From the NCBI RefSeq assembly GCF_040409955.1, contig NZ_CP123384.1, positions 2,551,501 to 2,615,500 on the forward strand: a stretch of 64,000 bases of DNA, read 5' to 3'. Numbering within the stretch: the stretch's first letter is position 1; each line of letters opens with the position of its first letter. The notes below the pieces were generated by a model. The model saw only the letters and a program-made list of their open reading frames with translations. It had not been told where the DNA came from and ran no database searches. Positions 1 to 64,000 of the stretch are shown piece by piece. Origin of the DNA: Salipiger sp. H15. Its GTDB lineage: Bacteria > Pseudomonadota > Alphaproteobacteria > Rhodobacterales > Rhodobacteraceae. Made by a program: the position numbers and the translations under genes.

Positions 1-2003
1 TAGATGCCGGTCTCGGCGTCGAGCCCTTGCCTGTCGATCCGCTTTCCATTTGGAAGCCAGAGCGGCACCGGCGAGACTGCCGCCAGCTCCGGCAGCTTCC
101 CGACGTGATCGGGGTTCTGACCATGCTGCGCCCAGAACTCGGGCGCGAGGCGCATGGGCTGCAGCTTGTCGCGCGCAGGCTTGAACACTGCAAGGTGAGG
201 CTCGCAGATCGACGCCGCGCCTGCAGCCTGGAACACGTGCGCCACGGGGCGCACAAGGTCGCGCTGCTCCTCGTCGAGGTACTTGTCGCCGACGATGTCC
301 ACCATGCGCCGCTCGACAACAGTGGCCATGGAATTGAGCCCGACCCTGACGATACGGTCCTTGGTCTCGCGCGCCGCCAGCGCGTCGAACACGTCGGACG
401 CCAGCGCGATCTGGTTGGGCATGTCCGCCCAGACCACCATGGCGCGCTCATCCGGCCCGCTGCCCACGTGCTGCGCCAGCTTCTCGGCAGCGGCGATCTG
501 GGCACGATCGCGCGTCAGCGCCTCGTGTGTCGCCTCTACCAGGAGCTGCGCCTCCTCCTCGCGCAGCTTGAGCACCTCGCCCACCAGCGAGGCCAGCGCC
601 TTGCGGTCGGGCTTCTTGCTGTCCGGAGGCATCCCGCGCAGTAGGTCGGTCGGCTCGCAGGCTCCTTGCTGCGCCTCGCGCATGAGGTCGGGCACCTGCA
701 GCAGCATCTCGGCCATGGACAGCCAGAAGACGGGCGCGGGCTGCTCCGGCAGGTCGAGGCTGAACCCGCGGTCTCCTGCCACCCCGACCGCAGGGGCTGC
801 CTGCAGCCCTGCGAGGTGGGCAAGGCCCTGCGACCACAACTTGTGCCAGCGCTTCATGTCGCCCGACCACGTCCCGGAAGGCGCGTCCGGGACGCCCTGT
901 GCCCAGAGGTCGAGCCGGGCGTCGTCCAGCCACTCGCCCTTGTAGGTCGCCGTCCTGCGCCACGCTCGCGCCAGCGTTCTGGCGACGTCGCCACCCTTGG
1001 CGCAGTGCTCCAGCAGCGGCGGCGAGGTCAGCACCAGAAGCCCGAACGCGCGCACGTCATGGACACCGGCGCTCTGCAGCTTGGATGCCAGCGACATCAG
1101 CGCGCCCGAGCGGTCGCCGCTGATCTCCTTGCGGGTCTCGATCAGGGTGCAGAGGTGCTTGCGCGTGGGGAACGCGGCGCAGAGGCCCTCGGCCAGCTTG
1201 TCGCCGTCATGCTGCTCCTTTGCCGATGCGACCGCGCCCTCGACCTGCGCGATATACACCTCAGGCACGTCGCCCGAGGCTCCTTCTCGCGCCTCTGCCT
1301 TGGGCGCGTGCGACGCCATGGCGGCGACCTCGGCGACGACGTCGAAACGCTCGCCGGTGTCTGGCTGCTCCAGCAGCACCGGCACCGGGACGCGGCCCTT
1401 CTCGCGCTTCTTGGCGTTTGGGAAGTTGATCGTCCCGGCGAGGCGCAGCCAGCGCGACAGGTCGAACGTGCCGTCGGGCGCGGCTCCGATCATCTGCCGC
1501 ACTCCTTGGTTCGCCAGTTCGATCAGTGAGCCGAACATGTGAACACCCTGCCGCTCGACCGCCTCGGGCAGGAGCCAGTAGGCGTGCAGCCCGCCGCCGG
1601 TGGCCACGACCATCGAGGGCTCGAACTCGCAGCACATGAGGCCAGCCCGCAGCTCCGCCTCGCTGCCATGGTCTCCGAAATCGAGATCCACATGAACGCA
1701 GCGCAGGTGCTCGATGTCGTCTTTCTTGGCGTTCGGGCCTGTCCTGCCCGAGGCGTAGCGCGCAGGCTTGAGGTAGATGTTGCAGTCGGCGTGCGCCTCG
1801 ACAAACGCGCGCAGCGCCTGCTGGTCGCCGGTGTACTCGAACGCGTCGCCCCGCGCGAAGTCGTCCGGATCGGGCGTCGCCCAGATCGAAACCCGCGCGC
1901 CGACGCCTCCCGAGGCGTCGATCCGGGCGAGGGTGTTGGCGTGCCTGAGGGCTGCGTCTGTATCGACGCGCAGCACGCCACTATCGTTTGTGTCTTTGGG
2001 CAT
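1..2003 (-). CDS. Archaeo-eukaryotic-type DNA primase/replication protein, partial (C-terminus beyond window)
   Basis: A frame starting at ATG 2003 stays open for 667 codons to the window edge. It carries the three hallmark motifs of AEP-superfamily (RepB-like prim-pol) primases: HVDLD at residues 104-108 (metal-binding D106 and D108), GGGLHAYW at 136-143, and RLAGTINFPNAKK at 187-199. Near residue 645 a segment NGKRIDRQGLDAETG resembles the linker that in phage and satellite replication proteins precedes an SF3/D5-type helicase domain, so a helicase may follow to the left; this is inference. A GAGGAG ribosome site lies 9 nt upstream of the start. The gene is last in the visible island operon. 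Expected role: initiating replication of the excised element. No Walker A motif is seen in the visible part. Confidence 0.85.
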   Translation of the reverse strand, partial: MPKDTNDSGVLRVDTDAALRHANTLARIDASGGVGARVSIWATPDPDDFARGDAFEYTGDQQALRAFVEAHADCNIYLKPARYASGRTGPNAKKDDIEHLRCVHVDLDFGDHGSEAELRAGLMCCEFEPSMVVATGGGLHAYWLLPEAVERQGVHMFGSLIELANQGVRQMIGAAPDGTFDLSRWLRLAGTINFPNAKKREKGRVPVPVLLEQPDTGERFDVVAEVAAMASHAPKAEAREGASGDVPEVYIAQVEGAVASAKEQHDGDKLAEGLCAAFPTRKHLCTLIETRKEISGDRSGALMSLASKLQSAGVHDVRAFGLLVLTSPPLLEHCAKGGDVARTLARAWRRTATYKGEWLDDARLDLWAQGVPDAPSGTWSGDMKRWHKLWSQGLAHLAGLQAAPAVGVAGDRGFSLDLPEQPAPVFWLSMAEMLLQVPDLMREAQQGACEPTDLLRGMPPDSKKPDRKALASLVGEVLKLREEEAQLLVEATHEALTRDRAQIAAAEKLAQHVGSGPDERAMVVWADMPNQIALASDVFDALAARETKDRIVRVGLNSMATVVERRMVDIVGDKYLDEEQRDLVRPVAHVFQAAGAASICEPHLAVFKPARDKLQPMRLAPEFWAQHGQNPDHVGKLPELAAVSPVPLWLPNGKRIDRQGLDAETGI

Positions 2004-2070
2004 CTATTCGGTCTCCTCGCCCTGTCACAGCAGGGGATTGCGTCGCGGGACGGGGAGACGTAGGGTGAAC

Positions 2071-2082
2071 GTGCAATTGCAC
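2071..2082. promoter_or_regulatory. Palindromic operator candidate upstream of primase
   Basis: GTGCAATTGCAC is a perfect 12-bp palindrome about 68 bp upstream of the primase start. A second, overlapping inverted pair AGGGTG/CACCCT flanks it (2062-2067 and 2080-2085). The position suits an operator or replication-protein site; the binding protein is unknown, although the AlpA-like protein of the same element is a candidate. Confidence 0.4.
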
Positions 2083-2197
2083 CCTATGTCGTGCGTCATC
2101 ACGACTTGGTTTGAAGGTCGAGGTTCACGCCTCGGCCTTCTTCCGTTTCAGGATGCGGGGAACGCCCATCACCCCAAGCGAATGACCAGCTATTGGG

Positions 2198-2231
2198 CCG
2201 CTCGACCTCGGGCTCATTCGAGGTCGAGCGG
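2198..2231. repeat. Perfect 13-bp stem, 8-nt loop hairpin
   Basis: CCGCTCGACCTCG (2198-2210) is exactly complementary to 2219-2231, with loop GGCTCATT. No T-run follows on either strand, so it is not a typical intrinsic terminator. It lies in the gap upstream of the primase gene, where a priming or origin structure would be plausible. Confidence 0.55.
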
Positions 2232-2281
2232 TGAGCCCCTATATGTGGTCGTCGTTGGTGTTGACGGACCTTGAGCGTAGC

Positions 2282-2301
2282 GCGCCCTCTGCGGAGGGCG
2301 C
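2282..2301 (-). terminator. GC hairpin after the 2311-2898 gene, no T-run
   Basis: GCGCCCTC and GAGGGCGC form an 8-bp stem with loop TGCG, 10 bp past the stop codon of the leftward gene. It lacks a downstream U-tract, so it may attenuate or stabilise the 3' end rather than terminate fully. Confidence 0.35.
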
Positions 2302-2310
2302 AAGGGCCGA

Positions 2311-2898
2311 TCAGATGACCCGCCGGACTCTCTCTTCCTTGTGCGCGAGTACTCGGTCGATGTGCGCGAGCACGTCTTCGCTCTTGAGCCAGTCCCTGAC
2401 CCACCCGTCGAGGAGGTCTAGCACCTCGCGCGGGGTCAGCCCGAGCAGCAGGTCGTCATCAGACGCGCCGTGGTACTCGCTCACGACGTCTCCCCTGCCG
2501 TTGGTGTGGAAGACAGCCAGGCCGCCGCCCACCGAGTTGAAAACGGATTCAGCGTGATCCTTTACGCCCTCGGCGGCGACCACCGGTAGCTGCCAGAGCA
2601 GACCGCGCTTGTCAGGTCGTTCGATGCGGTTGAGCAAGGCCCACACGACGTCGCCTTGACCAAACAGCCGCTCACCGTCTCGAAGTGGAATGTGGAAGTC
2701 TCCTCTGTTGAGTTCCAGGTCGAGCGTCAGCCCGTAGCGCTTCACGTCCGGGTCATAGCGCTCCTTCAGCACCGCGAACGCGCCTTTCAGCACGGCGCGC
2801 CGCGCTGCGTTCTCCCGTTCGGATCGGGCCTTGTTCTCGCGCTCTGCCGCCCGCTCTGCGGCGCGTCGCGCGATAGTCTGGTGGAATTCCTCGTCCAT
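2311..2898 (-). CDS. Island protein of unknown function (195 aa)
   Basis: The family is not recognised. The first 50 residues are strongly charged and helical (repeated RRAAERAAEREN pattern), likely a coiled coil. The rest looks globular, with an acidic, helical C-terminal part (LTPREVLDLLDGWVRDWL). An excellent AAGGAG ribosome site precedes ATG 2898, and the gene begins 17 nt after the stop of its upstream neighbour, so both are almost certainly co-transcribed and expressed. Codon use and position support a real gene. No transmembrane segment or catalytic motif can be seen. Confidence 0.75.
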   Translation of the reverse strand: MDEEFHQTIARRAAERAAERENKARSERENAARRAVLKGAFAVLKERYDPDVKRYGLTLDLELNRGDFHIPLRDGERLFGQGDVVWALLNRIERPDKRGLLWQLPVVAAEGVKDHAESVFNSVGGGLAVFHTNGRGDVVSEYHGASDDDLLLGLTPREVLDLLDGWVRDWLKSEDVLAHIDRVLAHKEERVRRVI

Positions 2899-2915
2899 CT
2901 CTGTCTCCTTTAAGG

Positions 2916-3653
2916 TCAGCGCTTGAACAGGTGCGGGAACCGCGCCTCGGCGGCGGGGATGCCCTCGGCCTCGGCGAGTCGCTGATACGCTTGCTGGCTA
3001 TCGTTCAGTTCGTGTGGGCCGAGAAAGGTGCGGAGCGATACGCCTCGGACGTAGTCGCCCCTCGGGTAGCGGGTGAGCGACGTTGCGGCGACCCAGAGGC
3101 CAGCACCCGAGGGGATGCCGAACGTCCGCCGCACCGCACCCGGAGCCATCGCGTTCCGCACCGCGAGCCGGAAGTCGTCCAGGCGGACGATCCTGAGCAC
3201 CTCGGCGTCGAGTTTCCGCAGCAGGTGCTCGCGCGGATCGCCCGCGCCGCCGCGCTCCACCCATCGGCGCATCGCGTGTTCGATCAGGCCCACGTTGATC
3301 GAGGTGTCCGGGTCGGGCCGCACCGGGTCGTATTCGGCGACCTCGTAGGTAATCCCACGGATGGCGTAAGTTTCGCCTCGGTGCGGCCTCTCCGTGAGGC
3401 ACTCCGGCACCCTGCGGAGGACTTCCAGAACGGGGCGCGAGCGGGTGCCGGTCACCCGCGCCGCGACCGTTGACCGGTCCCGCTTGAGCCGCGCTGCGAC
3501 CCGCCCGAGCGCCTTGGCGGAATGCCCGCTGCGACCCCCTCGGAAGCGCCCCGCCTGCACCGCCGTCTGCGCCAATTCCTGCGCCTCGCGCATCGCTCGG
3601 GTCACGACCCCCCGCGACAGCAGCGTGCAGGCGCTTTCCGAACTCAACGTCAT
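2916..3653 (-). CDS. Island protein of unknown function (245 aa)
   Basis: The function is not recognised. A very strong ribosome site (AGGAGG) precedes ATG 3653. The N-terminal 75 residues are rich in Arg and Ala, including SAKALGRVAARLKRDRSTVAAR, which could bind nucleic acid. The middle (GETYAIRGITYEVAEYDP) looks like a small beta-rich module, and the C-terminus is helical. It lies between the AlpA-like gene and another unknown gene in the leftward island block. It could be a satellite-specific regulator or replication accessory; nothing in the sequence decides this. Confidence 0.7.
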   Translation of the reverse strand: MTLSSESACTLLSRGVVTRAMREAQELAQTAVQAGRFRGGRSGHSAKALGRVAARLKRDRSTVAARVTGTRSRPVLEVLRRVPECLTERPHRGETYAIRGITYEVAEYDPVRPDPDTSINVGLIEHAMRRWVERGGAGDPREHLLRKLDAEVLRIVRLDDFRLAVRNAMAPGAVRRTFGIPSGAGLWVAATSLTRYPRGDYVRGVSLRTFLGPHELNDSQQAYQRLAEAEGIPAAEARFPHLFKR

Positions 3654-3731
3654 GTCTGCCTCCTTTCGTCAGGCAAGCCGGTACCGCTCGCCCTCAGGCG
3701 TCAGAGGTCTCCGGCGATGTTGGGGGTCAAG

Positions 3732-4070
3732 TCAGAGCAGGTCGGCTTTTGTCGCCCTGCGGCGCTTGTGCGCGGCGGTTTCGATGCGCTCGGCGAGGAT
3801 CAGTTCGGCGATGTCGCTGCTCTTATAGAAGACCCGCGAGCCCCACTTGTAATGCGGCGGCATCACGCCTCTCGAGCGCTGCATCTGGAGTGTGCCGACA
3901 TCGACCCCGCGCAGTTCCGCGACCTCATCCTCGGTCAGCAGACCGGCGTCGCTCAGCATCTTCGAAACGGTCGATGAGTAGCGGGGGCGGGGGATGCTCT
4001 GGATCAGCGCCTCAAGTTGCGCTTCCACGCTGGCGGGAAGACGGATCGCTCCCTGTGCAAGGTCTTCCAT
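3732..4070 (-). CDS. AlpA/excisionase-like helix-turn-helix protein
   Basis: Residues 45-91 (LLTEDEVAELRGVDVGTLQ, then PPHYKWGSRVFYKSSDIAELI) have the layout of MerR/AlpA/Xis-type winged helix-turn-helix domains: a helix pair that reads DNA, then the wing with the typical G-x-R-V-x-Y strand. In phage satellites such proteins activate integrase expression or direct excision. The N-terminal 40 residues may be a dimerisation helix. ATG 4070 has an AGGAG site 9 nt upstream. The C-terminus is very basic. It lies two genes downstream of the integrase in the same orientation, as expected for an excision or regulatory partner. Confidence 0.75.
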   Translation of the reverse strand: MEDLAQGAIRLPASVEAQLEALIQSIPRPRYSSTVSKMLSDAGLLTEDEVAELRGVDVGTLQMQRSRGVMPPHYKWGSRVFYKSSDIAELILAERIETAAHKRRRATKADLL

Positions 4071-4134
4071 GTGGTGTGTCTCCTGTTTCCGGTGCTGGAC
4101 TCAGGATGGCAGAACAAATCTGGGGGGAGAATTT

Positions 4135-4560
4135 TCACCCCCAGCTTTCTTTCGTCTCGCCCAAGAATCTTCTGACAGTGTCGTAGGCGGGGGCAGGGGC
4201 ATCGGTCGCCCTCCAGCGCGTCAGCACGCGCCGCGTGGCGGTGCTGACGTTGGCCTCGCCCTTGCAATGGGCCTGTGCCAGCCCGAGGGCGATGGAGCGC
4301 CACACGGCCCCGTCCTGCGCCCTCTGTGCGCCCGAGCCCCTGCCGCTCGCCACCCGCCGCAGGTGGGTCTCCTCCTGCGCCGCGTCGAGGGCGCGCAGCG
4401 CGGCGTTCACTCCGATCCAGTCCTCCGACCGCCCGTCCTCCGGCGGGATGCTGTCCCGCCAGAGTTCGAGGAACTCGCGCAGGCCCTCGGGAGGCACGGG
4501 GCGCGCCTCCTGTGCCTGCTCGGCGTTGCGCCGCAACGACTCACGGCCCTTGCGGTCCAT
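4135..4560 (-). CDS. Island protein of unknown function, coupled to the integrase (141 aa)
   Basis: The start codon overlaps the integrase stop by one base (TGATG), so translation is probably coupled. The protein is helical and charged, rich in Arg, Glu and Ala, without membrane segments or known motifs. It ends 64 bp before the AlpA-like gene. The close coupling suggests a role tied to recombination (for example a recombination-directionality or accessory factor), but that is inference from position only. Confidence 0.65.
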   Translation of the reverse strand: MDRKGRESLRRNAEQAQEARPVPPEGLREFLELWRDSIPPEDGRSEDWIGVNAALRALDAAQEETHLRRVASGRGSGAQRAQDGAVWRSIALGLAQAHCKGEANVSTATRRVLTRWRATDAPAPAYDTVRRFLGETKESWG

Positions 4561-5582
4561 CAGGCGCGCGCCAGCGCGGCATGGACGTCCGCAGCCCCAA
4601 GTTGCGTATAGCGCTTCAGGTGCTTCCAGTCGCGGTGCCCGCTCACGACGGCGACAAGTTCGATCCCAAGACCGGCGCGGAACAGCGACGTGACGGCGAG
4701 ATGCCGCAGGTCGTGGAAGTGCAGATCCGCAATGCCCAGCTTAGCGACGGCGCGGGTAAAGGCGGTCGAGGCGCTCTTGGCCTCGTAATCGAAAATCCGT
4801 CCCGACGTCCGGTCGCCCGCATGTTTGATTGCCAGATCGAACGCGGTCCCGACCAGCGGAACAGTCTGGTCGTTGCGCGCCTTTCGGCGCGGGTCCTTGC
4901 GCTCGCGGATGATGACGGTGCGCGCCTCGCGGTCGAAGTCTTCGATGCGGATGCGGGTGATCTCGGACAGGCGCATGGCGCTTGCCGCGCCGAACTTGGT
5001 GATGTCGCCCATCGGAATTCCTTGGCGCGGGTTGCCGTCGAAGTAGGCCACCAGCGCCGCCAGTTCGTCATCGGTCGGGATGCGGTCGCGCTCCTGACTG
5101 CGGGTGTCGATCCGCGCCGCCGTCAGGTCGCCACGGGCCTCCGCCGCCAGCTTCTCGTTGATGTCCAGTTTCTTGACCCTGCGACCCCACTTCAGAACGG
5201 CGCTCAGCGCCGACAGGTCGCCCGCCAGCGTCGCGCCGGTGATGCCATCCTTGCGGCGGCGCTCGACGAACTCGGCCATATGGACGGCGTCGAGGTGCTT
5301 CAGCTTCACCTTGCCCAGCGCGCCGCCCTTGATCCGGTTCAGCGTCGCCTTGGTCGTCCGGCCCGTCTCGACCTGTTCGAGGTATGCGCCCATCAGGTCG
5401 CCGAACGTCAGCGCTTCGCTGGAGATGGTGCCCGCCTGCGAGCCCTGACCGACGGCCCGCTCGATGTCTGCAGCCCACGCCTTGGCATCGGCCTTGCGGT
5501 CGAAGGTCCGAGCCTTGTATATACCCTGCTTCCGCACTTGCGCGCGGTACTTGCCCGAGGGCAGCTTGGTGATGGTCGCCAT
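4560..5582 (-). CDS. dusA-targeting tyrosine recombinase (integrase)
   Basis: This 340-residue phage integrase has an N-terminal arm-binding domain (residues 1-45, the LPSGKYRAQVRKQGIYKARTF type), a core-binding SAM-like domain (about 60-150), and a C-terminal catalytic domain. The catalytic set is complete: Arg204 (SAMRLSEI), His290 and Arg293 (HFHDLRH), His316 (SGHRDW) and nucleophile Tyr325 (KRYTQL). It starts 101 bp from the dusA start and points away from it, the classic arrangement for an integrase beside its own attachment site. The upstream region holds a good promoter and direct repeats fitting arm-type sites. It catalyses integration into, and with a partner excision from, the start of dusA. 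Confidence 0.95.
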   Translation of the reverse strand: MATITKLPSGKYRAQVRKQGIYKARTFDRKADAKAWAADIERAVGQGSQAGTISSEALTFGDLMGAYLEQVETGRTTKATLNRIKGGALGKVKLKHLDAVHMAEFVERRRKDGITGATLAGDLSALSAVLKWGRRVKKLDINEKLAAEARGDLTAARIDTRSQERDRIPTDDELAALVAYFDGNPRQGIPMGDITKFGAASAMRLSEITRIRIEDFDREARTVIIRERKDPRRKARNDQTVPLVGTAFDLAIKHAGDRTSGRIFDYEAKSASTAFTRAVAKLGIADLHFHDLRHLAVTSLFRAGLGIELVAVVSGHRDWKHLKRYTQLGAADVHAALARA

Positions 5583-5645
5583 CCGTGTGCATCCCGTGTG
5601 CTAGAGAACGTCAAAGAATGTATACGGTTTGTACATCCCGTGTGC
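5580..5645. repeat. Three direct repeats, candidate integrase arm sites
   Basis: CATCCGTGTGC (5580-5590) and two copies of CATCCCGTGTGC (5590-5601 and 5634-5645) lie head to tail between the integrase start and the dusA junction. Tyrosine integrases bind short direct repeats flanking the crossover core, so these are good arm-site candidates. The first copy overlaps the integrase start codon, which could let the integrase repress its own translation or transcription. Confidence 0.5.
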
Positions 5646-5647
5646 AA
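5619..5647 (-). promoter_or_regulatory. Sigma70-type promoter for the integrase operon
   Basis: Reading leftward, TTGCAC (5647-5642) and TATACA (5624-5619) are separated by exactly 17 bp. Transcription would start near 5612, giving a leader of about 30 nt before the integrase ATG at 5582. One of the direct repeats overlaps the -35 box, so integrase binding could autoregulate. Confidence 0.6.
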
Positions 5648-5682
5648 TGTATGTGCAAAATATGCCGGAAAACGCCGACAAC

Positions 5683-6678
5683 ATGCCTAATAAAACATTG
5701 AATTATCACGCTAAATTATCTGTCGCCCCGATGATGGACTGGACCGACCGGCATTGCCGCTACCTGCACCGCATCCTGTCGCGGCAGACGCTGCTCTATA
5801 CCGAGATGGTGACCTCGCCGGCGCTGGTGCGGGGCGGGGCGCTGCACCTTTTGACCCATGATCCCGCGGAACACCCGGTGGCGCTGCAGCTCGGCGGGTC
5901 GGACCCGGTGGAGCTGGCGCATGCGGCAAAGCTCGGGGCCGAGGCGGGCTACGACGAGATCAACCTCAACTGCGGCTGCCCCTCGGACCGGGTGCAGTCG
6001 GGCACCTTCGGCGCGGTGCTGATGAAGCACCCCGAGCTGGTCGCCGACTGCGTTGCCGCCATGCGCGAAGCGGTCGATGTCGAGGTGACGGTGAAATGCC
6101 GCATCGGCGTCGACGAGCAGGAGCCGCGCGAGGTGCTGCCGGACTTCCTCGAGAAGATCGCCACGGCGGGCTGCGAGAGGGTGACGATCCATGCCCGCAA
6201 GGCCTGGCTCAAGGGGCTGAGCCCGCGGGAGAACCGCGACATCCCGCCGCTCGACTACGAGCTGGTGCACGAGATGAAGGCGGCCTTCCCGCGGCTGCAT
6301 GTCTCGATCAACGGCGGGGTGCAGAGCCTCGAGGAGGCCGAGGCGCATCTCGCGCGCGGGCTCGACGGGGTGATGATCGGCCGCTCGGCCTACCACACGC
6401 CGTGGGACGTGCTGGCCGAGGCCGATGCGCGGATCTACGGCACCGGCACCGAGACCGTCTCACCCGACGAGGCGGTCGCCGCCATGGTGCCCTACATCGA
6501 GCGGCACATCGCGACGGGCGGCCGGCTGCACCAGGTCACGCGCCACATGCTCGGGCTCTTCTCGGGCCGACCGGGGGCGCGGAAATGGCGGCAGGTGCTG
6601 TCCGAGAAGGCCTCGCGCGATGGCGCCGGCACCGAGGTGCTGGACGAGGCGCTGGGGCGGATGCGCGAGGCGGCCTGA
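5683..6678 (+). CDS. dusA: tRNA-dihydrouridine(20/20a) synthase DusA
   Basis: DusA reduces specific D-loop uridines of tRNA using FMN and NADPH. The protein (331 aa from this start) has the family signatures: SVAPMMDWTDRHCRY near the N-terminus, the active-site NCGCPSDRVQ (catalytic Cys about residue 99), and INGGVQS / MIGRSAY phosphate-binding turns of the TIM barrel. The start is uncertain: ATG 5683 gives a normal length, while ATG 5647 and 5662 and TTG 5629 are in frame upstream. The first dozen codons are A+T-rich, unlike the rest, because the integrated element replaced the native 5' end. Promoter and ribosome site must therefore now come from the island. Confidence 0.95.
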   Translation: MPNKTLNYHAKLSVAPMMDWTDRHCRYLHRILSRQTLLYTEMVTSPALVRGGALHLLTHDPAEHPVALQLGGSDPVELAHAAKLGAEAGYDEINLNCGCPSDRVQSGTFGAVLMKHPELVADCVAAMREAVDVEVTVKCRIGVDEQEPREVLPDFLEKIATAGCERVTIHARKAWLKGLSPRENRDIPPLDYELVHEMKAAFPRLHVSINGGVQSLEEAEAHLARGLDGVMIGRSAYHTPWDVLAEADARIYGTGTETVSPDEAVAAMVPYIERHIATGGRLHQVTRHMLGLFSGRPGARKWRQVLSEKASRDGAGTEVLDEALGRMREAA

Positions 6679-6681
6679 GGC

Positions 6682-6900
6682 TCAGCTCTCGCGCTTGAGC
6701 CGGCCCGCGCGCCCGCCGCGCCGCTGCTGCAACAGCGCCTTGCGTCCGGGCAGGTCCGCCATGATCGCGCGCCGCTCCTCGGGCGTGTAGCCGGACCAGC
6801 CGGCGATCTCGTCCAGTGTGCGCAGGCAGCCGGTGCAGAGCCCGCTTGCGCGGTGCACCACGCAGATGTTCACGCAGGGGCTTTCCACCGGGCCGCCCAT
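6682..6900 (-). CDS. DUF1289 family cysteine-rich protein
   Basis: This 72-residue protein has the DUF1289 signature SPCVNICVVHRASGLCTGCLRTLDEIAGW, with four cysteines (in SPCVNIC and LCTGC) that probably bind a metal or Fe-S cluster. The family's role is not established. Its ATG overlaps the ruvX stop by one base (TGATG), so the two are translationally coupled. It converges on dusA with only 3 bp between stop codons. The C-terminal tail is very basic (QQRRGGRAGRLKR). Confidence 0.9.
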   Translation of the reverse strand: MGGPVESPCVNICVVHRASGLCTGCLRTLDEIAGWSGYTPEERRAIMADLPGRKALLQQRRGGRAGRLKRES

Positions 6901-7373
6901 CAGCCGTTCCGAAGGTTCCGCAGCCGGTCGAGCGCGCCCTGCAGGATGAATCCCGCCGCCACGTGGTCGATCAGCTCCGCGCGCTTCTTGCGCGAAGTGT
7001 CGGCCTCGATCAGCGCGCGCTCGGCGGCGACGGTCGAGAGCCGCTCGTCCCAGAATCCGATCGGCCCGTCCCAGAGCCGCGAGAAGTTGCGCGCGAAGGC
7101 GCGGGTCGATTGGGCGCGCGGCCCTTCCGAGCCGTCCATGTTGCGCGGCAGGCCGAGGATGATCCCGCCCACCTCGCGCCCCTGCACGATTTTCAGCAGC
7201 GCCTCGGCGTCGAGGGTGAACTTCGTGCGCTTGATCGTCTCGGTGGGGGTCGCGACCGAGAGCAGCCGGTCCGAGAGCGCGACGCCGATCGTCTTGGTGC
7301 CGAGGTCGAGCCCCGCGATGGCGCGCATCGGCGGCAGGGCGGCGGCGAAATCGGCGATCTCTTCGTGGATCAT
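6900..7373 (-). CDS. ruvX: Putative Holliday junction resolvase / pre-16S rRNA nuclease YqgF (RuvX)
   Basis: YqgF-family RNase H-fold nucleases process the 5' end of 16S rRNA and have been proposed as junction resolvases. The N-terminal strand [18 protein letters not shown] carries the catalytic Asp; [17 protein letters not shown] and [15 protein letters not shown] are the other family motifs, and a C-terminal Asp lies in ELIDHVAA. The chosen ATG (7373) gives 157 aa, the family length. The frame extends further upstream, but that extension lacks similarity to the family. It is transcribed ahead of the DUF1289 gene. Confidence 0.92.
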
Positions 7374-7565
7374 CGGCGGGTCCTCAAGGTTGCTGCGCCT
7401 CTTTACGTCACCGCGCCCGGCGAGGGAAGGCGGGGCGCGGCCCTTCCGGGGCACCTGCGGGCGCTCTTCGAGGAGTGACGCGCGTAGAATTCTGGTGCGC
7501 GGCGCCCGGGCAGGGCATTGACCGGGGGGAAACATTCCGCTTGACCGGGACGGGGCAGGACGACA

Positions 7566-7676
7566 TTGAATGCGGCCATGTTCAGGACCCGGACCCTCTT
7601 CGACCGACGCCGACGCCGCACCTCCCTGCGGCGGCTCTTCGGGCTGCGCGTCGATTTGCGTCCCCTGCAGCGGTAG
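7566..7676 (+). CDS. Candidate arginine-rich leader peptide of argC
   Basis: A 36-codon frame starts at TTG 7566, with AGGA five nt upstream; an internal ATG at 7578 gives 32 codons. Twelve of the last 32 codons are Arg, including five in a row (residues about 14-18). It ends 60 nt before a terminator hairpin, which lies just upstream of argC, an arginine biosynthesis gene. This layout is that of a transcription attenuator, in which ribosome stalling at Arg codons would prevent termination. Against this, random high-GC sequence is often Arg-rich, and no such leader is known to me for this gene. Confidence 0.4.
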
Positions 7677-7736
7677 CCGGCCCAGCCCGGAGACCCGCCG
7701 CCGGAGCCCCTCCGACCCGCGTTCCTGAACCCCCGC

Positions 7737-7756
7737 AGCCCCCGGCTCCGGGGGCT
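7737..7756 (+). terminator. Terminator/attenuator hairpin before argC
   Basis: AGCCCCCG (7737-7744) pairs with CGGGGGCT (7749-7756) around a four-base loop, then TTTCCCTTTT. It sits 32 bp before the argC start, an odd place for a terminator unless it ends a leader transcript. GGAGCCCC at 7703-7710 could pair with GGGGCTTT at 7751-7758 and so compete with the terminator, as an antiterminator would. Confidence 0.6.
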
Positions 7757-7788
7757 TTCCCTTTTCCGCAAACAGGAAGGATACCCCC

Positions 7789-8766
7789 ATGAGCATTCGC
7801 GTCGGCATTGTCGGCATCAGCGGTTTCGGCGGCGGCGAGGCGCTGCGCCTGATCGCCGGCCACCCCGCGTTCGAGCTGGTCTACGCGGCCGGAGAAGGCA
7901 GCGCCGGAAGCCGCCTCGTCGACCGCTTCCCCGGCGTGCCGCAGAAGCTGGCCGGGCTGGTGATCGAGAAGTGGGACCCCGAGGCCCTGCCGAAGCTCGA
8001 CCTGCTCTTCGCCTCGCTGCCGACCGGCGCCTCGGCGGAGGCGCTGGCGCGCGTCCCCGCGGAGGTGAAGATCGTCGACATCGGCGGCGACCACCGCTAC
8101 GCGGACGGCTGGGCCTACGGGCTTGCCGACGTCTGGCCCGAGGAGATCCGGGCGCGCAGCCGGATCGCCAACCCCGGCTGCTTCCCGGCGGCGACGCTGA
8201 CCACCCTCGCGCCGCTGCTGGCCGCGGGGCTCATTGACCCCGGCAATATCGTGATCGACGCCAAGACCGGCATCTCGGGCGCGGGACGGGGCGGCGGCGA
8301 CAGCAGGTTCGGCTATGCCGAGAGCAACGAGAACCTCCAGCCCTACGGGCTTCTGAGCCACGTCCACATGCCCGAGATGGCGCGCACCATCGAGCGGCTG
8401 AGCGGCGGCAGCGCCGCCGGGCTGGTGTTCACCCCGCACCTCGTGCCGATGACCCGCGGCGTGCTCGTCACCATCTACTGCCGCGGCAGCGCCTCCACCG
8501 GGGCCTGCCTCGCCGCGGCGCGGAACTTCTACGCGGACCGGCCCTTCGTGCGGGTGACCGACCGGCCGCCGCAGACCAAGTGGGCGACCGGCTCCAATCT
8601 TGCCTTCGTGAGCTACGCGGCCGACCCGGAGCGCAACCTCGTGATCGCCATGGGTACGGTCGACAACCTCGGCAAGGGCGCGGCGGGCCACGCCGTGCAG
8701 AACGCCAACCTGATCTGCGGCCTGCCGGAAACCGCGGGGCTGGAGGGGCTGCCGGTCTGGCCCTGA
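7789..8766 (+). CDS. argC: N-acetyl-gamma-glutamyl-phosphate reductase ArgC
   Basis: ArgC performs the third step of arginine synthesis, NADPH-dependent reduction of N-acetylglutamyl phosphate to the semialdehyde. The N-terminal Rossmann fold has [12 protein letters not shown] (residues 6-17); the nucleophilic Cys131 lies in NPGCFPAA; HxPE-like and C-terminal [17 protein letters not shown] segments are as in the family. Length (325 aa) is normal. An AGGAAGG ribosome site precedes the ATG. The gene stands alone here, with no other arg gene next to it, and is preceded by the candidate attenuator. Confidence 0.97.
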
Positions 8767-8786
8767 GCCCCGGCCGCGGCAGACGT

Positions 8787-8817
8787 CCGGCGGTGCCCGT
8801 CCGAGGGGCACCGCCGG
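8787..8817. terminator. Bidirectional hairpin between argC and the multicopper oxidase gene
   Basis: CCGGCGGTGCCC (8787-8798) is perfectly complementary to 8806-8817, giving a 12-bp stem with a 7-nt loop between two convergent stop codons. There is no T-run, but position and stem strength suggest it marks the 3' end of both transcripts. Confidence 0.5.
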
Positions 8818-8825
8818 CACGAGGC

Positions 8826-10304
8826 TCAGGCGAGGGCCTTCACCTGCAGCTCGGTCATCATGCCCGTGGCGAGATGGCCCATGTGGTGGCAGTGCATCAT
8901 CCAGGGCGCGGCCTCGCCCGCGTCGAAGGCGATGGTCACCGAGCCCATCGCCGGCACCAGCACCGTGTCGCGTAGCGCCCCCGCGAGGCGCTGGTTCCCG
9001 ACGGCGACAACCTGGAACACGTGGCCGTGCAGGTGCATCGGGTGGGCCATCATCGACATGTTGTGGAACATCATCTCGACCCGCGCGCCCCGCGTGACCG
9101 GGATCGGCGTGCGGTCCTCCCAGGTCGCGCCGTTGATCGTCCAGACATAGGGGCTCATGGCGCCGCCCAGCATCACCATGTGCTGCGCGTCCGCCTGCCG
9201 GGCGGCGAGCGGCGAGACGGCGCACAACGCCAGTTCCTGCCGCAGGTCGCCGGCAACAGGGGGCGTTTCGGCCTCGGCGCGGGTGGCAAGGCGCGGGATG
9301 GTGCTGCCGCGGGGCGCAAGGATCAGGCCGGTCTGCTCGCGTGCGCCCTCGCGCAGCGCGAGGATCGGCCGGGCAAGCCGGTCCCCGGGCAGGTCGAGGT
9401 CGATCTCCATGCGCTGGCCCTGCGCGATCGGGAAGCGGCTCGCGGCCAGCGGCTGCACCGGGTCACCGTCCACCGCGACGAGCGCGGCGGCCAGACCGCC
9501 GGTGTCGATCCAGTAGGCGGTCATCGACGAGCCGTTGATGACGCGCAGCCGGACCTTGCCGTTCGGCTCGACCGCCACGACCTCGGGATCATCGAGCGTG
9601 CGGTCATTGGCGAGATAGGCGTCGAACTCGAAATCGTTGAGGTCCATCGCCATGCCACCCATGCCGCCCATCCCCGGCATCTGCGCCGCGTGGTCCATGC
9701 CGGGCATGGCGCCCGTCTGCGCCGGTGCATGGTGCATCGCGCCATGGTCCATCGCCGCCGCGTGGCCGGTGCCGCCGGTGACCTCCGCCAGCACCTCCTC
9801 GGGCGTCCGGAAGCTGAAGTCGTGCAGGAACATCACCACTTCCTGCCGGTCGGCCGCGACATCCTCGGCGCTGCGCACGATCAGCGGCGCGGCGAGCAGC
9901 GCGATCTCCTGCTGCGGGATGTGGCTGTGCATCCAGAAGGTGCCCGGGCGCGGCGCGAAGTCGAAGGCGCGGCGATCGCCGGGCTTCAGCATCGGGTTGG
10001 TGTTGGGCACGCCGTCCTGTGCGTTGGGCGGGATCTGCCCGTGCCAGTGGACGATCGTCTCGGTCTCGAGCGCGTTCGTCAGATCGACGGCGAAGCGCTG
10101 GCCCGGCTCGAGGACCAGCCCCTGGCCTCCGCTGCCGTTGGTCAGCCCGAGGACGGTGGCGGCGCGGCCGTTCACCTCGAGGGTGCGGGTGGTCGCGGTG
10201 AGCGAAAGCCGCTCCGTCGCCGCCCGCGCCCTTGCGGGCAGCAGGAGGGATGCGGACAGGGCGGCGGAAGCGGCGAGGAAGCCGCGGCGGGAAAGTCGGG
10301 TCAT
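8826..10304 (-). CDS. Periplasmic multicopper oxidase (CueO/CopA-like)
   Basis: This 492-aa protein starts with a Tat signal (LSRRGFLAASAALSASLLLPARARA). The copper ligand motifs are complete: HWHGQ and FWMHSHIP for the type 2/3 centre, and HPMHLHGHVF plus MHCHHMGHLATGM for the type 1 and trinuclear sites. A Met/His-rich insert (AMDHGAMHHAP through MPGMGGMGGMAMD) resembles the methionine-rich Cu(I)-binding helix of CueO. It probably oxidises toxic Cu(I) in the periplasm. It is last in a leftward set with the copper ATPase, so CueR-type control is likely. ATG 10304 has GGAG 6-9 nt upstream. Confidence 0.93.
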   Translation of the reverse strand: MTRLSRRGFLAASAALSASLLLPARARAATERLSLTATTRTLEVNGRAATVLGLTNGSGGQGLVLEPGQRFAVDLTNALETETIVHWHGQIPPNAQDGVPNTNPMLKPGDRRAFDFAPRPGTFWMHSHIPQQEIALLAAPLIVRSAEDVAADRQEVVMFLHDFSFRTPEEVLAEVTGGTGHAAAMDHGAMHHAPAQTGAMPGMDHAAQMPGMGGMGGMAMDLNDFEFDAYLANDRTLDDPEVVAVEPNGKVRLRVINGSSMTAYWIDTGGLAAALVAVDGDPVQPLAASRFPIAQGQRMEIDLDLPGDRLARPILALREGAREQTGLILAPRGSTIPRLATRAEAETPPVAGDLRQELALCAVSPLAARQADAQHMVMLGGAMSPYVWTINGATWEDRTPIPVTRGARVEMMFHNMSMMAHPMHLHGHVFQVVAVGNQRLAGALRDTVLVPAMGSVTIAFDAGEAAPWMMHCHHMGHLATGMMTELQVKALA

Positions 10305-10356
10305 GGTGATCTCCGGGAAAAAGGGTTTCGCGTGGCGGGACCGGGTCCCGCGGAGA

Positions 10357-10698
10357 TCAGCCGCGCGGCGGCGGCGAGGTCGGGGCGTATTCCCGGGACG
10401 AGAGGGAGACGTCGGCGAGCGAGGTCTCGATGCGCGACATTCGCGCCATGACCTCGGCTCCGGGCAGGCCGGGGCGCGGCGCGTCCACCGGCAGGCAATG
10501 CACCGCGCAGATCTGCTCGTGCAGACTCTGGTGTCCCGTCTGGTCCTGCGCGGAGGAAGCGTGGCTGCCGTGATCCATGGCCATCTGCGCGCCCGCGGCG
10601 GCATGGCCCGCAGGCATGGCATGCACCGGCGCAAGCGGAAGCACCGTCCAGACCCCGAGCAGGGTCAGCAGTAGCAGGCGGAGCGCGAGCCGGGTCAT
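10357..10698 (-). CDS. Small His/Met-rich exported protein of the copper locus
   Basis: It has 113 aa: an N-terminal hydrophobic signal (ALRLLLLTLLGVWTVLPLAPVHA), then a segment with many His and Met residues (MPAGHAAAGAQMAMDHGSHASS) and a cysteine pair in HEQICAVHCLP, all suited to copper binding. No family is assigned with confidence; small DUF2946-like proteins of copper loci look similar. It lies between the copper ATPase and the multicopper oxidase in one orientation and is probably a periplasmic copper-binding helper. Confidence 0.75.
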   Translation of the reverse strand: MTRLALRLLLLTLLGVWTVLPLAPVHAMPAGHAAAGAQMAMDHGSHASSAQDQTGHQSLHEQICAVHCLPVDAPRPGLPGAEVMARMSRIETSLADVSLSSREYAPTSPPPRG

Positions 10699-10774
10699 GG
10701 CGCGAGGCTACGCCCATGGCGCGGCGGCGTCAGATCACGTTCGCGGCATGGCTGCGCCTGCGCGACCGGCCACC

Positions 10775-13237
10775 TCACAGCTTCGCCCCGCGCAGCCGCA
10801 GCGCGTTGCCGATCACCGAGACCGACGAGAGGCTCATCGCCGCCGCCGCCACGATCGGCGAGAGCAGGATGCCGAAGAACGGGTAGAGGATGCCCGCCGC
10901 CAGCGGCACCCCCGCCGCGTTGTAGACGAAGGCAAAGAAGAGGTTCTGGCGGATGTTGCGCATCGTCGCCTCGGCGAGGTGCCGCGCCCGGACGATGCCG
11001 CCGAGATCGCCCTTCACCAGCGTGATGCCCGCGCTCTCCACGGCGACATCCGCGCCGGTGCCCATGGCGATGCCGACGTCGGCGGCGGCCAGCGCCGGGG
11101 CGTCGTTCACCCCGTCGCCCGCCATGGCGACCGAGCGTCCCTCGGTGCGCAGGCGCTCGATCAGCGCGTGCTTGTCCTCGGGGCTGACCTCGGCATGGAC
11201 CTCGTCGATGCCGAGACTGCGCGCCACGGCCTCGGCGGTCGCGCGCGCGTCGCCGGTGGCCATGACGATGCGCAGCCCGGCCTCGTGCAGGGCGCGGATC
11301 GCGTCGGGCGTGCTCTCCTTCACCCGGTCGGCGACCGCGACGATCCCGGCGGCGCGGCCGCCCAGGGCGACGAACATCGCCGTCTTGCCCTCGGCCTGAA
11401 GCTCCCGGGCGCGGCCTGCGAGCGCGCCGAGGTCCACGCCTTCGTCCGCCATCAGCGCCGCGTTGCCGGGCAGCGCGCGCGCGCCGCCGACCCGTCCGGT
11501 GACGCCCTTGCCGGTGACCGCCTCGAAATCGCCGGCCTCGCGCTCCGGCGCCCCGGCGTCGCGCGCGCCTGCGGTGATCGCCTCGGCCAGCGGGTGCTCG
11601 GAGCCGCGTTCCAGCGCGGCGGCGAGGGCGAGCAGGTCCGTCTTCTCCATGCCCTCCGCCGCTTCGGCGTCGGTCAGCGTCGGCCGGCCCTCGGTCAGCG
11701 TGCCGGTCTTGTCGACCACCAGCACGTCAACTTTGGAGAACCGCTCCAGCGCCTCGGCGTCGCGGATGAGCACGCCCGCCTGCGCGCCGCGGCCGGTTGC
11801 CACCATGATCGACATGGGCGTCGCAAGGCCGAGCGCGCAGGGGCAGGCGATGATCAGGACCGAGACCGCGGCGACGAAGGCATAGGAGAGCGCCGGGGAG
11901 GGGCCGAAGAGCGACCACGCAAGAAAGGCCAGCACCGCCACCGCCACCACGGCGGGCACGAACCACGCCGCGACCCGGTCCGCCAGCGCCTGGATCGGCG
12001 CGCGCGAGCGCTGCGCCTTCGAGACCAGCCCGACGATGCGCGAGAGCGTGGTCTCGGCGCCGACGCTCTCGGCCCGCATGATGAAGCTGCCGGTCTTGTT
12101 GAGCGTGCCGCCGGTGACCGCCTCGCCTTCGGTCTTCTCCACCGGCAGGGGCTCGCCGGTGATCATGCTCTCGTCCACCGACGAGCGCCCCTCGGTCACC
12201 ACGCCATCCACCGGCACGCTCTCGCCGGGGCGCACGCGCAGGACATCGCCCGCGGTGACCTCGTCCAGCGGCACGTCCTCCTCGGCGCCGTCGCGCAGCC
12301 GCCGGGCGGTCTTGGGCGCGAGGTCGAGGAGCGCGCGGATCGCGTCGCCGGTGCGCTCGCGCGCGGCGAGTTCCATGACCTGCCCCACGAGCACCAGCAC
12401 GAGGATCACCGCCGCCGCCTCGAAATAGACCGGGGTCATGCCCATGCCGTCGCGCATGGCCGCCGGGAAGAGCCCCGGCGCCAGCAGCGAGACCACCGAG
12501 AAGAGGTAGGCCGCCCCGGTGCCGAGCGCGATCAGCGTCCACATGTTGGGCGCGCGGGTCACGATCGAGGCCCAGCCCCGCCGGAAGAACGGCCAGCAGA
12601 GGATCACCACGGGCGTTGCCAGCGCGAACTGCACCCAGCCAAAGAGCCGGTGACCGATCCAGTCGGCGAAGGGAATGCCGACATGCGCGCCCATCTCGAG
12701 CAGGAACACCAGCGCCGCGAGCGGGGCGGTGATCTTCAGCCGCCGCTTCATGTCGAGGTACTCGGGGTTCGGACCGCTCTCCGCCGAGGGCATCACCGGC
12801 TCGAGCGCCATGCCGCAGATCGGGCAGTCGCCGGGCGCGTCGCGGACAATCTCGGGGTGCATCGGGCAGGTGTATTGCGTTCCCCCGGGCATCGTCCCGG
12901 TCGCGGGCGCGGGACGCTCGGCGGCATGGGCCGCGGGATCGGCCTCGAACCTCGACTGGCAGGACTGCGAGCAGAAGAAGACGGGCGCGCCCTCGTGCCG
13001 GAGCATGTGCGCGGCGGTGGCGCGGTCCACCGCCATGCCGCAGACCGGGTCGGTCGCGGTCAGATAGGCCGCGGGATCGGCGCGGAACCTCTCGCGGCAG
13101 CGCTCCGAGCAGAAATGGTAGCGATGCCCCTCATGCTCGAGGCCCGGCTTGTCCGACGCCGGATCCACGATCATCCCGCAGACCGGGTCGCGGGTGATCG
13201 CGGGGGTCGCGCGCTGCGCGTCGTGATGATGGGCCAT
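10775..13237 (-). CDS. copA: Copper-exporting P1B-type ATPase with tandem YHS domains
   Basis: This 820-aa heavy-metal ATPase has [13 protein letters not shown] (the CPC transport motif), DKTGTLT (phosphorylated Asp), SEHPLAEAI (HP motif) and [10 protein letters not shown]. The N-terminus departs from standard CopA: a His cluster (MAHHHDAQ), two YHS metal domains (DPVCGM at 17-22 and 63-68, each with FCSxxC), then a heavy-metal binding domain (CPMHPEI...CPICGM, about 124-143), and no HMA domain. An HMA protein is encoded separately nearby. It pumps Cu(I) from the cytoplasm. A CueR-type promoter lies upstream. Silver or other soft metals are possible alternative substrates. Confidence 0.95.
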
Positions 13238-13273
13238 GGGACGCTCCTCGTCTGGATGGTCGCTGTCCCCCGA

Positions 13274-13304
13274 TGATTGGGGCTTCCAGCGGGGGGAAGG
13301 TCAA
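13274..13304 (-). promoter_or_regulatory. CueR-type promoter/operator of the copper ATPase gene
   Basis: Leftward, TTGACC (13304-13299) and CAATCA (13279-13274) are separated by 19 bp, the long spacer typical of MerR-family promoters. Within it ACCTTCC and GGAAGC form the dyad (13282-13301) known for CueR. Initiation would be about 30 nt upstream of the ATPase start. No cueR gene lies in this window. Confidence 0.8.
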
Positions 13305-13450
13305 GCCCTGCGATCAGGGCTCGGGCCTTGCGGGTGCCCCGCCTCACGCGGGCGGGAGCGGACGTGTCCGCGCGTTTGCGCTGCGTCAATGCCGCGAAGG
13401 GCAGGCGGCGCGACACTCGGGCGATCAGGACTCAGCCGAGGGAGGCTGCC

Positions 13451-13753
13451 GTGAAACCACTTCTGCCCGCATTGATGCTTCTTGCCACGCCCGCCATGGC
13501 GGATGTCGACGGTTACGGCCACATGATGGACTGGGGCTACGGCCACGGCGTGGCGATGATCTTCGGCCCGATCCTGTGGCTGATCGTGCTCGGGCTGGTG
13601 ATCGTCGGGGTGATCTGGTTCTTCCGCCTGAACGGGCAGGTCGGCGCACCGAAGGGCCGCGAGGCGGCGCTGGCCGAGCTCGACATGCGCCTTGCCCGCG
13701 GCGAGATCGAGCCCGAGGAATACTCCGCCCGCAAGAAGCTGCTGGCCGGCTGA
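13451..13753 (+). CDS. SHOCT-domain small membrane protein
   Basis: It starts at GTG 13451 behind a GGAGG site. After a signal-like first helix (residues 1-17) comes one strong transmembrane helix (AMIFGPILWLIVLGLVIVGVIWFF), then a C-terminal SHOCT motif (LDMRLARGEIEPEEYSARKKLL). SHOCT proteins are common next to metal and stress genes, but their role is unclear. A short His/Met-containing loop (DGYGHMMDWGYGHG) faces the periplasm and could sense copper. It is divergent from the copper ATPase and convergent with the HMA chaperone. 100 aa. Confidence 0.85.
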   Translation: MKPLLPALMLLATPAMADVDGYGHMMDWGYGHGVAMIFGPILWLIVLGLVIVGVIWFFRLNGQVGAPKGREAALAELDMRLARGEIEPEEYSARKKLLAG

Positions 13754-13769
13754 CAGGGCCCGCAAGGCC

Positions 13770-13967
13770 TCAGGCCGGCACCGCTGCATAGCCCGCCGCG
13801 CGCAGCGCCTGCAGGATGGCGGGTTCGTTGCGCGCGCCGGTGATCGAGACGGTCTTCGACGGCAGGTCGCAGGCGACCCGGGCCGCGGGCTCGGCCTCTC
13901 CGACGGTCTTTTCGATCGTGGCGACGCAATGGCCGCAGCTCATGTCCTCGACCTTGTAGGTGCCCAT
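13770..13967 (-). CDS. copZ: CopZ-like HMA-domain copper chaperone
   Basis: This 65-aa single HMA domain carries the metal site MSCGHC (residues 9-14) and the usual beta-alpha-beta-beta-alpha-beta pattern. It binds Cu(I) through the two cysteines and would hand it to the ATPase, which lacks an HMA domain of its own. Its own CueR-type promoter lies 31-61 bp upstream, so both halves of the pathway respond to the same signal. The symbol is by analogy. Confidence 0.9.
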   Translation of the reverse strand: MGTYKVEDMSCGHCVATIEKTVGEAEPAARVACDLPSKTVSITGARNEPAILQALRAAGYAAVPA

Positions 13968-13997
13968 GGGAACGTCCTTTCCTGATCCGTGACCGCA

Positions 13998-14028
13998 GAG
14001 GTAGGAGCTTCCCGCGCTGGAAGGTCAA
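13998..14028 (-). promoter_or_regulatory. CueR-type promoter/operator of the HMA chaperone gene
   Basis: TTGACC (14028-14023), a 19-bp spacer, then TACCTC (14003-13998). The spacer holds the dyad ACCTTCC / GGAAGC (14007-14025), the same half-sites and geometry as the operator upstream of the copper ATPase. Confidence 0.8.
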
Positions 14029-14139
14029 GGGCAGGTCGCGGGAGTTTTTTCCGGACAACCCTTGCGGGATTATGCGTCAGGCCGTCGCAACCCAAGCGGG
14101 CCGGGACGAATGTTTTGCCGTCTCAGGCGCATAGGCGTA

Positions 14140-14153
14140 TAGTCATGTGACTA
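14140..14153. promoter_or_regulatory. Palindromic operator candidate upstream of the 14218 gene
   Basis: TAGTCA, two bases (TG), then TGACTA form a perfect inverted repeat 65 bp before the start codon. Its regulator is unknown. Confidence 0.35.
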
Positions 14154-14217
14154 CCGCCGTCGTGCGGTGTCAGGCCCGGGCGGCGATAGCGTGAACCTGA
14201 AAGAGGAGGACGCTACC

Positions 14218-14757
14218 ATGACATGCCCGAAAATCTGTGCGACCGCGGGAACCCTGATCCTGCTTGCGTCGTCGGCGCTGGGTCAGACCACCGAAGTCAC
14301 CGTGGACAGCTTGATGGACCGGCTCGACGGCGTTGCGCCGCCGGCGGTGCTCGCCAATTCCACGTTGCTGACCCCCGACGAAAGCGGCGAGATGCAGGTC
14401 CTTCGCGAAGGCTCCAACGGCTGGACCTGCATGTTCCCCGGCACCAACCCGATGTGCGCGGACGAGGCCTCGATGGGCTTCCTGCAGGCCTTCATGAAGA
14501 AGGAGGATCCGCCGGAGACGCTGGGCTTCGTCTACATGCTGCTGGGGGACAAGGGCGCCAGCAACACCGACCCCTATGCCGAGGGCGAGACCGCCGACAA
14601 CCAGTGGGTGGTCACCGGACCGCATGTGATGATCCTCGGCGCTGGGGCGAAGCCGCTGCTCGACACCTACCCGACGATGGTGCCCGAGGGCGCCGACCAG
14701 CCGTGGGTCATGTGGCCGGGAACGCCCTACGCCCACCTGATGGTGCCGGTGCAGTAA
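14218..14757 (+). CDS. Exported protein of unknown function (179 aa)
   Basis: ATG 14218 follows a strong GAGGAGG site. The first 23 residues (ICATAGTLILLASSALGQ) form a Sec signal. The mature part has a Cys pair (WTCMFPGTNPMC), no membrane segment, and a Trp/Pro-rich end (QPWVMWPGTPYAHLMVPV). The protein looks like a single secreted domain. I do not recognise the family. Nearby genes concern copper and cytochrome c assembly, but that gives no firm link. Confidence 0.8.
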   Translation: MTCPKICATAGTLILLASSALGQTTEVTVDSLMDRLDGVAPPAVLANSTLLTPDESGEMQVLREGSNGWTCMFPGTNPMCADEASMGFLQAFMKKEDPPETLGFVYMLLGDKGASNTDPYAEGETADNQWVVTGPHVMILGAGAKPLLDTYPTMVPEGADQPWVMWPGTPYAHLMVPVQ

Positions 14758-14826
14758 ATCGCGCGGCCTCGCGGGCCGCGGTCCCAGCGTCCCGGGATGG
14801 GGACGCCTGAAGGCAGCGACCGGCGC

Positions 14827-16065
14827 TCAGTCGGTCGCGAGACCCGCACGGCCGGCGCCGTCGCGCACGATGGCGAGTGCCTCGGGCTGGGTGGCGAAGA
14901 CCTGCTGCGCCTCGGTCCAGATCGCCGCGGCGCGGTCGGTCTGGCCAAGCACGCCGAGTGCGGTCAGCAGGCGCGCCCATTCCTCGGGGCTGCCGCCCTG
15001 GCTGGCGAGCCGATCGGAGAGGTTCTCGACCATGCCCTCGATCATCGCCTGGCGGTCCTCGTCGGACATGCCGGCGGCGGCCTGCATGTCGCCGGCGCTG
15101 GGGCCGGGCAGGGCGCCTGCGCCCGCGGTCTCGGGCAACTGGTAGTCGTTGATCCCGGCGCGCAGCGCGAGCTCGGGGATCTGCTCGGAGATGGCGGGGA
15201 CCCAGGGCGCGTCGGCGGGGCTGTCGCGCAGCAGCATGTCCCAGATGCGGAAGGCGCTGTCGGGGCGGCCGGTCTGGGCCATCATCAGCCCGCCGTAATA
15301 GCGCGCGACGCCGTTGTGCGGATCGCGCTTCATCACCTCGTCGAGCGCCGCCTCGGCCTCGGGCGAGACGTAGCCGCCCGCGGCCAGCACCATCATGTCG
15401 GCAAGGTCGGCGTAATCCGAGGCGGCGGCCTCGGCGCCGCGCAACTCGATCACCCGGCGCTGCGCCGCGTAGGCCGCGGCATAGTTGCCGAGCGCCGCCT
15501 CGGAGCGGGCGAGCAGGGCCTGGCCCTGCAGGTCGTCCGGGCGCGCCTTCACCGCCTCGCGCAGGCGCACGACCAGCTGGGCGTATTCCTCGGGGGCATC
15601 GGCGGCGGGGGCGGAGGGCACGGCGGCCTCGGCCTCGGCCTGGCTCGGACGGCCCTCGCGCAGCGCCTCGGCGGCCGCGATGCGGCTGCGCAGTCCAAGA
15701 TCGCCATAGCCCGGCGCGCCGAGCCGCGTGTAGAGCGCGTAGCTGCCGCCGAGCAGGGCGAGCAGCACCAGCGCCGCGATGACCCGGCGCGGACCGGCGC
15801 CGATGGTCCCGGCGGCACCCTGATGCGCGCGGGCATCGGCGGCAAGGATGCGGCGCGAGACCTCGGTGCGCAGCCGCTCCGCCTCGGCCTCGCCGATGGT
15901 GCCGCGGGCGCGGTCGCGGTCGATCTCGGAGAGCTGGTCGCGATAGACCCGCAGGTCGAAGGCCTCGGCCCCGGCGATCTCGCTGCGGCTGCGCAGCAGG
16001 GCCAGCAGCAGCGGCGTCGATACCGCCAGCACCGCCAGCACCGTCACGATCCAGAATGTGGTCAT
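14827..16065 (-). CDS. ccmI: Cytochrome c biogenesis protein CcmI
   Basis: CcmI holds apocytochrome c for heme attachment by the Ccm system in the inner membrane. The 412-aa protein begins with a membrane helix (residues 4-24), then the CcmI-I helical segment (AEAFDLRVYRDQLSEIDRDRARGTI), a second membrane helix near residue 95 (VIAALVLLALLGGSYALY), and a periplasmic TPR-like region. The TPR part has repeats around YADLADMMVLAAGGYVSPEAEAAL and a Pro/Ala-rich linker. It is divergent from soxB; other ccm genes are not in the window. ATG 16065 has GGGAGAG upstream. Confidence 0.9.
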   Translation of the reverse strand: MTTFWIVTVLAVLAVSTPLLLALLRSRSEIAGAEAFDLRVYRDQLSEIDRDRARGTIGEAEAERLRTEVSRRILAADARAHQGAAGTIGAGPRRVIAALVLLALLGGSYALYTRLGAPGYGDLGLRSRIAAAEALREGRPSQAEAEAAVPSAPAADAPEEYAQLVVRLREAVKARPDDLQGQALLARSEAALGNYAAAYAAQRRVIELRGAEAAASDYADLADMMVLAAGGYVSPEAEAALDEVMKRDPHNGVARYYGGLMMAQTGRPDSAFRIWDMLLRDSPADAPWVPAISEQIPELALRAGINDYQLPETAGAGALPGPSAGDMQAAAGMSDEDRQAMIEGMVENLSDRLASQGGSPEEWARLLTALGVLGQTDRAAAIWTEAQQVFATQPEALAIVRDGAGRAGLATD

Positions 16066-16231
16066 CAGATCTCTCCCGTTCTTCGAAGTGTGTAGCCGGG
16101 AGGCGCGCGGGAAAAAAGGGTGAAGCGGCGCGGCATTTGGACCACTCGCAGCGGCGTGATCCGCGCCGGGTTTCTGCCGATCCGGCAAATCCGCGCCACC
16201 GGGGTGGTTGCAGCCGCCCGCGGGCCGTGCA

Positions 16232-16245
16232 GGTATCAAGATACC
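16232..16245. promoter_or_regulatory. Palindrome upstream of soxB
   Basis: GGTATCAAGATACC is a perfect inverted repeat (6-bp arms, AA centre) 31 bp before the soxB start and 167 bp from the divergent ccmI start. Position fits an operator for the sarcosine oxidase genes. The regulator is unknown. Confidence 0.5.
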
Positions 16246-16276
16246 CAAGGGGACAACAGCGGCGGATTCGACCACC

Positions 16277-17521
16277 ATGAAACGCTATTCGGTTTTTGCC
16301 ATCGCCCGCGAGGCGGCACGCTACCACACCGGCTGGGCGCGCGCCTGGCGCAAGCCCGAGCCGAAGCGCCGCTACCAGGTGGTGATCATCGGCGCCGGCG
16401 GGCATGGCCTCGCCACCGCCTACTACCTTGGCAAGAACTTCGGCATCACCGACGTCGCCATCGTCGAGAAGGGCTGGCTCGGCGGCGGCAACACCGGGCG
16501 CAACACCACGATCATCCGCTCGAACTACCTGCAGGATCCCTCCGCCGCGATCTACGAGAAGGCCCGCGCGCTCTACGAGGGGCTGAGCCAGGATCTCAAC
16601 TACAACGTCATGTTCTCGCCCCGCGGCGTGATGATGCTGGCGCAGACCGAGCACGAGCTGCGCGGCTACCAGCGCACCGTGCACGCCAACCGCCTGCAGG
16701 GCATCGAGACCGAGATGATCGGCCCGCGCGAGGTCAAGCGTCTCTGCCCGATCATGAACATCGACGGCCCGCGCTACCCGGTGCTGGGCGCGCTCTGGCA
16801 GGCGCGCGGCGGCACGGCGCGGCACGATGCCGTCGCCTGGGGCTACGCGCGGGCCTGCTCGGACATGGGCATGGACATCCTGCAGAACGCCGAGGTCACC
16901 GCGATCCGCTCGGAGGGCGGCAAGGTGCGCGGCGTGACCACGACCCGGGGCGAGATCGACTGCGACAAGCTCGGCATCGTCGTCGCCGGCCATTCCGGCG
17001 TCATGGCCGAGAAGGCGGGCTTCCGCCTGCCCATCGAGTCCGTCGCGCTGCAGGCGCTGGTGTCGGAACCGATCAAGCCCTGCATGGACGTGGTGGTCAT
17101 GGCCAACACGGTGCACGGCTATATGAGCCAGTCCGACAAGGGCGAGATGGTGATCGGCGGCGGCACCGACGGCTTCGTCAACTATGCGCAGCGCGGCTCG
17201 TTCCAGCACATCGAGGAGACGGTGCGCGCGCTGACCGAGACCTTCCCGATGATCTCCCGCCTCAAGATGCTGCGGCAATGGGGCGGCATCGTCGACGTCA
17301 CCGGCGACCGCTCGCCGATCCTATCGAAGACGCCGCTCGAGAACTGCTTCCTCAACTGCGGCTGGGGCACCGGCGGGTTCAAGGCGATCCCCGGCTCGGG
17401 CTGGGGCTTTGCCGAGCTCATGGTCAAGGGCCACTCGCCGCTCACCGCAGAGTTCGGCCTCGACCGCTTCCGCGAGGGCCGCTTCATCGACGAGAGCGTC
17501 GCGGCCGGGGTGGCGCATTGA
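16277..17521 (+). CDS. soxB: Sarcosine oxidase beta subunit
   Basis: The beta subunit of heterotetrameric sarcosine oxidase carries FAD and covalent FMN and oxidatively demethylates sarcosine to glycine. The dinucleotide fold IIGAGGHGLATAYYLG starts near residue 38. His183 in RGGTARHDAVAWG matches the family's covalent FMN site. The C-terminal WGGIVDVTGDRSPILSKTP segment and length (414 aa) fit. ATG 16277 was chosen from length; the frame is open upstream but not similar to the family. Unusually, soxD, soxA and soxG follow only after two unrelated genes. Confidence 0.95.
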   Translation: MKRYSVFAIAREAARYHTGWARAWRKPEPKRRYQVVIIGAGGHGLATAYYLGKNFGITDVAIVEKGWLGGGNTGRNTTIIRSNYLQDPSAAIYEKARALYEGLSQDLNYNVMFSPRGVMMLAQTEHELRGYQRTVHANRLQGIETEMIGPREVKRLCPIMNIDGPRYPVLGALWQARGGTARHDAVAWGYARACSDMGMDILQNAEVTAIRSEGGKVRGVTTTRGEIDCDKLGIVVAGHSGVMAEKAGFRLPIESVALQALVSEPIKPCMDVVVMANTVHGYMSQSDKGEMVIGGGTDGFVNYAQRGSFQHIEETVRALTETFPMISRLKMLRQWGGIVDVTGDRSPILSKTPLENCFLNCGWGTGGFKAIPGSGWGFAELMVKGHSPLTAEFGLDRFREGRFIDESVAAGVAH

Positions 17522-17547
17522 GCGCGCACCCCCTGCTTTCCGGCGGC

Positions 17548-17961
17548 TCAGTGCCGCGTGGCGCGCGGCAGCGTCACCGGCAGCGGCGCGGCCAGTTCCA
17601 TCAGCCCGGCATGGGCGCCGTGCCCGTCGTTGCAGGGCGGGTGCCAGCTCTGGATGAATTCCCGCGCCACGGCGTGACGGTCCTCGGGACGGGCGAGCGC
17701 CACGGCACCGATCGTGTCGAAGCCCATCTCGTCGGCCCGCGCCCAGGCCCCGCCCGGAAGCTTGTCCTGCGCCAGCTGCGAGCCGAGCGCGCAGGTCTCG
17801 CCGACATAGAGGATCTGCGCCTGCACGGCCCGGCCCTCGGGCAGGCGGAGCAGCATGTAGACCGCGCCCGCCTCGGCAAGCTCGGTGTCGCGGGTGAACA
17901 ATTCCACCGGGTAGCGCCGGCCGAGATGGCTGGTCAGCGTGAGGGTCAGAAGTCTGCTCAT
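17548..17961 (-). CDS. Hypothetical protein with GIY-YIG-like YVGET segment (137 aa)
   Basis: The frame starts at ATG 17961 and reads MSRLLTLTLTSHLGRRYPVELF. A segment AVYMLLR...QILYVGETCALGSQL loosely resembles the two strands and start of the helix of GIY-YIG folds, but the conserved Arg and Glu of nucleases cannot be assigned, so activity is not claimed. It lies antisense between soxB and soxD, interrupting an operon that is normally contiguous. Confidence 0.6.
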   Translation of the reverse strand: MSRLLTLTLTSHLGRRYPVELFTRDTELAEAGAVYMLLRLPEGRAVQAQILYVGETCALGSQLAQDKLPGGAWARADEMGFDTIGAVALARPEDRHAVAREFIQSWHPPCNDGHGAHAGLMELAAPLPVTLPRATRH

Positions 17962-18227
17962 GGGGCCTCCTTGTTGCCTTGCACCGCGGCGCCGGGGAAC
18001 ACCCGCGGTCCGGCCAAGGTAGGTCCGGAGCGGCTCCAATCATTGATCTGCGACACGGTGACGGCGACTTCCGCGCCGAATGTGCCCGCACGCCGGGAAT
18101 TGAGGCGCGGGTTCGGGGCCTCTGCCTCATCCATAGGCGGAAAACGGAGCATTGCGCGCGGGGGCAGGAACATGCCGGCGGCCCGCGGCGTTGCCTATCC
18201 AGTCACGAAACGTACTGGAGAAGATCA

Positions 18228-18644
18228 ATGTCCGATTACACTGCCGACAACCGCACCACGCGCGATCCCCGTCTCGAGACGCGTCCGGTGCGCGATCACA
18301 CCACCACGACCACCACGACCACCACAAAGAGCGGTGCCGGTGCAGGCATGGCCTTCGTGCTCGGCATCGTCGTCGTCGTGCTCGCCGTGCTCGCCTGGGC
18401 GATGTTCGGCGGCGACGACACCACCAGCACGACGGCGCCCGCCGATGACGTCAACGTCACCATCCAGGACGAGAGCGCACCCGCCGAAGGCGCGGCCCCG
18501 GTCGAGACCGCTCCGGTCGAGCCGACCGCTCCCGCCCAGACCGCGCCGGAAGCCGCTCCCGAGGCCGCTCCGAGCGATGCCGCTCCGGCCGAGATGGCCC
18601 CGGCCGACAATGGTGCAGCCGACGAGACCAACACCGGCAACTAA
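18228..18644 (+). CDS. Single-pass membrane protein with Ala/Pro-rich tail (138 aa)
   Basis: The N-terminal 35 residues are polar, ending in a run of nine Thr. A single membrane helix follows (GMAFVLGIVVVVLAVLAWAMF), then a low-complexity acidic tail of repeated EAAP/VETAPVEPTAPA units. No enzyme motif is present; the family is not recognised. ATG 18228 is preceded by GGAGAAG. A strong terminator follows, so it is an independent transcript inside the sox region. The tail probably lies in the periplasm. Confidence 0.75.
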   Translation: MSDYTADNRTTRDPRLETRPVRDHTTTTTTTTTKSGAGAGMAFVLGIVVVVLAVLAWAMFGGDDTTSTTAPADDVNVTIQDESAPAEGAAPVETAPVEPTAPAQTAPEAAPEAAPSDAAPAEMAPADNGAADETNTGN

Positions 18645-18700
18645 GCTGGCAACTGACCCGCGCCGCGCCGCTTCCGGCGCGACGCCTCACCCCTCCAGAG

Positions 18701-18732
18701 GGCCCGGCCCCGCCTTGGCGGCCGGGCCTTTT
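18701..18732 (+). terminator. Intrinsic terminator
   Basis: GGCCCGGCC (18701-18709) pairs with GGCCGGGCC (18720-18728), followed by TTTT. It ends the transcript of the 18228 gene and separates it from soxD. Confidence 0.85.
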
Positions 18733-18770
18733 GCGTGCCCGAAGACCATTTTCCGAAACGGAGCGGCCCG

Positions 18771-19094
18771 ATGCTGATCCTCACCTGTCCCTGCTGCGGC
18801 ATCGAGGCCGCCGAGATCGAGCTCGCCCCCGGCGGCGAGGCGCATCTGAAGCGCTTCGGCCCCGGCAGCAGCGATGCCGAGCTCGAGGGCTACCTCTTCA
18901 ACCGCCATGCGGCCAAGGGCCCGGTGCTCGAGCGCTGGCGCCACGCCTATGGCTGCGGCAAGTGGTTCCTCGCCGCCCGCGACAGCGTGACCATGGAGGT
19001 CTACGGCACCTACAGCGCGCGCCTGCCCGAGCCGCCCGCCGAGATCATCGCGCGCATTCGCACGCGCCACCCGGACTGGCAGGTCCCGGCATGA
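18771..19094 (+). CDS. soxD: Sarcosine oxidase delta subunit
   Basis: This small zinc-binding subunit helps assemble the heterotetramer. The N-terminal LTCPCCG (Cys6 and Cys9) and a later YGCGKWF motif supply Zn ligands, as in the family, and the conserved YGTYSARLPEPP segment is present. It has 107 aa. GGAG precedes the ATG. A terminator lies just upstream, so soxD needs a promoter within about 40 bp or read-through. A copy of the dispersed 23-bp repeat begins two bases after its stop. Confidence 0.92.
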   Translation: MLILTCPCCGIEAAEIELAPGGEAHLKRFGPGSSDAELEGYLFNRHAAKGPVLERWRHAYGCGKWFLAARDSVTMEVYGTYSARLPEPPAEIIARIRTRHPDWQVPA

Positions 19095-19095
19095 G

Positions 19096-19118
19096 CCTTC
19101 TTCTCTTTCCAAATACGC
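19096..19118 (-). repeat. Dispersed 23-bp repeat, copy A
   Basis: Reverse complement of a 23-bp sequence (core GTATTTGGAAAGAGAAG) found identically at 36822-36844 and 44385-44407. This copy lies between soxD and soxA. Confidence 0.9.
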
Positions 19119-19176
19119 CCGCGACTTGCCCCGCCACGGGAGCCGGCGCCGGGTGCAAGTGCACGAGGTCCAGCAG

Positions 19177-22100
19177 ATGAGTACCCGTCTGGCCAGCGGC
19201 GGCCGCTTCCTCGACCGTTCGCGCAAGATCCGCTTCACCTTCGACGGCGTGTCGATGAGCGCCCATCCCGGCGACACGCTCGCTTCGGCGCTGCTCGCCA
19301 ATGACCGGCTGCTGGTCGGGCGCAGCTTCAAGTACCACCGCCCGCGCGGGGTGGTCGCCTCGGGCGCCGAGGAGCCGAACGCCCTCGTGGGTCTCGGCAC
19401 CGGTCCGCGCTTCGAGCCAAACCAGCGCGCCACCACGACCGAGCTCTTCGACGGGCTCACCGCCGAGAGCCAGAACTGCTGGCCGAGCCTCGAGCAGGAC
19501 CTCGGCGCGGTGAACGCGGCGCTGGCGCGCTTCCTGCCGGCAGGGTTCTACTACAAGACCTTCCTCTGGCCGCGCGCCTTCTGGAAGCACCTCTACGAGC
19601 CGGTGATCCGCCGCGCCGCGGGGCTCGGCAAGGCGCCGCACCCGGAAAGCCGCGACTCCGACAGCTACGAGCATTTCAACGTCCACGTCGACGTGCTGGT
19701 GGTGGGCGGCGGCGTCGCCGGGCTCATGGCCGCCAAGGTCGCGGCCGAGAGCGGCGCGCAGGTGCTGCTGATCGAGCAGGGCGCGCAATGGGGCGGCCGC
19801 GCGCCGGTGGATGGCGGCAGCATCGACGGCATGGCGCCCGAGACCTGGGTCGAGAAGACCCTCGCCGAGCTCGACGCGCTGCCGAACCTGCGCCGCGTCG
19901 CGCGCTGCATGGGCGCGGCGGTGCACGATCATGGCTACGTGCTGGGCTACGAACGGCTCACCGACCACGCGCCGGGAACAATCGGCCCGCGTCACCGGCT
20001 CTGGCGCATCCGTGCCAAGCGCATCGTCACAGCCACCGGCGCGATCGAGCGCCCGCTCAGCTTTGCCGGCAATGATGTGCCCGGGGTGATGCTGGCCTCG
20101 GCGATGCGCGACTACGTGGTGAATTACGGCGTGACCCCCGGCCAGAAGGTCGTGCTGGTGACCAACAACGACGACGCCTATCGCACCGCTTTGGTGCTGC
20201 ACGAGGCGGGGGTCGAGGTGGTGCGCGTGCTCGACGCGCGGCCGATGGGCGGCGGCAGGCTGATGGAGATGGTGCGCGAGAAGGGCATCCGCGTCGATCC
20301 CGGCCGGGCCGTCGCACGCGTCAGCGGCGGGCAGCGGGTACGCACCGTGCACAGCTGCCTCGCCGACGGCATGGGCAACGTGCTCGAGGACATTCCCTGC
20401 GACGCGCTCGGCATGTCGGGCGGCTGGTCGCCGGTCGTGCACCTCTGGTCCCACTGCGGCGGCAAGCTGCGCTGGGACGAGGCTGGCGCCTTCTTCCGCC
20501 CCGATGCCGCGCGGCCGCCCTCCGGTGCGGACGGGCTGGCCAACGTGATCCCCGCGGGTGCCGCGAACGGCGAGTTGACGTTGAGGAACGTTCTTCACGA
20601 CGCTGCAAACGCAGGGAACAACGCCGCTCTTCAAGTTTCGCGTGAAGTTGGCGAAATTGTGGCACCCGAGGGCGAGGACTTCGCCGAGGCGCCGCTGCTG
20701 CCGCTCTGGATCGTGCCCGCCCGAGCGACGCCCGACCTGCGGATGAAGGCCTTCCTCGACTACCAGAACGACGTGAAGGTCTCGGACCTGCAACTGGCCG
20801 CGCGCGAGGGCTACGAGAGCGTCGAGCACGCCAAGCGCTACACCACGCTCGGCATGGCGACGGATCAGGGCAAGCTCAGCAATATCAACGGGCTTGCGGT
20901 GCTTTCTGATGCATTGGGTGAAGCCATTCCGCAGGTCGGCACCACCACCTTCCGGCCGCCCTACACGCCGATCTCCTTCGGCGCGATCACCGGCGAGGCA
21001 CGGGGCGAGCTGTTCCAGCCGCTGCGCCGCACGCCGATGGACGCCTGGCACGACGCCAACGGCGCGCTCTGGGAGCCGGTGGGCCACTGGCGCAGGCCCT
21101 ATTGCTACCGCCGCCCGGGCGAGACCACCGAGATGGCGGTGAACCGCGAGATCCTCGCGACCCGCCGCAGCCTCGGCCTGCTCGACGCCTCGACGCTGGG
21201 CAAGATCGTGGTGAAGGGGCCGGACGCGGGCCGGTTCCTCGACATGCTCTATACCAACCTGATGAGCACGCTGCCGATCGGGAAATGCCGCTACGGGCTC
21301 ATGTGCTCGGAGAACGGCTTCCTGATCGACGACGGCGTCGTGGTGCGGCTCGCCGAGGACACATGGCTCTGCCACACCACCACCGGCGGCGCCGACCGCA
21401 TCCATGCCCACATGGAAGATTGGTTGCAATGTGAATGGTTTGACTGGCGAGTTTACACCGCCAACGTGACCGAGCAATACGCGCAGGTCGCGGTGGTCGG
21501 CCCGCAGGCGCGCAGGCTGCTGGAAAAGCTCGGCGGGATGGATGTCAGCAAGGAGGCGCTGCCCTTCATGACCTTTGCCGAGGGCACGCTCGGCGGTTTC
21601 CCGGCGCGGGTCTACCGCATCTCCTTCTCGGGCGAGCTGAGCTACGAGGTGGCGGTTCCGGCGCATCTCGGCCGGGCCTTCTGGGGGCGGCTTCTGGATC
21701 TGGGCGCCGAGTGGGACGTCACGCCCTACGGCACCGAGGCGCTGCACGTGATGCGCGCCGAGAAGGGCTTCATCATGATCGGCGACGAGACCGACGGCAC
21801 GGTGATCCCGCAGGACCTGAACCTCGGCTGGGCGATCTCGAAGAAGAAGGACGACTACCTCGGCAAGCGCGCGCAGGAGCGGGCGCACATGGCCGACCCG
21901 AGGCGCTGGAAGCTGGTCGGGCTCGAGACCGCCGACGGCGGGGTGCTGCCGACGGGCGCGCTTGCGCTGGCGCCGGGACGCAACGCCAACGGCCAGCGCA
22001 ACACGCAAGGCAGGGTGACCTCGTCCTACTTCTCGCCGACTCTGGGTCGCGGCATCGCCATGGCGCTGGTGCTCGACGGGCCGCAGCGCATGGGCGAGGA

Positions 22101-22215
22101 ACTGAGCTTCACCACCGACGACTACGATCCCGCCGACGAGGCGAAAACCACGCTCACGGCGACCATCGTGAGCCCGGTCTTCTACGATCCCGAGGGGGCA
22201 AGGAACGATGCCTGA
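19177..22215 (+). CDS. soxA: Sarcosine oxidase alpha subunit
   Basis: The 1012-aa alpha subunit binds NAD+ and tetrahydrofolate and passes the released one-carbon unit to folate. In order: an N-terminal 2Fe-2S-like Fer2_4 fold without clear cluster ligands (FTFDGVSMSAHPGDTLASALLAND), a NAD(P) Rossmann site (LVVGGGVAGLMAAKVA), and C-terminal GcvT/aminomethyltransferase domains with GxxxxEV (SGELSYEVAVPA) and the MRAEKGFIMIGDETDGT folate segment. Start ATG 19177 was chosen over an upstream in-frame ATG (19126) because family members begin here. Around 20575-20660 and 20880-20935 codon use turns A+T-richer. Confidence 0.95.
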   Translation: MSTRLASGGRFLDRSRKIRFTFDGVSMSAHPGDTLASALLANDRLLVGRSFKYHRPRGVVASGAEEPNALVGLGTGPRFEPNQRATTTELFDGLTAESQNCWPSLEQDLGAVNAALARFLPAGFYYKTFLWPRAFWKHLYEPVIRRAAGLGKAPHPESRDSDSYEHFNVHVDVLVVGGGVAGLMAAKVAAESGAQVLLIEQGAQWGGRAPVDGGSIDGMAPETWVEKTLAELDALPNLRRVARCMGAAVHDHGYVLGYERLTDHAPGTIGPRHRLWRIRAKRIVTATGAIERPLSFAGNDVPGVMLASAMRDYVVNYGVTPGQKVVLVTNNDDAYRTALVLHEAGVEVVRVLDARPMGGGRLMEMVREKGIRVDPGRAVARVSGGQRVRTVHSCLADGMGNVLEDIPCDALGMSGGWSPVVHLWSHCGGKLRWDEAGAFFRPDAARPPSGADGLANVIPAGAANGELTLRNVLHDAANAGNNAALQVSREVGEIVAPEGEDFAEAPLLPLWIVPARATPDLRMKAFLDYQNDVKVSDLQLAAREGYESVEHAKRYTTLGMATDQGKLSNINGLAVLSDALGEAIPQVGTTTFRPPYTPISFGAITGEARGELFQPLRRTPMDAWHDANGALWEPVGHWRRPYCYRRPGETTEMAVNREILATRRSLGLLDASTLGKIVVKGPDAGRFLDMLYTNLMSTLPIGKCRYGLMCSENGFLIDDGVVVRLAEDTWLCHTTTGGADRIHAHMEDWLQCEWFDWRVYTANVTEQYAQVAVVGPQARRLLEKLGGMDVSKEALPFMTFAEGTLGGFPARVYRISFSGELSYEVAVPAHLGRAFWGRLLDLGAEWDVTPYGTEALHVMRAEKGFIMIGDETDGTVIPQDLNLGWAISKKKDDYLGKRAQERAHMADPRRWKLVGLETADGGVLPTGALALAPGRNANGQRNTQGRVTSSYFSPTLGRGIAMALVLDGPQRMGEELSFTTDDYDPADEAKTTLTATIVSPVFYDPEGARNDA

Positions 22216-22792
22216 GACGATGTACGAGCCGGTGAGCCCGCTGATGGGCGCAAGCTCCGAGGGGGCGCTGACGGTGCGCGAGACCGGCCCCTGCGGGATG
22301 ATCGCGCTGCGCGGCGACCTGTCGGACCCGGCCTTCGCCGGTCCGGTCGAGGCGCTGGCGCGCTGCACCCTGCCGGGGCGCTGGCAGGCGAGCGGCACCG
22401 GCGGGCGCGAGCTGCTGTGGATGTCGCCGGACGAGCTGCTCCTGCTGCTGCCCTATGGCGAGGCGCGGGCGGCGGCGGCGAAGCTGCAGGCGGCGCTCGA
22501 CGGGCAGGGCGTGCACGCGCTGGTGCAGGACGTGTCGGACATGCGCATCCGGCTGAGCCTTTCCGGCGCGCATCTGCGCGAGGCGCTGGCCCGGCTGACC
22601 CCGGCGGACATGGCGCCCTCGGCGCTGGCCCCCGGCATGTTGCGGCGCACCCGCATCGCGCAGGTGGCCGCGGCGGTGCGCATCGTCTCCGAGACCGAGG
22701 CCGAGGTCTTCTGCTTCCGTTCGGTGGCGGACTACGCCTTCCGGCTGCTGAGCGGCGCCGCGAGAAACAGCCACGATTTCGGATATTTCTGA
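22208..22792 (+). CDS. soxG: Sarcosine oxidase gamma subunit
   Basis: The gamma subunit (194 aa) completes the heterotetramer. Its start overlaps the soxA stop by 8 bp, indicating tight translational coupling. The sequence keeps the family pattern: an N-terminal region, MSPDELLLLLPYGEARAA, then VQDVSDMRIRLSLSG and a C-terminal CFRSVADYAFRLLSGA, similar to a shortened aminomethyltransferase fold. It is last in the sox block. Confidence 0.93.
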   Translation: MPETMYEPVSPLMGASSEGALTVRETGPCGMIALRGDLSDPAFAGPVEALARCTLPGRWQASGTGGRELLWMSPDELLLLLPYGEARAAAAKLQAALDGQGVHALVQDVSDMRIRLSLSGAHLREALARLTPADMAPSALAPGMLRRTRIAQVAAAVRIVSETEAEVFCFRSVADYAFRLLSGAARNSHDFGYF

Positions 22793-22867
22793 GCGGTTCG
22801 ACATTGCGCCGGGCGGCCCGCGCCCGTAGCGTCAGCGGCAGTGACCGAGAAGGACAGGGGCGACCGG

Positions 22868-23380
22868 ATGAGACCAATTGCACGTGCCGCCGCCCTGTTG
22901 TCCTGCCTGCTTGCGGCACCGGTTTCGGCCGATCAGCACGTCGTCGCGACCGCGCCGGCGCAGAGCCTCGCGGCCAAGGCGATGGTGCCGGCGCAGTCGG
23001 TCTCGGCCAGCGCGGTGGGCTTCCTGTGCCTCCTGCGGGTCACCAACAGCCAGAGCTGGGTGCCGCCGGTGGTCTTCATCGCCTATGATCCCGAGAACGG
23101 CCGGGTGGTGATCTCGGATCCCATCGCGCTCTTTCACAACGGCGGGCTGCCGGTGCTCGGAAAGCTCGCCATGGACAGCAAGGCGCGGCTCAGCTTCACC
23201 TGGGATTACCCGGTGGGGATGAACGCGCAGCAGACGCGCAAGATGCTCTACCGGGCGGGCATCGACAAGGCCACGGGCCGGGTCACGGTGACCGCCATCC
23301 CGGCCGGATTCGACGCGATATTCCAGGCAGATGGCCAGTGCGAGGTGCAGAGCCTCAACGAGCTGGCCGCAGAGCCCTGA
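22868..23380 (+). CDS. Secreted protein of unknown function (170 aa)
   Basis: A Sec signal (IARAAALLSCLLAAPVSA) precedes a mature part of about 145 residues, with no clear motif. Two cysteines are in LCLLRV and QCEVQ. It contains a beta-rich pattern (VVFIAYDPENGRVVISDPI). The chosen ATG (22868) follows an AGG-containing leader; an in-frame ATG at 22841 would give an atypical signal. It sits between soxG and the superoxide dismutase gene. I do not recognise the family. Confidence 0.75.
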   Translation: MRPIARAAALLSCLLAAPVSADQHVVATAPAQSLAAKAMVPAQSVSASAVGFLCLLRVTNSQSWVPPVVFIAYDPENGRVVISDPIALFHNGGLPVLGKLAMDSKARLSFTWDYPVGMNAQQTRKMLYRAGIDKATGRVTVTAIPAGFDAIFQADGQCEVQSLNELAAEP

Positions 23381-23385
23381 GTGCG

Positions 23386-23397
23386 ATGGTGCACCAT
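23386..23397. promoter_or_regulatory. Palindrome upstream of the sod promoter
   Basis: ATGGTGCACCAT is a perfect 12-bp palindrome 8 bp upstream of a TTGACC -35 box (23405-23410) that belongs to a likely sodB promoter (TAGGAA at 23427-23432, 16-bp spacer). It could bind an activator or repressor responding to oxidative or metal stress. Confidence 0.45.
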
Positions 23398-23470
23398 AGT
23401 TCGCTTGACCTCGCGTGTGGCAGGTCTAGGAATACACCCAAACTTTACCGACAGGCGAAAGGAAACGCAT

Positions 23471-24070
23471 ATGTCCTTTGAACTTCCCGATCTTCCCTAT
23501 GCCCACGATGCGCTGGCGTCCAAGGGCATGTCCAAGGAAACGCTGGAATATCACCACGACCTGCACCACAACGCCTATGTCACCATGCTCAACAAGCTGG
23601 TCGAGGGCACCGAGTGGGCCGGCAAGTCGCTGGAAGAGATCGTCAAGGGCACCTACCAGGCCGGCGCGGTTGCCCAGAACGGCATCTTCAACAACGCCTC
23701 GCAGCACTGGAACCACACGCAGTTCTGGGAAATGATGGGCCCGGGCGAGAACGCGCTTCCGGGTGAGCTCGAGAAGGCGATCGCCGAGTCCTTCGGCACC
23801 TTCGACAAGTTCAAGGAAGACTTCGCCGCTGCGGGCGCGGGCCAGTTCGGCTCGGGCTGGGCCTGGCTGGTCAAGGACACCGACGGTGGCCTCAAGATCA
23901 CCAAGACCGAGAACGGCGTGAACCCGCTCTGCTTCGGCCAGACCGCGCTGCTCGGCTGCGACGTGTGGGAGCACTCCTACTACATCGACTTCCGCAACAA
24001 GCGCCCGGCGTACCTTGCGAACTTCCTCGACAACCTGGTGAACTGGGAAAACGTGGCCTCGCGCCTGTGA
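23471..24070 (+). CDS. sodB: Superoxide dismutase [Fe/Mn]
   Basis: The 199-aa enzyme dismutes superoxide in the cytoplasm. The metal ligands lie in their family contexts: His in EYHHDLHHNAYV, His in ASQHWNHTQFWEMM, Asp and His in DVWEHSYYIDF. The Fe-type signature (AQNGIFNNASQHWNHTQFW, GAGQFGSGWAWL) points to iron, but metal choice is not certain. ATG 23471 has AAGGAAA upstream. A strong terminator with a GAAA loop follows, so it is monocistronic. Confidence 0.96.
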   Translation: MSFELPDLPYAHDALASKGMSKETLEYHHDLHHNAYVTMLNKLVEGTEWAGKSLEEIVKGTYQAGAVAQNGIFNNASQHWNHTQFWEMMGPGENALPGELEKAIAESFGTFDKFKEDFAAAGAGQFGSGWAWLVKDTDGGLKITKTENGVNPLCFGQTALLGCDVWEHSYYIDFRNKRPAYLANFLDNLVNWENVASRL

Positions 24071-24095
24071 TCTCCTGACCAGGGTTGAGTTTGCG

Positions 24096-24123
24096 ACGCC
24101 CCGTGCCGAAAGGTGCGGGGCGT
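24096..24123 (+). terminator. Intrinsic terminator after sodB with GAAA tetraloop
   Basis: ACGCCCCGTGCC (24096-24107) pairs with GGTGCGGGGCGT (24112-24123), including two G-U pairs, closed by GAAA; a T-containing stretch (CTGCTTT) follows. Confidence 0.8.
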
Positions 24124-24238
24124 CTGCTTTCGGGCGTCTTCCGCCGCGATTCCCGCAGCTTGGGGCGACGCGTCGCTTGCGCTGCCCCGGCGCGCGGCGT
24201 AGCACGGGGCGCAGTCCTTGACCGATCGCGGAGGCCCC

Positions 24239-24991
24239 ATGTCCGGCTTTGTCAGTTTCGTCTCCTCCGGCCCCGGAGATCCCGAGTTGCTGACCGTGCG
24301 GGCGCTCAAGTGCCTGCAGAAGGCCGATGCGGTGCTCTATGACGATCTCGCCTCGGGGCCGATCCTCGAGCTTTGCGCCGAGGGGACCGAGATGGTCGCC
24401 GTCGGCAAGCGCGCCGGATGCCCCTCGCCGAAGCAGGAATTCGTCAGCGCGCTGCTGGTGCAGCACGCGCTTTCGGGCCAGCACGTGGTGCGGCTGAAGT
24501 CGGGTGACGCGGGCATCTTCGGACGGCTCGAGGAAGAGATCGCCGCGGTGACCGAGGCGGGGATCCCCTTCGAGGTGGTGCCGGGCGTCACCTCTGCCTC
24601 GGCTGCCGCGGCTGCCGCCGCCATGCCGCTCACCCGCCGCCTCACCGCGCGGCGGCTGCAGTTCGTCACCGGCCATGACGTGACCGGCGCGCTGCCCGAG
24701 CAGATGAACATGGCCGCGCTCGCCGATCCCGAGGCGGTGACCTGCCTCTACATGGGGCGGCGCACCTTCTCGAAGCTGGCCGAGCGGCTGATCGCCGCCG
24801 GGATGCCGCCCGAGACCCCGGCGCTGATGGCCGAGAACGTCAGCAAGGAGGGCCAGCGCATGGTCCATTCGACCGTGGCGGAACTGGGCGAGGCGCTGAA
24901 GGAAGCGCCGAGCCGGGCGGTGGTGATGATCCTCTACGGCGCGCTGGCGACGCCGGTGCTGGACGCGGCAGAGCGCATTCCGCCGCGCTGA
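24239..24991 (+). CDS. cobA: Uroporphyrinogen-III C-methyltransferase (SUMT)
   Basis: It methylates uroporphyrinogen III at C2 and C7 with S-adenosylmethionine, giving precorrin-2 for siroheme and cobalamin. The SUMT signature opens the protein (VSSGPGDPELLTVRALKCLQKADAVLYDDL), followed by VRLKSGDAGIFGRLEEE and VVPGVTSASAAAAAAAMPLTRR. At 250 aa it is the stand-alone type rather than fused to CysG. No other cobalamin or nitrite/sulfite genes are adjacent. ATG 24239 is preceded by GGAGG; ATG 24218 is a possible earlier start. Confidence 0.93.
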   Translation: MSGFVSFVSSGPGDPELLTVRALKCLQKADAVLYDDLASGPILELCAEGTEMVAVGKRAGCPSPKQEFVSALLVQHALSGQHVVRLKSGDAGIFGRLEEEIAAVTEAGIPFEVVPGVTSASAAAAAAAMPLTRRLTARRLQFVTGHDVTGALPEQMNMAALADPEAVTCLYMGRRTFSKLAERLIAAGMPPETPALMAENVSKEGQRMVHSTVAELGEALKEAPSRAVVMILYGALATPVLDAAERIPPR

Positions 24992-25074
24992 CGCAACGTC
25001 GCGACGGCCCGCGCTGGACGAAGCGCGCCGCGCGCGTTTCAACTCCGCCCCGAGGACAAATCGGGAGGAGTATC

Positions 25075-25842
25075 ATGCAGATCGACGCGAAACTTGTGGC
25101 CGTGGTGTCGGGCGGCGCCTCGGGGCTGGGGGCCGCCACAGCGGCGCGGCTCGCGGGGCTGGGCGCCAAGGTCACGCTGCTCGACCGGGACGCCGAGCGC
25201 GGGCCGGTGACGGCGGCGGAGATCGGCGGGCGGTTCATCGAGACCGACGTGACCGACCCCGCGAGCATCGCCGCGGCGCTGGCGCAGGTCATCGAGGCCG
25301 AGGGCGCGCTGCACGTCGCGGTCAGTTGTGCGGGCATCGCGCCGGGGGCCAAGACCGTCTCGCGCGGCGCGCCGCATGACCCGGCGCTTTTCGCCCGGGC
25401 GATCGCGATCAATCTCACCGGCACGTTCAACCTCGCCTCGCAGGCGGCGGCGCTGATGGCGAAGAACGACCCGCTCGACGCGGACGGCAGTCGCGGGGTG
25501 ATCGTCAACACCGCCTCGGTCGCGGCCTACGAGGGGCAGGTGGGGCAGGTGGCCTATGCCGCCTCGAAGGGCGGCGTGGTGGGCATGACCCTGCCCATGG
25601 CGCGCGATCTCGCCTCGCTGGGGATCCGCGTCTGCGCCATCGCCCCGGGGCTGTTCCTGACGCCGATGATGCAGGGGCTGCCGCAGGAGGTGCAGGACAG
25701 CCTCGGCCAGCAGGTGCCTTTCCCGGCGCGGCTCGGCAACCCGTCGGAATACGCCGCGCTGGTGCAGCACATCGTCGAGAACCCGATGCTGAACGGCGAG
25801 GTGATCCGGCTCGACGGCGCGATCCGCATGGCGGCGCGCTGA
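25075..25842 (+). CDS. 3-hydroxyacyl-CoA dehydrogenase type-2-like SDR (HSD10 family)
   Basis: This short-chain dehydrogenase has the NAD-binding SGGASGLG (12-19) and the catalytic Asn113, Ser148, Tyr161 and Lys165 (YAASK). The stretch NDPLDADGSRGVIVNTASV through AAYEGQVGQVAYAASKGGVVGMTLPMARDLA is highly typical of HSD17B10-like enzymes, which oxidise short-chain 3-hydroxyacyl-CoAs. Substrate in this organism is inferred. A GGGAGGAG site precedes the ATG. A tandem repeat separates it from the downstream gene. Confidence 0.9.
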   Translation: MQIDAKLVAVVSGGASGLGAATAARLAGLGAKVTLLDRDAERGPVTAAEIGGRFIETDVTDPASIAAALAQVIEAEGALHVAVSCAGIAPGAKTVSRGAPHDPALFARAIAINLTGTFNLASQAAALMAKNDPLDADGSRGVIVNTASVAAYEGQVGQVAYAASKGGVVGMTLPMARDLASLGIRVCAIAPGLFLTPMMQGLPQEVQDSLGQQVPFPARLGNPSEYAALVQHIVENPMLNGEVIRLDGAIRMAAR

Positions 25843-25911
25843 GCGCATTTGTGCTGGCGCACGGGGCGCATTTGTGCAGGCGCACGGGGCGCATTTGTGC
25901 AGGCGCACAGG
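25843..25911. repeat. Three tandem 23-bp repeats containing GTGC-N4-GCAC dyads
   Basis: Units at 25843-25865, 25866-25888 and 25889-25911 differ by one or two bases. Each contains GCGCATTTGTGC and a GTGC-N4-GCAC inverted repeat; a degenerate fourth piece is at about 25922-25939. They lie between the SDR stop and the start of the luciferase-like gene. The 23-bp spacing puts the dyads about two helical turns apart, which suits cooperative binding, but simple slippage duplication is also possible. Confidence 0.85.
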
Positions 25912-25998
25912 GCGAGCCGGCCTTTGTGCGCCTGTGCAGGGTGACGGTGCGGGGCGGCGGGACCTATATCGGGGGTCAACACGATCCAGAGGTGCCGC

Positions 25999-27018
<1,020 letters not shown>

Positions 27019-27042
27019 TCCCCTTGCTGCTCCGTGCCCGGC

Positions 27043-28128
27043 TTACGGCTTGGCGCGGAGCGACTGGATCTGGGTCTGGAGCCGTGCGAGCACGGCCGAG
27101 AGCAGCATGCTCTCGCGGGTGCTCTGCTCCTCGCGCGGGTAGACCATCTGGCCGTCGGCAAGCGCCGTGGCGGTGCGGATGAGGCGCTGGAAGGGACGGG
27201 TGAGGTAGCGGAAGAGCACGCTCACCGCGATCAGCACCGTCAGCGAGATCCCGGCGATGATCAGGTTGATCATCCGCATGAAATCCGGAAGCGCCGCGCC
27301 GAAGCTGTCCTCGCGCACGTCGACGATCAGCGTCCAGCCAAAGCCCGGCATGGTGTCGAGCGTGAAGTTCGGCAGCACCGCGTAGAGGTGGCCGGCGTCG
27401 CTGCGGTGCAGGCGGGTGCGGTCGGCGTCGGGACGGCCGGCGAGGATCAGCCCCTCGACCCGCGCGGGCAGCTCGGCTTCGGGATCGGGGCGGGTGTCGA
27501 CGAGGGTGCGGCCCTTGCGGTCGCGGATCAGCGCCGCGAGGTCGAGCTCCTTCGCCGCCTCGGACATGTACTCCTGAACCCAGGACATGCGCAGGCTGTA
27601 GACTGCCACGGCCTGCGTGTCGCCGAAGCTGTCCTTCACCGGCATCGAGATGTTGATGAGGCTCACCTCGTCATCCTTGCCCTCGTTGCGGACGTAGGCG
27701 TTGCCCACGGTCTCGCCGGCGAAGCCGGAGCGGAACCAGTTGCGTTCGGACACGTCGTCGCCGACGCGCTCGCCGTGCGAGCCGGCGATGACCAGCCCGT
27801 CGGGCGAGGCGAAGCCGGCCCAGGCGATCTGGCCGCCGGCGCGGGTGACGGCATTGGCGAAGTCCTGCATCTCGGCGGGGTCGGAATAGGCGGTGCGTTC
27901 GGCGACGGCGCGCAGAGAATCAAATTCCCGGGTGATCGCCTTGTTGAAGGTCTGTGCCAGCGCCTGCGCGCCGCGAAGGCCGAGCTCGCGCTGCAGCTGG
28001 ACCTGGTATTCCTGTGCCTGCCAGCGAATGCCGAAGATGGCCGCCGCGGTGGCGGAGACCAGCACGAAAAGCAGCACCCCGAGGAAGGAAGTGGTGATTT
28101 TCGGGTGACGATCGAGACGATCCGGCAT
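27043..28128 (-). CDS. Membrane protein with periplasmic Cache-like sensor domain, no output domain
   Basis: The 361-aa protein has one membrane helix (about residues 12-32), a periplasmic domain of about 255 residues with dCache features (GQIAWAGFASPDGLVIAGSHGE, VSERNWFRSGFAGE, SLINISMPVKDSFGDTQAVAVYSLRM), a second membrane helix (about 285-310), then a HAMP-like segment (RYLTRPFQRLIRTATALADG) and a short helix (ESMLLSAVLARLQTQIQSLRA). No histidine kinase, GGDEF or methyl-accepting domain follows. It probably senses a small ligand and signals through a partner. Confidence 0.85.
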   Translation of the reverse strand: MPDRLDRHPKITTSFLGVLLFVLVSATAAAIFGIRWQAQEYQVQLQRELGLRGAQALAQTFNKAITREFDSLRAVAERTAYSDPAEMQDFANAVTRAGGQIAWAGFASPDGLVIAGSHGERVGDDVSERNWFRSGFAGETVGNAYVRNEGKDDEVSLINISMPVKDSFGDTQAVAVYSLRMSWVQEYMSEAAKELDLAALIRDRKGRTLVDTRPDPEAELPARVEGLILAGRPDADRTRLHRSDAGHLYAVLPNFTLDTMPGFGWTLIVDVREDSFGAALPDFMRMINLIIAGISLTVLIAVSVLFRYLTRPFQRLIRTATALADGQMVYPREEQSTRESMLLSAVLARLQTQIQSLRAKP

Positions 28129-28584
28129 GGGCTACCCTTTCCCTGTACGCAACTGCTCCAAACCGCCGCCGGTCTTTCTGGTTCCGGTCTTCGCGATCTT
28201 GGTTAATCAAACCTTAGAAGCGGGGGAGGGAAAAACTGTGATTGAACTGTGGCGGAAATGGGTCGAAATCGCCTTTCAGGTAAATGATTGTTGATTGAGT
28301 AGGGGCTAATGTCGCCTGCGCGACACGTCCCCGGCGATCGTTGCCGTTGGGCGCGCGGTCCTTCCCGGCTCCGGCGCGGCGGGACTGCATCTTCGCCGGG
28401 CCATGGCAGGGCCGGGACCGGCGCCAATTCGCCTGTGCCGCCGGTTTCCCGGCGGGCTTCCCCGGCCCGAGGGCACGCGCGCTTGCCCGGTCCCGCCGAC
28501 ATCCGCAGTATCGGGCACAGGAATTGAACTCGGGCGCGCCGGCCGCATCGTCAGGGCCGGCAGATTTTTGCAGGGAGAACTTCG
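28129..28584. other. 456-bp gap upstream of two divergent genes
   Basis: The part at 28225-28305 is A+T-richer and likely holds the promoter of the leftward Cache-protein gene; no clear -35/-10 pair could be set. From 28305 to 28584 it is GC-rich with no convincing gene; frames found there have no start-site or motif support. Confidence 0.4.
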
Positions 28585-28758
28585 ATGAGCGTGAAGGTCA
28601 GCAAGAACGTCAAGGGTGGCAGCGTGTCGGTCGGCAGCGGCGGCGCACATGCCAAGGTCTCGGGCAAGGCGGGTTCGGTGAATGTCGGCAAGAAGGGCGT
28701 GAAGGCGAACGTCAAGATCCCCGGGACCGGCGTCAGCGTCAGCAAGAAGATCAAGTGA
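28585..28758 (+). CDS. DUF4236-like tiny Gly/Lys-rich protein (57 aa)
   Basis: The frame at ATG 28585 (GGGAG 9 nt upstream) encodes alternating Val-Lys-Val/Gly strands: SVKVSKNVKGGSVSVGSGG, GSVNVGKKGVKANV and KIPGTGVSVSKKIK. The NVGKKG...IPGTG(V/L)S pattern is that of the DUF4236 family, usually an N-terminal domain of about 50 residues of unknown role. Here the whole protein is little more than this motif. It is strongly basic and repetitive, with no cysteine. A clean terminator follows 9 bp after the stop, marking a single-gene transcript. Confidence 0.8.
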   Translation: MSVKVSKNVKGGSVSVGSGGAHAKVSGKAGSVNVGKKGVKANVKIPGTGVSVSKKIK

Positions 28759-29142
28759 GCGCGCCCGGGCTGCCCGAAACCTATCCGGGCAGCCTTTTCC
28801 GGGACCGCATCGGATCTCCGCGCGCGCGCTCTTTCAGCGCAGGACTTTCGGACCGACAGGCGGCATTCCGGGGCGCCGGGGTGCATCGCCCGGAATGCGC
28901 GTGGCCCAAAATCCGTTTGCGGAAAATCCAGTCTCTCCAGGACCTTCCGGGGTGACTTCTCCCGACTGACATGCCTAGGCGGGACTGCAATCCCGCCTGC
29001 CGATTTCCCCGGTGCTGAGCGGGTGGGCATTCTGTGTTAGCATTGCGCAGATTGGCGGCGATTCTGAACTGAGCGTCACCCTGTATTTCAATTCGCCCGT
29101 TTCATTCCGGCCGCCCAAGAATTTCAATTGCGGGAGGAAGAA
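28759..29142. other. 384-bp gap between the DUF4236-like gene and iorA
   Basis: It holds the terminator at 28768-28798 and a hairpin at 28978-28997 (GGCGGGA/TCCCGCC, loop CTGCAA) without T-run. The iorA promoter should lie between 29000 and 29130, where the sequence becomes A+T-richer. No gene was seen. Confidence 0.5.
28768..28798 (+). terminator. Intrinsic terminator after the DUF4236-like gene
   Basis: GGCTGCCCG (28768-28776) pairs with CGGGCAGCC (28786-28794), followed by TTTT. Confidence 0.85.
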
Positions 29143-29595
29143 ATGACCACCATTACGCTGAACGGCACCCAGCGGGACTTCGACGAAGATCCCGCCATGC
29201 CGCTGCTCTGGGCCATCCGCGACATCGCCGGGCTCACGGGTACGAAATACGGCTGCGGCGCCGGGCTCTGCGGGGCCTGCACGGTGCATGTCGAGGGCAA
29301 GGCGGTGCGCGCCTGCCAGACCAGCCTTGGCGCCGTCGAGGGCAAGGCCGTCACCACCATCGAGGGGCTCGACCCCGAGGGCAACCACCCCGTTCAGGTC
29401 GCGTGGCGCGATCTCAACGTGCCGCAATGCGGCTTCTGCCAGCCCGGCCAGATCATGCAGGCGGCGGCCTTCCTCGGCGAGACCCCGAAACCCACCGACG
29501 ACCAGATTCTCGCGGCCATGTCCGGCAATGTCTGCCGCTGCGGCTGCTACCAGAGGATCGTCGAGGCCGTCCGTCACGCCAGCACGGGGATCTGA
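29143..29595 (+). CDS. iorA: Isoquinoline 1-oxidoreductase-type (2Fe-2S) subunit
   Basis: This 150-aa small subunit of a molybdenum hydroxylase carries two 2Fe-2S clusters: the plant-type set Cys38, 43, 46 and 58 ([19 protein letters not shown]) and the helical set Cys96, 99, 131 and 133 ([19 protein letters not shown]). It transfers electrons from the Mo subunit encoded next. ATG 29143 has GGGAGGAAG upstream. Substrate cannot be told from sequence; aldehydes and N-heterocycles are the family's range. Confidence 0.93.
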
Positions 29596-29598
29596 GCC

Positions 29599-31899
29599 AT
29601 GCTGAACTATCTTGAACCGCTGATCGAGAGCGCCGCCGCCCGGGTGCGGCTGGCCAAGGTCACCCGCCGGGGCTTTCTCGGCACCACCGGCGCCTTCGCC
29701 CTTGCCGCCTACGCGGTCCCGGCGCGCGCCTTCGACACCTATGCCACCGGCGGGGCGGGCATGGAGCACGGCATCGTCGAGGACCCGCTGGTCTTCGTCT
29801 CGATCGACCCCGATGGCACGGTGACGCTGGTCGCGCACCGCTCCGAGATGGGCACCGGCAGCCGCACCTCGATCCCGATGGTCATGGCCGACGAGATGGA
29901 GGCCGACTGGTCGCGCGTGAAGATCGTCCAGGCACCGGGCGACGAGCCGAAATACGGCAACCAGGACACCGACGGCTCGCGCTCGATGCGCCACCACATC
30001 CAGATGGCGCGCAAGATCGGCGGCGCGGTGCGCACCATGTTGGCCCGCGCCGCGGCGGCGGAATGGGGTGTCGATCCCTCCGAGGTCACCGTCGAGATGC
30101 ACGAGGCGAAGGGGCCCGCGGGCCAGAGCCTCGGCTTCGGCGAGCTGGCCGCGGCGGCGATGACCCAGCCGGTCCCGGCGCACGAGGAGGTCACCTACAA
30201 GACCGAGGACCAGTTCCGCTACATCGGCAAGGGCGAGGTGCAGATCATCGACCTGCACGACATCACCACCGGCAGCGCGGTCTACGGCGCCGACGTGGTC
30301 CTGCCGGGGATGAAATACGCGGTGATCGCCCGCCCGCCGGTGGTCGCGGGCAAGGCGCTGTCCTACGACGCGACCGAGGCGCTGGCCGTCCCCGGCGTCG
30401 AGAGCGTGCACGAGATCCCCTATGTCTCGATGCCCGTGCAGTTCTCGCCGCTCGGCGGCATCGCCGTGGTCGCCAGCAACACCTGGGCCGCGATGCAGGG
30501 CCGCGACAAGCTGAAGATCGAGTGGGAGGCCGGGCCGAACGGCGGCTACAATTCCGAGCCCTACATGCAGGAGATGATCGCCACCTCGGAGAACCCCGGG
30601 ACGGTGGCGCGCGACCAGGGCGACGTCGAGGCGGCGCTTGCGGGCGCCGCGAAGACCTTCACCGGCACCTACACGCAGGATCACGTCGCGCATATCCCGA
30701 TGGAGCCGCCGGCGGCGATCGCCAGCTACACCCCGGACGCGCTCGAGATCTGGGCGCCGGTGCAGAGCCCCTACACCACGCGCAAGGACGCGGCCAAGGC
30801 GCTGGGACTCACCCCCGAGCAGGTCACGGTCAACGTCACGCTGCTCGGCGGCGGCTTCGGGCGCAAGTCCAAGGCCGACTACGTCACCGAGGCGGCGCTG
30901 CTCTCGAAGGAGGTCGGCGCGCCGGTGCGGGTGCAGTGGACGCGCGAGGATGACGTGAAGCACTCGTTCTACCACACCACCTCGGCGGAGCGGATCGACG
31001 TCGCGCTCGACGAGGCGGGCAAGGTCACCGGCTGGCGGCACCGCTCGGTGGCGCCCTCGATCCTGTCGACCTTCGCCCCGGACGAGGGCAACGTGCTGCC
31101 GATCGAGCTGGCCATGGGGATGACGGACCTGCCGTTCGACCTGCCGAACATCCGCTGCGAGCATGGCAAGGCGCTGGCCCATACGCGCATCGGCTGGTTC
31201 CGCTCGGTGTCGAACATCCCGCACGCCTGGGCGATCGGCTCCTGCGTCGGCGAGCTGGCCAGCGAGCTCGGCAAGGACCAGCGGCAGATGTGGCTCGAAC
31301 TGATCGGCGCGCCGCGCACGCTCGACCTCGCGGCCTCGGGCCTGCCGGGGGACTTCTGGAACTACGGCGAGCCCATGGCCGAATTCCCGATCGAGACCGG
31401 GCGGCTGGCCAACGTGCTCAACGTCGTGGCCGACGGCATCGGCTACGGCAAGGACCTGCCCGAGGGCGAGGGCATCGGCCTTGCCGTGCACCGCAGCTTC
31501 GTCTCCTACGTCGCCTGCGCGGCGCGGGTGAAGGTGGCGGACGGCAAGATCACCGTCCCCGAGATGCACATGGCCATCGACTGCGGCTTCGCCGCCAACC
31601 CCGAGCGCATCCAGAGCCAGCTGCAGGGCGCGGCGGTGATGGGCATGACCGTGGCGCTGCACTCGGGCATCACCTTCGAGGACGGCGCGGTGACGCAGTC
31701 GAACTACTACGACTACGACGTGGTGCGGTCCGACAACTTCCCGACCGTGGTCACCCATATCGTGCCGCACCCGTTCTCGGTCCATGCGACGGGCGTGGGC
31801 GAGCCCGGCGTGCCGCCGGTGGCACCGGCCATCGCCAACGGCCTCTTCGCCGCCACCGGTGAGCGCCGGCGCCACCTGCCGATGGGCGTCGACGCCTGA
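29599..31899 (+). CDS. iorB: Isoquinoline 1-oxidoreductase-type molybdopterin subunit
   Basis: The 766-aa catalytic subunit starts 4 bp after iorA. An N-terminal Tat signal (TRRGFLGTTGAFALAAYAVPARA) shows export to the periplasm in folded form. Mo-hydroxylase segments follow: MGTGSRTSIPMVMADEMEADW, DHVAHIPMEPPAAIA, LLGGGFGRKSKADYVTEAA, and VGEPGVPPVAPAIANGLFAATG with the catalytic Glu near the C-terminus. The pair is of the two-subunit IorAB type, without a separate FAD subunit. No XdhC-like maturation factor or cytochrome partner lies next to it. Confidence 0.93.
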   Translation: MLNYLEPLIESAAARVRLAKVTRRGFLGTTGAFALAAYAVPARAFDTYATGGAGMEHGIVEDPLVFVSIDPDGTVTLVAHRSEMGTGSRTSIPMVMADEMEADWSRVKIVQAPGDEPKYGNQDTDGSRSMRHHIQMARKIGGAVRTMLARAAAAEWGVDPSEVTVEMHEAKGPAGQSLGFGELAAAAMTQPVPAHEEVTYKTEDQFRYIGKGEVQIIDLHDITTGSAVYGADVVLPGMKYAVIARPPVVAGKALSYDATEALAVPGVESVHEIPYVSMPVQFSPLGGIAVVASNTWAAMQGRDKLKIEWEAGPNGGYNSEPYMQEMIATSENPGTVARDQGDVEAALAGAAKTFTGTYTQDHVAHIPMEPPAAIASYTPDALEIWAPVQSPYTTRKDAAKALGLTPEQVTVNVTLLGGGFGRKSKADYVTEAALLSKEVGAPVRVQWTREDDVKHSFYHTTSAERIDVALDEAGKVTGWRHRSVAPSILSTFAPDEGNVLPIELAMGMTDLPFDLPNIRCEHGKALAHTRIGWFRSVSNIPHAWAIGSCVGELASELGKDQRQMWLELIGAPRTLDLAASGLPGDFWNYGEPMAEFPIETGRLANVLNVVADGIGYGKDLPEGEGIGLAVHRSFVSYVACAARVKVADGKITVPEMHMAIDCGFAANPERIQSQLQGAAVMGMTVALHSGITFEDGAVTQSNYYDYDVVRSDNFPTVVTHIVPHPFSVHATGVGEPGVPPVAPAIANGLFAATGERRRHLPMGVDA

Positions 31900-32128
31900 C
31901 ACTCAGCGCCCCGCGCCGGGTCAGACGGCGCGGGGCGGGACGGCGGGCGAGGATAACGCCCGGTCAATCTGCCTGATCGGTGACGTGCAACGCTGCCTTG
32001 AGGCAAGGGCAGGGTGGCTGATGAAGACGGACCGCTGGAGCCTTTGCCCCCATGCACAGGCCTGTCGGTCGCGCACGGCCGCCGCCGCGCGGGGGACGAC
32101 TCGCCATGGCCTCGATGCTGGGGTGTTC

Positions 32129-32205
32129 TGGTAGGCCCGGCAGGACTTGAACCCGCAACCAAGACGTTATGAGCGCCCTGCTCTAACCAATTGAGCTACA
32201 GGCCC
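32129..32205 (-). tRNA. tRNA with CAU anticodon (tRNA-Ile2 or tRNA-Met)
   Basis: On the minus strand a full 77-nt cloverleaf with encoded CCA is present: acceptor GGGCCTG/CGGGCCT, D arm GCTC/GAGC, anticodon loop CTCATAA (anticodon at 32171-32169), T arm GCGGG-TTCAAGT-CCTGC. The base pattern looks like the lysidine-modified tRNA-Ile2 more than elongator Met, but this is a judgement from memory. The first acceptor pair is G-U, which is uncommon. Confidence 0.95.
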
Positions 32206-32633
32206 ACCGTGGTGCCTGAGTAGCATTCCCGTCCTGCCGGTCAAGTGGCCTTCTGCCTGCCGTTGCGCCGGGCGGGGGGCAAGGCCTTGTTTCCCTTGAC
32301 CGAAGCCCGGCGCCGGCAGCGGCGCGCAGCGGGGGCTTGCCCCCGGGAAAGCCGGGGCGCGACGGCCCCCGATGCGGAAGGTTTCGCGATTTTATCGGCT
32401 TCCGGCCTTTCCCTCACGCAATCGTGCGCTAGCTCGTCCGGTGTCGACGCGCCGCGCTCCCAGGGGGAACCGGCGCGGTGCGGTGCCTGCAGGCACCGTC
32501 CGAGGCGCGGTCGGAAACATTCCGGCGCGCGCTCCAGCAGCAGGGATGGGCGCGCGCAAGCCCGCCGGCATCCCTCGAAACCGCAAGCCCATAGGCCGGC
32601 CTCGCGCCGGCCGTACCGAAGACGGAGCGAGCC
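32206..32633. other. 428-bp gap between tRNA and uspA
   Basis: It holds the likely tRNA promoter and a GC hairpin at 32330-32345 (CGGGGGC, TT, GCCCCCG). No gene with ribosome site or motif was found. The uspA promoter is not clear. Confidence 0.4.
32217..32244 (-). promoter_or_regulatory. Promoter of the tRNA gene
   Basis: Leftward TTGACC (32244-32239), 16-bp spacer, TACTCA (32222-32217), which sets transcription start within a few bases of the tRNA 5' end at 32205. Confidence 0.55.
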
Positions 32634-33047
32634 ATGTTCACCCGCATCATGGTCCCTGTGGATTTGACCCATGCCGACCGGCTCGCGAAGGCGCTGACCG
32701 TCGCGGGCGATCTTGCCGCGCATTACGGCGCGCGGCTGGTCTTCGTCGGGGTCACCGCGGCCTTGCCCTCGGGAATTGCCCGCACGCCGCAGGAATACGG
32801 CGAGAAGCTCGACGCCTTTGCCAAGGCGCGGGGCCTCGCCGCGGGCGTGCCCGCCGAGGCCCATGCGGTGACCACGCATGACCCCGCGGTCGATCTCGAC
32901 CCGGCGCTGGTCGCCGCAGTGAGCGAGACCGGCGCGGATCTCGTGGTCATGGCGAGCCACGTTCCCGGGCTTGCCGACCATTTCTGGCCGTCGAACGGCG
33001 GCACCATCGCGGCGCGGGCCAAGGTCTCGGTGCTGCTGGTGCGCTGA
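32634..33047 (+). CDS. Universal stress protein (UspA family)
   Basis: The 137-aa protein has the Usp fold: MFTRIMVPVDLTHADRLAKAL at the N-terminus, a central ARLVFVGV strand and ADLVVMASHVPGLADHFWPSNGGTIAARAKVSVLLVR at the end. The ATP-binding G-2x-G-9x-G(S/T) motif is not evident, so it may be of the non-ATP type. It directly precedes a BCCT transporter gene (53 bp apart), and Usp proteins often accompany osmolyte transporters. Confidence 0.9.
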   Translation: MFTRIMVPVDLTHADRLAKALTVAGDLAAHYGARLVFVGVTAALPSGIARTPQEYGEKLDAFAKARGLAAGVPAEAHAVTTHDPAVDLDPALVAAVSETGADLVVMASHVPGLADHFWPSNGGTIAARAKVSVLLVR

Positions 33048-33100
33048 GGGCGCGACGACACGAGACGAAAAACGAAAGAAGGAAAAAGGAGGGTCCACGC

Positions 33101-34753
33101 GTGAGCGACACTTCACAGGCCCCGGACCAGGGCATCCCGGCACCGGAGGGCGCCGCGGACATCATCGACACCGATTACGAGATCGGCCAGGACAATATCG
33201 AGGCGCAGTTCGGCCCCTTCGGGCTCGACATCCACAACCCGGTCTTCGTGATCTCGGGGGCGGTGGTCGTCGCCTTCGTCTTCTACACGCTGGCGCTGCC
33301 GGAGCAGGCAGGGGCGATCTTCAGCTGGCTGTTCTCGTTTGCCACCAAGACTTTCGATTGGTTTTTCCTCGGCGCGGCGAACATCTTCGTCATCTTCTGC
33401 CTGCTGCTGATCGTGACGCCCATGGGCTCGGTGCGGCTCGGCGGGGCGGAGGCGACGCCCGACTACGGCTACGCGGGCTGGTTCGCCATGCTCTTCGCCG
33501 CGGGCATGGGCATCGGGCTCATGTTCTTCGGCGTGCTGGAACCGGTCTACCACATGGCGGTGAGCTCGCCGCTCGGCGTGCCGTCGCCCTTCGACGCGGA
33601 CGGCAACCTCATTCCCGAGAACGTCGAGGCGGCCAAGACCATCGGCCTTGCCGCGACGATCTTCCACTGGGGGCTGCACCCCTGGGCGATCTACGCGGTG
33701 ATGGCGCTGGCGCTGGCGCTGTTTTCCTACAACAAGGGCCTGCCGCTGACCGTGCGCTCGGCCTTCTACCCGCTGCTGGGCGAGCGGGTCTGGGGCTGGC
33801 CGGGGCACATCATCGACATCCTTGCGGTCTTTGCCACGCTCTTCGGCCTTGCCACCTCGCTCGGCTTCGGCGCGCAGCAGGTGAACGCCGGGCTCAACCA
33901 CGTCTTCGGCCTGCCGGTCAGCGCCACGATGCAGGTGGTGATCATCACCTTCATCACCTCGATCGCGCTGGTCTCGGTGGTGCGCGGCCTCGATGGCGGG
34001 GTGAAGGTGCTCTCCGAGATCAACATGATCCTCGCCGCGGCGCTGCTGCTCTTCGTGCTGCTGGTCGGCCCGACGCTGCTGATCTTCACCGATTTCGCCA
34101 GCGGGCTCTGGGCCTATCTCGTCGACCTCGTGCCGCTGTCGAATCCGGTGGGCCGCGAGGACACCGACTTCGTGCAGGGCTGGACCGCGTTCTACTGGGC
34201 GTGGTGGATCAGCTGGTCGCCTTTCGTCGGCATGTTCATCGCCCGCGTCAGCCGCGGCCGCACGGTGCGCGAGTTCCTCATCTGCGTGCTGATCATCCCG
34301 AGCCTCGTCTGCGTGCTCTGGATGGCGGTCTTTGGCGGTGCGGCGATCGACCAGGTGCTGAGCGATCCGGCGGGGAGCCTCGTGAAGGCCAACGTCATCG
34401 ACGACTACAACCCGCCGCTGTCGCTCTTTGCCATGCTCGAGGCGTTGCCGCTCTCCTCGATCACCTCGGTGCTGGCGGTGGTGCTGGTGATCGTCTTCTT
34501 CGTCACCTCGTCGGACTCGGGCTCGCTGGTCATCGACACGATCACCGCGGGCGGCAAGGTCGACGCGCCGGTGCCGCAGCGGGTGTTCTGGGCCTGTTTC
34601 GAGGGGGCGGTGGCGATCGTGCTGCTGCTCTCGGCCGGGGGGCTGTCGTCACTGCAATCGATGGTGATCTCGACCGGATTGCCGTTCACGCTGGTGCTGC
34701 TGGTCATGTGCCTTGCCATCTGGCGCGGGCTGCAGGCCGAACGGCGGGTGTGA
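33101..34753 (+). CDS. BCCT family betaine/choline/carnitine transporter
   Basis: A 550-aa inner-membrane transporter with about 12 helices. The BCCT signature is present: AFYWAWWISWSPFVGMFIARVSRGRTVREF, together with MGIGLMFFGVLEPVYH and the Trp-rich ATIFHWGLHPWAIYA. The family imports glycine betaine, choline or related compounds with Na+ or H+. The GTG start follows AGGAGGG. Its link with the sarcosine oxidase genes in the same region (betaine to sarcosine to glycine) is suggestive but the genes are 10 kb apart. Confidence 0.94.
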   Translation: MSDTSQAPDQGIPAPEGAADIIDTDYEIGQDNIEAQFGPFGLDIHNPVFVISGAVVVAFVFYTLALPEQAGAIFSWLFSFATKTFDWFFLGAANIFVIFCLLLIVTPMGSVRLGGAEATPDYGYAGWFAMLFAAGMGIGLMFFGVLEPVYHMAVSSPLGVPSPFDADGNLIPENVEAAKTIGLAATIFHWGLHPWAIYAVMALALALFSYNKGLPLTVRSAFYPLLGERVWGWPGHIIDILAVFATLFGLATSLGFGAQQVNAGLNHVFGLPVSATMQVVIITFITSIALVSVVRGLDGGVKVLSEINMILAAALLLFVLLVGPTLLIFTDFASGLWAYLVDLVPLSNPVGREDTDFVQGWTAFYWAWWISWSPFVGMFIARVSRGRTVREFLICVLIIPSLVCVLWMAVFGGAAIDQVLSDPAGSLVKANVIDDYNPPLSLFAMLEALPLSSITSVLAVVLVIVFFVTSSDSGSLVIDTITAGGKVDAPVPQRVFWACFEGAVAIVLLLSAGGLSSLQSMVISTGLPFTLVLLVMCLAIWRGLQAERRV

Positions 34754-34776
34754 GTTCACCCGAACGGAGAACAGGC

Positions 34777-34805
34777 GCGGGCCCCTCGGGGCCCGCGTTT
34801 CGTTT
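34777..34805. terminator. Terminator between the BCCT gene and the convergent GNAT gene
   Basis: GCGGGCCCC (34777-34785) pairs with GGGGCCCGC (34788-34796), followed by GTTTCGTTT rightward. Confidence 0.75.
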
Positions 34806-34829
34806 GTGCGGGAAGGGCCGAACCGCCGC

Positions 34830-35339
34830 TCACTCCAGCCCGAAGGCGGCGTGGTAGCGCAGCACGCCCTCGGGCATCTCGGCGCCGAAGGGCAGGGCGA
34901 GAAGCACCTCGGGCGGCACGCCTGCGAGCACCAGCCCGGGCGCCTGGCGGAAGCCGAAATGCCCGTAGAAGGCCGGGTTACCGACCAGCACCACGCCCTT
35001 GCAATGCGCCGCACGAAGCTCGGAGAGGGCGGCGCGCATGAGCGCCGTGCCGATGCCGCCCCGCTGCCGCCCGGGCACGACCGAGATCGGCCCCAGCCCC
35101 TGCCAGCCATGGTGCCCGTCCACCTCGACCGGCGAGACGGCGACATGGCCGACCAGCGCGCCACCTTCCTCGGCCACCAGCGAGACGGTGAGCGCCCCGG
35201 CCGAGCGCAGGTCCTCGACGATCTGCGCCTCGTGGCCGCTGGCATGTTCGGCGCTGTCGAAGGCGCTCGTGGTCAGGGCCGAGATCGCCGCGGCCTCCTC
35301 CGGTCCCTCGGTCCTGATGTGGATGCTGCCGGTCTGCAT
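34830..35339 (-). CDS. GNAT family N-acetyltransferase (YhbS-like)
   Basis: The 169-aa protein has the acetyl-CoA binding motif A as LGPISVVPGRQRGGIGTALMRAALSELR, with strands GALVGHVAVSPVEV before and VLVGNPAFYGHFGFRQAPG after, as in YhbS-type acetyltransferases. The substrate is unknown. ATG 35339 has GAGGAG upstream. It converges on the BCCT gene. Confidence 0.9.
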   Translation of the reverse strand: MQTGSIHIRTEGPEEAAAISALTTSAFDSAEHASGHEAQIVEDLRSAGALTVSLVAEEGGALVGHVAVSPVEVDGHHGWQGLGPISVVPGRQRGGIGTALMRAALSELRAAHCKGVVLVGNPAFYGHFGFRQAPGLVLAGVPPEVLLALPFGAEMPEGVLRYHAAFGLE

Positions 35340-35593
35340 GGTGCTCCTCCTCGCTGCGCCGCTGCGCGCGGTGGCGGTGGTCGGGGCCGCCCGCCAGCCA
35401 CGCATGATGACATGATAGCGCCGCCGGGCAACGGGGCGATGACCCCGGGGCCGCGCGGCGAGGGGACCGGCGCCTCCCCGCCGCCCCCCCCGCGGGGATC
35501 ATGCCATCCCGCGCGCCTTCGGTCACCTCCGCCGCCCCTTGACCCTTCGCGGCGCCGCGGCTTTTCTGCGCGCAAACCCCAATGGAGCGTTTC

Positions 35594-36793
35594 ATGCTGG
35601 ATATCGAGTTCACCCGCGGCCTTTTCCCGGCCTTCTCCGAGCCGTCGCTGCAGGGGCTGGCCTTCTTCGAGAATGCCGGCGGGTCCTACACCTGCGGGCC
35701 GGTGATCGACCGGCTGACGCGCTTCTACCACGCGCGCAAGATGCAGCCCTACGGCCCCTATGCTCCCGCGCGGGACGGCGGCGCCGAGATGGACGAGGCG
35801 CGGGTCCGCATGGCCGCGCTGCTGGGGGTCGAGACCGAGGAACTGAGCTTCGGCCCCTCGACCAGCGCCAACACCTTCGTGCTGGCCAATGCCTTCCGCC
35901 GGTTCCTGAAGCCGGGCGAGGCCATCATCGTCACCAACCAGGACCACGAGGCCAACTCGGGCCCCTGGCGGCGGCTGGCCGAGGAGGGGATCGAGGTCCG
36001 CGAATGGCGCATGGACCCCGAGACCGGCCACCTCGACCCGGCCGCGCTCGCCGACCTGCTGGACGAGAAGGTGCGGCTGGTCTGCTTCCCGCATTGCTCG
36101 AACGTGGTGGGCGAGATCAACCCGGTCGCCGAGATCTGCGCCATGGTCCACGCCGCCGGCGCCTTTGCCTGCGTCGACGGCGTCAGCTACGCGCCGCACG
36201 GCTTCCCCGACGTGGGCGCGCTCGGCGCAGACATCTACCTCTTCTCGGCCTACAAGACCTACGGGCCCCATCAGGGCCTGATGGTGATCCGCCGCGCGCT
36301 CGGCGAGCTGCTGCCGAACCAGGGCCACTATTTCAACGGCGGCACGCTCTACAAGCGCTTCACCCCGGCGGGCCCGGACCATGCGCAGGTCGCGGCCTGT
36401 GCCGGGATGGCCGACTACGTCGACGCGCAGGCGGCGCACCACGGCACCGACGCGCGCGGGGTGGCGGCGCTGATGCGGGCACAGGAGGTGGCGCTGACCA
36501 AGCCGCTGCTCGACTACCTCGCCGGGCGCAACTCGGTGCGCCTGCTGGGCACGACCGACGCCGAGCGCCGCGCGCCGACCATCGCCGTCGAGCACGCGAA
36601 ACCCGGCCTCGCGCTGGCCGAGGCGCTGGCGGAGCATGGCATCATGGCGGGCGGCGGCGATTTCTATGCGGTGCGCGCGCTGCAGGCGCAGGGGGTGGAA
36701 CCCGACAAGGGCGTGCTGCGGCTCTCCTTCACCCATTACACCACCGAGGCCGAGGTGACGAAGCTTCTGGAGGCGCTCGACGCGGTGCTCTGA
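35594..36793 (+). CDS. Aminotransferase class V (cysteine desulfurase-like)
   Basis: A PLP enzyme of 399 aa. The Schiff-base Lys lies in YLFSAYKTYGPHQG; FGPSTSANTFVLANAF and TNQDHEANSGPWRRLA form cofactor contacts; the C-terminus has VLRLSFTHYTTEAEV. The SufS-type active-site Cys loop is not obvious, so desulfurase activity is uncertain. A GGAG lies 6 nt before ATG 35594; ATG 35582, four codons earlier, has no ribosome site. A copy of the dispersed repeat follows the gene. Confidence 0.88.
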   Translation: MLDIEFTRGLFPAFSEPSLQGLAFFENAGGSYTCGPVIDRLTRFYHARKMQPYGPYAPARDGGAEMDEARVRMAALLGVETEELSFGPSTSANTFVLANAFRRFLKPGEAIIVTNQDHEANSGPWRRLAEEGIEVREWRMDPETGHLDPAALADLLDEKVRLVCFPHCSNVVGEINPVAEICAMVHAAGAFACVDGVSYAPHGFPDVGALGADIYLFSAYKTYGPHQGLMVIRRALGELLPNQGHYFNGGTLYKRFTPAGPDHAQVAACAGMADYVDAQAAHHGTDARGVAALMRAQEVALTKPLLDYLAGRNSVRLLGTTDAERRAPTIAVEHAKPGLALAEALAEHGIMAGGGDFYAVRALQAQGVEPDKGVLRLSFTHYTTEAEVTKLLEALDAVL

Positions 36794-36821
36794 GCGCGGC
36801 GCCTCCGGCAGCGCCGGATCT

Positions 36822-36844
36822 GCGTATTTGGAAAGAGAAGAAGG
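36822..36844 (+). repeat. Dispersed 23-bp repeat, copy B
   Basis: Identical to copies at 19096-19118 (reverse) and 44385-44407. It lies 28 bp past the aminotransferase stop and upstream of the photolyase gene. Confidence 0.9.
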
Positions 36845-36936
36845 GGCAGGGCGCGGCCTTGCCCCCGGCGGGCGGCGCGGGGGCTTGACCTCGCGCCGTT
36901 GCGGGACAGTTCTGCGTCAATCAAGGAGGTGCCCGC

Positions 36937-38358
36937 ATGGCCGATGTTTCCCCGACGATCGTCTGGTTCCGGCGCGACCTGCGCCTGTCGGACCATGCCG
37001 CGCTGGCGGCGGCGGTGGCGCGCGGCGGGGCGGTGATCCCGGTCTTCCTGAGCGACCACACGGTCGACGCGCTCGGGGCGGCACCGAAATGGCGGCTGGA
37101 GCGGGGGCTGGCGGCGCTCATGGCGGCGCTGGAGGAGAAAGGCACGCGGCTGGTGCTGCGCGCGGGCCCGGCGCGCGAGGTGATCCCCGAACTGGTGCGC
37201 GAGACCGGGGCGGGCGCGGTCTTCTGGCAGCGCGCCTATGACCCGGCATCGGTCGAGCGCGACACGGACGTCAAGGCGCGGCTGAAGGACGACGGCATCG
37301 AGGCGCGGAGCTTCGAGGGGCACCTGCTGTTCGAGCCCTGGACGGTGGCGACGAAGCAGGGCGGTTATTACAAGGTCTACAGCCCTTTCTGGCGCGAGGT
37401 GAAGCACCGCGAGGTGCCCGCGCCGGTCGCGGCGCCCTCGCAGCTGGCCGCGCCCGCGCGCTGGCCCGAGAGCGCGGCGCTGGAGGACTGGCAGCTTGGC
37501 GCCGCGATGAACCGGGGCGGCGCGGTGCTGGAGCACTACGTCTCGGCGGGCGAGGCGGCGGCGCTGGCGCGGCTCGGCACCTTCATGCGCGACGGCGTCG
37601 CGGAGTACGGCGAGACCCGTGACCGGCTCGACATGGAGGGCACCTCGCGCCTGTCGGGATACCTCAGCCTTGGCGAGATCAGCCCGGCGCGCTGCTGGCA
37701 CGCGGGGCTGCGGGCAGAGGCCGAGGGCAAGGCGGGCGCGGGAAAGTTCCTGTCGGAACTGGCGTGGCGCGAGTTCGCCTACCACCTGATGTGGCACACG
37801 CCGCATATCCTCGAGGAGAACTGGCGCGAGGACTGGCGGGCCTTTCCCTGGAAGGAGGACCGGCGGCTGCGCGAGGTGCGGCTCTGGGAACAGGCGCGCA
37901 CCGGCATGGAGGTGGTCGATGCGGCGCTGCGCGAGATGTATGTCACCGGCTACATGCACAACCGCGCGCGGATGATCGTGGCAAGCTACCTGACCAAGCA
38001 CCTTTTGGTGCACTGGCGCATCGGACAGGCGTGGTTCGACGACTGCCTAATCGACTGGGACCCGGCGGCGAACGCCATGGGCTGGCAATGGGTGGCGGGC
38101 TGCGGGCCGGACGCCGCGCCCTATTTCCGCGTCTTCAACCCCGAGACCCAGGCCGAGAAGTTCGACCCCAAGGGCGCCTACCGCCGCCGGTGGATCGCCG
38201 AGGGCCAGGCAGAGCCGCCGCGGACCGCGCGCGACTATTTCGAGGCGGTGCCGCGCAGCTGGGGGCTCGACCCCGCGGCGGATTACCCCGAGCCGGTGGT
38301 CTCGGCCCGGGACGGGCGCGAGGCGGCGCTGGCGGCCTACGAGGCGCGCGACTTCTGA
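36937..38358 (+). CDS. phr: Deoxyribodipyrimidine photolyase
   Basis: A 473-aa class I CPD photolyase that repairs UV dimers with blue light. The N-terminal antenna domain opens with IVWFRRDLRLSDHAALAAA; the FAD domain has GEISPARCWHAG, LSELAWREFAYHL, the signature RTGMEVVDAALREMYVTGYMHNRARM and QWVAGCGPDAAPYFRVFNP. It binds FAD plus a second chromophore. AAGGAGG precedes the ATG. Confidence 0.96.
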   Translation: MADVSPTIVWFRRDLRLSDHAALAAAVARGGAVIPVFLSDHTVDALGAAPKWRLERGLAALMAALEEKGTRLVLRAGPAREVIPELVRETGAGAVFWQRAYDPASVERDTDVKARLKDDGIEARSFEGHLLFEPWTVATKQGGYYKVYSPFWREVKHREVPAPVAAPSQLAAPARWPESAALEDWQLGAAMNRGGAVLEHYVSAGEAAALARLGTFMRDGVAEYGETRDRLDMEGTSRLSGYLSLGEISPARCWHAGLRAEAEGKAGAGKFLSELAWREFAYHLMWHTPHILEENWREDWRAFPWKEDRRLREVRLWEQARTGMEVVDAALREMYVTGYMHNRARMIVASYLTKHLLVHWRIGQAWFDDCLIDWDPAANAMGWQWVAGCGPDAAPYFRVFNPETQAEKFDPKGAYRRRWIAEGQAEPPRTARDYFEAVPRSWGLDPAADYPEPVVSARDGREAALAAYEARDF

Positions 38359-38503
38359 CCCCCGGGGCCCGGAACCGGGGGCCGGAAAAATGCAACAGCC
38401 GGATGACGTCGCGGACGCTCGGGCGGTCTGCGGCTTGCATCGGCGCGGGCTGCGGCGGTAGCCTCTGCACGGTATTTGACTATTGTTTTCGGGGAGGTTT
38501 TGC

Positions 38504-38947
38504 ATGACCACCGCTTCGCGCCTCGTGGCTGCCCTCTGTCTTGCCGGCCTGGCTCTGATCGCGTCCCGCTACATCATGACCGCGCTGATGCCGGCGAGCA
38601 CGGTCTTCGGCTATTTCCTCTGGGTCAACGTCGCGCTCGGCTTCGTCATCGGCTGGAAGTCGCTCGGCATCCGCGTCGGCCGGGGCATGGCGAACGGCAT
38701 CTCCGCCGGGATCACCGCCACGGTGCTGCTGGTGTTCTGGGGAATTGCCGCGCAGGCGATCAACGAGATGCTTCGGCTGGCGATGCGCCACCGGTACGAC
38801 GGGCCGATGGAGGCCGTGGTCGGGATCTTCGAACTCTTCCTTGATTTCGCGGGCCACCTGTTGGACGGAGGGTTCGTCGGCCTGATGGCGCTGGGGGCGG
38901 TGCTCTCCGGCGCGCTTGCGGAGCTGGCAGCGCGAAGCTGGAGATGA
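38504..38947 (+). CDS. trgA: Tellurite resistance membrane protein TrgA
   Basis: A 147-aa inner-membrane protein with four predicted helices (for example LVAALCLAGLALIASRYIM, STVFGYFLWVNVALGFVIGW, VLLVFWGIAAQAI and VGLMALGAVLSGAL). Order and context (trgA, trgB, cysK) match the tellurite resistance locus of Rhodobacter sphaeroides; the assignment rests on this as well as on sequence character. Mechanism is unknown. ATG 38504 has GGGGAGG upstream. trgB starts 5 bp after its stop. Confidence 0.85.
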   Translation: MTTASRLVAALCLAGLALIASRYIMTALMPASTVFGYFLWVNVALGFVIGWKSLGIRVGRGMANGISAGITATVLLVFWGIAAQAINEMLRLAMRHRYDGPMEAVVGIFELFLDFAGHLLDGGFVGLMALGAVLSGALAELAARSWR

Positions 38948-38952
38948 GCTGA

Positions 38953-40062
38953 ATGAAGATTTTCCTGTCCGGCATGCTGGCGCATCCCGGGCTGCTGGCG
39001 ATCGTCCTCGATCGCCCGGCCGAGCTGGCGCCCGCGGTCCTGCCGGACCATGCGGTGCGTGCCCCCGTGGGCGGCGCCGACCTGCTGACCGCGCTCTGCG
39101 CCGCGCCGGGTGAGGAGGCGCCCGGCGGCGTCCTGCGGGACGCGGGCGAGGCGGATCTCGAGCGGCTCTGCTACTTCACCGGCTGGCAGGAGCAGGAGTT
39201 CTCGGGTCTCGCGCTGACGGGTGAGGACGGCCCCGTGCTGGCGCGCATCGACCCGGCCTGCGCCGGCGGGTTCTGGGACGGCGCCGCCTGGGAGGCCGAG
39301 GGCGCGGCGCTCGGCTGCGAGATCGCGCGGGAGATCATGCGCGGCCACGGACGGCGCCCGGCCGCGATGGTGCGCAGCATCCGGCCCTACCTTGCCGCGC
39401 GGGCCTGGGCGCGGGCGCTCGCCGACCGCGAGACCCCCTGCACGCTGCGCTCGGACCGCACGCGCGAGGGCGCGGTGCGGATCCTGTCGGACCGCTCGGC
39501 GCATGACGGGTTCTTTCGCATGCGCGCCTTCAGCCTGCAGCACGAGCGGTTCGACGGCACGATGTCCGAGGTGGTGCAGCGCGAGGGCTTCGTCGCCTAT
39601 GACGCGGCGCTGGTGCTGCCTTACGATCCGGCGCGCGACCTCGTGCTGCTGATCGAGCAGATGCGCTACGGCCCGATCCTGCGCGAGGACCGCCACCCCT
39701 GGGTGCTGGAGCCCGTTGCCGGGCTGGTCGATGCCGGCGAGAGCCCCGAGGACTGCGCGCGGCGCGAGGCGGTCGAGGAGGCCGGGCTGCAGCTCGGCGC
39801 GCTCGAGCCGATGGTGCGGGTCTATGCCTCGCCCGGCTACACCAGCGAGTTCTTCCACTGTTTCCTCGGCCTGTGCGACCTTGGCGGCCACGAGGGCGGC
39901 ATCGCCGGTCTCGACAGCGAGCACGAGGACATCCGCAGCCACGTCCTGCCCTTCGATCACGCGATGGAACTGGTGGAGAGCGGCGAGATCAACGCCGGGC
40001 CGCTGGCGATGATGCTCCTGTGGCTGGCACGCGCGCGTGAGAGGCTCCGTTCGGCGGCTTGA
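38953..40062 (+). CDS. trgB: TrgB: N-terminal gamma-glutamylcyclotransferase-like domain fused to NUDIX hydrolase
   Basis: The 369-aa protein opens with IFLSGMLAHPGLLAIVL and GGVLRDAGEADLERLCYFTGWQEQE, like AIG2/GGCT folds. The C-terminal half is a NUDIX domain with the box GLVDAGESPEDCARREAVEEAG (about residues 256-277) and all expected Glu residues. ADP-sugar or other nucleoside-diphosphate substrates are likely from FSLQHERFDGTMSEVVQREGF. The second gene of the trgAB operon. Confidence 0.9.
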   Translation: MKIFLSGMLAHPGLLAIVLDRPAELAPAVLPDHAVRAPVGGADLLTALCAAPGEEAPGGVLRDAGEADLERLCYFTGWQEQEFSGLALTGEDGPVLARIDPACAGGFWDGAAWEAEGAALGCEIAREIMRGHGRRPAAMVRSIRPYLAARAWARALADRETPCTLRSDRTREGAVRILSDRSAHDGFFRMRAFSLQHERFDGTMSEVVQREGFVAYDAALVLPYDPARDLVLLIEQMRYGPILREDRHPWVLEPVAGLVDAGESPEDCARREAVEEAGLQLGALEPMVRVYASPGYTSEFFHCFLGLCDLGGHEGGIAGLDSEHEDIRSHVLPFDHAMELVESGEINAGPLAMMLLWLARARERLRSAA

Positions 40063-40121
40063 GGTCACCCGGCGTCTGCCCTACACCTGTCCACCAGCGA
40101 ATTGACGAAGTGGAGAGACCC

Positions 40122-41156
40122 ATGCGCGTGGCACAGGATCTGGCGCAGGCCGTCGGACATACCCCGATGATCCGTCTGAGGAAGGCCAGCGAGATCACGG
40201 GATGCGAAATCCTCGCCAAGGCCGAGTTCATGAACCCGGGCCAGTCGGTGAAGGACCGCGCGGCGCTGTACATCATCAAGGACGCGATGGAGAAGGGCCT
40301 GCTCGAGCCGGGCGGCACCATCGTCGAGGGCACCGCGGGCAACACCGGGATCGGCCTCGCGCTGGTCGGGGCCTCGATGGGCTTCCGCACGGTCATCGTG
40401 ATTCCCGAGACCCAGAGCCAGGAGAAGAAGGACATGATCCGCCTGGCCGGTGCCGAACTGGTGCAGGTCCCCGCGGCGCCCTACCGCAACCCCAACAACT
40501 ACGTGCGCTACTCGGGCCGCCTGGCCGAGGAGCTGGCGAAGACCGAGACGCACGGCGCGATCTGGGCCAACCAGTTCGACAACGTCGCCAACCGCCTGGC
40601 GCATCTCGAGACCACCGGCCCCGAGATCTGGGACCAGACCGGCGGCAAGGTCGACGGCTTCATCTGCGCCGTGGGTTCGGGCGGCACGCTGGCGGGCACC
40701 GCCATGGCGCTGCAGCCCAAGGGCGTGAAGATCGGCCTCGCCGACCCGATGGGCGCGGCGCTCTACAGCTACTACACCACCGGCGAGCTGAAGGCCGAGG
40801 GCGACTCGATCACCGAGGGCATCGGCCAGGGCCGGATCACCGCGAACCTCGAGGGCTTCACCCCCGATTTCGCCTACCAGATTCCCGACGCCGAGGCGCT
40901 GCCGGTGGTCTTTGACCTGCTCTCCGAGGAAGGTCTCTGCGTCGGCGGCTCGTCGGGCATCAACGTCGCGGGCGCGATCCGCATGGCCCGCGAGATGGGC
41001 CCGGGTCACACCATCGTCACCGTGCTCTGCGACTATGGCACGCGCTACCAGTCCAAGCTCTTCAACCCGGGCTTCCTGCGCTCGCGCGATCTGCCGGTGC
41101 CGGGCTGGCTCGACCGCTCGCCCGCCTCGATCCCCGGCGTGTTCGAGGACGTATGA
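40122..41156 (+). CDS. cysK: Cysteine synthase A (O-acetylserine sulfhydrylase)
   Basis: It makes cysteine from O-acetylserine and sulfide using PLP. Lys44 in NPGQSVKDRAA holds the cofactor. The Asn loop reads EGTAGNTGIGLA, a variant of the usual PTSGNTG loop shared by a subgroup of longer CysK proteins; length (344 aa) and the C-terminal CDYGTRYQSKLFNPGF segment fit that subgroup. ATG 40122 has TGGAGAG upstream. It follows trgB and overlaps the next gene by 4 bp. Cysteine supply is linked to tellurite resistance in R. sphaeroides. Confidence 0.94.
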   Translation: MRVAQDLAQAVGHTPMIRLRKASEITGCEILAKAEFMNPGQSVKDRAALYIIKDAMEKGLLEPGGTIVEGTAGNTGIGLALVGASMGFRTVIVIPETQSQEKKDMIRLAGAELVQVPAAPYRNPNNYVRYSGRLAEELAKTETHGAIWANQFDNVANRLAHLETTGPEIWDQTGGKVDGFICAVGSGGTLAGTAMALQPKGVKIGLADPMGAALYSYYTTGELKAEGDSITEGIGQGRITANLEGFTPDFAYQIPDAEALPVVFDLLSEEGLCVGGSSGINVAGAIRMAREMGPGHTIVTVLCDYGTRYQSKLFNPGFLRSRDLPVPGWLDRSPASIPGVFEDV

Positions 41157-43570
41157 TTGCCCTGATCCGGCACCTCCTTGCCGCCGTCGCGGTGACCCTG
41201 CTCTGTGCGACCCTCGCGGTCGCGCAGACGCAGGACATCGACTATGACTCCTGGTCCAAGCTGGCCGGGCAGGCCGAAGGGCTGCTCGACGCCGAGGACG
41301 TGACCGTCAAGCAATACGAGGAGCTGCGCAGCAATGTCGCGGGCTGGCGCGACGGGTTCCTGCGCGCCGAAAGCACCAATGCCTCGCGCATCGAGACCCT
41401 GCAGCAGCAGCTCGACTCGCTTGGTCCCGCGCCCGCCGAGGGCGAGTCCGAGGCGCAGGACATCGCCACCCGCCGCGCCGACCTCAACCGCCAGCTGTCG
41501 GACGCGCAGGCGCCGGTGCGCCGCGCGCAGGAGGCCTATACCCAGGCCAACGGGCTGATCGGCGAGATCGACAAGAAGATCCGCGAAATGCAGACCAGCC
41601 GGCTGCTGACGCTGGGACCATCGCCGCTGAACTACCAGCTCTGGGGGCAGGCGGCCAACGACGTGGTCTCGGCCGGCAACTCGCTGGTGCAGGAGGTGCG
41701 CGACAACATCGCCTCCGAGAGCAAGCGCGCCGCGGCGCGCGAGAACCTGCCGGTGATCGTGCTGCTGGTCGGGCTCGCGGGGCTGCTGCTGCTGCGCGGC
41801 CCGGGCTGGGTGCACCGGATCGAGGAATGGCTGCGCCGCCGCACGCGCCGCGGCACCGGCGTCTGGCGCTTCCTCGCCTCGCTGGGCTCGATCATCGTGC
41901 CGCTTGGCGGGCTTGTCCTGCTGGTGGTGGCGGCGCAGATCTCGGGCCTGCCCGGGACCAACCTCAACGTCGTGCTGATCACCGTGCCGATCTGGGGGCT
42001 GGTGCTGCTCTACATCCGCTGGCTGGCGGGGCAGAGCTTCAACAGCGACGACGACATCGCCACCATGCCGCTGCCGAGCTGGCAGCGCACCGAGGCCTGG
42101 CTCTACTCGTCGGTGCTGGCGATCCTCTTCGTGCTGCGCGGCATGGGCGAGACCCTGTCGGAACTCTTCAAGTTCTCGGACGAGACCGAGGCGGTGCTCG
42201 ACTTCCCGCTGATCGTGCTCTCGGCGCTGATGCTGTTCCGGCTCGGCCACATCCTGTCGGGGCTCAGCCACGCCGAGGCCGAGGACGGCGACGGCACGCT
42301 GCTCGAGGGCTCGACCTTCCGCATGCAGCTGGCGCGGCTGATCGGCCGGCTGGCGATGCTGCTGGCGGTCTTCGGCCCGATCATGTCGGCCGTGGGCTAT
42401 CACCGCGTCGGGCAGGGCATGGTCTTCCCCGCGGTGCAGTCGTTGTCGCTGCTGGCGCTGGTGCTGGTCCTCCAGCGCTTCGTGAAGGACCTCTACGCGC
42501 TGATCACCCGCAAGGATCCCGACGACAGCCTGATCACCGTGCTGGCCGGGCTCGTGCTCATCCTGCTCGCGCTGCCGATGCTGGCGCTGATCTGGGGCGC
42601 GCGGGTCGCCGACATCACCGAGCTCTGGGCGCGCTTCCAGGAGGGCTTCCTGCTCGGCGACGCGCGCATCTCGCCGACAAGCTTCCTGACCATGCTGGCG
42701 GTCTTCGCCATCGGCTACGGCGTCACGCGACTGCTGCAGAGCGGGCTGCGCAGCTCGATCCTGCCGAAGACCAAGCTCGACATCGGCGGGCAGAACGCGG
42801 TGATCTCGGGGCTCGGCTACGCCGGGGTGATGCTGGCGGCGCTGCTGGCGATCACCGCCGCGGGGATCAACCTCACCGCGCTCGGCTACGTGATCTCGGC
42901 GCTCTCGGTCGGGATCGGTTTCGGCCTGCAGAACATCGTGCAGAACTTCGTCTCGGGGATCATCCTGCTGATCGAAAGGCCGATCAGCCAGGGCGACTGG
43001 ATCGAGGTCGGCACCAACCAGGGCATCGTCAAGGACATCTCGGTGCGCGCGACGCGGATCGAGACCTTCGACCGCACCGACGTGATCGTGCCGAACTCGG
43101 ACTTCATCTCGGGCACGGTGACCAACTTCACCCGCGGCAACGTCATCGGCCGGGTCTTCGGCGGCGTCGGCGTGGCCTACGGCTGCGACACGCGCAAGGT
43201 CGAGGACATCCTGCTGCGCATCGTGCGCGAGCATGACATGGTGTTGCTGAACCCCGAGCCCTCGGTGGTCTTCGCGCGCTTCGGTGCGGATTCGCTGGAG
43301 TTCGAGTTCCGCGCCATCGTCCGCGACGTGAACAAGAAGCTGAAGATCCTGTCGGACATCAACCACGAGATCGCCCGGCGCTTCGCCGAGGAAGGCATCG
43401 AGATACCCTTTGCGCAGCGTGACATCTGGCTGCGTAACCCCGAGACGTTGTATCCGCCTCGGGACAGGTCCGGGGAAGCCTCCGCGGATGCAGAGGCCCC
43501 GGCGGACCGGGGTGGGGAGACACCCGGCGACGCGCAGGACAGCCCTGCCGCCGGGCCGGAAAAGAAGTAG
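41153..43570 (+). CDS. MscS-family mechanosensitive channel with DUF3772 domain
   Basis: The 805-aa protein has a Sec signal (1-24), a periplasmic coiled-coil domain of the DUF3772 type (about 30-190, with SRLLTLGPSPLNYQLW), a set of about ten membrane helices, then the MscS pore and beta domain: GIGFGLQNIVQNFVSGIILLIERPISQGDWIEV and RTDVIVPNSDFISGTVTNFTRGN. The tail (last 45 residues) is acidic, Pro/Ala-rich and disordered. It protects against osmotic down-shock. The ATG overlaps the cysK stop (ATGA). Confidence 0.94.
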   Translation: MIALIRHLLAAVAVTLLCATLAVAQTQDIDYDSWSKLAGQAEGLLDAEDVTVKQYEELRSNVAGWRDGFLRAESTNASRIETLQQQLDSLGPAPAEGESEAQDIATRRADLNRQLSDAQAPVRRAQEAYTQANGLIGEIDKKIREMQTSRLLTLGPSPLNYQLWGQAANDVVSAGNSLVQEVRDNIASESKRAAARENLPVIVLLVGLAGLLLLRGPGWVHRIEEWLRRRTRRGTGVWRFLASLGSIIVPLGGLVLLVVAAQISGLPGTNLNVVLITVPIWGLVLLYIRWLAGQSFNSDDDIATMPLPSWQRTEAWLYSSVLAILFVLRGMGETLSELFKFSDETEAVLDFPLIVLSALMLFRLGHILSGLSHAEAEDGDGTLLEGSTFRMQLARLIGRLAMLLAVFGPIMSAVGYHRVGQGMVFPAVQSLSLLALVLVLQRFVKDLYALITRKDPDDSLITVLAGLVLILLALPMLALIWGARVADITELWARFQEGFLLGDARISPTSFLTMLAVFAIGYGVTRLLQSGLRSSILPKTKLDIGGQNAVISGLGYAGVMLAALLAITAAGINLTALGYVISALSVGIGFGLQNIVQNFVSGIILLIERPISQGDWIEVGTNQGIVKDISVRATRIETFDRTDVIVPNSDFISGTVTNFTRGNVIGRVFGGVGVAYGCDTRKVEDILLRIVREHDMVLLNPEPSVVFARFGADSLEFEFRAIVRDVNKKLKILSDINHEIARRFAEEGIEIPFAQRDIWLRNPETLYPPRDRSGEASADAEAPADRGGETPGDAQDSPAAGPEKK

Positions 43571-43579
43571 GAGAACGAG

Positions 43580-44296
43580 TTGACGGTGCGTCTGTTCCTT
43601 GAGGACGCCTATCGCCGCGAGGCGCAGGGCGAGGTTGTCGGTCTGACCGGCGAGGGCGGCATCGTGCTCGATGCCTCGCTCTTCTATGCCACGAGCGGCG
43701 GCCAGCCCGGGGACAGCGGCACGCTGCGCTGGCCGGGCGGCGAGATCGAGATCGCCACGGCGGTGAAGGGCGAGGGCGAGACCATCGTGCTCGTCCCCGC
43801 CGAGCCGAAGCCGCTGCCCTACGTGGGGGCGCGGGTGACGCAGCAGGTCGACTGGGAGCGGCGGCACAGGCACATGCGCGTGCACACCGCGCTGCACCTG
43901 CTGTCGGTGGCCCTGCCGCTGCCGGTGACCGGCGGGCAGATCAGCGCCGGCAAGGGCCGGCTCGATTTCCTGATGCCCGAGCCGCCCGAGGACCGCGAGG
44001 CGCTCGAGGCGATGCTGAACGATTTCGTCGCCCTCGACCTGCCGGTGACCGAGAGCTGGATCACCGAGGCCGAGCTGGCCGCCAACCCCGAGCTGGTCAA
44101 GACGATGAGCGTGCAGCCGCCGCGCGGCGCGGGGCGCATCCGCCTCGTGCGGATCGGCGAGGGCGCGGGCCAGATCGACCTGCAGCCCTGCGGCGGCACG
44201 CACGTGGCGCGCACCGGCGAGATCGGGGAGCTGCGGCTCGGCAAGATCGAGAATAAGGGAAAGCAGAACCGGCGGGTCAACCTGCTGGTCGGCTGA
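43580..44296 (+). CDS. alaX: Alanyl-tRNA editing protein AlaX
   Basis: A free-standing homologue of the AlaRS editing domain (238 aa) that hydrolyses mischarged Ser-tRNA(Ala). Zinc ligands are visible: HTALHLL (HxxxH) and CGGTHVARTGEIG (CxxxH). It lies 9 bp after mscS and starts at TTG 43580 with GGAG 6 nt upstream. SGGQPGDSG is the usual N-terminal motif. Probably co-expressed with cysK-mscS. Confidence 0.93.
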   Translation: MTVRLFLEDAYRREAQGEVVGLTGEGGIVLDASLFYATSGGQPGDSGTLRWPGGEIEIATAVKGEGETIVLVPAEPKPLPYVGARVTQQVDWERRHRHMRVHTALHLLSVALPLPVTGGQISAGKGRLDFLMPEPPEDREALEAMLNDFVALDLPVTESWITEAELAANPELVKTMSVQPPRGAGRIRLVRIGEGAGQIDLQPCGGTHVARTGEIGELRLGKIENKGKQNRRVNLLVG

Positions 44297-44335
44297 GGCC
44301 GCGCCTCGGCACCCCGCGCGGCGCGGGTCGAGAGG

Positions 44336-45283
44336 TCAGGGAAGAGGGGGCTCCGCCCCCTCGGCGCTGCGCGCCTCACCCCGGGCGTATTTGGAAAGAG
44401 AAGAAGGGCCGGGCGCTTCGGCGGCGCGGCGGCGCGTGCCGAGGATGTAGAGCGCGAGGCTAGTGACCACGAGGGCGCCGCCGAGCAGCATGCGCGGGCT
44501 CGGCGCCTCGCCGAGGAAGGCCCAGACCCAGACCGGGCCCAGCACCGTTTCCAGCAGCATCAGCAGGCTGACGTTGGCGGCCGCCGTGTGGCGCGAGGCG
44601 GTGCTGAGGCAGAAGAACGAGACCGGCAGGATCACCAGCCCGGTGGCGAGGATCGGCAGCACGTGGCCGGAGGTGAGCACCCCCGCGGGCGCCAGAAGCG
44701 CGCCACAGCTTCCCGAGATCAGCGCGCCCGTGCCCATGGCGGGCAGCAGCGGCAGCGCCGGGGCGTGGCGCAGGGTGACGAAGCTGAGCCCGAGGGTGAG
44801 CGCCACGCCGAAGCCGCAGAGCGCCCCGGCGAGCGTGCCCGGACTGGCCGCGAGGTCGGACTTGCCGCTCACCGCGAGGGCGATGCCGATGAGCACCGCG
44901 CCCATGGTGATCCAGGTGGCGCGGCTGGTCGCCTCGCCGTAGAGCAGCCGCGAGAGCGCCGCGGCGCAGACCGGCATGGTCGCCACCGCCAGCAGCACCA
45001 CCGCCACCGGCGCCATGGCGATGCCGAGCGAGAAGAGCGCGGCATTGGCGCTCTGACAGGCGATCACCGTCAGGCCCGGGCGGGTCAGCAGCCGGCCGAG
45101 CCGGCGCGGTGCCGGAGTCGTGGCGAGGAAGATCGCCCAGAAGGTCAGCCCGAGCGCCAGCCCGCGCCAGGCCAGCATCGCCACCCCTTCCAGCCCGGAA
45201 AGCCGCATGAGCAGGGTGTCGGGCGTCAGGACGAGGGCGCCCAGGGCGGCGAGCCCCAGGCCGTAATAGGGGGGTCTTTGCAT
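44336..45283 (-). CDS. EamA/DMT superfamily transporter, with repeat-derived C-terminal extension
   Basis: A 315-aa inner-membrane permease with ten predicted helices and two EamA repeats (for example LLAVATMPVCAAALSRLLYGEATSRATWITMGAVLIG and LLMLLETVLGPVWVWAFLGEAPSPRMLLGGALVVTSLALY). The substrate is unknown. The last 30 or so residues after ILGTRRR are atypical: codons for SSLSKYARG lie exactly in the dispersed 23-bp repeat (44385-44407), and the very end (EPPLP) lies in a GC hairpin. The native stop has probably been displaced by the repeat. Confidence 0.9.
   Translation of the reverse strand: MQRPPYYGLGLAALGALVLTPDTLLMRLSGLEGVAMLAWRGLALGLTFWAIFLATTPAPRRLGRLLTRPGLTVIACQSANAALFSLGIAMAPVAVVLLAVATMPVCAAALSRLLYGEATSRATWITMGAVLIGIALAVSGKSDLAASPGTLAGALCGFGVALTLGLSFVTLRHAPALPLLPAMGTGALISGSCGALLAPAGVLTSGHVLPILATGLVILPVSFFCLSTASRHTAAANVSLLMLLETVLGPVWVWAFLGEAPSPRMLLGGALVVTSLALYILGTRRRAAEAPGPSSLSKYARGEARSAEGAEPPLP
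44343..44361. repeat. GC hairpin linked to repeat copy C
   Basis: GAGGGGGC (44343-44350) and GCCCCCTC (44354-44361) form an 8-bp stem with loop TCC, 24 bp from the 23-bp repeat. GC hairpin plus tail is the likely full form of the repeat element. Confidence 0.7.
44385..44407 (+). repeat. Dispersed 23-bp repeat, copy C (inside EamA CDS)
   Basis: Identical to copies at 19096-19118 and 36822-36844. It lies in the 3' coding part of the leftward EamA gene. Confidence 0.9.
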
Positions 45284-45323
45284 TCGGGCCTTCGGTGGTG
45301 ATGCCGGGCGGGCCGGCGGTGGG

Positions 45324-46055
45324 TCAGGCGTAGAGCGGCTGCAGGCCCATCTGCATGTGCAGTGCATTGACGGCGGTTTCCGGCAGGCCCATCGCCTTGG
45401 CGAGACGGTCAAGGTATTCCGCCTCCTTCGGGCTGTCCACCGTGATCGCCATCAGCGAGGCGGCGTAGACCTGGGTCTTCTGCGCGTCGGGCGTGTCCTT
45501 GGCCAGCGCCTCGGGGTCGAGCTTGGCGGCGAGCTGCGCCTTGAGGAAGGCGATGTCCTCGGGCGAGGCATCCGCGCCGAGCGTGTCGGTCAGCTTGGCC
45601 TTCTCGGCCGCGTCGATCTCGCCGTCGGCCTTGGCGGCCTGTATCATCGCGCGCAGCATGAGGCCGGCGGCGCTCTCGGCCTCGGGGGCGGCCTGCGACG
45701 CGCTCATCTTGTCGAGCATGTCGCCGAGGTTCTTGCCGCCCATGTTGGCCGCCTTGGCCGCGGCGGCGAGCATGCCGGCGAGCCCGGTGCTGGCGGCCTG
45801 CCCGGCCTGCTCGAGCCCCGGCATGTTGCCGAAGCCGCTCTTCTTAAGCTGCTCCATGATCGCGCCCAGAGGGTTGCCGCTGCCGCCGAGCATCTTGCCC
45901 ATCTGCGCCTGCAGGCTGGTGCCGGGTTCGGAGCCGGGGATCTGCGCCTTGCCGCCGATCAGGGCGCCGAGCCCCTGATCGCCCGAGAGGCGGTCGACGC
46001 CGCGTGCGGCGGCATATCCGATGGCGACCTTCGCCAGAGTGCCCATGAGACTCAT
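45324..46055 (-). CDS. DUF533/TerB-like protein
   Basis: The 243-aa protein starts at ATG 46055 (GGGAG 8 nt upstream). The first half is Gly/Met/Ala-rich and low in complexity (SLMGTLAKVAIGYAAARGVD, GKMLGGSGNPLGAIMEQLKK). The second half has a DUF533/YebE, TerB-like helical domain: LMLRAMIQAAKADGEIDAAEKAKLTDTLG, with the acidic loop DGEID. The family is membrane-associated and of unknown function; no link to tellurite is implied by the name alone. Confidence 0.85.
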   Translation of the reverse strand: MSLMGTLAKVAIGYAAARGVDRLSGDQGLGALIGGKAQIPGSEPGTSLQAQMGKMLGGSGNPLGAIMEQLKKSGFGNMPGLEQAGQAASTGLAGMLAAAAKAANMGGKNLGDMLDKMSASQAAPEAESAAGLMLRAMIQAAKADGEIDAAEKAKLTDTLGADASPEDIAFLKAQLAAKLDPEALAKDTPDAQKTQVYAASLMAITVDSPKEAEYLDRLAKAMGLPETAVNALHMQMGLQPLYA

Positions 46056-46197
46056 CCTTGCGCTCCCTTCTGCGTGCATGCTGTGGTTGACCTTGGGGCC
46101 AGCTTGCCGGAAGGGCTTCCCTTGGGGAAGGGAAATCCTGTCATGGGCGGATTTGCGCGCTTTTCCGGGGAGTTTGCCGGCTGCGCGCGGCTCCGGC

Positions 46198-47616
46198 CTA
46201 GGTGCCGCAGAAGGTCGCCTGCACAACCTCCGCCGGCAGCGGCGGGCGGCGCAGCTCCTCGGCCTCGGGCTGGTCCTCGTAGGGGCGCGCGAGCACGGCG
46301 TTGAGGTGGTGGAAGTAGCTCTCGTCGCCCTCGAGCGCGGCGGCGATCATCTGCTCGACGCGGTGGTTGCGCGGGATGAAGGCGGGGCTGGCGGCGCGCA
46401 TCCGCGCCTCGGCCTCTTGCTCGCCCGCGATGCGCTCCTGCCAGCGCGCGTGCCAGGGATCATAGGCGGCCCGGTCGGTGATCTCGTCGCGGGCGGAGCC
46501 GGTGGCGAGGGCGCGGAAGGTGTTGGTGAAGTCAGACCCGCCGGTCTGCATCATATGCAGCAGGTCGGCGATGAGCCGGGCGTCCTCGGGCTGCGGCGCG
46601 GCGAGGCCGAGCTTGGCGCCGAAGCGGGTGAGCCATGCGCCGCGGATGAGGTTCGGCATGGCGTTGATGATCTCGGTGAAGTCGCGCACCGCCGCCTCCT
46701 GGTCCTGCACCAGCGGCACCATGGCGGTGGCGAGCTGCGCCATGTTCCAGACGATGATGTCGGCCTGCGCCTGGTAGGCGTAGCGGCCGTGCTGGTCGAT
46801 CGAGGAATAGACCGTGTCGGGGTGGTACTGGTCCATGAAGGCGCAGGGGCCGTAGTCGATGGTCTCGCCCGAGAGCGTGCAGTTGTCGGTGTTCATCACC
46901 CCGTGGATGAAGCCGAGCGACATCCACTGCGCCACCAGCGCGGCCTGCCGGGCGCAGACGGCGGCAAGCATCTCGCCTGGGGTGGAGGTCTCGGGGTAGT
47001 GCCGGTCGCGCGTGTACTCGAAGAGCTGCTGCAACTCGCCGTATTGGTGGCGCGAGGCGAAGAGCTGGAAGGTGCCGACGCGGATGTGGCTCGCGGCGAC
47101 GCGGGTGAAGACCGCGCCGGGCAGGATGGTCTCGCGGTAGACGTCGTCACCGCTGCGCACCGCGGCCAGCGCGCGGGTGGTCGGCACGCCGAGGGCGTGC
47201 ATCGCCTCGGAGAGCACGTATTCGCGCAGCACCGGGCCGAGCGCCGCGCGCCCGTCGCCGCGGCGCGAGAAGGGCGTGGGGCCGGAGCCCTTGAGCTGGA
47301 TGTCGCGGCGGGTGCCGGTCTTGTCCACCACCTCGCCGAGCAGCAGCGCGCGCCCGTCGCCGAGCTGCGGGGAGAAGCCGCCGAACTGGTGGCCGGCGTA
47401 GATCTGCGCGATCGGCTCGGCGCCCTCGGGCAGGGTGTTGCCGGCGAAGATCGCCGCCATCAACGGATCATCCGTGCCGGTAATGCCAAGCTCCGCGGCC
47501 AGCGCCGCGTTGTAGGCGACGAGCCGGGGCGCCGCGACGCGGGTCGGCGCGATGCGGGCAAAGAACGCCTCGGGCAGGCGGGCGTAGCTGTTGTCGAAGG
47601 GGATCGAGAGGGTCAT
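46198..47616 (-). CDS. selO: Protein adenylyltransferase SelO (YdiU family)
   Basis: A pseudokinase-fold enzyme (472 aa) that transfers AMP to Ser, Thr or Tyr of target proteins and is tied to redox stress. Motifs: QIYAGHQFGGFSPQLGDGRALLLGE, KGSGPTPFSRRGDGRAALGP and MNTDNCTLSGETIDYGPCAF (metal-binding region). The C-terminus ends in FCGT, keeping the conserved penultimate-region Cys where eukaryotic SelO has selenocysteine. Confidence 0.95.
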   Translation of the reverse strand: MTLSIPFDNSYARLPEAFFARIAPTRVAAPRLVAYNAALAAELGITGTDDPLMAAIFAGNTLPEGAEPIAQIYAGHQFGGFSPQLGDGRALLLGEVVDKTGTRRDIQLKGSGPTPFSRRGDGRAALGPVLREYVLSEAMHALGVPTTRALAAVRSGDDVYRETILPGAVFTRVAASHIRVGTFQLFASRHQYGELQQLFEYTRDRHYPETSTPGEMLAAVCARQAALVAQWMSLGFIHGVMNTDNCTLSGETIDYGPCAFMDQYHPDTVYSSIDQHGRYAYQAQADIIVWNMAQLATAMVPLVQDQEAAVRDFTEIINAMPNLIRGAWLTRFGAKLGLAAPQPEDARLIADLLHMMQTGGSDFTNTFRALATGSARDEITDRAAYDPWHARWQERIAGEQEAEARMRAASPAFIPRNHRVEQMIAAALEGDESYFHHLNAVLARPYEDQPEAEELRRPPLPAEVVQATFCGT

Positions 47617-47643
47617 GTCCTACCAGATAGGAAGCGGAGGCGC

Positions 47644-48138
47644 TCAGGCAAAGAGCGGCTTCTCCATGGTGATCGAGGTCGGGCGGGTGAAGCCGGGATG
47701 GGCCTTTTCGGCCGTTCGGGAAAACCCGAAACGGGCGAAGGCGGCGTGGTTCTGGGTGAGCTCAATGCGCGTCTCGAGCCGCAGGCGGGGCAGGCCGAGC
47801 CGGCGGGCAAGCGCCTCGGCCTCCGCCACGAAGGCGCGGCCGAGCCCCTTGCCCTGCGCGCCCGGCGCGATGGCGAGCTTGCCGATGTAGAGCGCGTCGG
47901 GCTGCTCGGCGAAGAAGGCGCAGCCCATGAGCGGCGTTCCGGCCACGTAAAGGTGTTCCTCCCGCGCCCGGGCGCGCAGGCTCTCCGGGGTCAAACGGCC
48001 TGCCGAGGAGGGCGGGTCGATCCGCCCCTCCATGTAGGCAAAGCTGCCCAGGATGAGCGCCAGCAGCCCGTCCCAGTCGGAAAACCCCGCGGGCGCGGGG
48101 CGCGGGGAAAGGCAGGCGGCGTGGGTGGTGTCGGGCAT
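47644..48138 (-). CDS. GNAT family N-acetyltransferase
   Basis: Acetyl-CoA motif A reads LYIGKLAIAPGAQGKGLGRAFVAEAEALARRLGL, then LRLETRIELTQNHAAFARFGF, as in GNAT enzymes. 164 aa. ATG 48138 was chosen from the family start; it ends 27 bp before selO and is transcribed ahead of it, so the two are likely an operon. The target is unknown. Confidence 0.88.
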   Translation of the reverse strand: MPDTTHAACLSPRPAPAGFSDWDGLLALILGSFAYMEGRIDPPSSAGRLTPESLRARAREEHLYVAGTPLMGCAFFAEQPDALYIGKLAIAPGAQGKGLGRAFVAEAEALARRLGLPRLRLETRIELTQNHAAFARFGFSRTAEKAHPGFTRPTSITMEKPLFA

Positions 48139-48284
48139 GGGCGGGATCCTGTGTTGGCGCGAGCATAGAGGCGGCACCGGGAAAGGGAAGCGGGCTGCGC
48201 TGGCGCACAGCATCGGCGCGCGACCGGGTGTAGGGGGATCACGCAAACCGCGCTATCGTCCGGCCCAGCACAAGGAGAAACGCC

Positions 48285-49223
48285 ATGAGCTGGAATCCCG
48301 CACTTGAGCCGCATTGCCCGACCGGCAACGAGGTCGATGCCATCGAGACGCTGATCGTGCCGCGTGCCCGCGATCTTGGCGGTTTCGAGGTCCGCCGCGC
48401 GCTGCCCGCGCCGCGCCGGCAGATGGTCGGCCCCTTCATCTTCTTCGACCAGATGGGGCCGGTCGAGTTCCTGCCGACGCGGGGCCTCGACGTGCGCCCG
48501 CACCCGCATATCGGCCTCGCGACGATCTCGTATCTGTTCCGCGGGCGCATGCACCACCGCGACTCGCTGGGCACCGACGCCTGGATCGAGCCCGGCGCGG
48601 TCAACCTGATGGTGGCCGGGCACGGCATCACCCATTCCGAGCGCATCGACGACGCCACGCGCCGCGATCCCATGCCCTTCATGGGGATCCAGACCTGGGT
48701 GGCGCTGCCGGAGAAATCCGAGGATGACGCGCCCGATTTCATCCATGCCGGGGCAGACGCGCTGCCGGTGATGGAGGGCGAGGGCAAGACCGTGCGGCTG
48801 ATCCTCGGCCGGGCCTGGGGGCAGGCGGCGCCGGTGAAGACCTTCACCGACATGTTCTACGCCGACGCCGTGCTCGAGCCCGGCGCGCGTCTGCCGATGC
48901 CCGACGATCACGAGGACCGCGGCGTCTATGTCGTCGAGGGCGCGGTCGAGCAGGCGGGCACGGTGTTCGAGGCGGGCAGGATGATGGTCTTCCGCCCCGG
49001 CGACCGGGTCTCGCTCAAGGCCGGGCCGCAGGGCGCGCGGTTGATGGTGCTGGGCGGCGAGACGCTGAACGGCCCGCGCTACATCTGGTGGAACTTCGTC
49101 GCCTCGTCGAAGGAGCGCATCGACGAGGCCAAGGAGGCATGGCGCCGCGGCGACTGGCAGAACGGCCGTTTCCACCTGCCGCCGGGCGACGATGCCGAAT
49201 TCATCCCGCTGCCGGACAGCTGA
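48285..49223 (+). CDS. Pirin family protein
   Basis: A bicupin of 312 aa. The metal-binding cupin motif is in RPHPHIGLATISYLFRGRMHHRDSLGT, followed by NLMVAGHGITHSER with the fourth ligand region. Pirins bind Fe or other metals; some are quercetinases, others modulate transcription or metabolism. AAGGAGAAA precedes the ATG. The C-terminal cupin ends with GPRYIWWNFVASSKERI, as usual. Confidence 0.93.
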   Translation: MSWNPALEPHCPTGNEVDAIETLIVPRARDLGGFEVRRALPAPRRQMVGPFIFFDQMGPVEFLPTRGLDVRPHPHIGLATISYLFRGRMHHRDSLGTDAWIEPGAVNLMVAGHGITHSERIDDATRRDPMPFMGIQTWVALPEKSEDDAPDFIHAGADALPVMEGEGKTVRLILGRAWGQAAPVKTFTDMFYADAVLEPGARLPMPDDHEDRGVYVVEGAVEQAGTVFEAGRMMVFRPGDRVSLKAGPQGARLMVLGGETLNGPRYIWWNFVASSKERIDEAKEAWRRGDWQNGRFHLPPGDDAEFIPLPDS

Positions 49224-49237
49224 GCGCGGGCCCGGGC

Positions 49238-50089
49238 TCAGGTGAGCAGGAAGTTCACCGGTTTCGGCATTTCGGGAAGATCCGTATCGCCGAGCCCGCC
49301 GCGCAGGGCGATTTCCATCGCCGTGGCATAGGCGGTGAGCGGCATGGCGTTCTGGTTGTTTGAGAAGGGCAGCTCGAGTTCGTCCGCCAGCGCGTCGAGC
49401 CCGAAGAAGGCATAGGCGACCAGACCCGCCGCCAGCGGCGTGACCCAGCCGAGTTCGTCGACGAAGCCGAAGGGCAGCATGATGCAAAAGAGATAGGCGG
49501 TGCGGTGCAGCAACAGCGTGTAGGCGAAGGGCACCGGCGTGTTCGCCAGCCGCTCGCAGCCCAGCAGCGCCCCGGCCATCCGCGCAAGGCTCTCGTGCAG
49601 CACCAGCGCCTCGGTCCCGGTGAGCCGTCCCTCGCGTTCGAGCTGCGAGACCGTGCGCCCCGCCTCGATGAGCGCGGCGTCGGCGCTCTCGGGCCCGGGC
49701 TTGCCGCGCAGCTGCATCGCCGAGCGGTGGCCGTACTGCACCAGCGCCAGCAGGATCCGGCGCCGCTCGGGCGTGGCTTCGAGCACGATGGTCTGGCGCA
49801 CCATGTCCCGCGCCGTCTGGATCATCAGCCCCCAGAGCTTGCGCGCCTCCCACCAGCGGTCGTAGCAGGCGCCGTTGCGGAAGCTGAGGAAGACCGAGAG
49901 CGCGATGCCGATCAGCCCGAAGGGGGCGAAGTCCAGCGCGATGACCACGCTCGGCAGCCGCGTGTGCGCCCAGACCACGAGCACGGCGACGGCCATGACC
50001 AGCAGGAGCTGCTTCCAGATCACCTGGATCACCGAGCCCCTGAGAACGAAGAAAAGACGCAGGACGGAGGGGCGCTTGCGGAGAATCAC
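49238..50089 (-). CDS. Bestrophin-like channel protein (YneE family)
   Basis: The 283-aa protein has an N-terminal RKRPSVLRLFFVLRGSVI segment, two helices (VIWKQLLLVMAVAVLVVWAHT and FAPFGLIGIALSVFLSFRNGACYDRWWEARKLWG) and two more near the C-terminal half; the RWWEARK motif is characteristic. Bacterial bestrophins are pentameric ion channels. It converges on the pirin gene with 14 bp between stops. Confidence 0.9.
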   Translation of the reverse strand: MILRKRPSVLRLFFVLRGSVIQVIWKQLLLVMAVAVLVVWAHTRLPSVVIALDFAPFGLIGIALSVFLSFRNGACYDRWWEARKLWGLMIQTARDMVRQTIVLEATPERRRILLALVQYGHRSAMQLRGKPGPESADAALIEAGRTVSQLEREGRLTGTEALVLHESLARMAGALLGCERLANTPVPFAYTLLLHRTAYLFCIMLPFGFVDELGWVTPLAAGLVAYAFFGLDALADELELPFSNNQNAMPLTAYATAMEIALRGGLGDTDLPEMPKPVNFLLT

Positions 50090-50265
50090 GCGGGGGACCT
50101 TTCGGGGAAACGGCCGTCTCGGGGGACGGCCGCGCCTGCGCTAACGCCGGACGGGGAGGCCCGCAAGGGGCGCGCCGGCGGATCGCGGCGCGGATGGGGG
50201 TGCCGGCTTCGGGCACGGCGGAAATCGCCGCCTCGCGCTGAAATCTGCGGCGGTCCGGCCCGCGA

Positions 50266-50712
50266 TCAGAGCGCGCAGCGCATCAGCACGGCGCCGTCGC
50301 GGTCCTGCAGCCGGGCGCGGCGGCAGAAGCGGCGCAGCGTCTCGTCCTCGCGCGAGACCTCCATCTGCAGCGCCGTCACCCCGCCCTGGCGCAGCGCCTG
50401 GGTCAGCTGGAACAGCGCCTCGCTGCCCATGCCGCGGCTGCGCACCGCGGGGCGCACGTAGATCTGGTCGATGGTCCCGGTCATCCCGCCGCTTTCCAGC
50501 GACCAGCCGAAGCTGACCACCACGTAGCCGACCGGGGCCTTGCGCGGGCCGATCAGCCAGACGGCGCCCTGCGGTGCCCCCGCGAGCAGCGGCGTCAGCG
50601 CCGCGGTCAGCTGCGCCTCGTCCGGCTCGTGCTGGCGCTCGGCCTGGAAGCTGGTGACCATGGGCAGCAGCCGTTCGAGATCTTCGGCGTCGGCGAGATG
50701 CAGGGATTTCAT
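50266..50712 (-). CDS. GNAT family N-acetyltransferase coupled to nucleoside hydrolase
   Basis: The acetyl-CoA motif reads IDQIYVRPAVRSRGMGSEALFQLTQALRQGG. 148 aa. Its ATG overlaps the stop of the nucleoside hydrolase gene by 4 bp (ATGA), so both are translated together. The pairing suggests a metabolic or protective role beside nucleoside salvage, but no substrate can be inferred. Confidence 0.87.
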   Translation of the reverse strand: MKSLHLADAEDLERLLPMVTSFQAERQHEPDEAQLTAALTPLLAGAPQGAVWLIGPRKAPVGYVVVSFGWSLESGGMTGTIDQIYVRPAVRSRGMGSEALFQLTQALRQGGVTALQMEVSREDETLRRFCRRARLQDRDGAVLMRCAL

Positions 50713-51644
50713 AGCTTTGCCAGCCTTTCGGTAAGCAGGGTGAAGAAGGCGTCGGAATCGAGATCGCCGATGAAGGTGGCATTGGGCGCGCGGCCCGAGA
50801 CCCCCCACCAGTCCGCAACGGTCATGCCGAGCGTGAGATCGGAGCCGGTCTCGATCTCGACATTGATGTGCCGCCCCGAGAAGATCTCGGGGGCGAGGAG
50901 GTAGGCGGTGACGCAGGGATCGTGCAGCGGCGCGCCCTCGGAGCCGTATTTCTGCAGGTCGAAGCGCTCGAAGAAGTCGGTCATCTCGGCGACAGCCCGG
51001 CCGACGGGCGTGCCGAGCGCGCGGATCGCCTCGTTGCGCGGCTTGGTGACCAGCGCCTTGTGGGTGACGTCGAGCGGCATGACGACCAGCGGCACGCCCG
51101 CGCCGAAGACCTCGGCCGCGGCCTCGGGGTCGACGTAGATGTTGAACTCGGCCGCCGGGGTGATGTTGCCCACCTCGAAATAGGCGCCGCCCATGAGGAC
51201 GATCTGCTGCACGCGGGGGATGATGTCCGGGGCGCGGCGGAAGGCGGTGGCGATGTTGGTGAGCGGCCCCAGCGGGCAGAGCGTGACCGTGCCCGCGGGC
51301 TCGCGGCGCAGCGTGTCGATGAGGAAGTCGACCGCGTGGCGGTCATGCAGCGGCATCACGGGCTCGGGCAGCACCGGGCCGTCGAGCCCGGTCTTGCCGT
51401 GCACGTGCTCGGCGGTGACGAGCTTGCGCTCGAGCGGCGCGTCGCAGCCGGCGAAGACCGGAATGTCGGTCCGGCCGGCGAGTTCGCAGACGATGCGGGC
51501 ATTGCGCGAGGTCAGGTGCAGCGGCACGTTGCCGGCGACGGTGGTGATCCCGAGCACCCGCAGCTCGGGCGAGGCGAGCGCGAGCAGGATGGCGACGGCG
51601 TCATCCTGTCCGGGGTCGGTGTCGATGATGATGGGTCGTGCCAT
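50709..51644 (-). CDS. Inosine-uridine preferring nucleoside hydrolase
   Basis: A 311-aa enzyme cleaving ribonucleosides to ribose and base. The Ca2+-binding DTDPGQDDA motif lies at residues 8-16; LGPLTNIATAFR, MGGAYFEVGNITPAAEFNIYVDPEAA and the C-terminal PLHDPCVTAYLL supply the rest of the active site, including the conserved Asp and His. ATG 51644 was chosen because the motif must lie near the N-terminus. Oriented away from zwf. Confidence 0.94.
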   Translation of the reverse strand: MARPIIIDTDPGQDDAVAILLALASPELRVLGITTVAGNVPLHLTSRNARIVCELAGRTDIPVFAGCDAPLERKLVTAEHVHGKTGLDGPVLPEPVMPLHDRHAVDFLIDTLRREPAGTVTLCPLGPLTNIATAFRRAPDIIPRVQQIVLMGGAYFEVGNITPAAEFNIYVDPEAAAEVFGAGVPLVVMPLDVTHKALVTKPRNEAIRALGTPVGRAVAEMTDFFERFDLQKYGSEGAPLHDPCVTAYLLAPEIFSGRHINVEIETGSDLTLGMTVADWWGVSGRAPNATFIGDLDSDAFFTLLTERLAKL

Positions 51645-51849
51645 GGTCTGCCTCGGGGTGTCGCGCGGGTCGGCCGCGGTCTTGTTGTTGTTCGGTCTCT
51701 TGCCCTTGCGTCGCACGGGCGTCCGCGCGGTTCAAGCGGCCTGTCGGGATTCGGCAATTGCTTACCGGTCGGCGGTTATCGTCGGGGCGGCATTGCCGCG
51801 CCGCCGCATGGTGTTAGACTCGCGCGCAGCAATGGGGTAGGCAGGGCGC

Positions 51850-51863
51850 GGTTAGCGCTAACC
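51850..51863. promoter_or_regulatory. Perfect 14-bp palindrome upstream of zwf
   Basis: GGTTAGCGCTAACC lies 51 bp before the zwf start. A perfect even palindrome with a central CG is typical of LacI-family operators, and such regulators often control sugar catabolism through the Entner-Doudoroff route. No regulator gene lies beside it in the window. Confidence 0.65.
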
Positions 51864-51914
51864 CCAGAATCTGGACGAAGCGCCGTATCTAGAAGAATCG
51901 GAGACAGGCCCGAG

Positions 51915-53372
51915 ATGGTTTCCCGCGTCATTCCCGTCGATCCATTCGACCTCGTCATCTTTGGAGGCACCGGCGATCTCGCGCGGCGCAAGATCCTTCC
52001 CGGCCTGTTCCGGCGCTACTGCGCGGGGCAGATGCCGTCCGGCTCGCGGGTGATCGGCGCGGCGCGGTCCGAGATCACGCTCGACGAGTACCGCGACATG
52101 GTGCGCGAGGCGATCCGCGAGTTCGGCAAGGCGAAATGCGACGACACCGTGCTCGAGGAGTTCCTCGGCCTGCTCGGCTACGTGGCGGTGGACGCGCGCG
52201 GCGAGAGCGGCTGGGGCGAGCTGAAGGAGGCGCTGCGCACCGAAGACGGCGTGGTGCGGGCCTTCTACTTCTCGGTGGGGCCGAGCCTGTTCGGCGATCT
52301 GGCCGAGCAGCTGCGCACCCATGGCCTGACCAATCCCGACGTGCGGATCGTGGTCGAGAAGCCCTTCGGCCACAACCTCGAGTCCGCCCGCGCGCTCAAC
52401 GAGGAACTGGCCCGGCACTTCAAGGAAACGCAGATCTACCGGATCGACCACTATCTCGGCAAGGAGACGGTGCAGAACCTGATGGCGGTGCGCTTCGGCA
52501 ACATGCTCTTCGAGCCGCTGTGGAACGCGCAATACGTCGATCACATCCAGATCACCGTGGCCGAGACCGTCGGCGTCGCCGGGCGGGGCAGCTACTATGA
52601 CAAGTCGGGCGCGATGCGCGACATGGTGCAGAACCACCTGATGCAGCTGCTGTGCCTCATCGCCATGGAGCCGCCGGCGCGCTTCGAGCCCGACGCGGTG
52701 CGCGACGAGAAGCTCAAGGTGATCCGCGCGCTCGACCCGGTGGATCCCGACAGCATCGTGCGCGGCCAGTACACTTCGGACGGCGAGGTGAACTCCTACC
52801 GCGAGGACGTCGAGAACCCCGCCTCGAAGACCGAGAGCTTCATCGCGATGAAGTGCTACATCTCGAACTGGCGGTGGGCGAACACGCCCTTCTACCTGCG
52901 CACCGGCAAGCGGCTGGCGGCGCAGGCGAGCGAGATCGCCGTGGTGTTCAAGGACGCGCCACACTCGATCTTCGGCATGGACGCCGGGCGGCACCGCAAC
53001 ATGCTGTCGATCCGCCTCCAGCCGAACGAGGGCATGACGCTCGGGGTCACCATCAAGGAGCCGGGGCCGGGCGGCATGCGCCTCGTCGACGTGCCGCTCG
53101 ACATGTCCTTCGCCGATGCGCTGGGGCCGGACGCCGAGGACGCGCCCGACGCCTACGAGCGGCTGATCATGGACGTGATCCGCGGCAACCAGACGCTGTT
53201 CATGCGCGGCGACGAGGTCGAGGCGGCCTGGGCCTGGACCGATCCGCTGATCGAGGGCTGGGAGCGCCGCGGCGATCATCCCAAGCCCTACGATGCAGGC
53301 AGCACCGGACCGGACGACGCGGCCTTCCTGATCAACAAGGACGGGCGCCGCTGGCGGGGGATCAAGACATGA
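51915..53372 (+). CDS. zwf: Glucose-6-phosphate 1-dehydrogenase
   Basis: It oxidises glucose-6-phosphate to 6-phosphogluconolactone with NADP+. The cofactor fold has IFGGTGDLARRKILPGLF (16-33) and the active site YRIDHYLGKETVQN, with catalytic His in the same motif. Length is 485 aa. The start follows GAGAC. It overlaps pgl by 4 bp, forming the zwf-pgl-pgi operon behind the palindrome. Confidence 0.97.
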   Translation: MVSRVIPVDPFDLVIFGGTGDLARRKILPGLFRRYCAGQMPSGSRVIGAARSEITLDEYRDMVREAIREFGKAKCDDTVLEEFLGLLGYVAVDARGESGWGELKEALRTEDGVVRAFYFSVGPSLFGDLAEQLRTHGLTNPDVRIVVEKPFGHNLESARALNEELARHFKETQIYRIDHYLGKETVQNLMAVRFGNMLFEPLWNAQYVDHIQITVAETVGVAGRGSYYDKSGAMRDMVQNHLMQLLCLIAMEPPARFEPDAVRDEKLKVIRALDPVDPDSIVRGQYTSDGEVNSYREDVENPASKTESFIAMKCYISNWRWANTPFYLRTGKRLAAQASEIAVVFKDAPHSIFGMDAGRHRNMLSIRLQPNEGMTLGVTIKEPGPGGMRLVDVPLDMSFADALGPDAEDAPDAYERLIMDVIRGNQTLFMRGDEVEAAWAWTDPLIEGWERRGDHPKPYDAGSTGPDDAAFLINKDGRRWRGIKT

Positions 53373-54046
53373 GCTACGAGTTCCGCCCCTATCCCGACCG
53401 CGAGATGCTGGCGATCGACCTTGCCAACATGATCGCCGGGGAGCTGCGCGCGCAGCTCCAGCAGGGCAAGCGCGTGTCGCTGGCGGTTCCGGGCGGCACC
53501 TCGCCCGGGCCGATCTTCGACGCGCTCAGCGCCACCTCGCTCGACTGGGACCGGGTGGACGTGCTGCTCGGCGACGAGCGCTGGGTGCCCGAGACCTCTG
53601 AGCGGTCCAACACAAGGCTGCTGCGCGAGCGGCTGCTGACCGGCAAGTCCGCAGCCGCGCGCCTGCTGCCGCTCTATTCCGAGGCCGGAACACCCGAGGA
53701 AAAGCTCGAGGAACTGGCCGAGGCGATCCGCCCCTCGCTGCCGCTCGGCGTCGTGCTGCTGGGCATGGGCGCGGACCTGCACACCGCCTCGATCTTCCCC
53801 GGCGCCGACCGGCTGGCCGAGGCGCTGGCACCGGATGCACCGATCCTGCTGCCGATGCGCGCTCCCGGCGCTCCCGAGCCGCGCATCACCCTGACCGCCC
53901 CCGTGCTCGACGGCGCGCTCTGCAAGCATGTGCTGATTTTCGGGGCAGAAAAGCGCGACGCGCTGGAACGGGCCAAGGGTCTGCCGCCGGAAGAGGCGCC
54001 GATCAATGCGGTGCTCGATCAGGCGGTGGTACACTGGGCCGAGTGA
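53369..54046 (+). CDS. pgl: 6-phosphogluconolactonase
   Basis: It hydrolyses 6-phosphogluconolactone. Motifs: [46 protein letters not shown], and [18 protein letters not shown]. The normal family sequence in the last motif is GxGxDGHTASLFPG; here the Gly between Asp and His is Leu (ADLHTAS). 225 aa. Start overlaps the zwf stop (ATGA). Confidence 0.95.
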
Positions 54047-54086
54047 CGGTATCAGTCGCACAGAACTCAAGACAGGAAGAACCTTG

Positions 54087-55667
54087 ATGTGGGATGACCT
54101 GAAACGCCTCGCGACCGCCCGTGAAGGCCGCCGGATCGACGCGCTCTTCGCCGAGGATGCCGCGCGGGCAGAAACCTTCTCGGTCGAGGCCGAGGGGATG
54201 CTCTTCGACTATTCCAAGACGCAGATCGACGCCGAGGTGCTCGAGGCGCTGCTCGCCGTGGCGCGCGGCGCGGATGTCGCGGCGCGGCGCGAGGCGATGT
54301 TCGGCGGCGCCAAGATCAACGAGACCGAGGGCAGGTCGGTACTGCACACCGCGCTGCGAAACCTCGCGGGTACGCCGGTCGAGGTGGATGGCAAGGACGT
54401 CATGCCCGAGGTGCTGGACACGCTCGCACGCATGGAAGCGCTGGCCAGCGAGGTGCGCGCATCGCGGATCACCGACGTGGTCAACATCGGCATCGGCGGC
54501 TCGGACCTCGGCCCCAAGATGGGCACCATCGCGCTTGCTCCCTACCACGACGGGCCGCGCTGCCATTTCGTGTCGAACGTCGACGGCGCCGACATTGCCG
54601 ACGCGCTGAAGCTCTGCGATCCCGCGACGACGCTCTTCATCATCGCCTCGAAGACCTTCACCACCATCGAGACCATGACCAACGCGCGCACCGCCTGGGA
54701 CTGGCTCGAGGCGAGCGGCGCGGGCACCGAGGGCAAGTTCGTCGCGCTCTCGTCCAATGCCGAGAAGGCAGCGGAATGGGGCATCCCGGCCTCCCGCGTC
54801 TTCGGCTTCGAGGACTGGGTCGGCGGGCGCTACTCCATGTGGGGGCCGATCGGCCTTTCGATGATGATCGCCGTGGGGCCGGAGAACTTCCGCGCCTTCC
54901 TCGACGGCGGTCAGGCGATGGACGCGCATTTCCGCGCCGCCCCGCTCGAGGCCAACATGCCGGTGCTGCTGGCGCTGGTCGGCATGTGGCACAACCAGGT
55001 GCTGGGCCATGCCACCCGCGCCGTGCTGCCCTACGAGAACCGCCTCGCGCGGCTGCCGGCGTACCTCCAGCAGCTCGAGATGGAGAGCAACGGCAAGTCC
55101 GTCGCGATGGACGGCGAGGCGCTGGCCTTTGACAGCGGCCCGGTGGTCTGGGGCGAGCCCGGCACCAACGGCCAGCACGCCTTCTACCAGCTGATCCACC
55201 AGGGCACGCGGGTCGTCCCCTGCGAGTTCATGGTCGGCGCGCGCAGCCACGAGCCGAAGCTGCGGCATCACCACGAGCTGCTGCTGGCGAACTGCTTTGC
55301 CCAGTCCGAGGCGCTGATGCGCGGCCGCGACCTCGACGAGGCGCGCGGCAAGGTGGCGGGCAAGTTCGAGGGTGCCGAGCTCGAGCGTCAGGCCAAGCAT
55401 CGGGTGTTCCCGGGCAACCGGCCGTCGACCACGCTGGTCTACCCGCTGCTCGATCCGCGCACGCTGGGGATGATCGTCGCGCTCTACGAGCACCGGGTCT
55501 TCGTCGAGGGGGTGATCCTGAATATCAACTCCTACGACCAGTGGGGCGTCGAGCTCGGCAAGGAGCTGGCGACGGCGCTCGGGCCGATCGTCGCGGGCAC
55601 GCAAAGCGCCGAGGGCAAGGATGGATCGACCCGGCAACTGGTCGCATTCGTGCAGCGGAATATCTAG
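54087..55667 (+). CDS. pgi: Glucose-6-phosphate isomerase
   Basis: It interconverts glucose-6-phosphate and fructose-6-phosphate. The 526-aa protein has [40 protein letters not shown]-type [25 protein letters not shown] and the signature [18 protein letters not shown] near the end. ATG 54087 has GACAGGAAG upstream, 40 bp after pgl. Third gene of the operon. Confidence 0.96.
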
Positions 55668-55699
55668 AAAAGTTCCACGATTTCAATGGAATTTAATTG

Positions 55700-55728
55700 G
55701 GGGCGCGGCCGGAACAGGGCCGCGCCCC
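55700..55728. terminator. Strong hairpin between pgi and the PRC-barrel gene
   Basis: GGGGCGCGGCC (55700-55710) pairs fully with 55718-55728 around a 7-nt loop. There is no T-run after it, but it is the only clear stem at the end of the zwf-pgl-pgi operon. Confidence 0.55.
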
Positions 55729-55778
55729 ATGTGTTGAGTGGGCAGACAAGACGACGACTTCCCGAAGGAGGAGACACC

Positions 55779-56420
55779 ATGAAACGTCTGACCACCACCG
55801 CCGCTCTCATCGCCCTCGTTGCCGGCACCGCCGCCTATGCGCAGGAAAGCAACATGGACGCGGCCAAGGAAAATGCCGACGCCGCCGTGGAGAACGCCGA
55901 GCAGGCGGTCGAGAACACCGGTGACGCGATTGCCGAGAAGTCTGGCGAGGCCGTTGCCGAAGGCGAACAGGCGCTGGAAAACGCCGGTGACGCGATGGCT
56001 CAGGCCGGTGCCGAGATGAAGCAGGAAGCCGGCGAGATGGCTGCCTCGGTTGACGGCATGTTCAACGGCTCGCCCGATGGCCTGATCCGCACCCGCGACA
56101 TCACCGGCGGTGCCGTCTACGCCATCGACGCCGATGGCGCCGCGGCCAACTTCGACGACGGCATGGCCTATGACACCGTCTCGGACGACTGGGACAACGT
56201 CGGCTCGATCGAGGACGTGATGCTGAACGCCGATGGCTCGTTCCGCGGCATCGTGGCCGAGGTCGGCGGCTTCCTCGACATCGGCGACAAGCACGTGATG
56301 CTCGAGATCGACAACGCCAAGTTCGTGCCGATCGACGATGGCCACTACTCGGTGGTGACCAACATGACCAAGGACCAGCTCATGGAGCTGCCCGACGTCG
56401 ATGAAGGTCCGATGAACTGA
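55779..56420 (+). CDS. Exported PRC-barrel domain protein with helical repeats
   Basis: A 213-aa protein with a Sec signal (TTTAALIALVAGTAAYA), a helical acidic stretch of repeated AENA/GDAIAE/GEAVAE units (residues about 24-85), and a C-terminal PRC-barrel domain (SIEDVMLNADGSFRGIVAEVGGFLDIGDKHVMLEID). GAAGGAGGAG precedes ATG 55779. PRC-barrels bind proteins or metals in various settings; the role here is unknown. A terminator follows. Similar envelope proteins are common in this order. Confidence 0.87.
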   Translation: MKRLTTTAALIALVAGTAAYAQESNMDAAKENADAAVENAEQAVENTGDAIAEKSGEAVAEGEQALENAGDAMAQAGAEMKQEAGEMAASVDGMFNGSPDGLIRTRDITGGAVYAIDADGAAANFDDGMAYDTVSDDWDNVGSIEDVMLNADGSFRGIVAEVGGFLDIGDKHVMLEIDNAKFVPIDDGHYSVVTNMTKDQLMELPDVDEGPMN

Positions 56421-56444
56421 TCGACCCTTCAGGTCGAAGACAGA

Positions 56445-56471
56445 GGCCGGGGCATTGCGCCCCGGCCTTTT
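56445..56471 (+). terminator. Intrinsic terminator after the PRC-barrel gene
   Basis: GGCCGGGG (56445-56452) pairs with CCCCGGCC (56460-56467), then TTTT. Confidence 0.85.
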
Positions 56472-56478
56472 CGCGTGT

Positions 56479-56901
56479 TCAGGAAATGTCGAAATCCGGC
56501 GGTGCCAGCTCGAATCCCTCGAAGCGGAAGGCCGGAGAGACGGTGCAGCCGACCAGCGTCCAGTCGCCGAGGCTGCGCGCCGCCTGCCAGTGCCGCTCGG
56601 GGACGATGAGCTGCGGCCGGGCGCCGGCGGCCAGATCGGGGCCCAGCACCCGGTCCTCGCGCGGGCCCGCGTCGCTCGCGGCGGTCGACAGCAGGAGAGG
56701 CGCGCCCGCGTAGAAATGCCAGATCTCCACCGCGTCGACTCGGTGCCAGTGGCTGCGCTCGCCGCCCTTCAGCAGGAAATGGATGCAGGTGCCCGCCGGG
56801 CGCCCGCCGTCCTGCGCCTCTGCGATCCAGGTCTGCCGGTAGTGCCCGCCCTCGGGATGCGGCGCGAGCCCCAGCAGCGCGATGATCTCGTCCGTAGTCA
56901 T
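56479..56901 (-). CDS. Cupin domain protein (DUF985 family)
   Basis: A 140-aa single cupin: LLGLAPHPEGGHYRQTW, GTCIHFLLKGGERSHWHRVDAVEIWHFYAGAPL and LVGCTVSPAFRFEGFELAP are all typical of the DUF985 cupins. The metal-binding histidines are in SHWHRVDAVEIWH. The function is unknown; some members are annotated as sugar epimerase-like. ATG 56901 matches the family start. Divergent from the endolysin gene. Confidence 0.92.
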   Translation of the reverse strand: MTTDEIIALLGLAPHPEGGHYRQTWIAEAQDGGRPAGTCIHFLLKGGERSHWHRVDAVEIWHFYAGAPLLLSTAASDAGPREDRVLGPDLAAGARPQLIVPERHWQAARSLGDWTLVGCTVSPAFRFEGFELAPPDFDIS

Positions 56902-57007
56902 GTCCTCGTCCACCCGTGCCTCCGTACGCCGCGATGAAACTCCGTTTACGCCTTCTGGCAGAGCATGGAGCTCCGGGAAAGCCACCATGGTCCGAAGGAG
57001 GCAAAGC

Positions 57008-57628
57008 ATGACCGAAGACGCGCAGGTGCGCCGCATGGCGCAGGAGATCGTCACCCGCGAGGGCGGCTATGTCGATGACCCGGCTGACCCGGGAGGGCCG
57101 ACCAACCACGGCGTCACGCTCGGCACGCTGCGCCGGCTCGGGCGCGATCTGGACGGCGACGGCGACACCGACCGGGATGACCTGAAGCGGCTCACCGAGG
57201 CGGACGCGGCGGCGATCTTCCTGCGCGACTACTTCCACGCGCCGCGCCTCGACGCGCTGCCCGCCGCGCTGCAGCCCTCGGTCTTCGACATGTACGTGAA
57301 CGCCGGGGCGGGCGCGGTGAAGCTGCTGCAGCAGTTGCTGCGCGACATGGGCGAGGAGGTCGCCGTCGACGGGGTGGTCGGGCCGCGGACCATAGCCGCC
57401 GCGGGCAGGGCTTTTGCCGCCGCGCCGGAGCATATCGCCGACGCCTATGGCATCTCCCGCCGGAATTATTATTTCGCGCTCGCCGACCGCCGCCCCGCCA
57501 GCCGCAAGTTCGCGCGCAGCGTCGCGGGCGGCAAGGGTGGCTGGATTCGCCGGGCCGAGAGCTTCATCTCGCCGCGCTTCCGCCTCACCGATGCGCAGTT
57601 CCGCGCGAGGGTCTCGGCATGGGCATGA
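57008..57628 (+). CDS. GH108 N-acetylmuramidase (endolysin, holin-associated)
   Basis: The 206-aa protein has the GH108 motif VTREGGYVDDPADPGGPTNHGVTLG with catalytic Glu18, an EF-hand-like loop DLDGDGDTDRDDLKRL (46-61), and a C-terminal peptidoglycan-binding PG_binding_3 region (KLLQQLLRDMGEEVAVDGVVGPRT). It has no signal peptide and relies on the holin encoded next, with which it overlaps by 10 bp. In Rhodobacter capsulatus such a pair releases gene transfer agent particles. GAAGGAGG precedes the ATG. Confidence 0.9.
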   Translation: MTEDAQVRRMAQEIVTREGGYVDDPADPGGPTNHGVTLGTLRRLGRDLDGDGDTDRDDLKRLTEADAAAIFLRDYFHAPRLDALPAALQPSVFDMYVNAGAGAVKLLQQLLRDMGEEVAVDGVVGPRTIAAAGRAFAAAPEHIADAYGISRRNYYFALADRRPASRKFARSVAGGKGGWIRRAESFISPRFRLTDAQFRARVSAWA

Positions 57629-58146
57629 TCACTGCGCTCGTCTCGGCGCTCTCCGGTCCCGGCGGCACTCTCGTCCGCGACACGGCCGAGGTCTTCCGCG
57701 AGAATGCCGAGGCCGCCTCGGCCCGCGACGCGAGCCTGCGCGAGGCGGCGCTGGCGCAGTTCGCGCAGGAATTCGCCCGCCCCGCACCGTCGCCTTTCGA
57801 CCGGGTGATCGACGGGCTCAACCGCCTGCCGCGCCCCGCCATGGCCTTCGGCACGCTGGGTCTGCTGACCAGCGCGATGGTCGATCCGGCCTGGTTCGCG
57901 GCGCGGATGGAGGGGCTTTCGCTGGTGCCCGAGCCGCTCTGGTGGCTGCTGGGGGCGGTGGTCAGCTTCTATTTCGGCGCGCGCCACCAGGCCAAGGGCC
58001 AGTCCTTCCGGCGCGAGATCGTCGCGGGACTCGCTGCCGCGTCGAAGCCCGACTCCGCCCGCGCCGCGCCGCTCGAGCCCGATGGCAATGCCGCGCTCGA
58101 CGAATGGCGGGCGCAGCGGGATCCCGGCTCCGCGACCAATTCCTAG
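57619..58146 (+). CDS. Holin-like membrane protein
   Basis: A 175-aa protein with hydrophobic helices (MAFGTLGLLTSAMVDPAWFAAR, LWWLLGAVVSFYFGA) after an amphipathic N-terminal part with many Ala, and a polar, disordered tail. This arrangement fits three-helix holins of the GH108-associated type. It forms pores that let the muramidase reach the wall. Start overlaps the endolysin end by 10 bp, an arrangement favouring coordinated synthesis. Confidence 0.85.
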   Translation: MGMITALVSALSGPGGTLVRDTAEVFRENAEAASARDASLREAALAQFAQEFARPAPSPFDRVIDGLNRLPRPAMAFGTLGLLTSAMVDPAWFAARMEGLSLVPEPLWWLLGAVVSFYFGARHQAKGQSFRREIVAGLAAASKPDSARAAPLEPDGNAALDEWRAQRDPGSATNS

Positions 58147-58184
58147 GTGCAAATATCCCGGGAGAGGCTTTGCAAACCCGGGCC

Positions 58185-58216
58185 GCGAAAAGACAAAGGG
58201 CGCCCCTTGGGCGCCC
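58185..58216 (-). terminator. Terminator of the DUF882 gene
   Basis: GGGCGCC (58198-58204) pairs with GGCGCCC (58210-58216); leftward it is followed by a T-rich tract (TTTGTCTTTT). Rightward it also follows the holin gene. Confidence 0.65.
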
Positions 58217-58247
58217 CTGTCACACAAAAAGTAACCTCTGAGACGTC

Positions 58248-58817
58248 TCAGCTGCCCCAGCTGCGCACCGGACCGCAATCCATGTGCACGAAGTTCGAGC
58301 TGGTGTAGCGCCCGACGCCGCCGGCGTTGCAGGAGGCCGCTGCGCGGGCCATCTGGTTCACCGAGCGCGAGTTGAGACGCAGGTCCGCCGCCTCGCCGAC
58401 GAGGTGACGCGAGTTCTTGGCAACCCCCGAGGACCGGGCCCGGAGCATCGCGTTGGTCTTGGGGCTGCGGTAGCCCGAGATCAGCATGTAGGGCTCGCTC
58501 ACGTCCATGAGGTTGTGGGCTGCCGTCATGATGTCGATGGTGCGCGCGTCGATGTTCTTGACATCATTGGTGCGCCAGTCGCGCATGAAGTAGGAAATCT
58601 CCTTCAGCGCATCGGGGATGTATTCCCCTTCGATCCAGTAGATCATGTTGAGCGTCTCGCCGGTGCGGGCCGAGTACATGCGCAGTCTGCGCACGTCGCC
58701 TGCGCCGCGGAGGAATCCCGCCGCGCTTGCGTAAGTCGGTGCTGCCGTGACGAAGGTTGCCGCGAACGCGCCAATGAGGCCCCGCCGCGAGATGCCGCTA
58801 GCTGTTTTGTCTGTCAT
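58248..58817 (-). CDS. DUF882/YcbK-family M15-like peptidase, Tat-exported
   Basis: A 189-aa protein with a Tat signal (SRRGLIGAFAATFVTAAPTYASAA). The M15 metallopeptidase fold follows: LISGYRSPKTNAMLR, SRHLVGEAADLRL (His and Asp Zn ligands) and FVHMDCGPVRSWG (third His). The family trims peptidoglycan peptides. It lies divergent from an L,D-transpeptidase gene, a pairing seen also in E. coli (ycbK next to ycbB). Confidence 0.92.
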   Translation of the reverse strand: MTDKTASGISRRGLIGAFAATFVTAAPTYASAAGFLRGAGDVRRLRMYSARTGETLNMIYWIEGEYIPDALKEISYFMRDWRTNDVKNIDARTIDIMTAAHNLMDVSEPYMLISGYRSPKTNAMLRARSSGVAKNSRHLVGEAADLRLNSRSVNQMARAAASCNAGGVGRYTSSNFVHMDCGPVRSWGS

Positions 58818-59153
58818 TTGAAGCGCCTGTCCCGTTTGGTCGCTGTGCCTGTTTGTTCCGCCTCGTTGGGCGGACCTACCATCTTTCCCCCAGATGTGCG
58901 GCTTTTATGGCACAGGAAAATTTATCGAAGAAGGATATTTTCCAACCTGTAGTGGGTCCGCCGTGGAAATCGGCGAAATTTTGCGCAGGAACCGCAATGC
59001 CGTGTTGCACGGAGAGGGAACCTCTAGGGCGGCGGTGCATTGGCGTATCAGGTGCAGAAATCTCGCTGCTTGCGCGAGATTGTGTGTGGACAAGCCCTAC
59101 CGCTGCACGGGAAAATTGCATCAAGGCTTGAAAGCGGAAGAATACAGGTAGTC
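58818..59153. other. 336-bp divergent promoter region
   Basis: It lies between the DUF882 gene and the L,D-transpeptidase gene and is clearly A+T-richer than the surroundings (for example 58910-58950 and 58975-59000). An inverted repeat GGAAAAT/ATTTTCC (58915-58921 and 58937-58943) may be an operator. Promoters for both genes must lie here, but no strong pair could be chosen. No gene is seen. Confidence 0.5.
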
Positions 59154-60779
59154 ATGGGTAAGATGCAGAAACTCCGGCGCGCAAGTGGCCTCGCGGCCCT
59201 GGTCCTGGCAGGAGCGCTGGTGGCGTTTCCGGCGGCTCCGGCCAGCGCGGAAAGCCTCTCTATGACCGCCTACAAGCAGGCGGTGGCCGAGAATCTCTCC
59301 GACAACGAGGGGCTCGCGGCCTTTTACCGCTCCCGCGGATTCGCGCCGATCTGGACCGGGCCCGAGGAGTCAGCCGCGCTGCGCCGCGCCGCGCTGCTCG
59401 AGGCGCTCGGCACCGCCTCGGTGCACGGGCTGCCAACCCAGCGCTACGATCTCGACGGGCTGATCCGCCAGATGCGCCATGTCGAGGGCGAGCGGGCGCG
59501 GGGCGAGCTCGAGGTCGCGCTGAGCCGCACCTTCCTGCAATACGCCCGCGATCTGCAGAGCGGCATCCTCGTGCCGTCGCAGACCGACGACGGGATCAAG
59601 CGCGAGGCGCCGCGGCGCGACCCGAAGATCCTGCTCGAGGTGCTGGCGGCGAGCGATCCCTACCAGGTGCTCCAGCACCTCGCGCCCTCGTCGGACGAAT
59701 ACGCGCGGCTGCTGCGCGCCAAGCTCAAGCTCGAGAAGATCGTCGCCCGCGGCGGCTGGGGGCCGACGGTGCGCACCGCCAAGCTCGAGATGGGCCAGCG
59801 CGGCGGCGATGTCGTGGTGCTGCGCGACCGGCTGATCGCGATGGGCTACATGACGCCGACGCTCTCGGCCGAGTACGACACCGAGCTGCGCGCCGCGGTG
59901 ATGCGCTTCCAGGAAAGCCACGGGCTCGCCGTCGACGGCGTTGCCGGCTCGGGCACGCTGAGCCAGTTGAACATCCCCGCCGAGGACCGGCTGAAGTCGG
60001 TGCTGGTTGCGATGGAGCGCGAGCGCTGGCTGAACCTGCCGGGCGGCCTCGGCCAGCGTCACATCATGGTGAATCTCACCGATTTCCACGCCGAGATCGT
60101 CGATGACGGCAAGGTGACCTTCGAGACGCGCTCGGTCGTCGGCTCGCCCGAGGACGACCGGCGCACGCCGGAATTCTCGGACCAGATGGAATTCATGGTG
60201 ATCAACCCGTCCTGGTACGTGCCGCGCTCGATCGTGGTGAACGAATACCTGCCGCTCCTGCGCCAGAACCCGGGCGCGGCGGGCCATCTCGAGATCACCG
60301 ACCAGCAGGGCCGGACGGTGAGCCGGGCCAACGGCTTCGCGCAGTACAGCGCGTCGAGCTTCCCCTTTGCCATGCGCCAGCCACCGGGCCCGCGCAACGC
60401 GCTCGGCACGGTGAAGTTCATGTTCCCGAACAAGTACAACATCTACCTGCACGACACGCCGTCGAAGTCGCTCTTCGACCGGACGCAGCGCACCTTCTCG
60501 CATGGCTGCGTGCGGCTGAGCGATCCGCATGATTTCGCCTACACGCTGCTGGCGCGGCAGACCTCTGATCCGGTCGGGCTCTTCCAGTCGAAGCTGAACA
60601 CCGGGCGCGAGACACGGGTGACGCTGGACCAGCCGGTGCCGGTGCACCTGATCTACCGCACCGCCTTCACCACGGTGAAGGGCGAGATGGAATTCCGCGC
60701 CGATGTCTATGGCCGGGATGCGCGCATCTGGGACGCGCTGAGCGCGGCAGGGGTGGTACTGGCAGGCGGGCCGAGTTAA
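59154..60779 (+). CDS. L,D-transpeptidase (YcbB/LdtD-like)
   Basis: A 541-aa periplasmic cell-wall cross-linking enzyme. A signal peptide (ALVLAGALVAFPAAPASA) is followed by an N-terminal scaffold, a peptidoglycan-binding domain (MGQRGGDVVVLRDRLIAMGYM, AVMRFQESHGLAVDGVAGSGTL), and the YkuD catalytic domain with SHGCVRLSDPHDFA (Cys near residue 451). Start ATG 59154 or 59163; the family start region fits both. It makes 3-3 cross-links between tetrapeptides. Confidence 0.94.
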   Translation: MGKMQKLRRASGLAALVLAGALVAFPAAPASAESLSMTAYKQAVAENLSDNEGLAAFYRSRGFAPIWTGPEESAALRRAALLEALGTASVHGLPTQRYDLDGLIRQMRHVEGERARGELEVALSRTFLQYARDLQSGILVPSQTDDGIKREAPRRDPKILLEVLAASDPYQVLQHLAPSSDEYARLLRAKLKLEKIVARGGWGPTVRTAKLEMGQRGGDVVVLRDRLIAMGYMTPTLSAEYDTELRAAVMRFQESHGLAVDGVAGSGTLSQLNIPAEDRLKSVLVAMERERWLNLPGGLGQRHIMVNLTDFHAEIVDDGKVTFETRSVVGSPEDDRRTPEFSDQMEFMVINPSWYVPRSIVVNEYLPLLRQNPGAAGHLEITDQQGRTVSRANGFAQYSASSFPFAMRQPPGPRNALGTVKFMFPNKYNIYLHDTPSKSLFDRTQRTFSHGCVRLSDPHDFAYTLLARQTSDPVGLFQSKLNTGRETRVTLDQPVPVHLIYRTAFTTVKGEMEFRADVYGRDARIWDALSAAGVVLAGGPS

Positions 60780-60809
60780 ATCCTCGGGGAGAGCATCCCG
60801 GAGGACCCC

Positions 60810-61922
60810 ATGTCCCTAGACAGCATCGTTGAAAGCCACAGCATCGCACAGATCGCCGCCGCGCTCGGCCTGACGGCCGAGGGCGACACCCAGATCCGCG
60901 TCACCTCGGTCGCCGAACCGGCGCAGGCCGGTGCGGACCAGCTGGCGCTGGCCATGAAACCCGAGTTCGCCGCGCAGATCGGCGAGGGCAAGGCGCGCGC
61001 CGCCATGCTCTGGGAAGGCGCCGACTGGCAGGGGATGGGGCTGCAGGCCGCGATCCTCGCGCCGCGCCCGCGCCACGCCCTGTCGGGCCTTTCGGCCATG
61101 CTCGACCGTGGCAACGGCTACGGCGCCGGCATCCACCCCAGCGCCAGCATCGACCCCACCGCCGAGATCGGCGAGGGTGTCTCGGTCGCGGCCTTCACGG
61201 TGATCGGCGCCCGCGCGAAGATCGGCGCGCGCTCGGTCATCGGCCCGCAGGTCTTCATCGGCGAGGACGCGACCATCGGCGAGGACGCGATGATCCATTC
61301 CGGCGTGCGCATCGGCGCGCGCTGCACCATCGGCGCGCGCTTCTTCGGCCAGTTCAACGCCAGCATCGGCGGCGACGGCTTCAGCTTCGTCACCCCCGAG
61401 GTCTCGGGCGTCGAGAAGGCGCGCGCGAGCCTCGGCGAGGAGGGCACGCAGGTCGCGCAGCAATGGGCGCGCATCCACTCGCTCGGCGCGGTCACCATCG
61501 GCGACGACTGCGAGGTCGGCGCCAATGCCACCATCGACCGCGGCTCGGTGCGCGACACGAAGATCGGCAACGGCACCAAGATCGACAACCTCGTGATGAT
61601 CGGCCACAACGTGGTTGTGGGCGACAACACGCTGATCTGCGGCTGCTGCGGCATCGCGGGCTCGACGAAGATCGGCAACAACGTCGTTCTGGCCGGCCAG
61701 ACGGGCGTGTCGGACAATATCTTCATCGGCGACAACGTGATCACCGGCGGCGGTACCACGGTGCTGTCCAACATCCCCGCGGGCCGCGTCATGCTCGGCT
61801 ACCCGGCGATGAAAATGGAAAGCCACGTCGAGACTTACAAGGGACTGCGCAGATTGCCACGGCTCTTCAAGGAAGTCGCCGAGCTCAAGAAATCTGTTTC
61901 CAAGCTCACCGGGAATGAGTAA
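60810..61922 (+). CDS. lpxD: UDP-3-O-acylglucosamine N-acyltransferase LpxD
   Basis: The third step of lipid A synthesis. The 370-aa protein has an N-terminal uridine-binding domain (SLDSIVESHSIAQIAAALG), then a left-handed beta helix of hexapeptide repeats (IGEGVSVAAFTVIGARAKIG and similar) with the catalytic His in VMIGHNVVVGDN. The C-terminal helix (LPRLFKEVAELKKSVSKL) closes the trimer. It starts the lpxD-acp-KAS block, with 30 bp after the transpeptidase stop. Confidence 0.95.
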   Translation: MSLDSIVESHSIAQIAAALGLTAEGDTQIRVTSVAEPAQAGADQLALAMKPEFAAQIGEGKARAAMLWEGADWQGMGLQAAILAPRPRHALSGLSAMLDRGNGYGAGIHPSASIDPTAEIGEGVSVAAFTVIGARAKIGARSVIGPQVFIGEDATIGEDAMIHSGVRIGARCTIGARFFGQFNASIGGDGFSFVTPEVSGVEKARASLGEEGTQVAQQWARIHSLGAVTIGDDCEVGANATIDRGSVRDTKIGNGTKIDNLVMIGHNVVVGDNTLICGCCGIAGSTKIGNNVVLAGQTGVSDNIFIGDNVITGGGTTVLSNIPAGRVMLGYPAMKMESHVETYKGLRRLPRLFKEVAELKKSVSKLTGNE

Positions 61923-61967
61923 GCCGACCCTGACACTGACGCTGCGACGACAAGGGGAGCGCCGCAC

Positions 61968-62228
61968 ATGACTGTGAAAGACAAGGTCATCGAGATCATC
62001 GCCGAACAGGCGGTTCTCGAACCCTCGGACGTGACCATGGACAGCACGCTCGAGGACCTGGGGATCGACAGCCTTGGTCTTGTCGAAAGCATCTTCGCCA
62101 TCGAGGAAGCCTTCGACATCTCGGTTCCGTTCAACGCCAACGAGCCCGAACAGAGCGATTTCGACATCTCCTCGGTGTCGACCATCGTCGCCGGGATCGA
62201 GAAGCTGGTGGCCGAGCAGACCGCGTGA
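61968..62228 (+). CDS. Acyl carrier protein, dedicated type
   Basis: An 86-aa ACP; Ser35 in LGIDSLGLVE is the phosphopantetheine site. It is longer than housekeeping AcpP and has a distinct middle (SVPFNANEPEQSDFDISSVSTI). It lies between lpxD and a ketoacyl synthase, overlapping the latter by 4 bp (GTGA). This recalls the AcpXL systems of rhizobia that build special lipid A acyl chains; the match is by context. Confidence 0.92.
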   Translation: MTVKDKVIEIIAEQAVLEPSDVTMDSTLEDLGIDSLGLVESIFAIEEAFDISVPFNANEPEQSDFDISSVSTIVAGIEKLVAEQTA

Positions 62229-63433
62229 AACGGGTCGTCATTACGGGCGCAGGCACGATCAACGCGCTGGGGCGCGGCGTGCCTGCAACCTTCGAGGCCA
62301 TGCGCGAAGGGCGCTGCGGCATCGGGGAACTGGACTTCCGGGACGTCGAGCGCCTGGCCATCCGCATCGGCGGCCAGATCAAGGGCTACGAGCCGGAAGA
62401 AACCTTCAACCGCCAGCAATTGTCGCTCTATGACCGCTTCACGCAATTCGCGCTGATCGCGGCGCGCGAGGCGATCGCGCAGTCCGGGCTGGAATTCCAC
62501 GGCGACATGGCCGACCGCTCGGGCGTGGTGCTGGGTACCTCCGGCGGCGGGCTGACCACGCAGGACGAGAACTACCGCTCGGTCTACGAGGAGGGCAAGA
62601 ACCGCGTCCATCCCTTCGTCGTGCCGAAGCTGATGAACAACGCCGCCGCCAGCCATGTCAGCATGGAGTTCAACCTCCGCGGCCCGACCTTCACCGTCGC
62701 CACCGCCTGCGCCAGTTCCAACCACGCCATGGGGCTCGCCTTCCAGATGGTCCGTTCGGGCGCGTGCCCGGCGATGATCACCGGCGGGTCGGAGTCGATG
62801 CTCTGCTTCGGCGGGGTGAAGGCCTGGGAAGGGCTGCGGGTCATGTCGAAAGACGCCTGCCGCCCGTTCTCGGCCAACCGCAACGGCATGGTGCAGGGCG
62901 AGGGCGCGGGGGTCTACGTCTTCGAGGAGTACGAGCACGCGCGGGCGCGCGGCGCCGAGATCCTCGCCGAGGTGGTGGGCTTTGCCATGACCTCGGACGC
63001 GGCCGACATCGTCATGCCCTCCAAGCAGGGCGCGGCACGGGCGATCTCGGGCGCGCTGCGCGACGGGCGCATCGACCGCGACGAGGTGGGCTACATCAAT
63101 GCGCACGGCACCGGCACCGCCGCCAATGACAAGACCGAATGCGCCGCCGTGGCCGACGCCATGGGGCCGCAGGCGGACCGGCTGATGATCTCCTCGACCA
63201 AGTCCATGCACGGGCACTGCATCGGCGGCACCGGCGCGGTCGAGCTGCTGGCCTGCCTCATGGCGCTGCGCGACGGGGTGATCGCGCCCACGATCAACCA
63301 CGAAGAGTTCGACCCGGAATGCGCGCTCGACGTGGTGCCGAACGAGGCGCGCGAGGCCAAGGTCTCGGTGGTGCTGTCGAACGCCTTCGCCTTCGGCGGA
63401 CTCAACGCCGTGCTGGCGCTGCGCAAGGTCTGA
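62225..63433 (+). CDS. Beta-ketoacyl-ACP synthase (KAS II/FabF-like)
   Basis: A 402-aa condensing enzyme with the C-H-H triad: Cys162 (VATACASSNHAMG), His294 (NAHGTGT) and His331 (HGHCIGGTGA). It elongates acyl-ACP with malonyl-ACP. The GTG start overlaps the dedicated ACP stop, so the two are coupled. Given its place after lpxD and ACP, the product is probably a lipid A acyl chain; a housekeeping FabF elsewhere is assumed. Confidence 0.94.
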   Translation: MKRVVITGAGTINALGRGVPATFEAMREGRCGIGELDFRDVERLAIRIGGQIKGYEPEETFNRQQLSLYDRFTQFALIAAREAIAQSGLEFHGDMADRSGVVLGTSGGGLTTQDENYRSVYEEGKNRVHPFVVPKLMNNAAASHVSMEFNLRGPTFTVATACASSNHAMGLAFQMVRSGACPAMITGGSESMLCFGGVKAWEGLRVMSKDACRPFSANRNGMVQGEGAGVYVFEEYEHARARGAEILAEVVGFAMTSDAADIVMPSKQGAARAISGALRDGRIDRDEVGYINAHGTGTAANDKTECAAVADAMGPQADRLMISSTKSMHGHCIGGTGAVELLACLMALRDGVIAPTINHEEFDPECALDVVPNEAREAKVSVVLSNAFAFGGLNAVLALRKV

Positions 63434-63447
63434 GCGCGCAAGCAACG

Positions 63448-63469
63448 GGCAGGGCGCCCGCGCCCTGCC
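63448..63469 (+). terminator. Hairpin after the ketoacyl synthase gene
   Basis: GGCAGGGCG (63448-63456) pairs with CGCCCTGCC (63461-63469). There is no T-run, so this is a probable 3' end rather than a classical terminator. Confidence 0.45.
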
Positions 63470-63581
63470 GCCGCGCCCCGCGGTTCCGCGCATCCCCGCG
63501 CAGATCCGGTGCGCAAATCGGCCTCCTGCTTCCCTCCCGCCGCCCCATATCCCGGGGCGAAGGCAAGGAAAGGAGACTGTC

Positions 63582-64000
63582 ATGTCCAGGAAAGTTGCCG
63601 TGCTCGTGGGCTCTCTGCGCGAGGGCTCGTACAACCGCAAGCTCGCCCATGTGCTGGCCGATCTCGCCCCCGAGGGGCTGGAGTTCGACTTCGTCGAGAT
63701 CGGCGACCTGCCGCTCTACAACCCCGACCGCGACGAGGGCACGCCGCCCGCCGCATGGACCCGCTTCCGCGCCGAAGTGAAATCCGCCGATGCCGTGCTC
63801 TTCGTGACGCCCGAGTACAACCGCGGCCTGCCCGCGGCAATGAAGAACGCGCTCGACGTCGGCTCGCGCCCCTATGGGTCCAGCGTCTGGGACGGCAAGC
63901 CCGCCGCCGTGGTCACCGGCTCGCCGGGCGGCATCGCGGGCTTCGGCGCCAACCACCAGCTGCGCCAGTCGCTGGTCTTCCTCAACGTCCACCCGATGCA
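63582..64000 (+). CDS. NADPH-dependent FMN reductase, partial (C-terminus beyond window)
   Basis: The first 139 residues show the flavodoxin-like fold: VAVLVGSLREGSYNRKLAHVLA (FMN phosphate loop), PLYNPDRDEG, and LFVTPEYNRGLPAAMKNALDVGSRP, followed by AAVVTGSPGGIAGFGANHQLRQSLVFLNV. The family reduces FMN, quinones or azo compounds with NADPH. An AAGGAGAC site precedes ATG 63582. It runs off the right edge with about 40-60 residues missing. Confidence 0.92.
   Translation, partial: MSRKVAVLVGSLREGSYNRKLAHVLADLAPEGLEFDFVEIGDLPLYNPDRDEGTPPAAWTRFRAEVKSADAVLFVTPEYNRGLPAAMKNALDVGSRPYGSSVWDGKPAAVVTGSPGGIAGFGANHQLRQSLVFLNVHPM

Follow-up and report, generated by a model that had tools for sequence, protein, structure and literature searches.

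Element A, a 17-kilobase insertion in the 5' end of dusA of Salipiger sp. H15, can with moderate confidence be read as a PICI-like, helper-dependent satellite that would build chimeric tails. Its sole recognisable structural gene, located left of the window (the whole 64,000-nucleotide stretch analysed), encodes a 707-aa lambda-type tape-measure protein (TMP). The element has no recognisable shell genes and therefore probably travels in the particles of other phages, and it may substitute its own tail ruler for theirs; we infer both helper dependence and tail swapping from the gene content. The initial annotation had considered an autonomous satellite, a term we abandon because the searches revealed no set of genes for making particles.

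The att sites were located by comparison with empty sites, an exact-repeat search having not shown them. Exact empty dusA sites are present in three of ten relatives' dusA regions examined (L070, L072 and L073), where the left flank aligns to -11398 and dusA from 5722, with a 21-bp overlap in the relative. The element is 17,161 bp long and its most distal end lies 11.4 kb left of the window (Table 1). The flanking dusA repeat is 21 bp long, with 18 of 21 positions identical between the attL and attR copies, and the displaced dusA 5' end lies with its att copy at the element's far end; the leftward extension and duplicated dusA fragment predicted by the initial annotation are thus both present. 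According to that annotation, a full prophage would show capsid, portal or tail genes in the DNA to the left: one tail gene, that of the TMP, is indeed there, but the scanned proteins gave no capsid or portal match, which leaves the element short of a full prophage. Both the TMP and a conserved gene trio, the interesting parts of the element, lay outside the view of that earlier reading.

Table 1. Features of element A and its integration site (window coordinates; negative positions lie left of the window)
Feature	Position	Strand	Remarks
attL	-11418..-11398 (G000:C1:2540082-2540102)		left of window; partner of attR core
Primase-helicase	1..2003 in window, frame to -1191 (G000:C1:2550309-2553503)	-	1064 aa
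h195	2311..2898	-	present in element A alone among nine loci compared
h245	2916..3653	-	relatives in elements F, B and D
AlpA/MerR-type HTH protein	3732..4070	-	putative excisionase-regulator; HTH_17, phrog_66
h141	4135..4560	-	no family match; common to A. pacifica dusA element
Tyrosine integrase	4560..5582	-	340 aa; PF00589 2.6e-19
dusA	5629..6678	+	Dus 1.4e-82; 5' end now element-supplied
attR core	5722..5742	+	within 5' part of dusA; pairs with attL

Within the window, the integrase, AlpA/Xis-like regulator, unknown proteins and primase that had been described as running from the dusA junction are all confirmed, on the minus strand. The integrase is 94% identical to that of the dusA element of Alloyangia pacifica (element F), a sister element in the same genus as the host of element A, and the earlier proposal of a small PICI-like integrative element at dusA in the Rhodobacterales is borne out. 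The AlpA-like protein matches HTH_17 at 3.7e-5 (24.3 bits, under the 27-bit cut-off) and the phrog_66 excisionase/regulator family at 2.4e-6. The N-terminal part of the primase-helicase matches phrog_10514 DNA primase (8.8e-9) and residues 636-882 match phrog_10537 (2.3e-23). A primase match was found in 38 of 295 family genomes including its own, all others being distant; four proteins, all distant, reached E <=0.001 in a large protein database among the best 8000 candidates scored; and the integrase matched three distant loci in viral contigs. Capsid, protease, portal and large terminase had no match among the scanned proteins of element A, and the genome's three PF05065 matches all lie outside it. 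The protein h149 occupies the position at which elements H and I have small-terminase matches (8.6e-9 and 3.5e-3, just before the trio), but searches found no such similarity in h149 itself. Several matches were weak and set aside: the AlpA-like protein to the phrog_57 terminase small subunit (0.05), h245 to PF05354 (0.028), h96 to the phrog_1696 major tail protein (0.051) and h235 to the phrog_16040 virion structural protein (0.032). Searches for iterons and RNA families gave nothing convincing; a palindrome (L005 1159-1215) matching a microRNA model fell far under the gathering score and was taken as chance.

The trio left of the window consists of a coiled-coil protein, a small protein and an HExxH protein, and was found in eight of the nine loci compared, spanning four genera of the family and several integration sites. 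The HExxH protein, h207, may have an FtsH-like peptidase fold. Its zinc motif is present in all ten sequences of one alignment and in seven of eight elements of a second, element G lacking the first His. No h207 relatives were found in phage records, plasmid records or viral contigs, and there was no match to PDB sequences. Matches to h235 occurred in 21 of 394 family genomes; four were strong (9.7e-33 or better) and came from the same genomes as h207, and the other 17 were weak (5.5e-7 to 7.1e-4), were almost all confined to a short segment and were taken as coiled-coil chance. One of the trio-bearing loci, element B, is a second A. pacifica element, integrated at tRNA-Met, with the trio, h245, h149 and a 603-aa TMP. 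No element was seen at 28.3-32.1 kb of the window, opposite that tRNA-Met site, where the genes, named by eye, are oxidoreductase-like.

The TMP of element A matches phrog_167 (2.3e-10), phrog_1538 (7.8e-10) and phrog_2335 (5.3e-7). Against PF09718 it scored 18.5 bits in one scan, under the 23-bit cut-off, and 21.7 bits in a second, in which it scored 23.3 bits with its neighbours, above the cut-off. It also matches an SMC model (5.1e-5), as coiled coils do. Directly before it sits the partner gene h250; this and the gene preceding the element B TMP both match phrog_16336 (2.5e-5 and 3.9e-5, respectively). An intact TMP is carried by three of the eight trio elements and is absent from five, with a remnant in a fourth element. 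In a large protein database only three proteins, all distant, matched the TMP at E <=0.001 among the best 8000 candidates scored.

The satellite TMPs resemble those of siphophages like Rhodovulum phage vB_RhkS_P1, firmly in some cases and weakly in others. They retain the conserved N-side block common to phage tape measures, and their N-parts match the TMP of the G295 prophage (A 6.9e-8, B 3.3e-10, C 1.1e-15 and E 8.8e-67), the only one of six prophage TMPs to reach E <=0.01 with all three of A, B and C. A profile built from the C-termini of the satellite TMPs found the TMP of vB_RhkS_P1 at 1.4e-4, the next of 230 proteins being at 2. The reverse profile returned A, B, C and the remnant of F as the top four of 4051 ORFs, although it is not independent, its prophage C-termini having been chosen as satellite-profile matches. 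Single-query tests weaken the C-terminus argument: the C-terminus of vB_RhkS_P1 alone found B firmly (1.7e-5), with C and A at ranks 2 and 3 (0.19 and 0.21) and F at rank 5, and with that of an unselected G301 prophage no satellite TMP stands out (A 0.98, rank 8). At 603-767 aa the satellite TMPs are shorter than most TMPs of such siphophages, but the lengths overlap (vB_RhkS_P1 643 aa, G088 750 aa).

As the satellite TMPs have the N-side block of phage tape measures and a C-terminus resembling that of vB_RhkS_P1, siphophages of the vB_RhkS_P1 type are the predicted helpers. No tail protein like those of vB_RhkS_P1 was matched in the element's own genome, and the helper would therefore come from outside. 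DNA words common to the element and the resident prophages P1 and P2 or the GTA cluster did not exceed the chromosomal-control level. Resident prophage P2 was rejected as a helper; the satellite TMP profile matched its 757-aa TMP at 1.9e-6, yet the bias of 24.0 exceeded the score of 20.0, and the C-terminus profile missed it. We propose that growth of a helper siphophage would lead to excision of the element by the integrase and AlpA-like protein, that the excised element would be replicated by its own primase-helicase, and that its DNA would be packaged into helper heads. The satellite TMP, its C-terminus taken as the tail-tip docking end as in vB_RhkS_P1, would be built into helper tails to give chimeric and usually shorter tails, and the tmp locus would be exchangeable for anti-phage cargo.

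Gram-negative PICIs are defined by an integrase and AlpA-like regulator at one end, their own replication gene, the lack of phage structural genes, induction and packaging by a helper phage and, in many members, their own small terminase. Element A shares with them the first two features (the AlpA-like protein scoring under its Pfam cut-off), small size, defence cargo in its family and the lack of a capsid match, but differs in carrying a TMP, which is a structural gene, and the trio, and in having no recognised small terminase. It also lacks the capsid, portal, large terminase and tail module of a complete prophage, the TMP alone being present. Some capsid-forming PICIs (cf-PICIs) are said to have a putative tmp (PMC12987554, in part); element A has this in common with them but has no capsid match, and element E, from a congener (L102), comes closer to them. 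The closest parallel may be the PLEs of Vibrio cholerae, for which chimeric tails were reported in 2026: in the part of that report drawn on here, PLE TMPs enter tails of the helper ICP1 that are ~10 nm shorter, tmp deletion lowers transduction, a small tail-related gene neighbours tmp, and other satellites are said to encode a putative tmp (PMC12987554). Element A, likened to PLEs by description, lies in another bacterial class and differs in its lambda-type TMP, its family's insertion in dusA or tRNA genes, its trio with a putative peptidase and the lack of a recognised baseplate protein. By its integration site, element A belongs to the dusA-specific genomic islands, having an integrase adjoining the dusA 5' end, semiconserved direct repeats of ~21 bp and a replaced dusA 5' end; this class has very mixed cargo and spans 4.8-185 kb, and the gene set of element A is not described in the portion of that study considered (PMC4482086).

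Another explanation, which we regard as improbable though the strongest of the alternatives, is that the TMP is an interference gene, a decoy that disrupts the tails of an infecting phage as they assemble and is one of several rotating anti-phage genes. Element F has a PifA-type defence gene in the TMP slot (PADLOC 5.8e-260), with homology to both ends of the tmp locus remaining, and an AbiJ-like protein at its far end, and in element D a type III restriction-modification pair separates h149 from the trio. These support the expectation of defence genes in such elements and, with the absence of an intact TMP from most trio elements, fit a decoy, as does the description of tail assembly as a target of satellite-borne defence (Tai; PMC11364771, in part). 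Conversely, the TMP blocks are conserved, and related partner genes directly before the TMP in two divergent elements fit a building role. The two roles are compatible.

Less probable still is a decayed prophage, now a passenger, that has kept an integrase, a primase and one tail gene. Only a single tail gene is recognised, element F shows loss of parts and, in the portion of one study considered, about half of dusA-specific islands are prophages and the rest islands and remnants (PMC4482086). However, long open frames run all along element A, its ends are exact and empty sites exist, independently integrated elements share a core gene set, and the nine gene pairs tested between A and F have dN/dS of 0.14-0.74. 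A defence island that integrates and spreads without phage particles, perhaps by transformation or conjugative mobilization, with the TMP as chance cargo, would suit the variable defence genes and the lack of an identified packaging gene in element A, but is the least likely reading given the recurrence of TMPs among the trio elements and the small-terminase matches of elements H and I.

Beyond the satellite reading itself, we tentatively suggest a distinct, trio-marked Rhodobacterales family without shell genes, which would hijack siphophages like vB_RhkS_P1 by a shortened TMP with both docking ends; short chimeric tails would mark its particles, anti-phage genes would take the place of the tmp locus in some members, and the peptidase module would act on helper assembly. 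The uncharacterized HExxH protein, present in eight elements, is a candidate for helper manipulation. Judged by its genes, the family is satellite-like, occurs in a different bacterial class from the PLEs, has no recognisable capsid genes and carries a lambda-type TMP, the ends of which point to a class of siphophage with relatives in the same bacterial genus. How a satellite TMP would be chosen over that of the helper, and whether carrying anti-phage genes is an alternative to replacing tails, thereby become testable.

Element A, the probable PICI-like satellite in the 5′ end of dusA, reaches 11.4 kb to the left of the window (G000:C1:2551501-2615500, G000 being the Salipiger sp. H15 genome; negative coordinates lie left of the window; a coordinate on locus L005 equals the window coordinate plus 11500). 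Its bounds were established at the sequence level by blastn alignment of 10 dusA regions from 19 other genomes of the genus (20 including the Salipiger sp. H15 genome). In three of these regions (L070, L072, L073) the left flank aligned to -11398 and dusA from 5722, with 21 bp in common; in L071 the flank aligned to -11579 and dusA from 5722, with ∼600 bp in between. Five (L074–L078) aligned over dusA and downstream sequence only, and one, L069, was occupied. Element A is 17,161 bp long including both 21-bp copies, which differ at three positions, and a displaced dusA start precedes the left copy. These ends agree with dusA-specific islands, which have 21-bp semiconserved repeats and a replaced dusA 5′ end (PMC4482086).

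Gene calls and family scans recovered the integrase, AlpA-like protein, unknown proteins and primase of the initial annotation as described. From dusA, on the minus strand, the order is int, h141, AlpA-like, h245, h195, primase-helicase, h149, h111, h96, h250, tape measure, h74, h235, h144, h207, h197 and the far-end frames. Family scans covered six proteins, then 10 (the whole primase and nine more), then eight (three overlapping or repeating earlier ones), and no match to capsid, portal or large terminase was found among the proteins scanned. A near-perfect AT-rich double palindrome lies in the far-end region (L005 1159-1215; window -10341..-10285).

Selected genes of element A in window coordinates (gene starts set by rule of thumb)
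Feature	Coordinates	Strand
Primase-helicase, 1064 aa	-1191..2003	-
h250	-3899..-3147	-
Tape measure, 707 aa	-6022..-3899	-
245-aa protein, far end	-11223..-10486	+

The tape measure was identified by its PHROG matches, which up to E 5.3e-7 were all tape measures (2.3e-10, 7.8e-10, 5.3e-7). Two blocks are common to it and the phage tape measures P0001 and P0003: one on the N side (DF.VQV.GG....AFGQQ..Q.AGLLP in the element A form) and one on the C side around IDGS.S..EAF.DM. Its codon-position GC (0.66/0.49/0.89) is as in a coding gene.

Elements marked by the trio of h235 (coiled-coil), h144 (small protein) and h207 (HExxH protein) recur, with identical trio order at eight of nine loci; the ninth, element E, was included through its tape measure. 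The trio loci were found via h207, so that sharing of h207 reflects selection whereas sharing of h235 and h144 does not. h207 was present in four of the 20 genus genomes (five loci) and 4 of 394 family-sample genomes, our own included, and a protein-database search returned 10 proteins, the A, F, H and I copies among them. Within the reach of these searches, the h207-marked family is rare.

Element F (∼16.6 kb; A. pacifica, G304) occupies the same dusA site as element A, with an integrase 94% identical and relatives of h141, AlpA, h245, h149, h111, h96, h74, h235, h144, h207 and h197; the primase of A had no match in F. Between h96 and h74, in the opposite direction, a PifA-type KAP NTPase gene (PADLOC 5.8e-260; L069 9114-11558) replaces h250 and the tape measure, of which remnants matching h250 residues 1-30 and tape-measure residues 672-706 persist. 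At its far end, F encodes an AbiJ-like protein next to two proteins that gave no match (L069 15291-17907). For A versus F, dN/dS was 0.14 for int and 0.33–0.74 for eight other tested genes. The same genome carries element B at tRNA-Met (∼17.7 kb between 14-bp repeats). Element B shares h245, h149 and the trio, has a different integrase, encodes a protein of 846 aa where the replication gene would lie and carries a tape measure of 603 aa; its 248-aa protein matched the same family as h250, phrog_16336 (3.9e-5 and 2.5e-5, respectively). Element C (G301) combines the trio with a tape measure of 767 aa. Element D (G305), between 58-bp tRNA-Leu repeats, also carries the trio; it gave no tape-measure match and encodes a restriction-modification pair of type III (methylase 3.1e-285; nuclease match partial, 6.1e-9). 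Elements G, H (Sulfitobacter sp. JL08) and I (Roseivivax lentus), from three further genera, each have the trio and no tape-measure match. Directly 3′ of h207, a second HExxH protein is encoded in C (L098 2637-3320), G, H and I (L107; L109; L111-L112); the G, H and I proteins are mutually related, the C protein not clearly so. Element E (L102 7417-17560, G306:C17) spans 10.1 kb between 47-bp tRNA-Cys repeats and encodes an integrase, a protease-capsid fusion, a 714-aa tape measure, a replication ATPase of the AAA type and a small terminase; in scans of four of its proteins, neither a portal nor a large terminase was noticed.

The Salipiger sp. H15 genome holds two large prophages, P1 (1907-aa tape measure) and P2 (757 aa), and a gene-transfer-agent-like cluster (C1 ∼2443-2457 kb); a profile of the satellite tape-measure C-terminus matched none of the three. 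The prophages (C2 ∼52-88 kb and 845-878 kb) have similar early genes and different tail modules. The profile did match Rhodovulum phage vB_RhkS_P1 (1.4e-4; next 2; 230 proteins). For the minor tail protein of this phage, strong relatives (E <1e-30) occur in five of the 20 genus genomes, weaker ones in six and none in Salipiger sp. H15. The satellite profile also weakly matched five prophage tape measures of this phage's type, hereafter P1-type (0.03–0.29), among six matches <1 in 2952 frames. A profile of the phage and five prophages, members chosen through the satellites, ranked A, B, C and the F remnant as the top four of 4051 frames (B 2.1e-6, A 5.7e-6, then 1.7e-3 and 4.5e-3; next 0.52; reversed control 0.14). 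C-terminus tests made without such selection were weaker: the phage alone found B at 1.7e-5, with C (0.19) and A (0.21) second and third and F fifth; the G301 prophage alone found no satellite tape measure (A came eighth at 0.98, and the best match, 0.0052, was to an unrelated frame); the two combined ranked B (8.6e-4) and A (0.03) first and second. When N-parts were compared with six prophage tape measures of the P1 type, the G295 one alone reached ≤0.01 with A (6.9e-8), B (3.3e-10) and C (1.1e-15); the N-part of E matched the G295 (8.8e-67) and G088 (1.3e-32) prophages. On these C-terminus and N-part results, the link to P1-type tape measures is firm for B and E and fair for A and C.

With starts uncertain throughout, the satellite tape measures (603, 707, 714 and 767 aa) are all four shorter than five of the seven P1-type ones (643, 750, 1076, 1291, 1300, 1307 and 1313 aa). 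When aligned with the 1076-aa protein, A and B have their largest gaps within its final 40% (up to residues 1044 and 1055); in C and E the largest gaps are dispersed.

Leaning on the precedent of the Vibrio satellite PLE, we propose that these elements may depend on a helper phage, be packaged with its aid and build their own tape measure into its tails, in which the trio could have a role. In PLE, deleting tmp lowered transduction by 96 to 99.9%, and the tails of PLE11 were ∼10 nm shorter (PMC12987554). Among titles and abstracts on phage satellites, PICIs and tape measures, a coverage that excludes most subscription papers, none concerned such elements in Rhodobacterales. Satellites that carry a tape measure of their own have been known since 2026; the present trio-marked family looks new.
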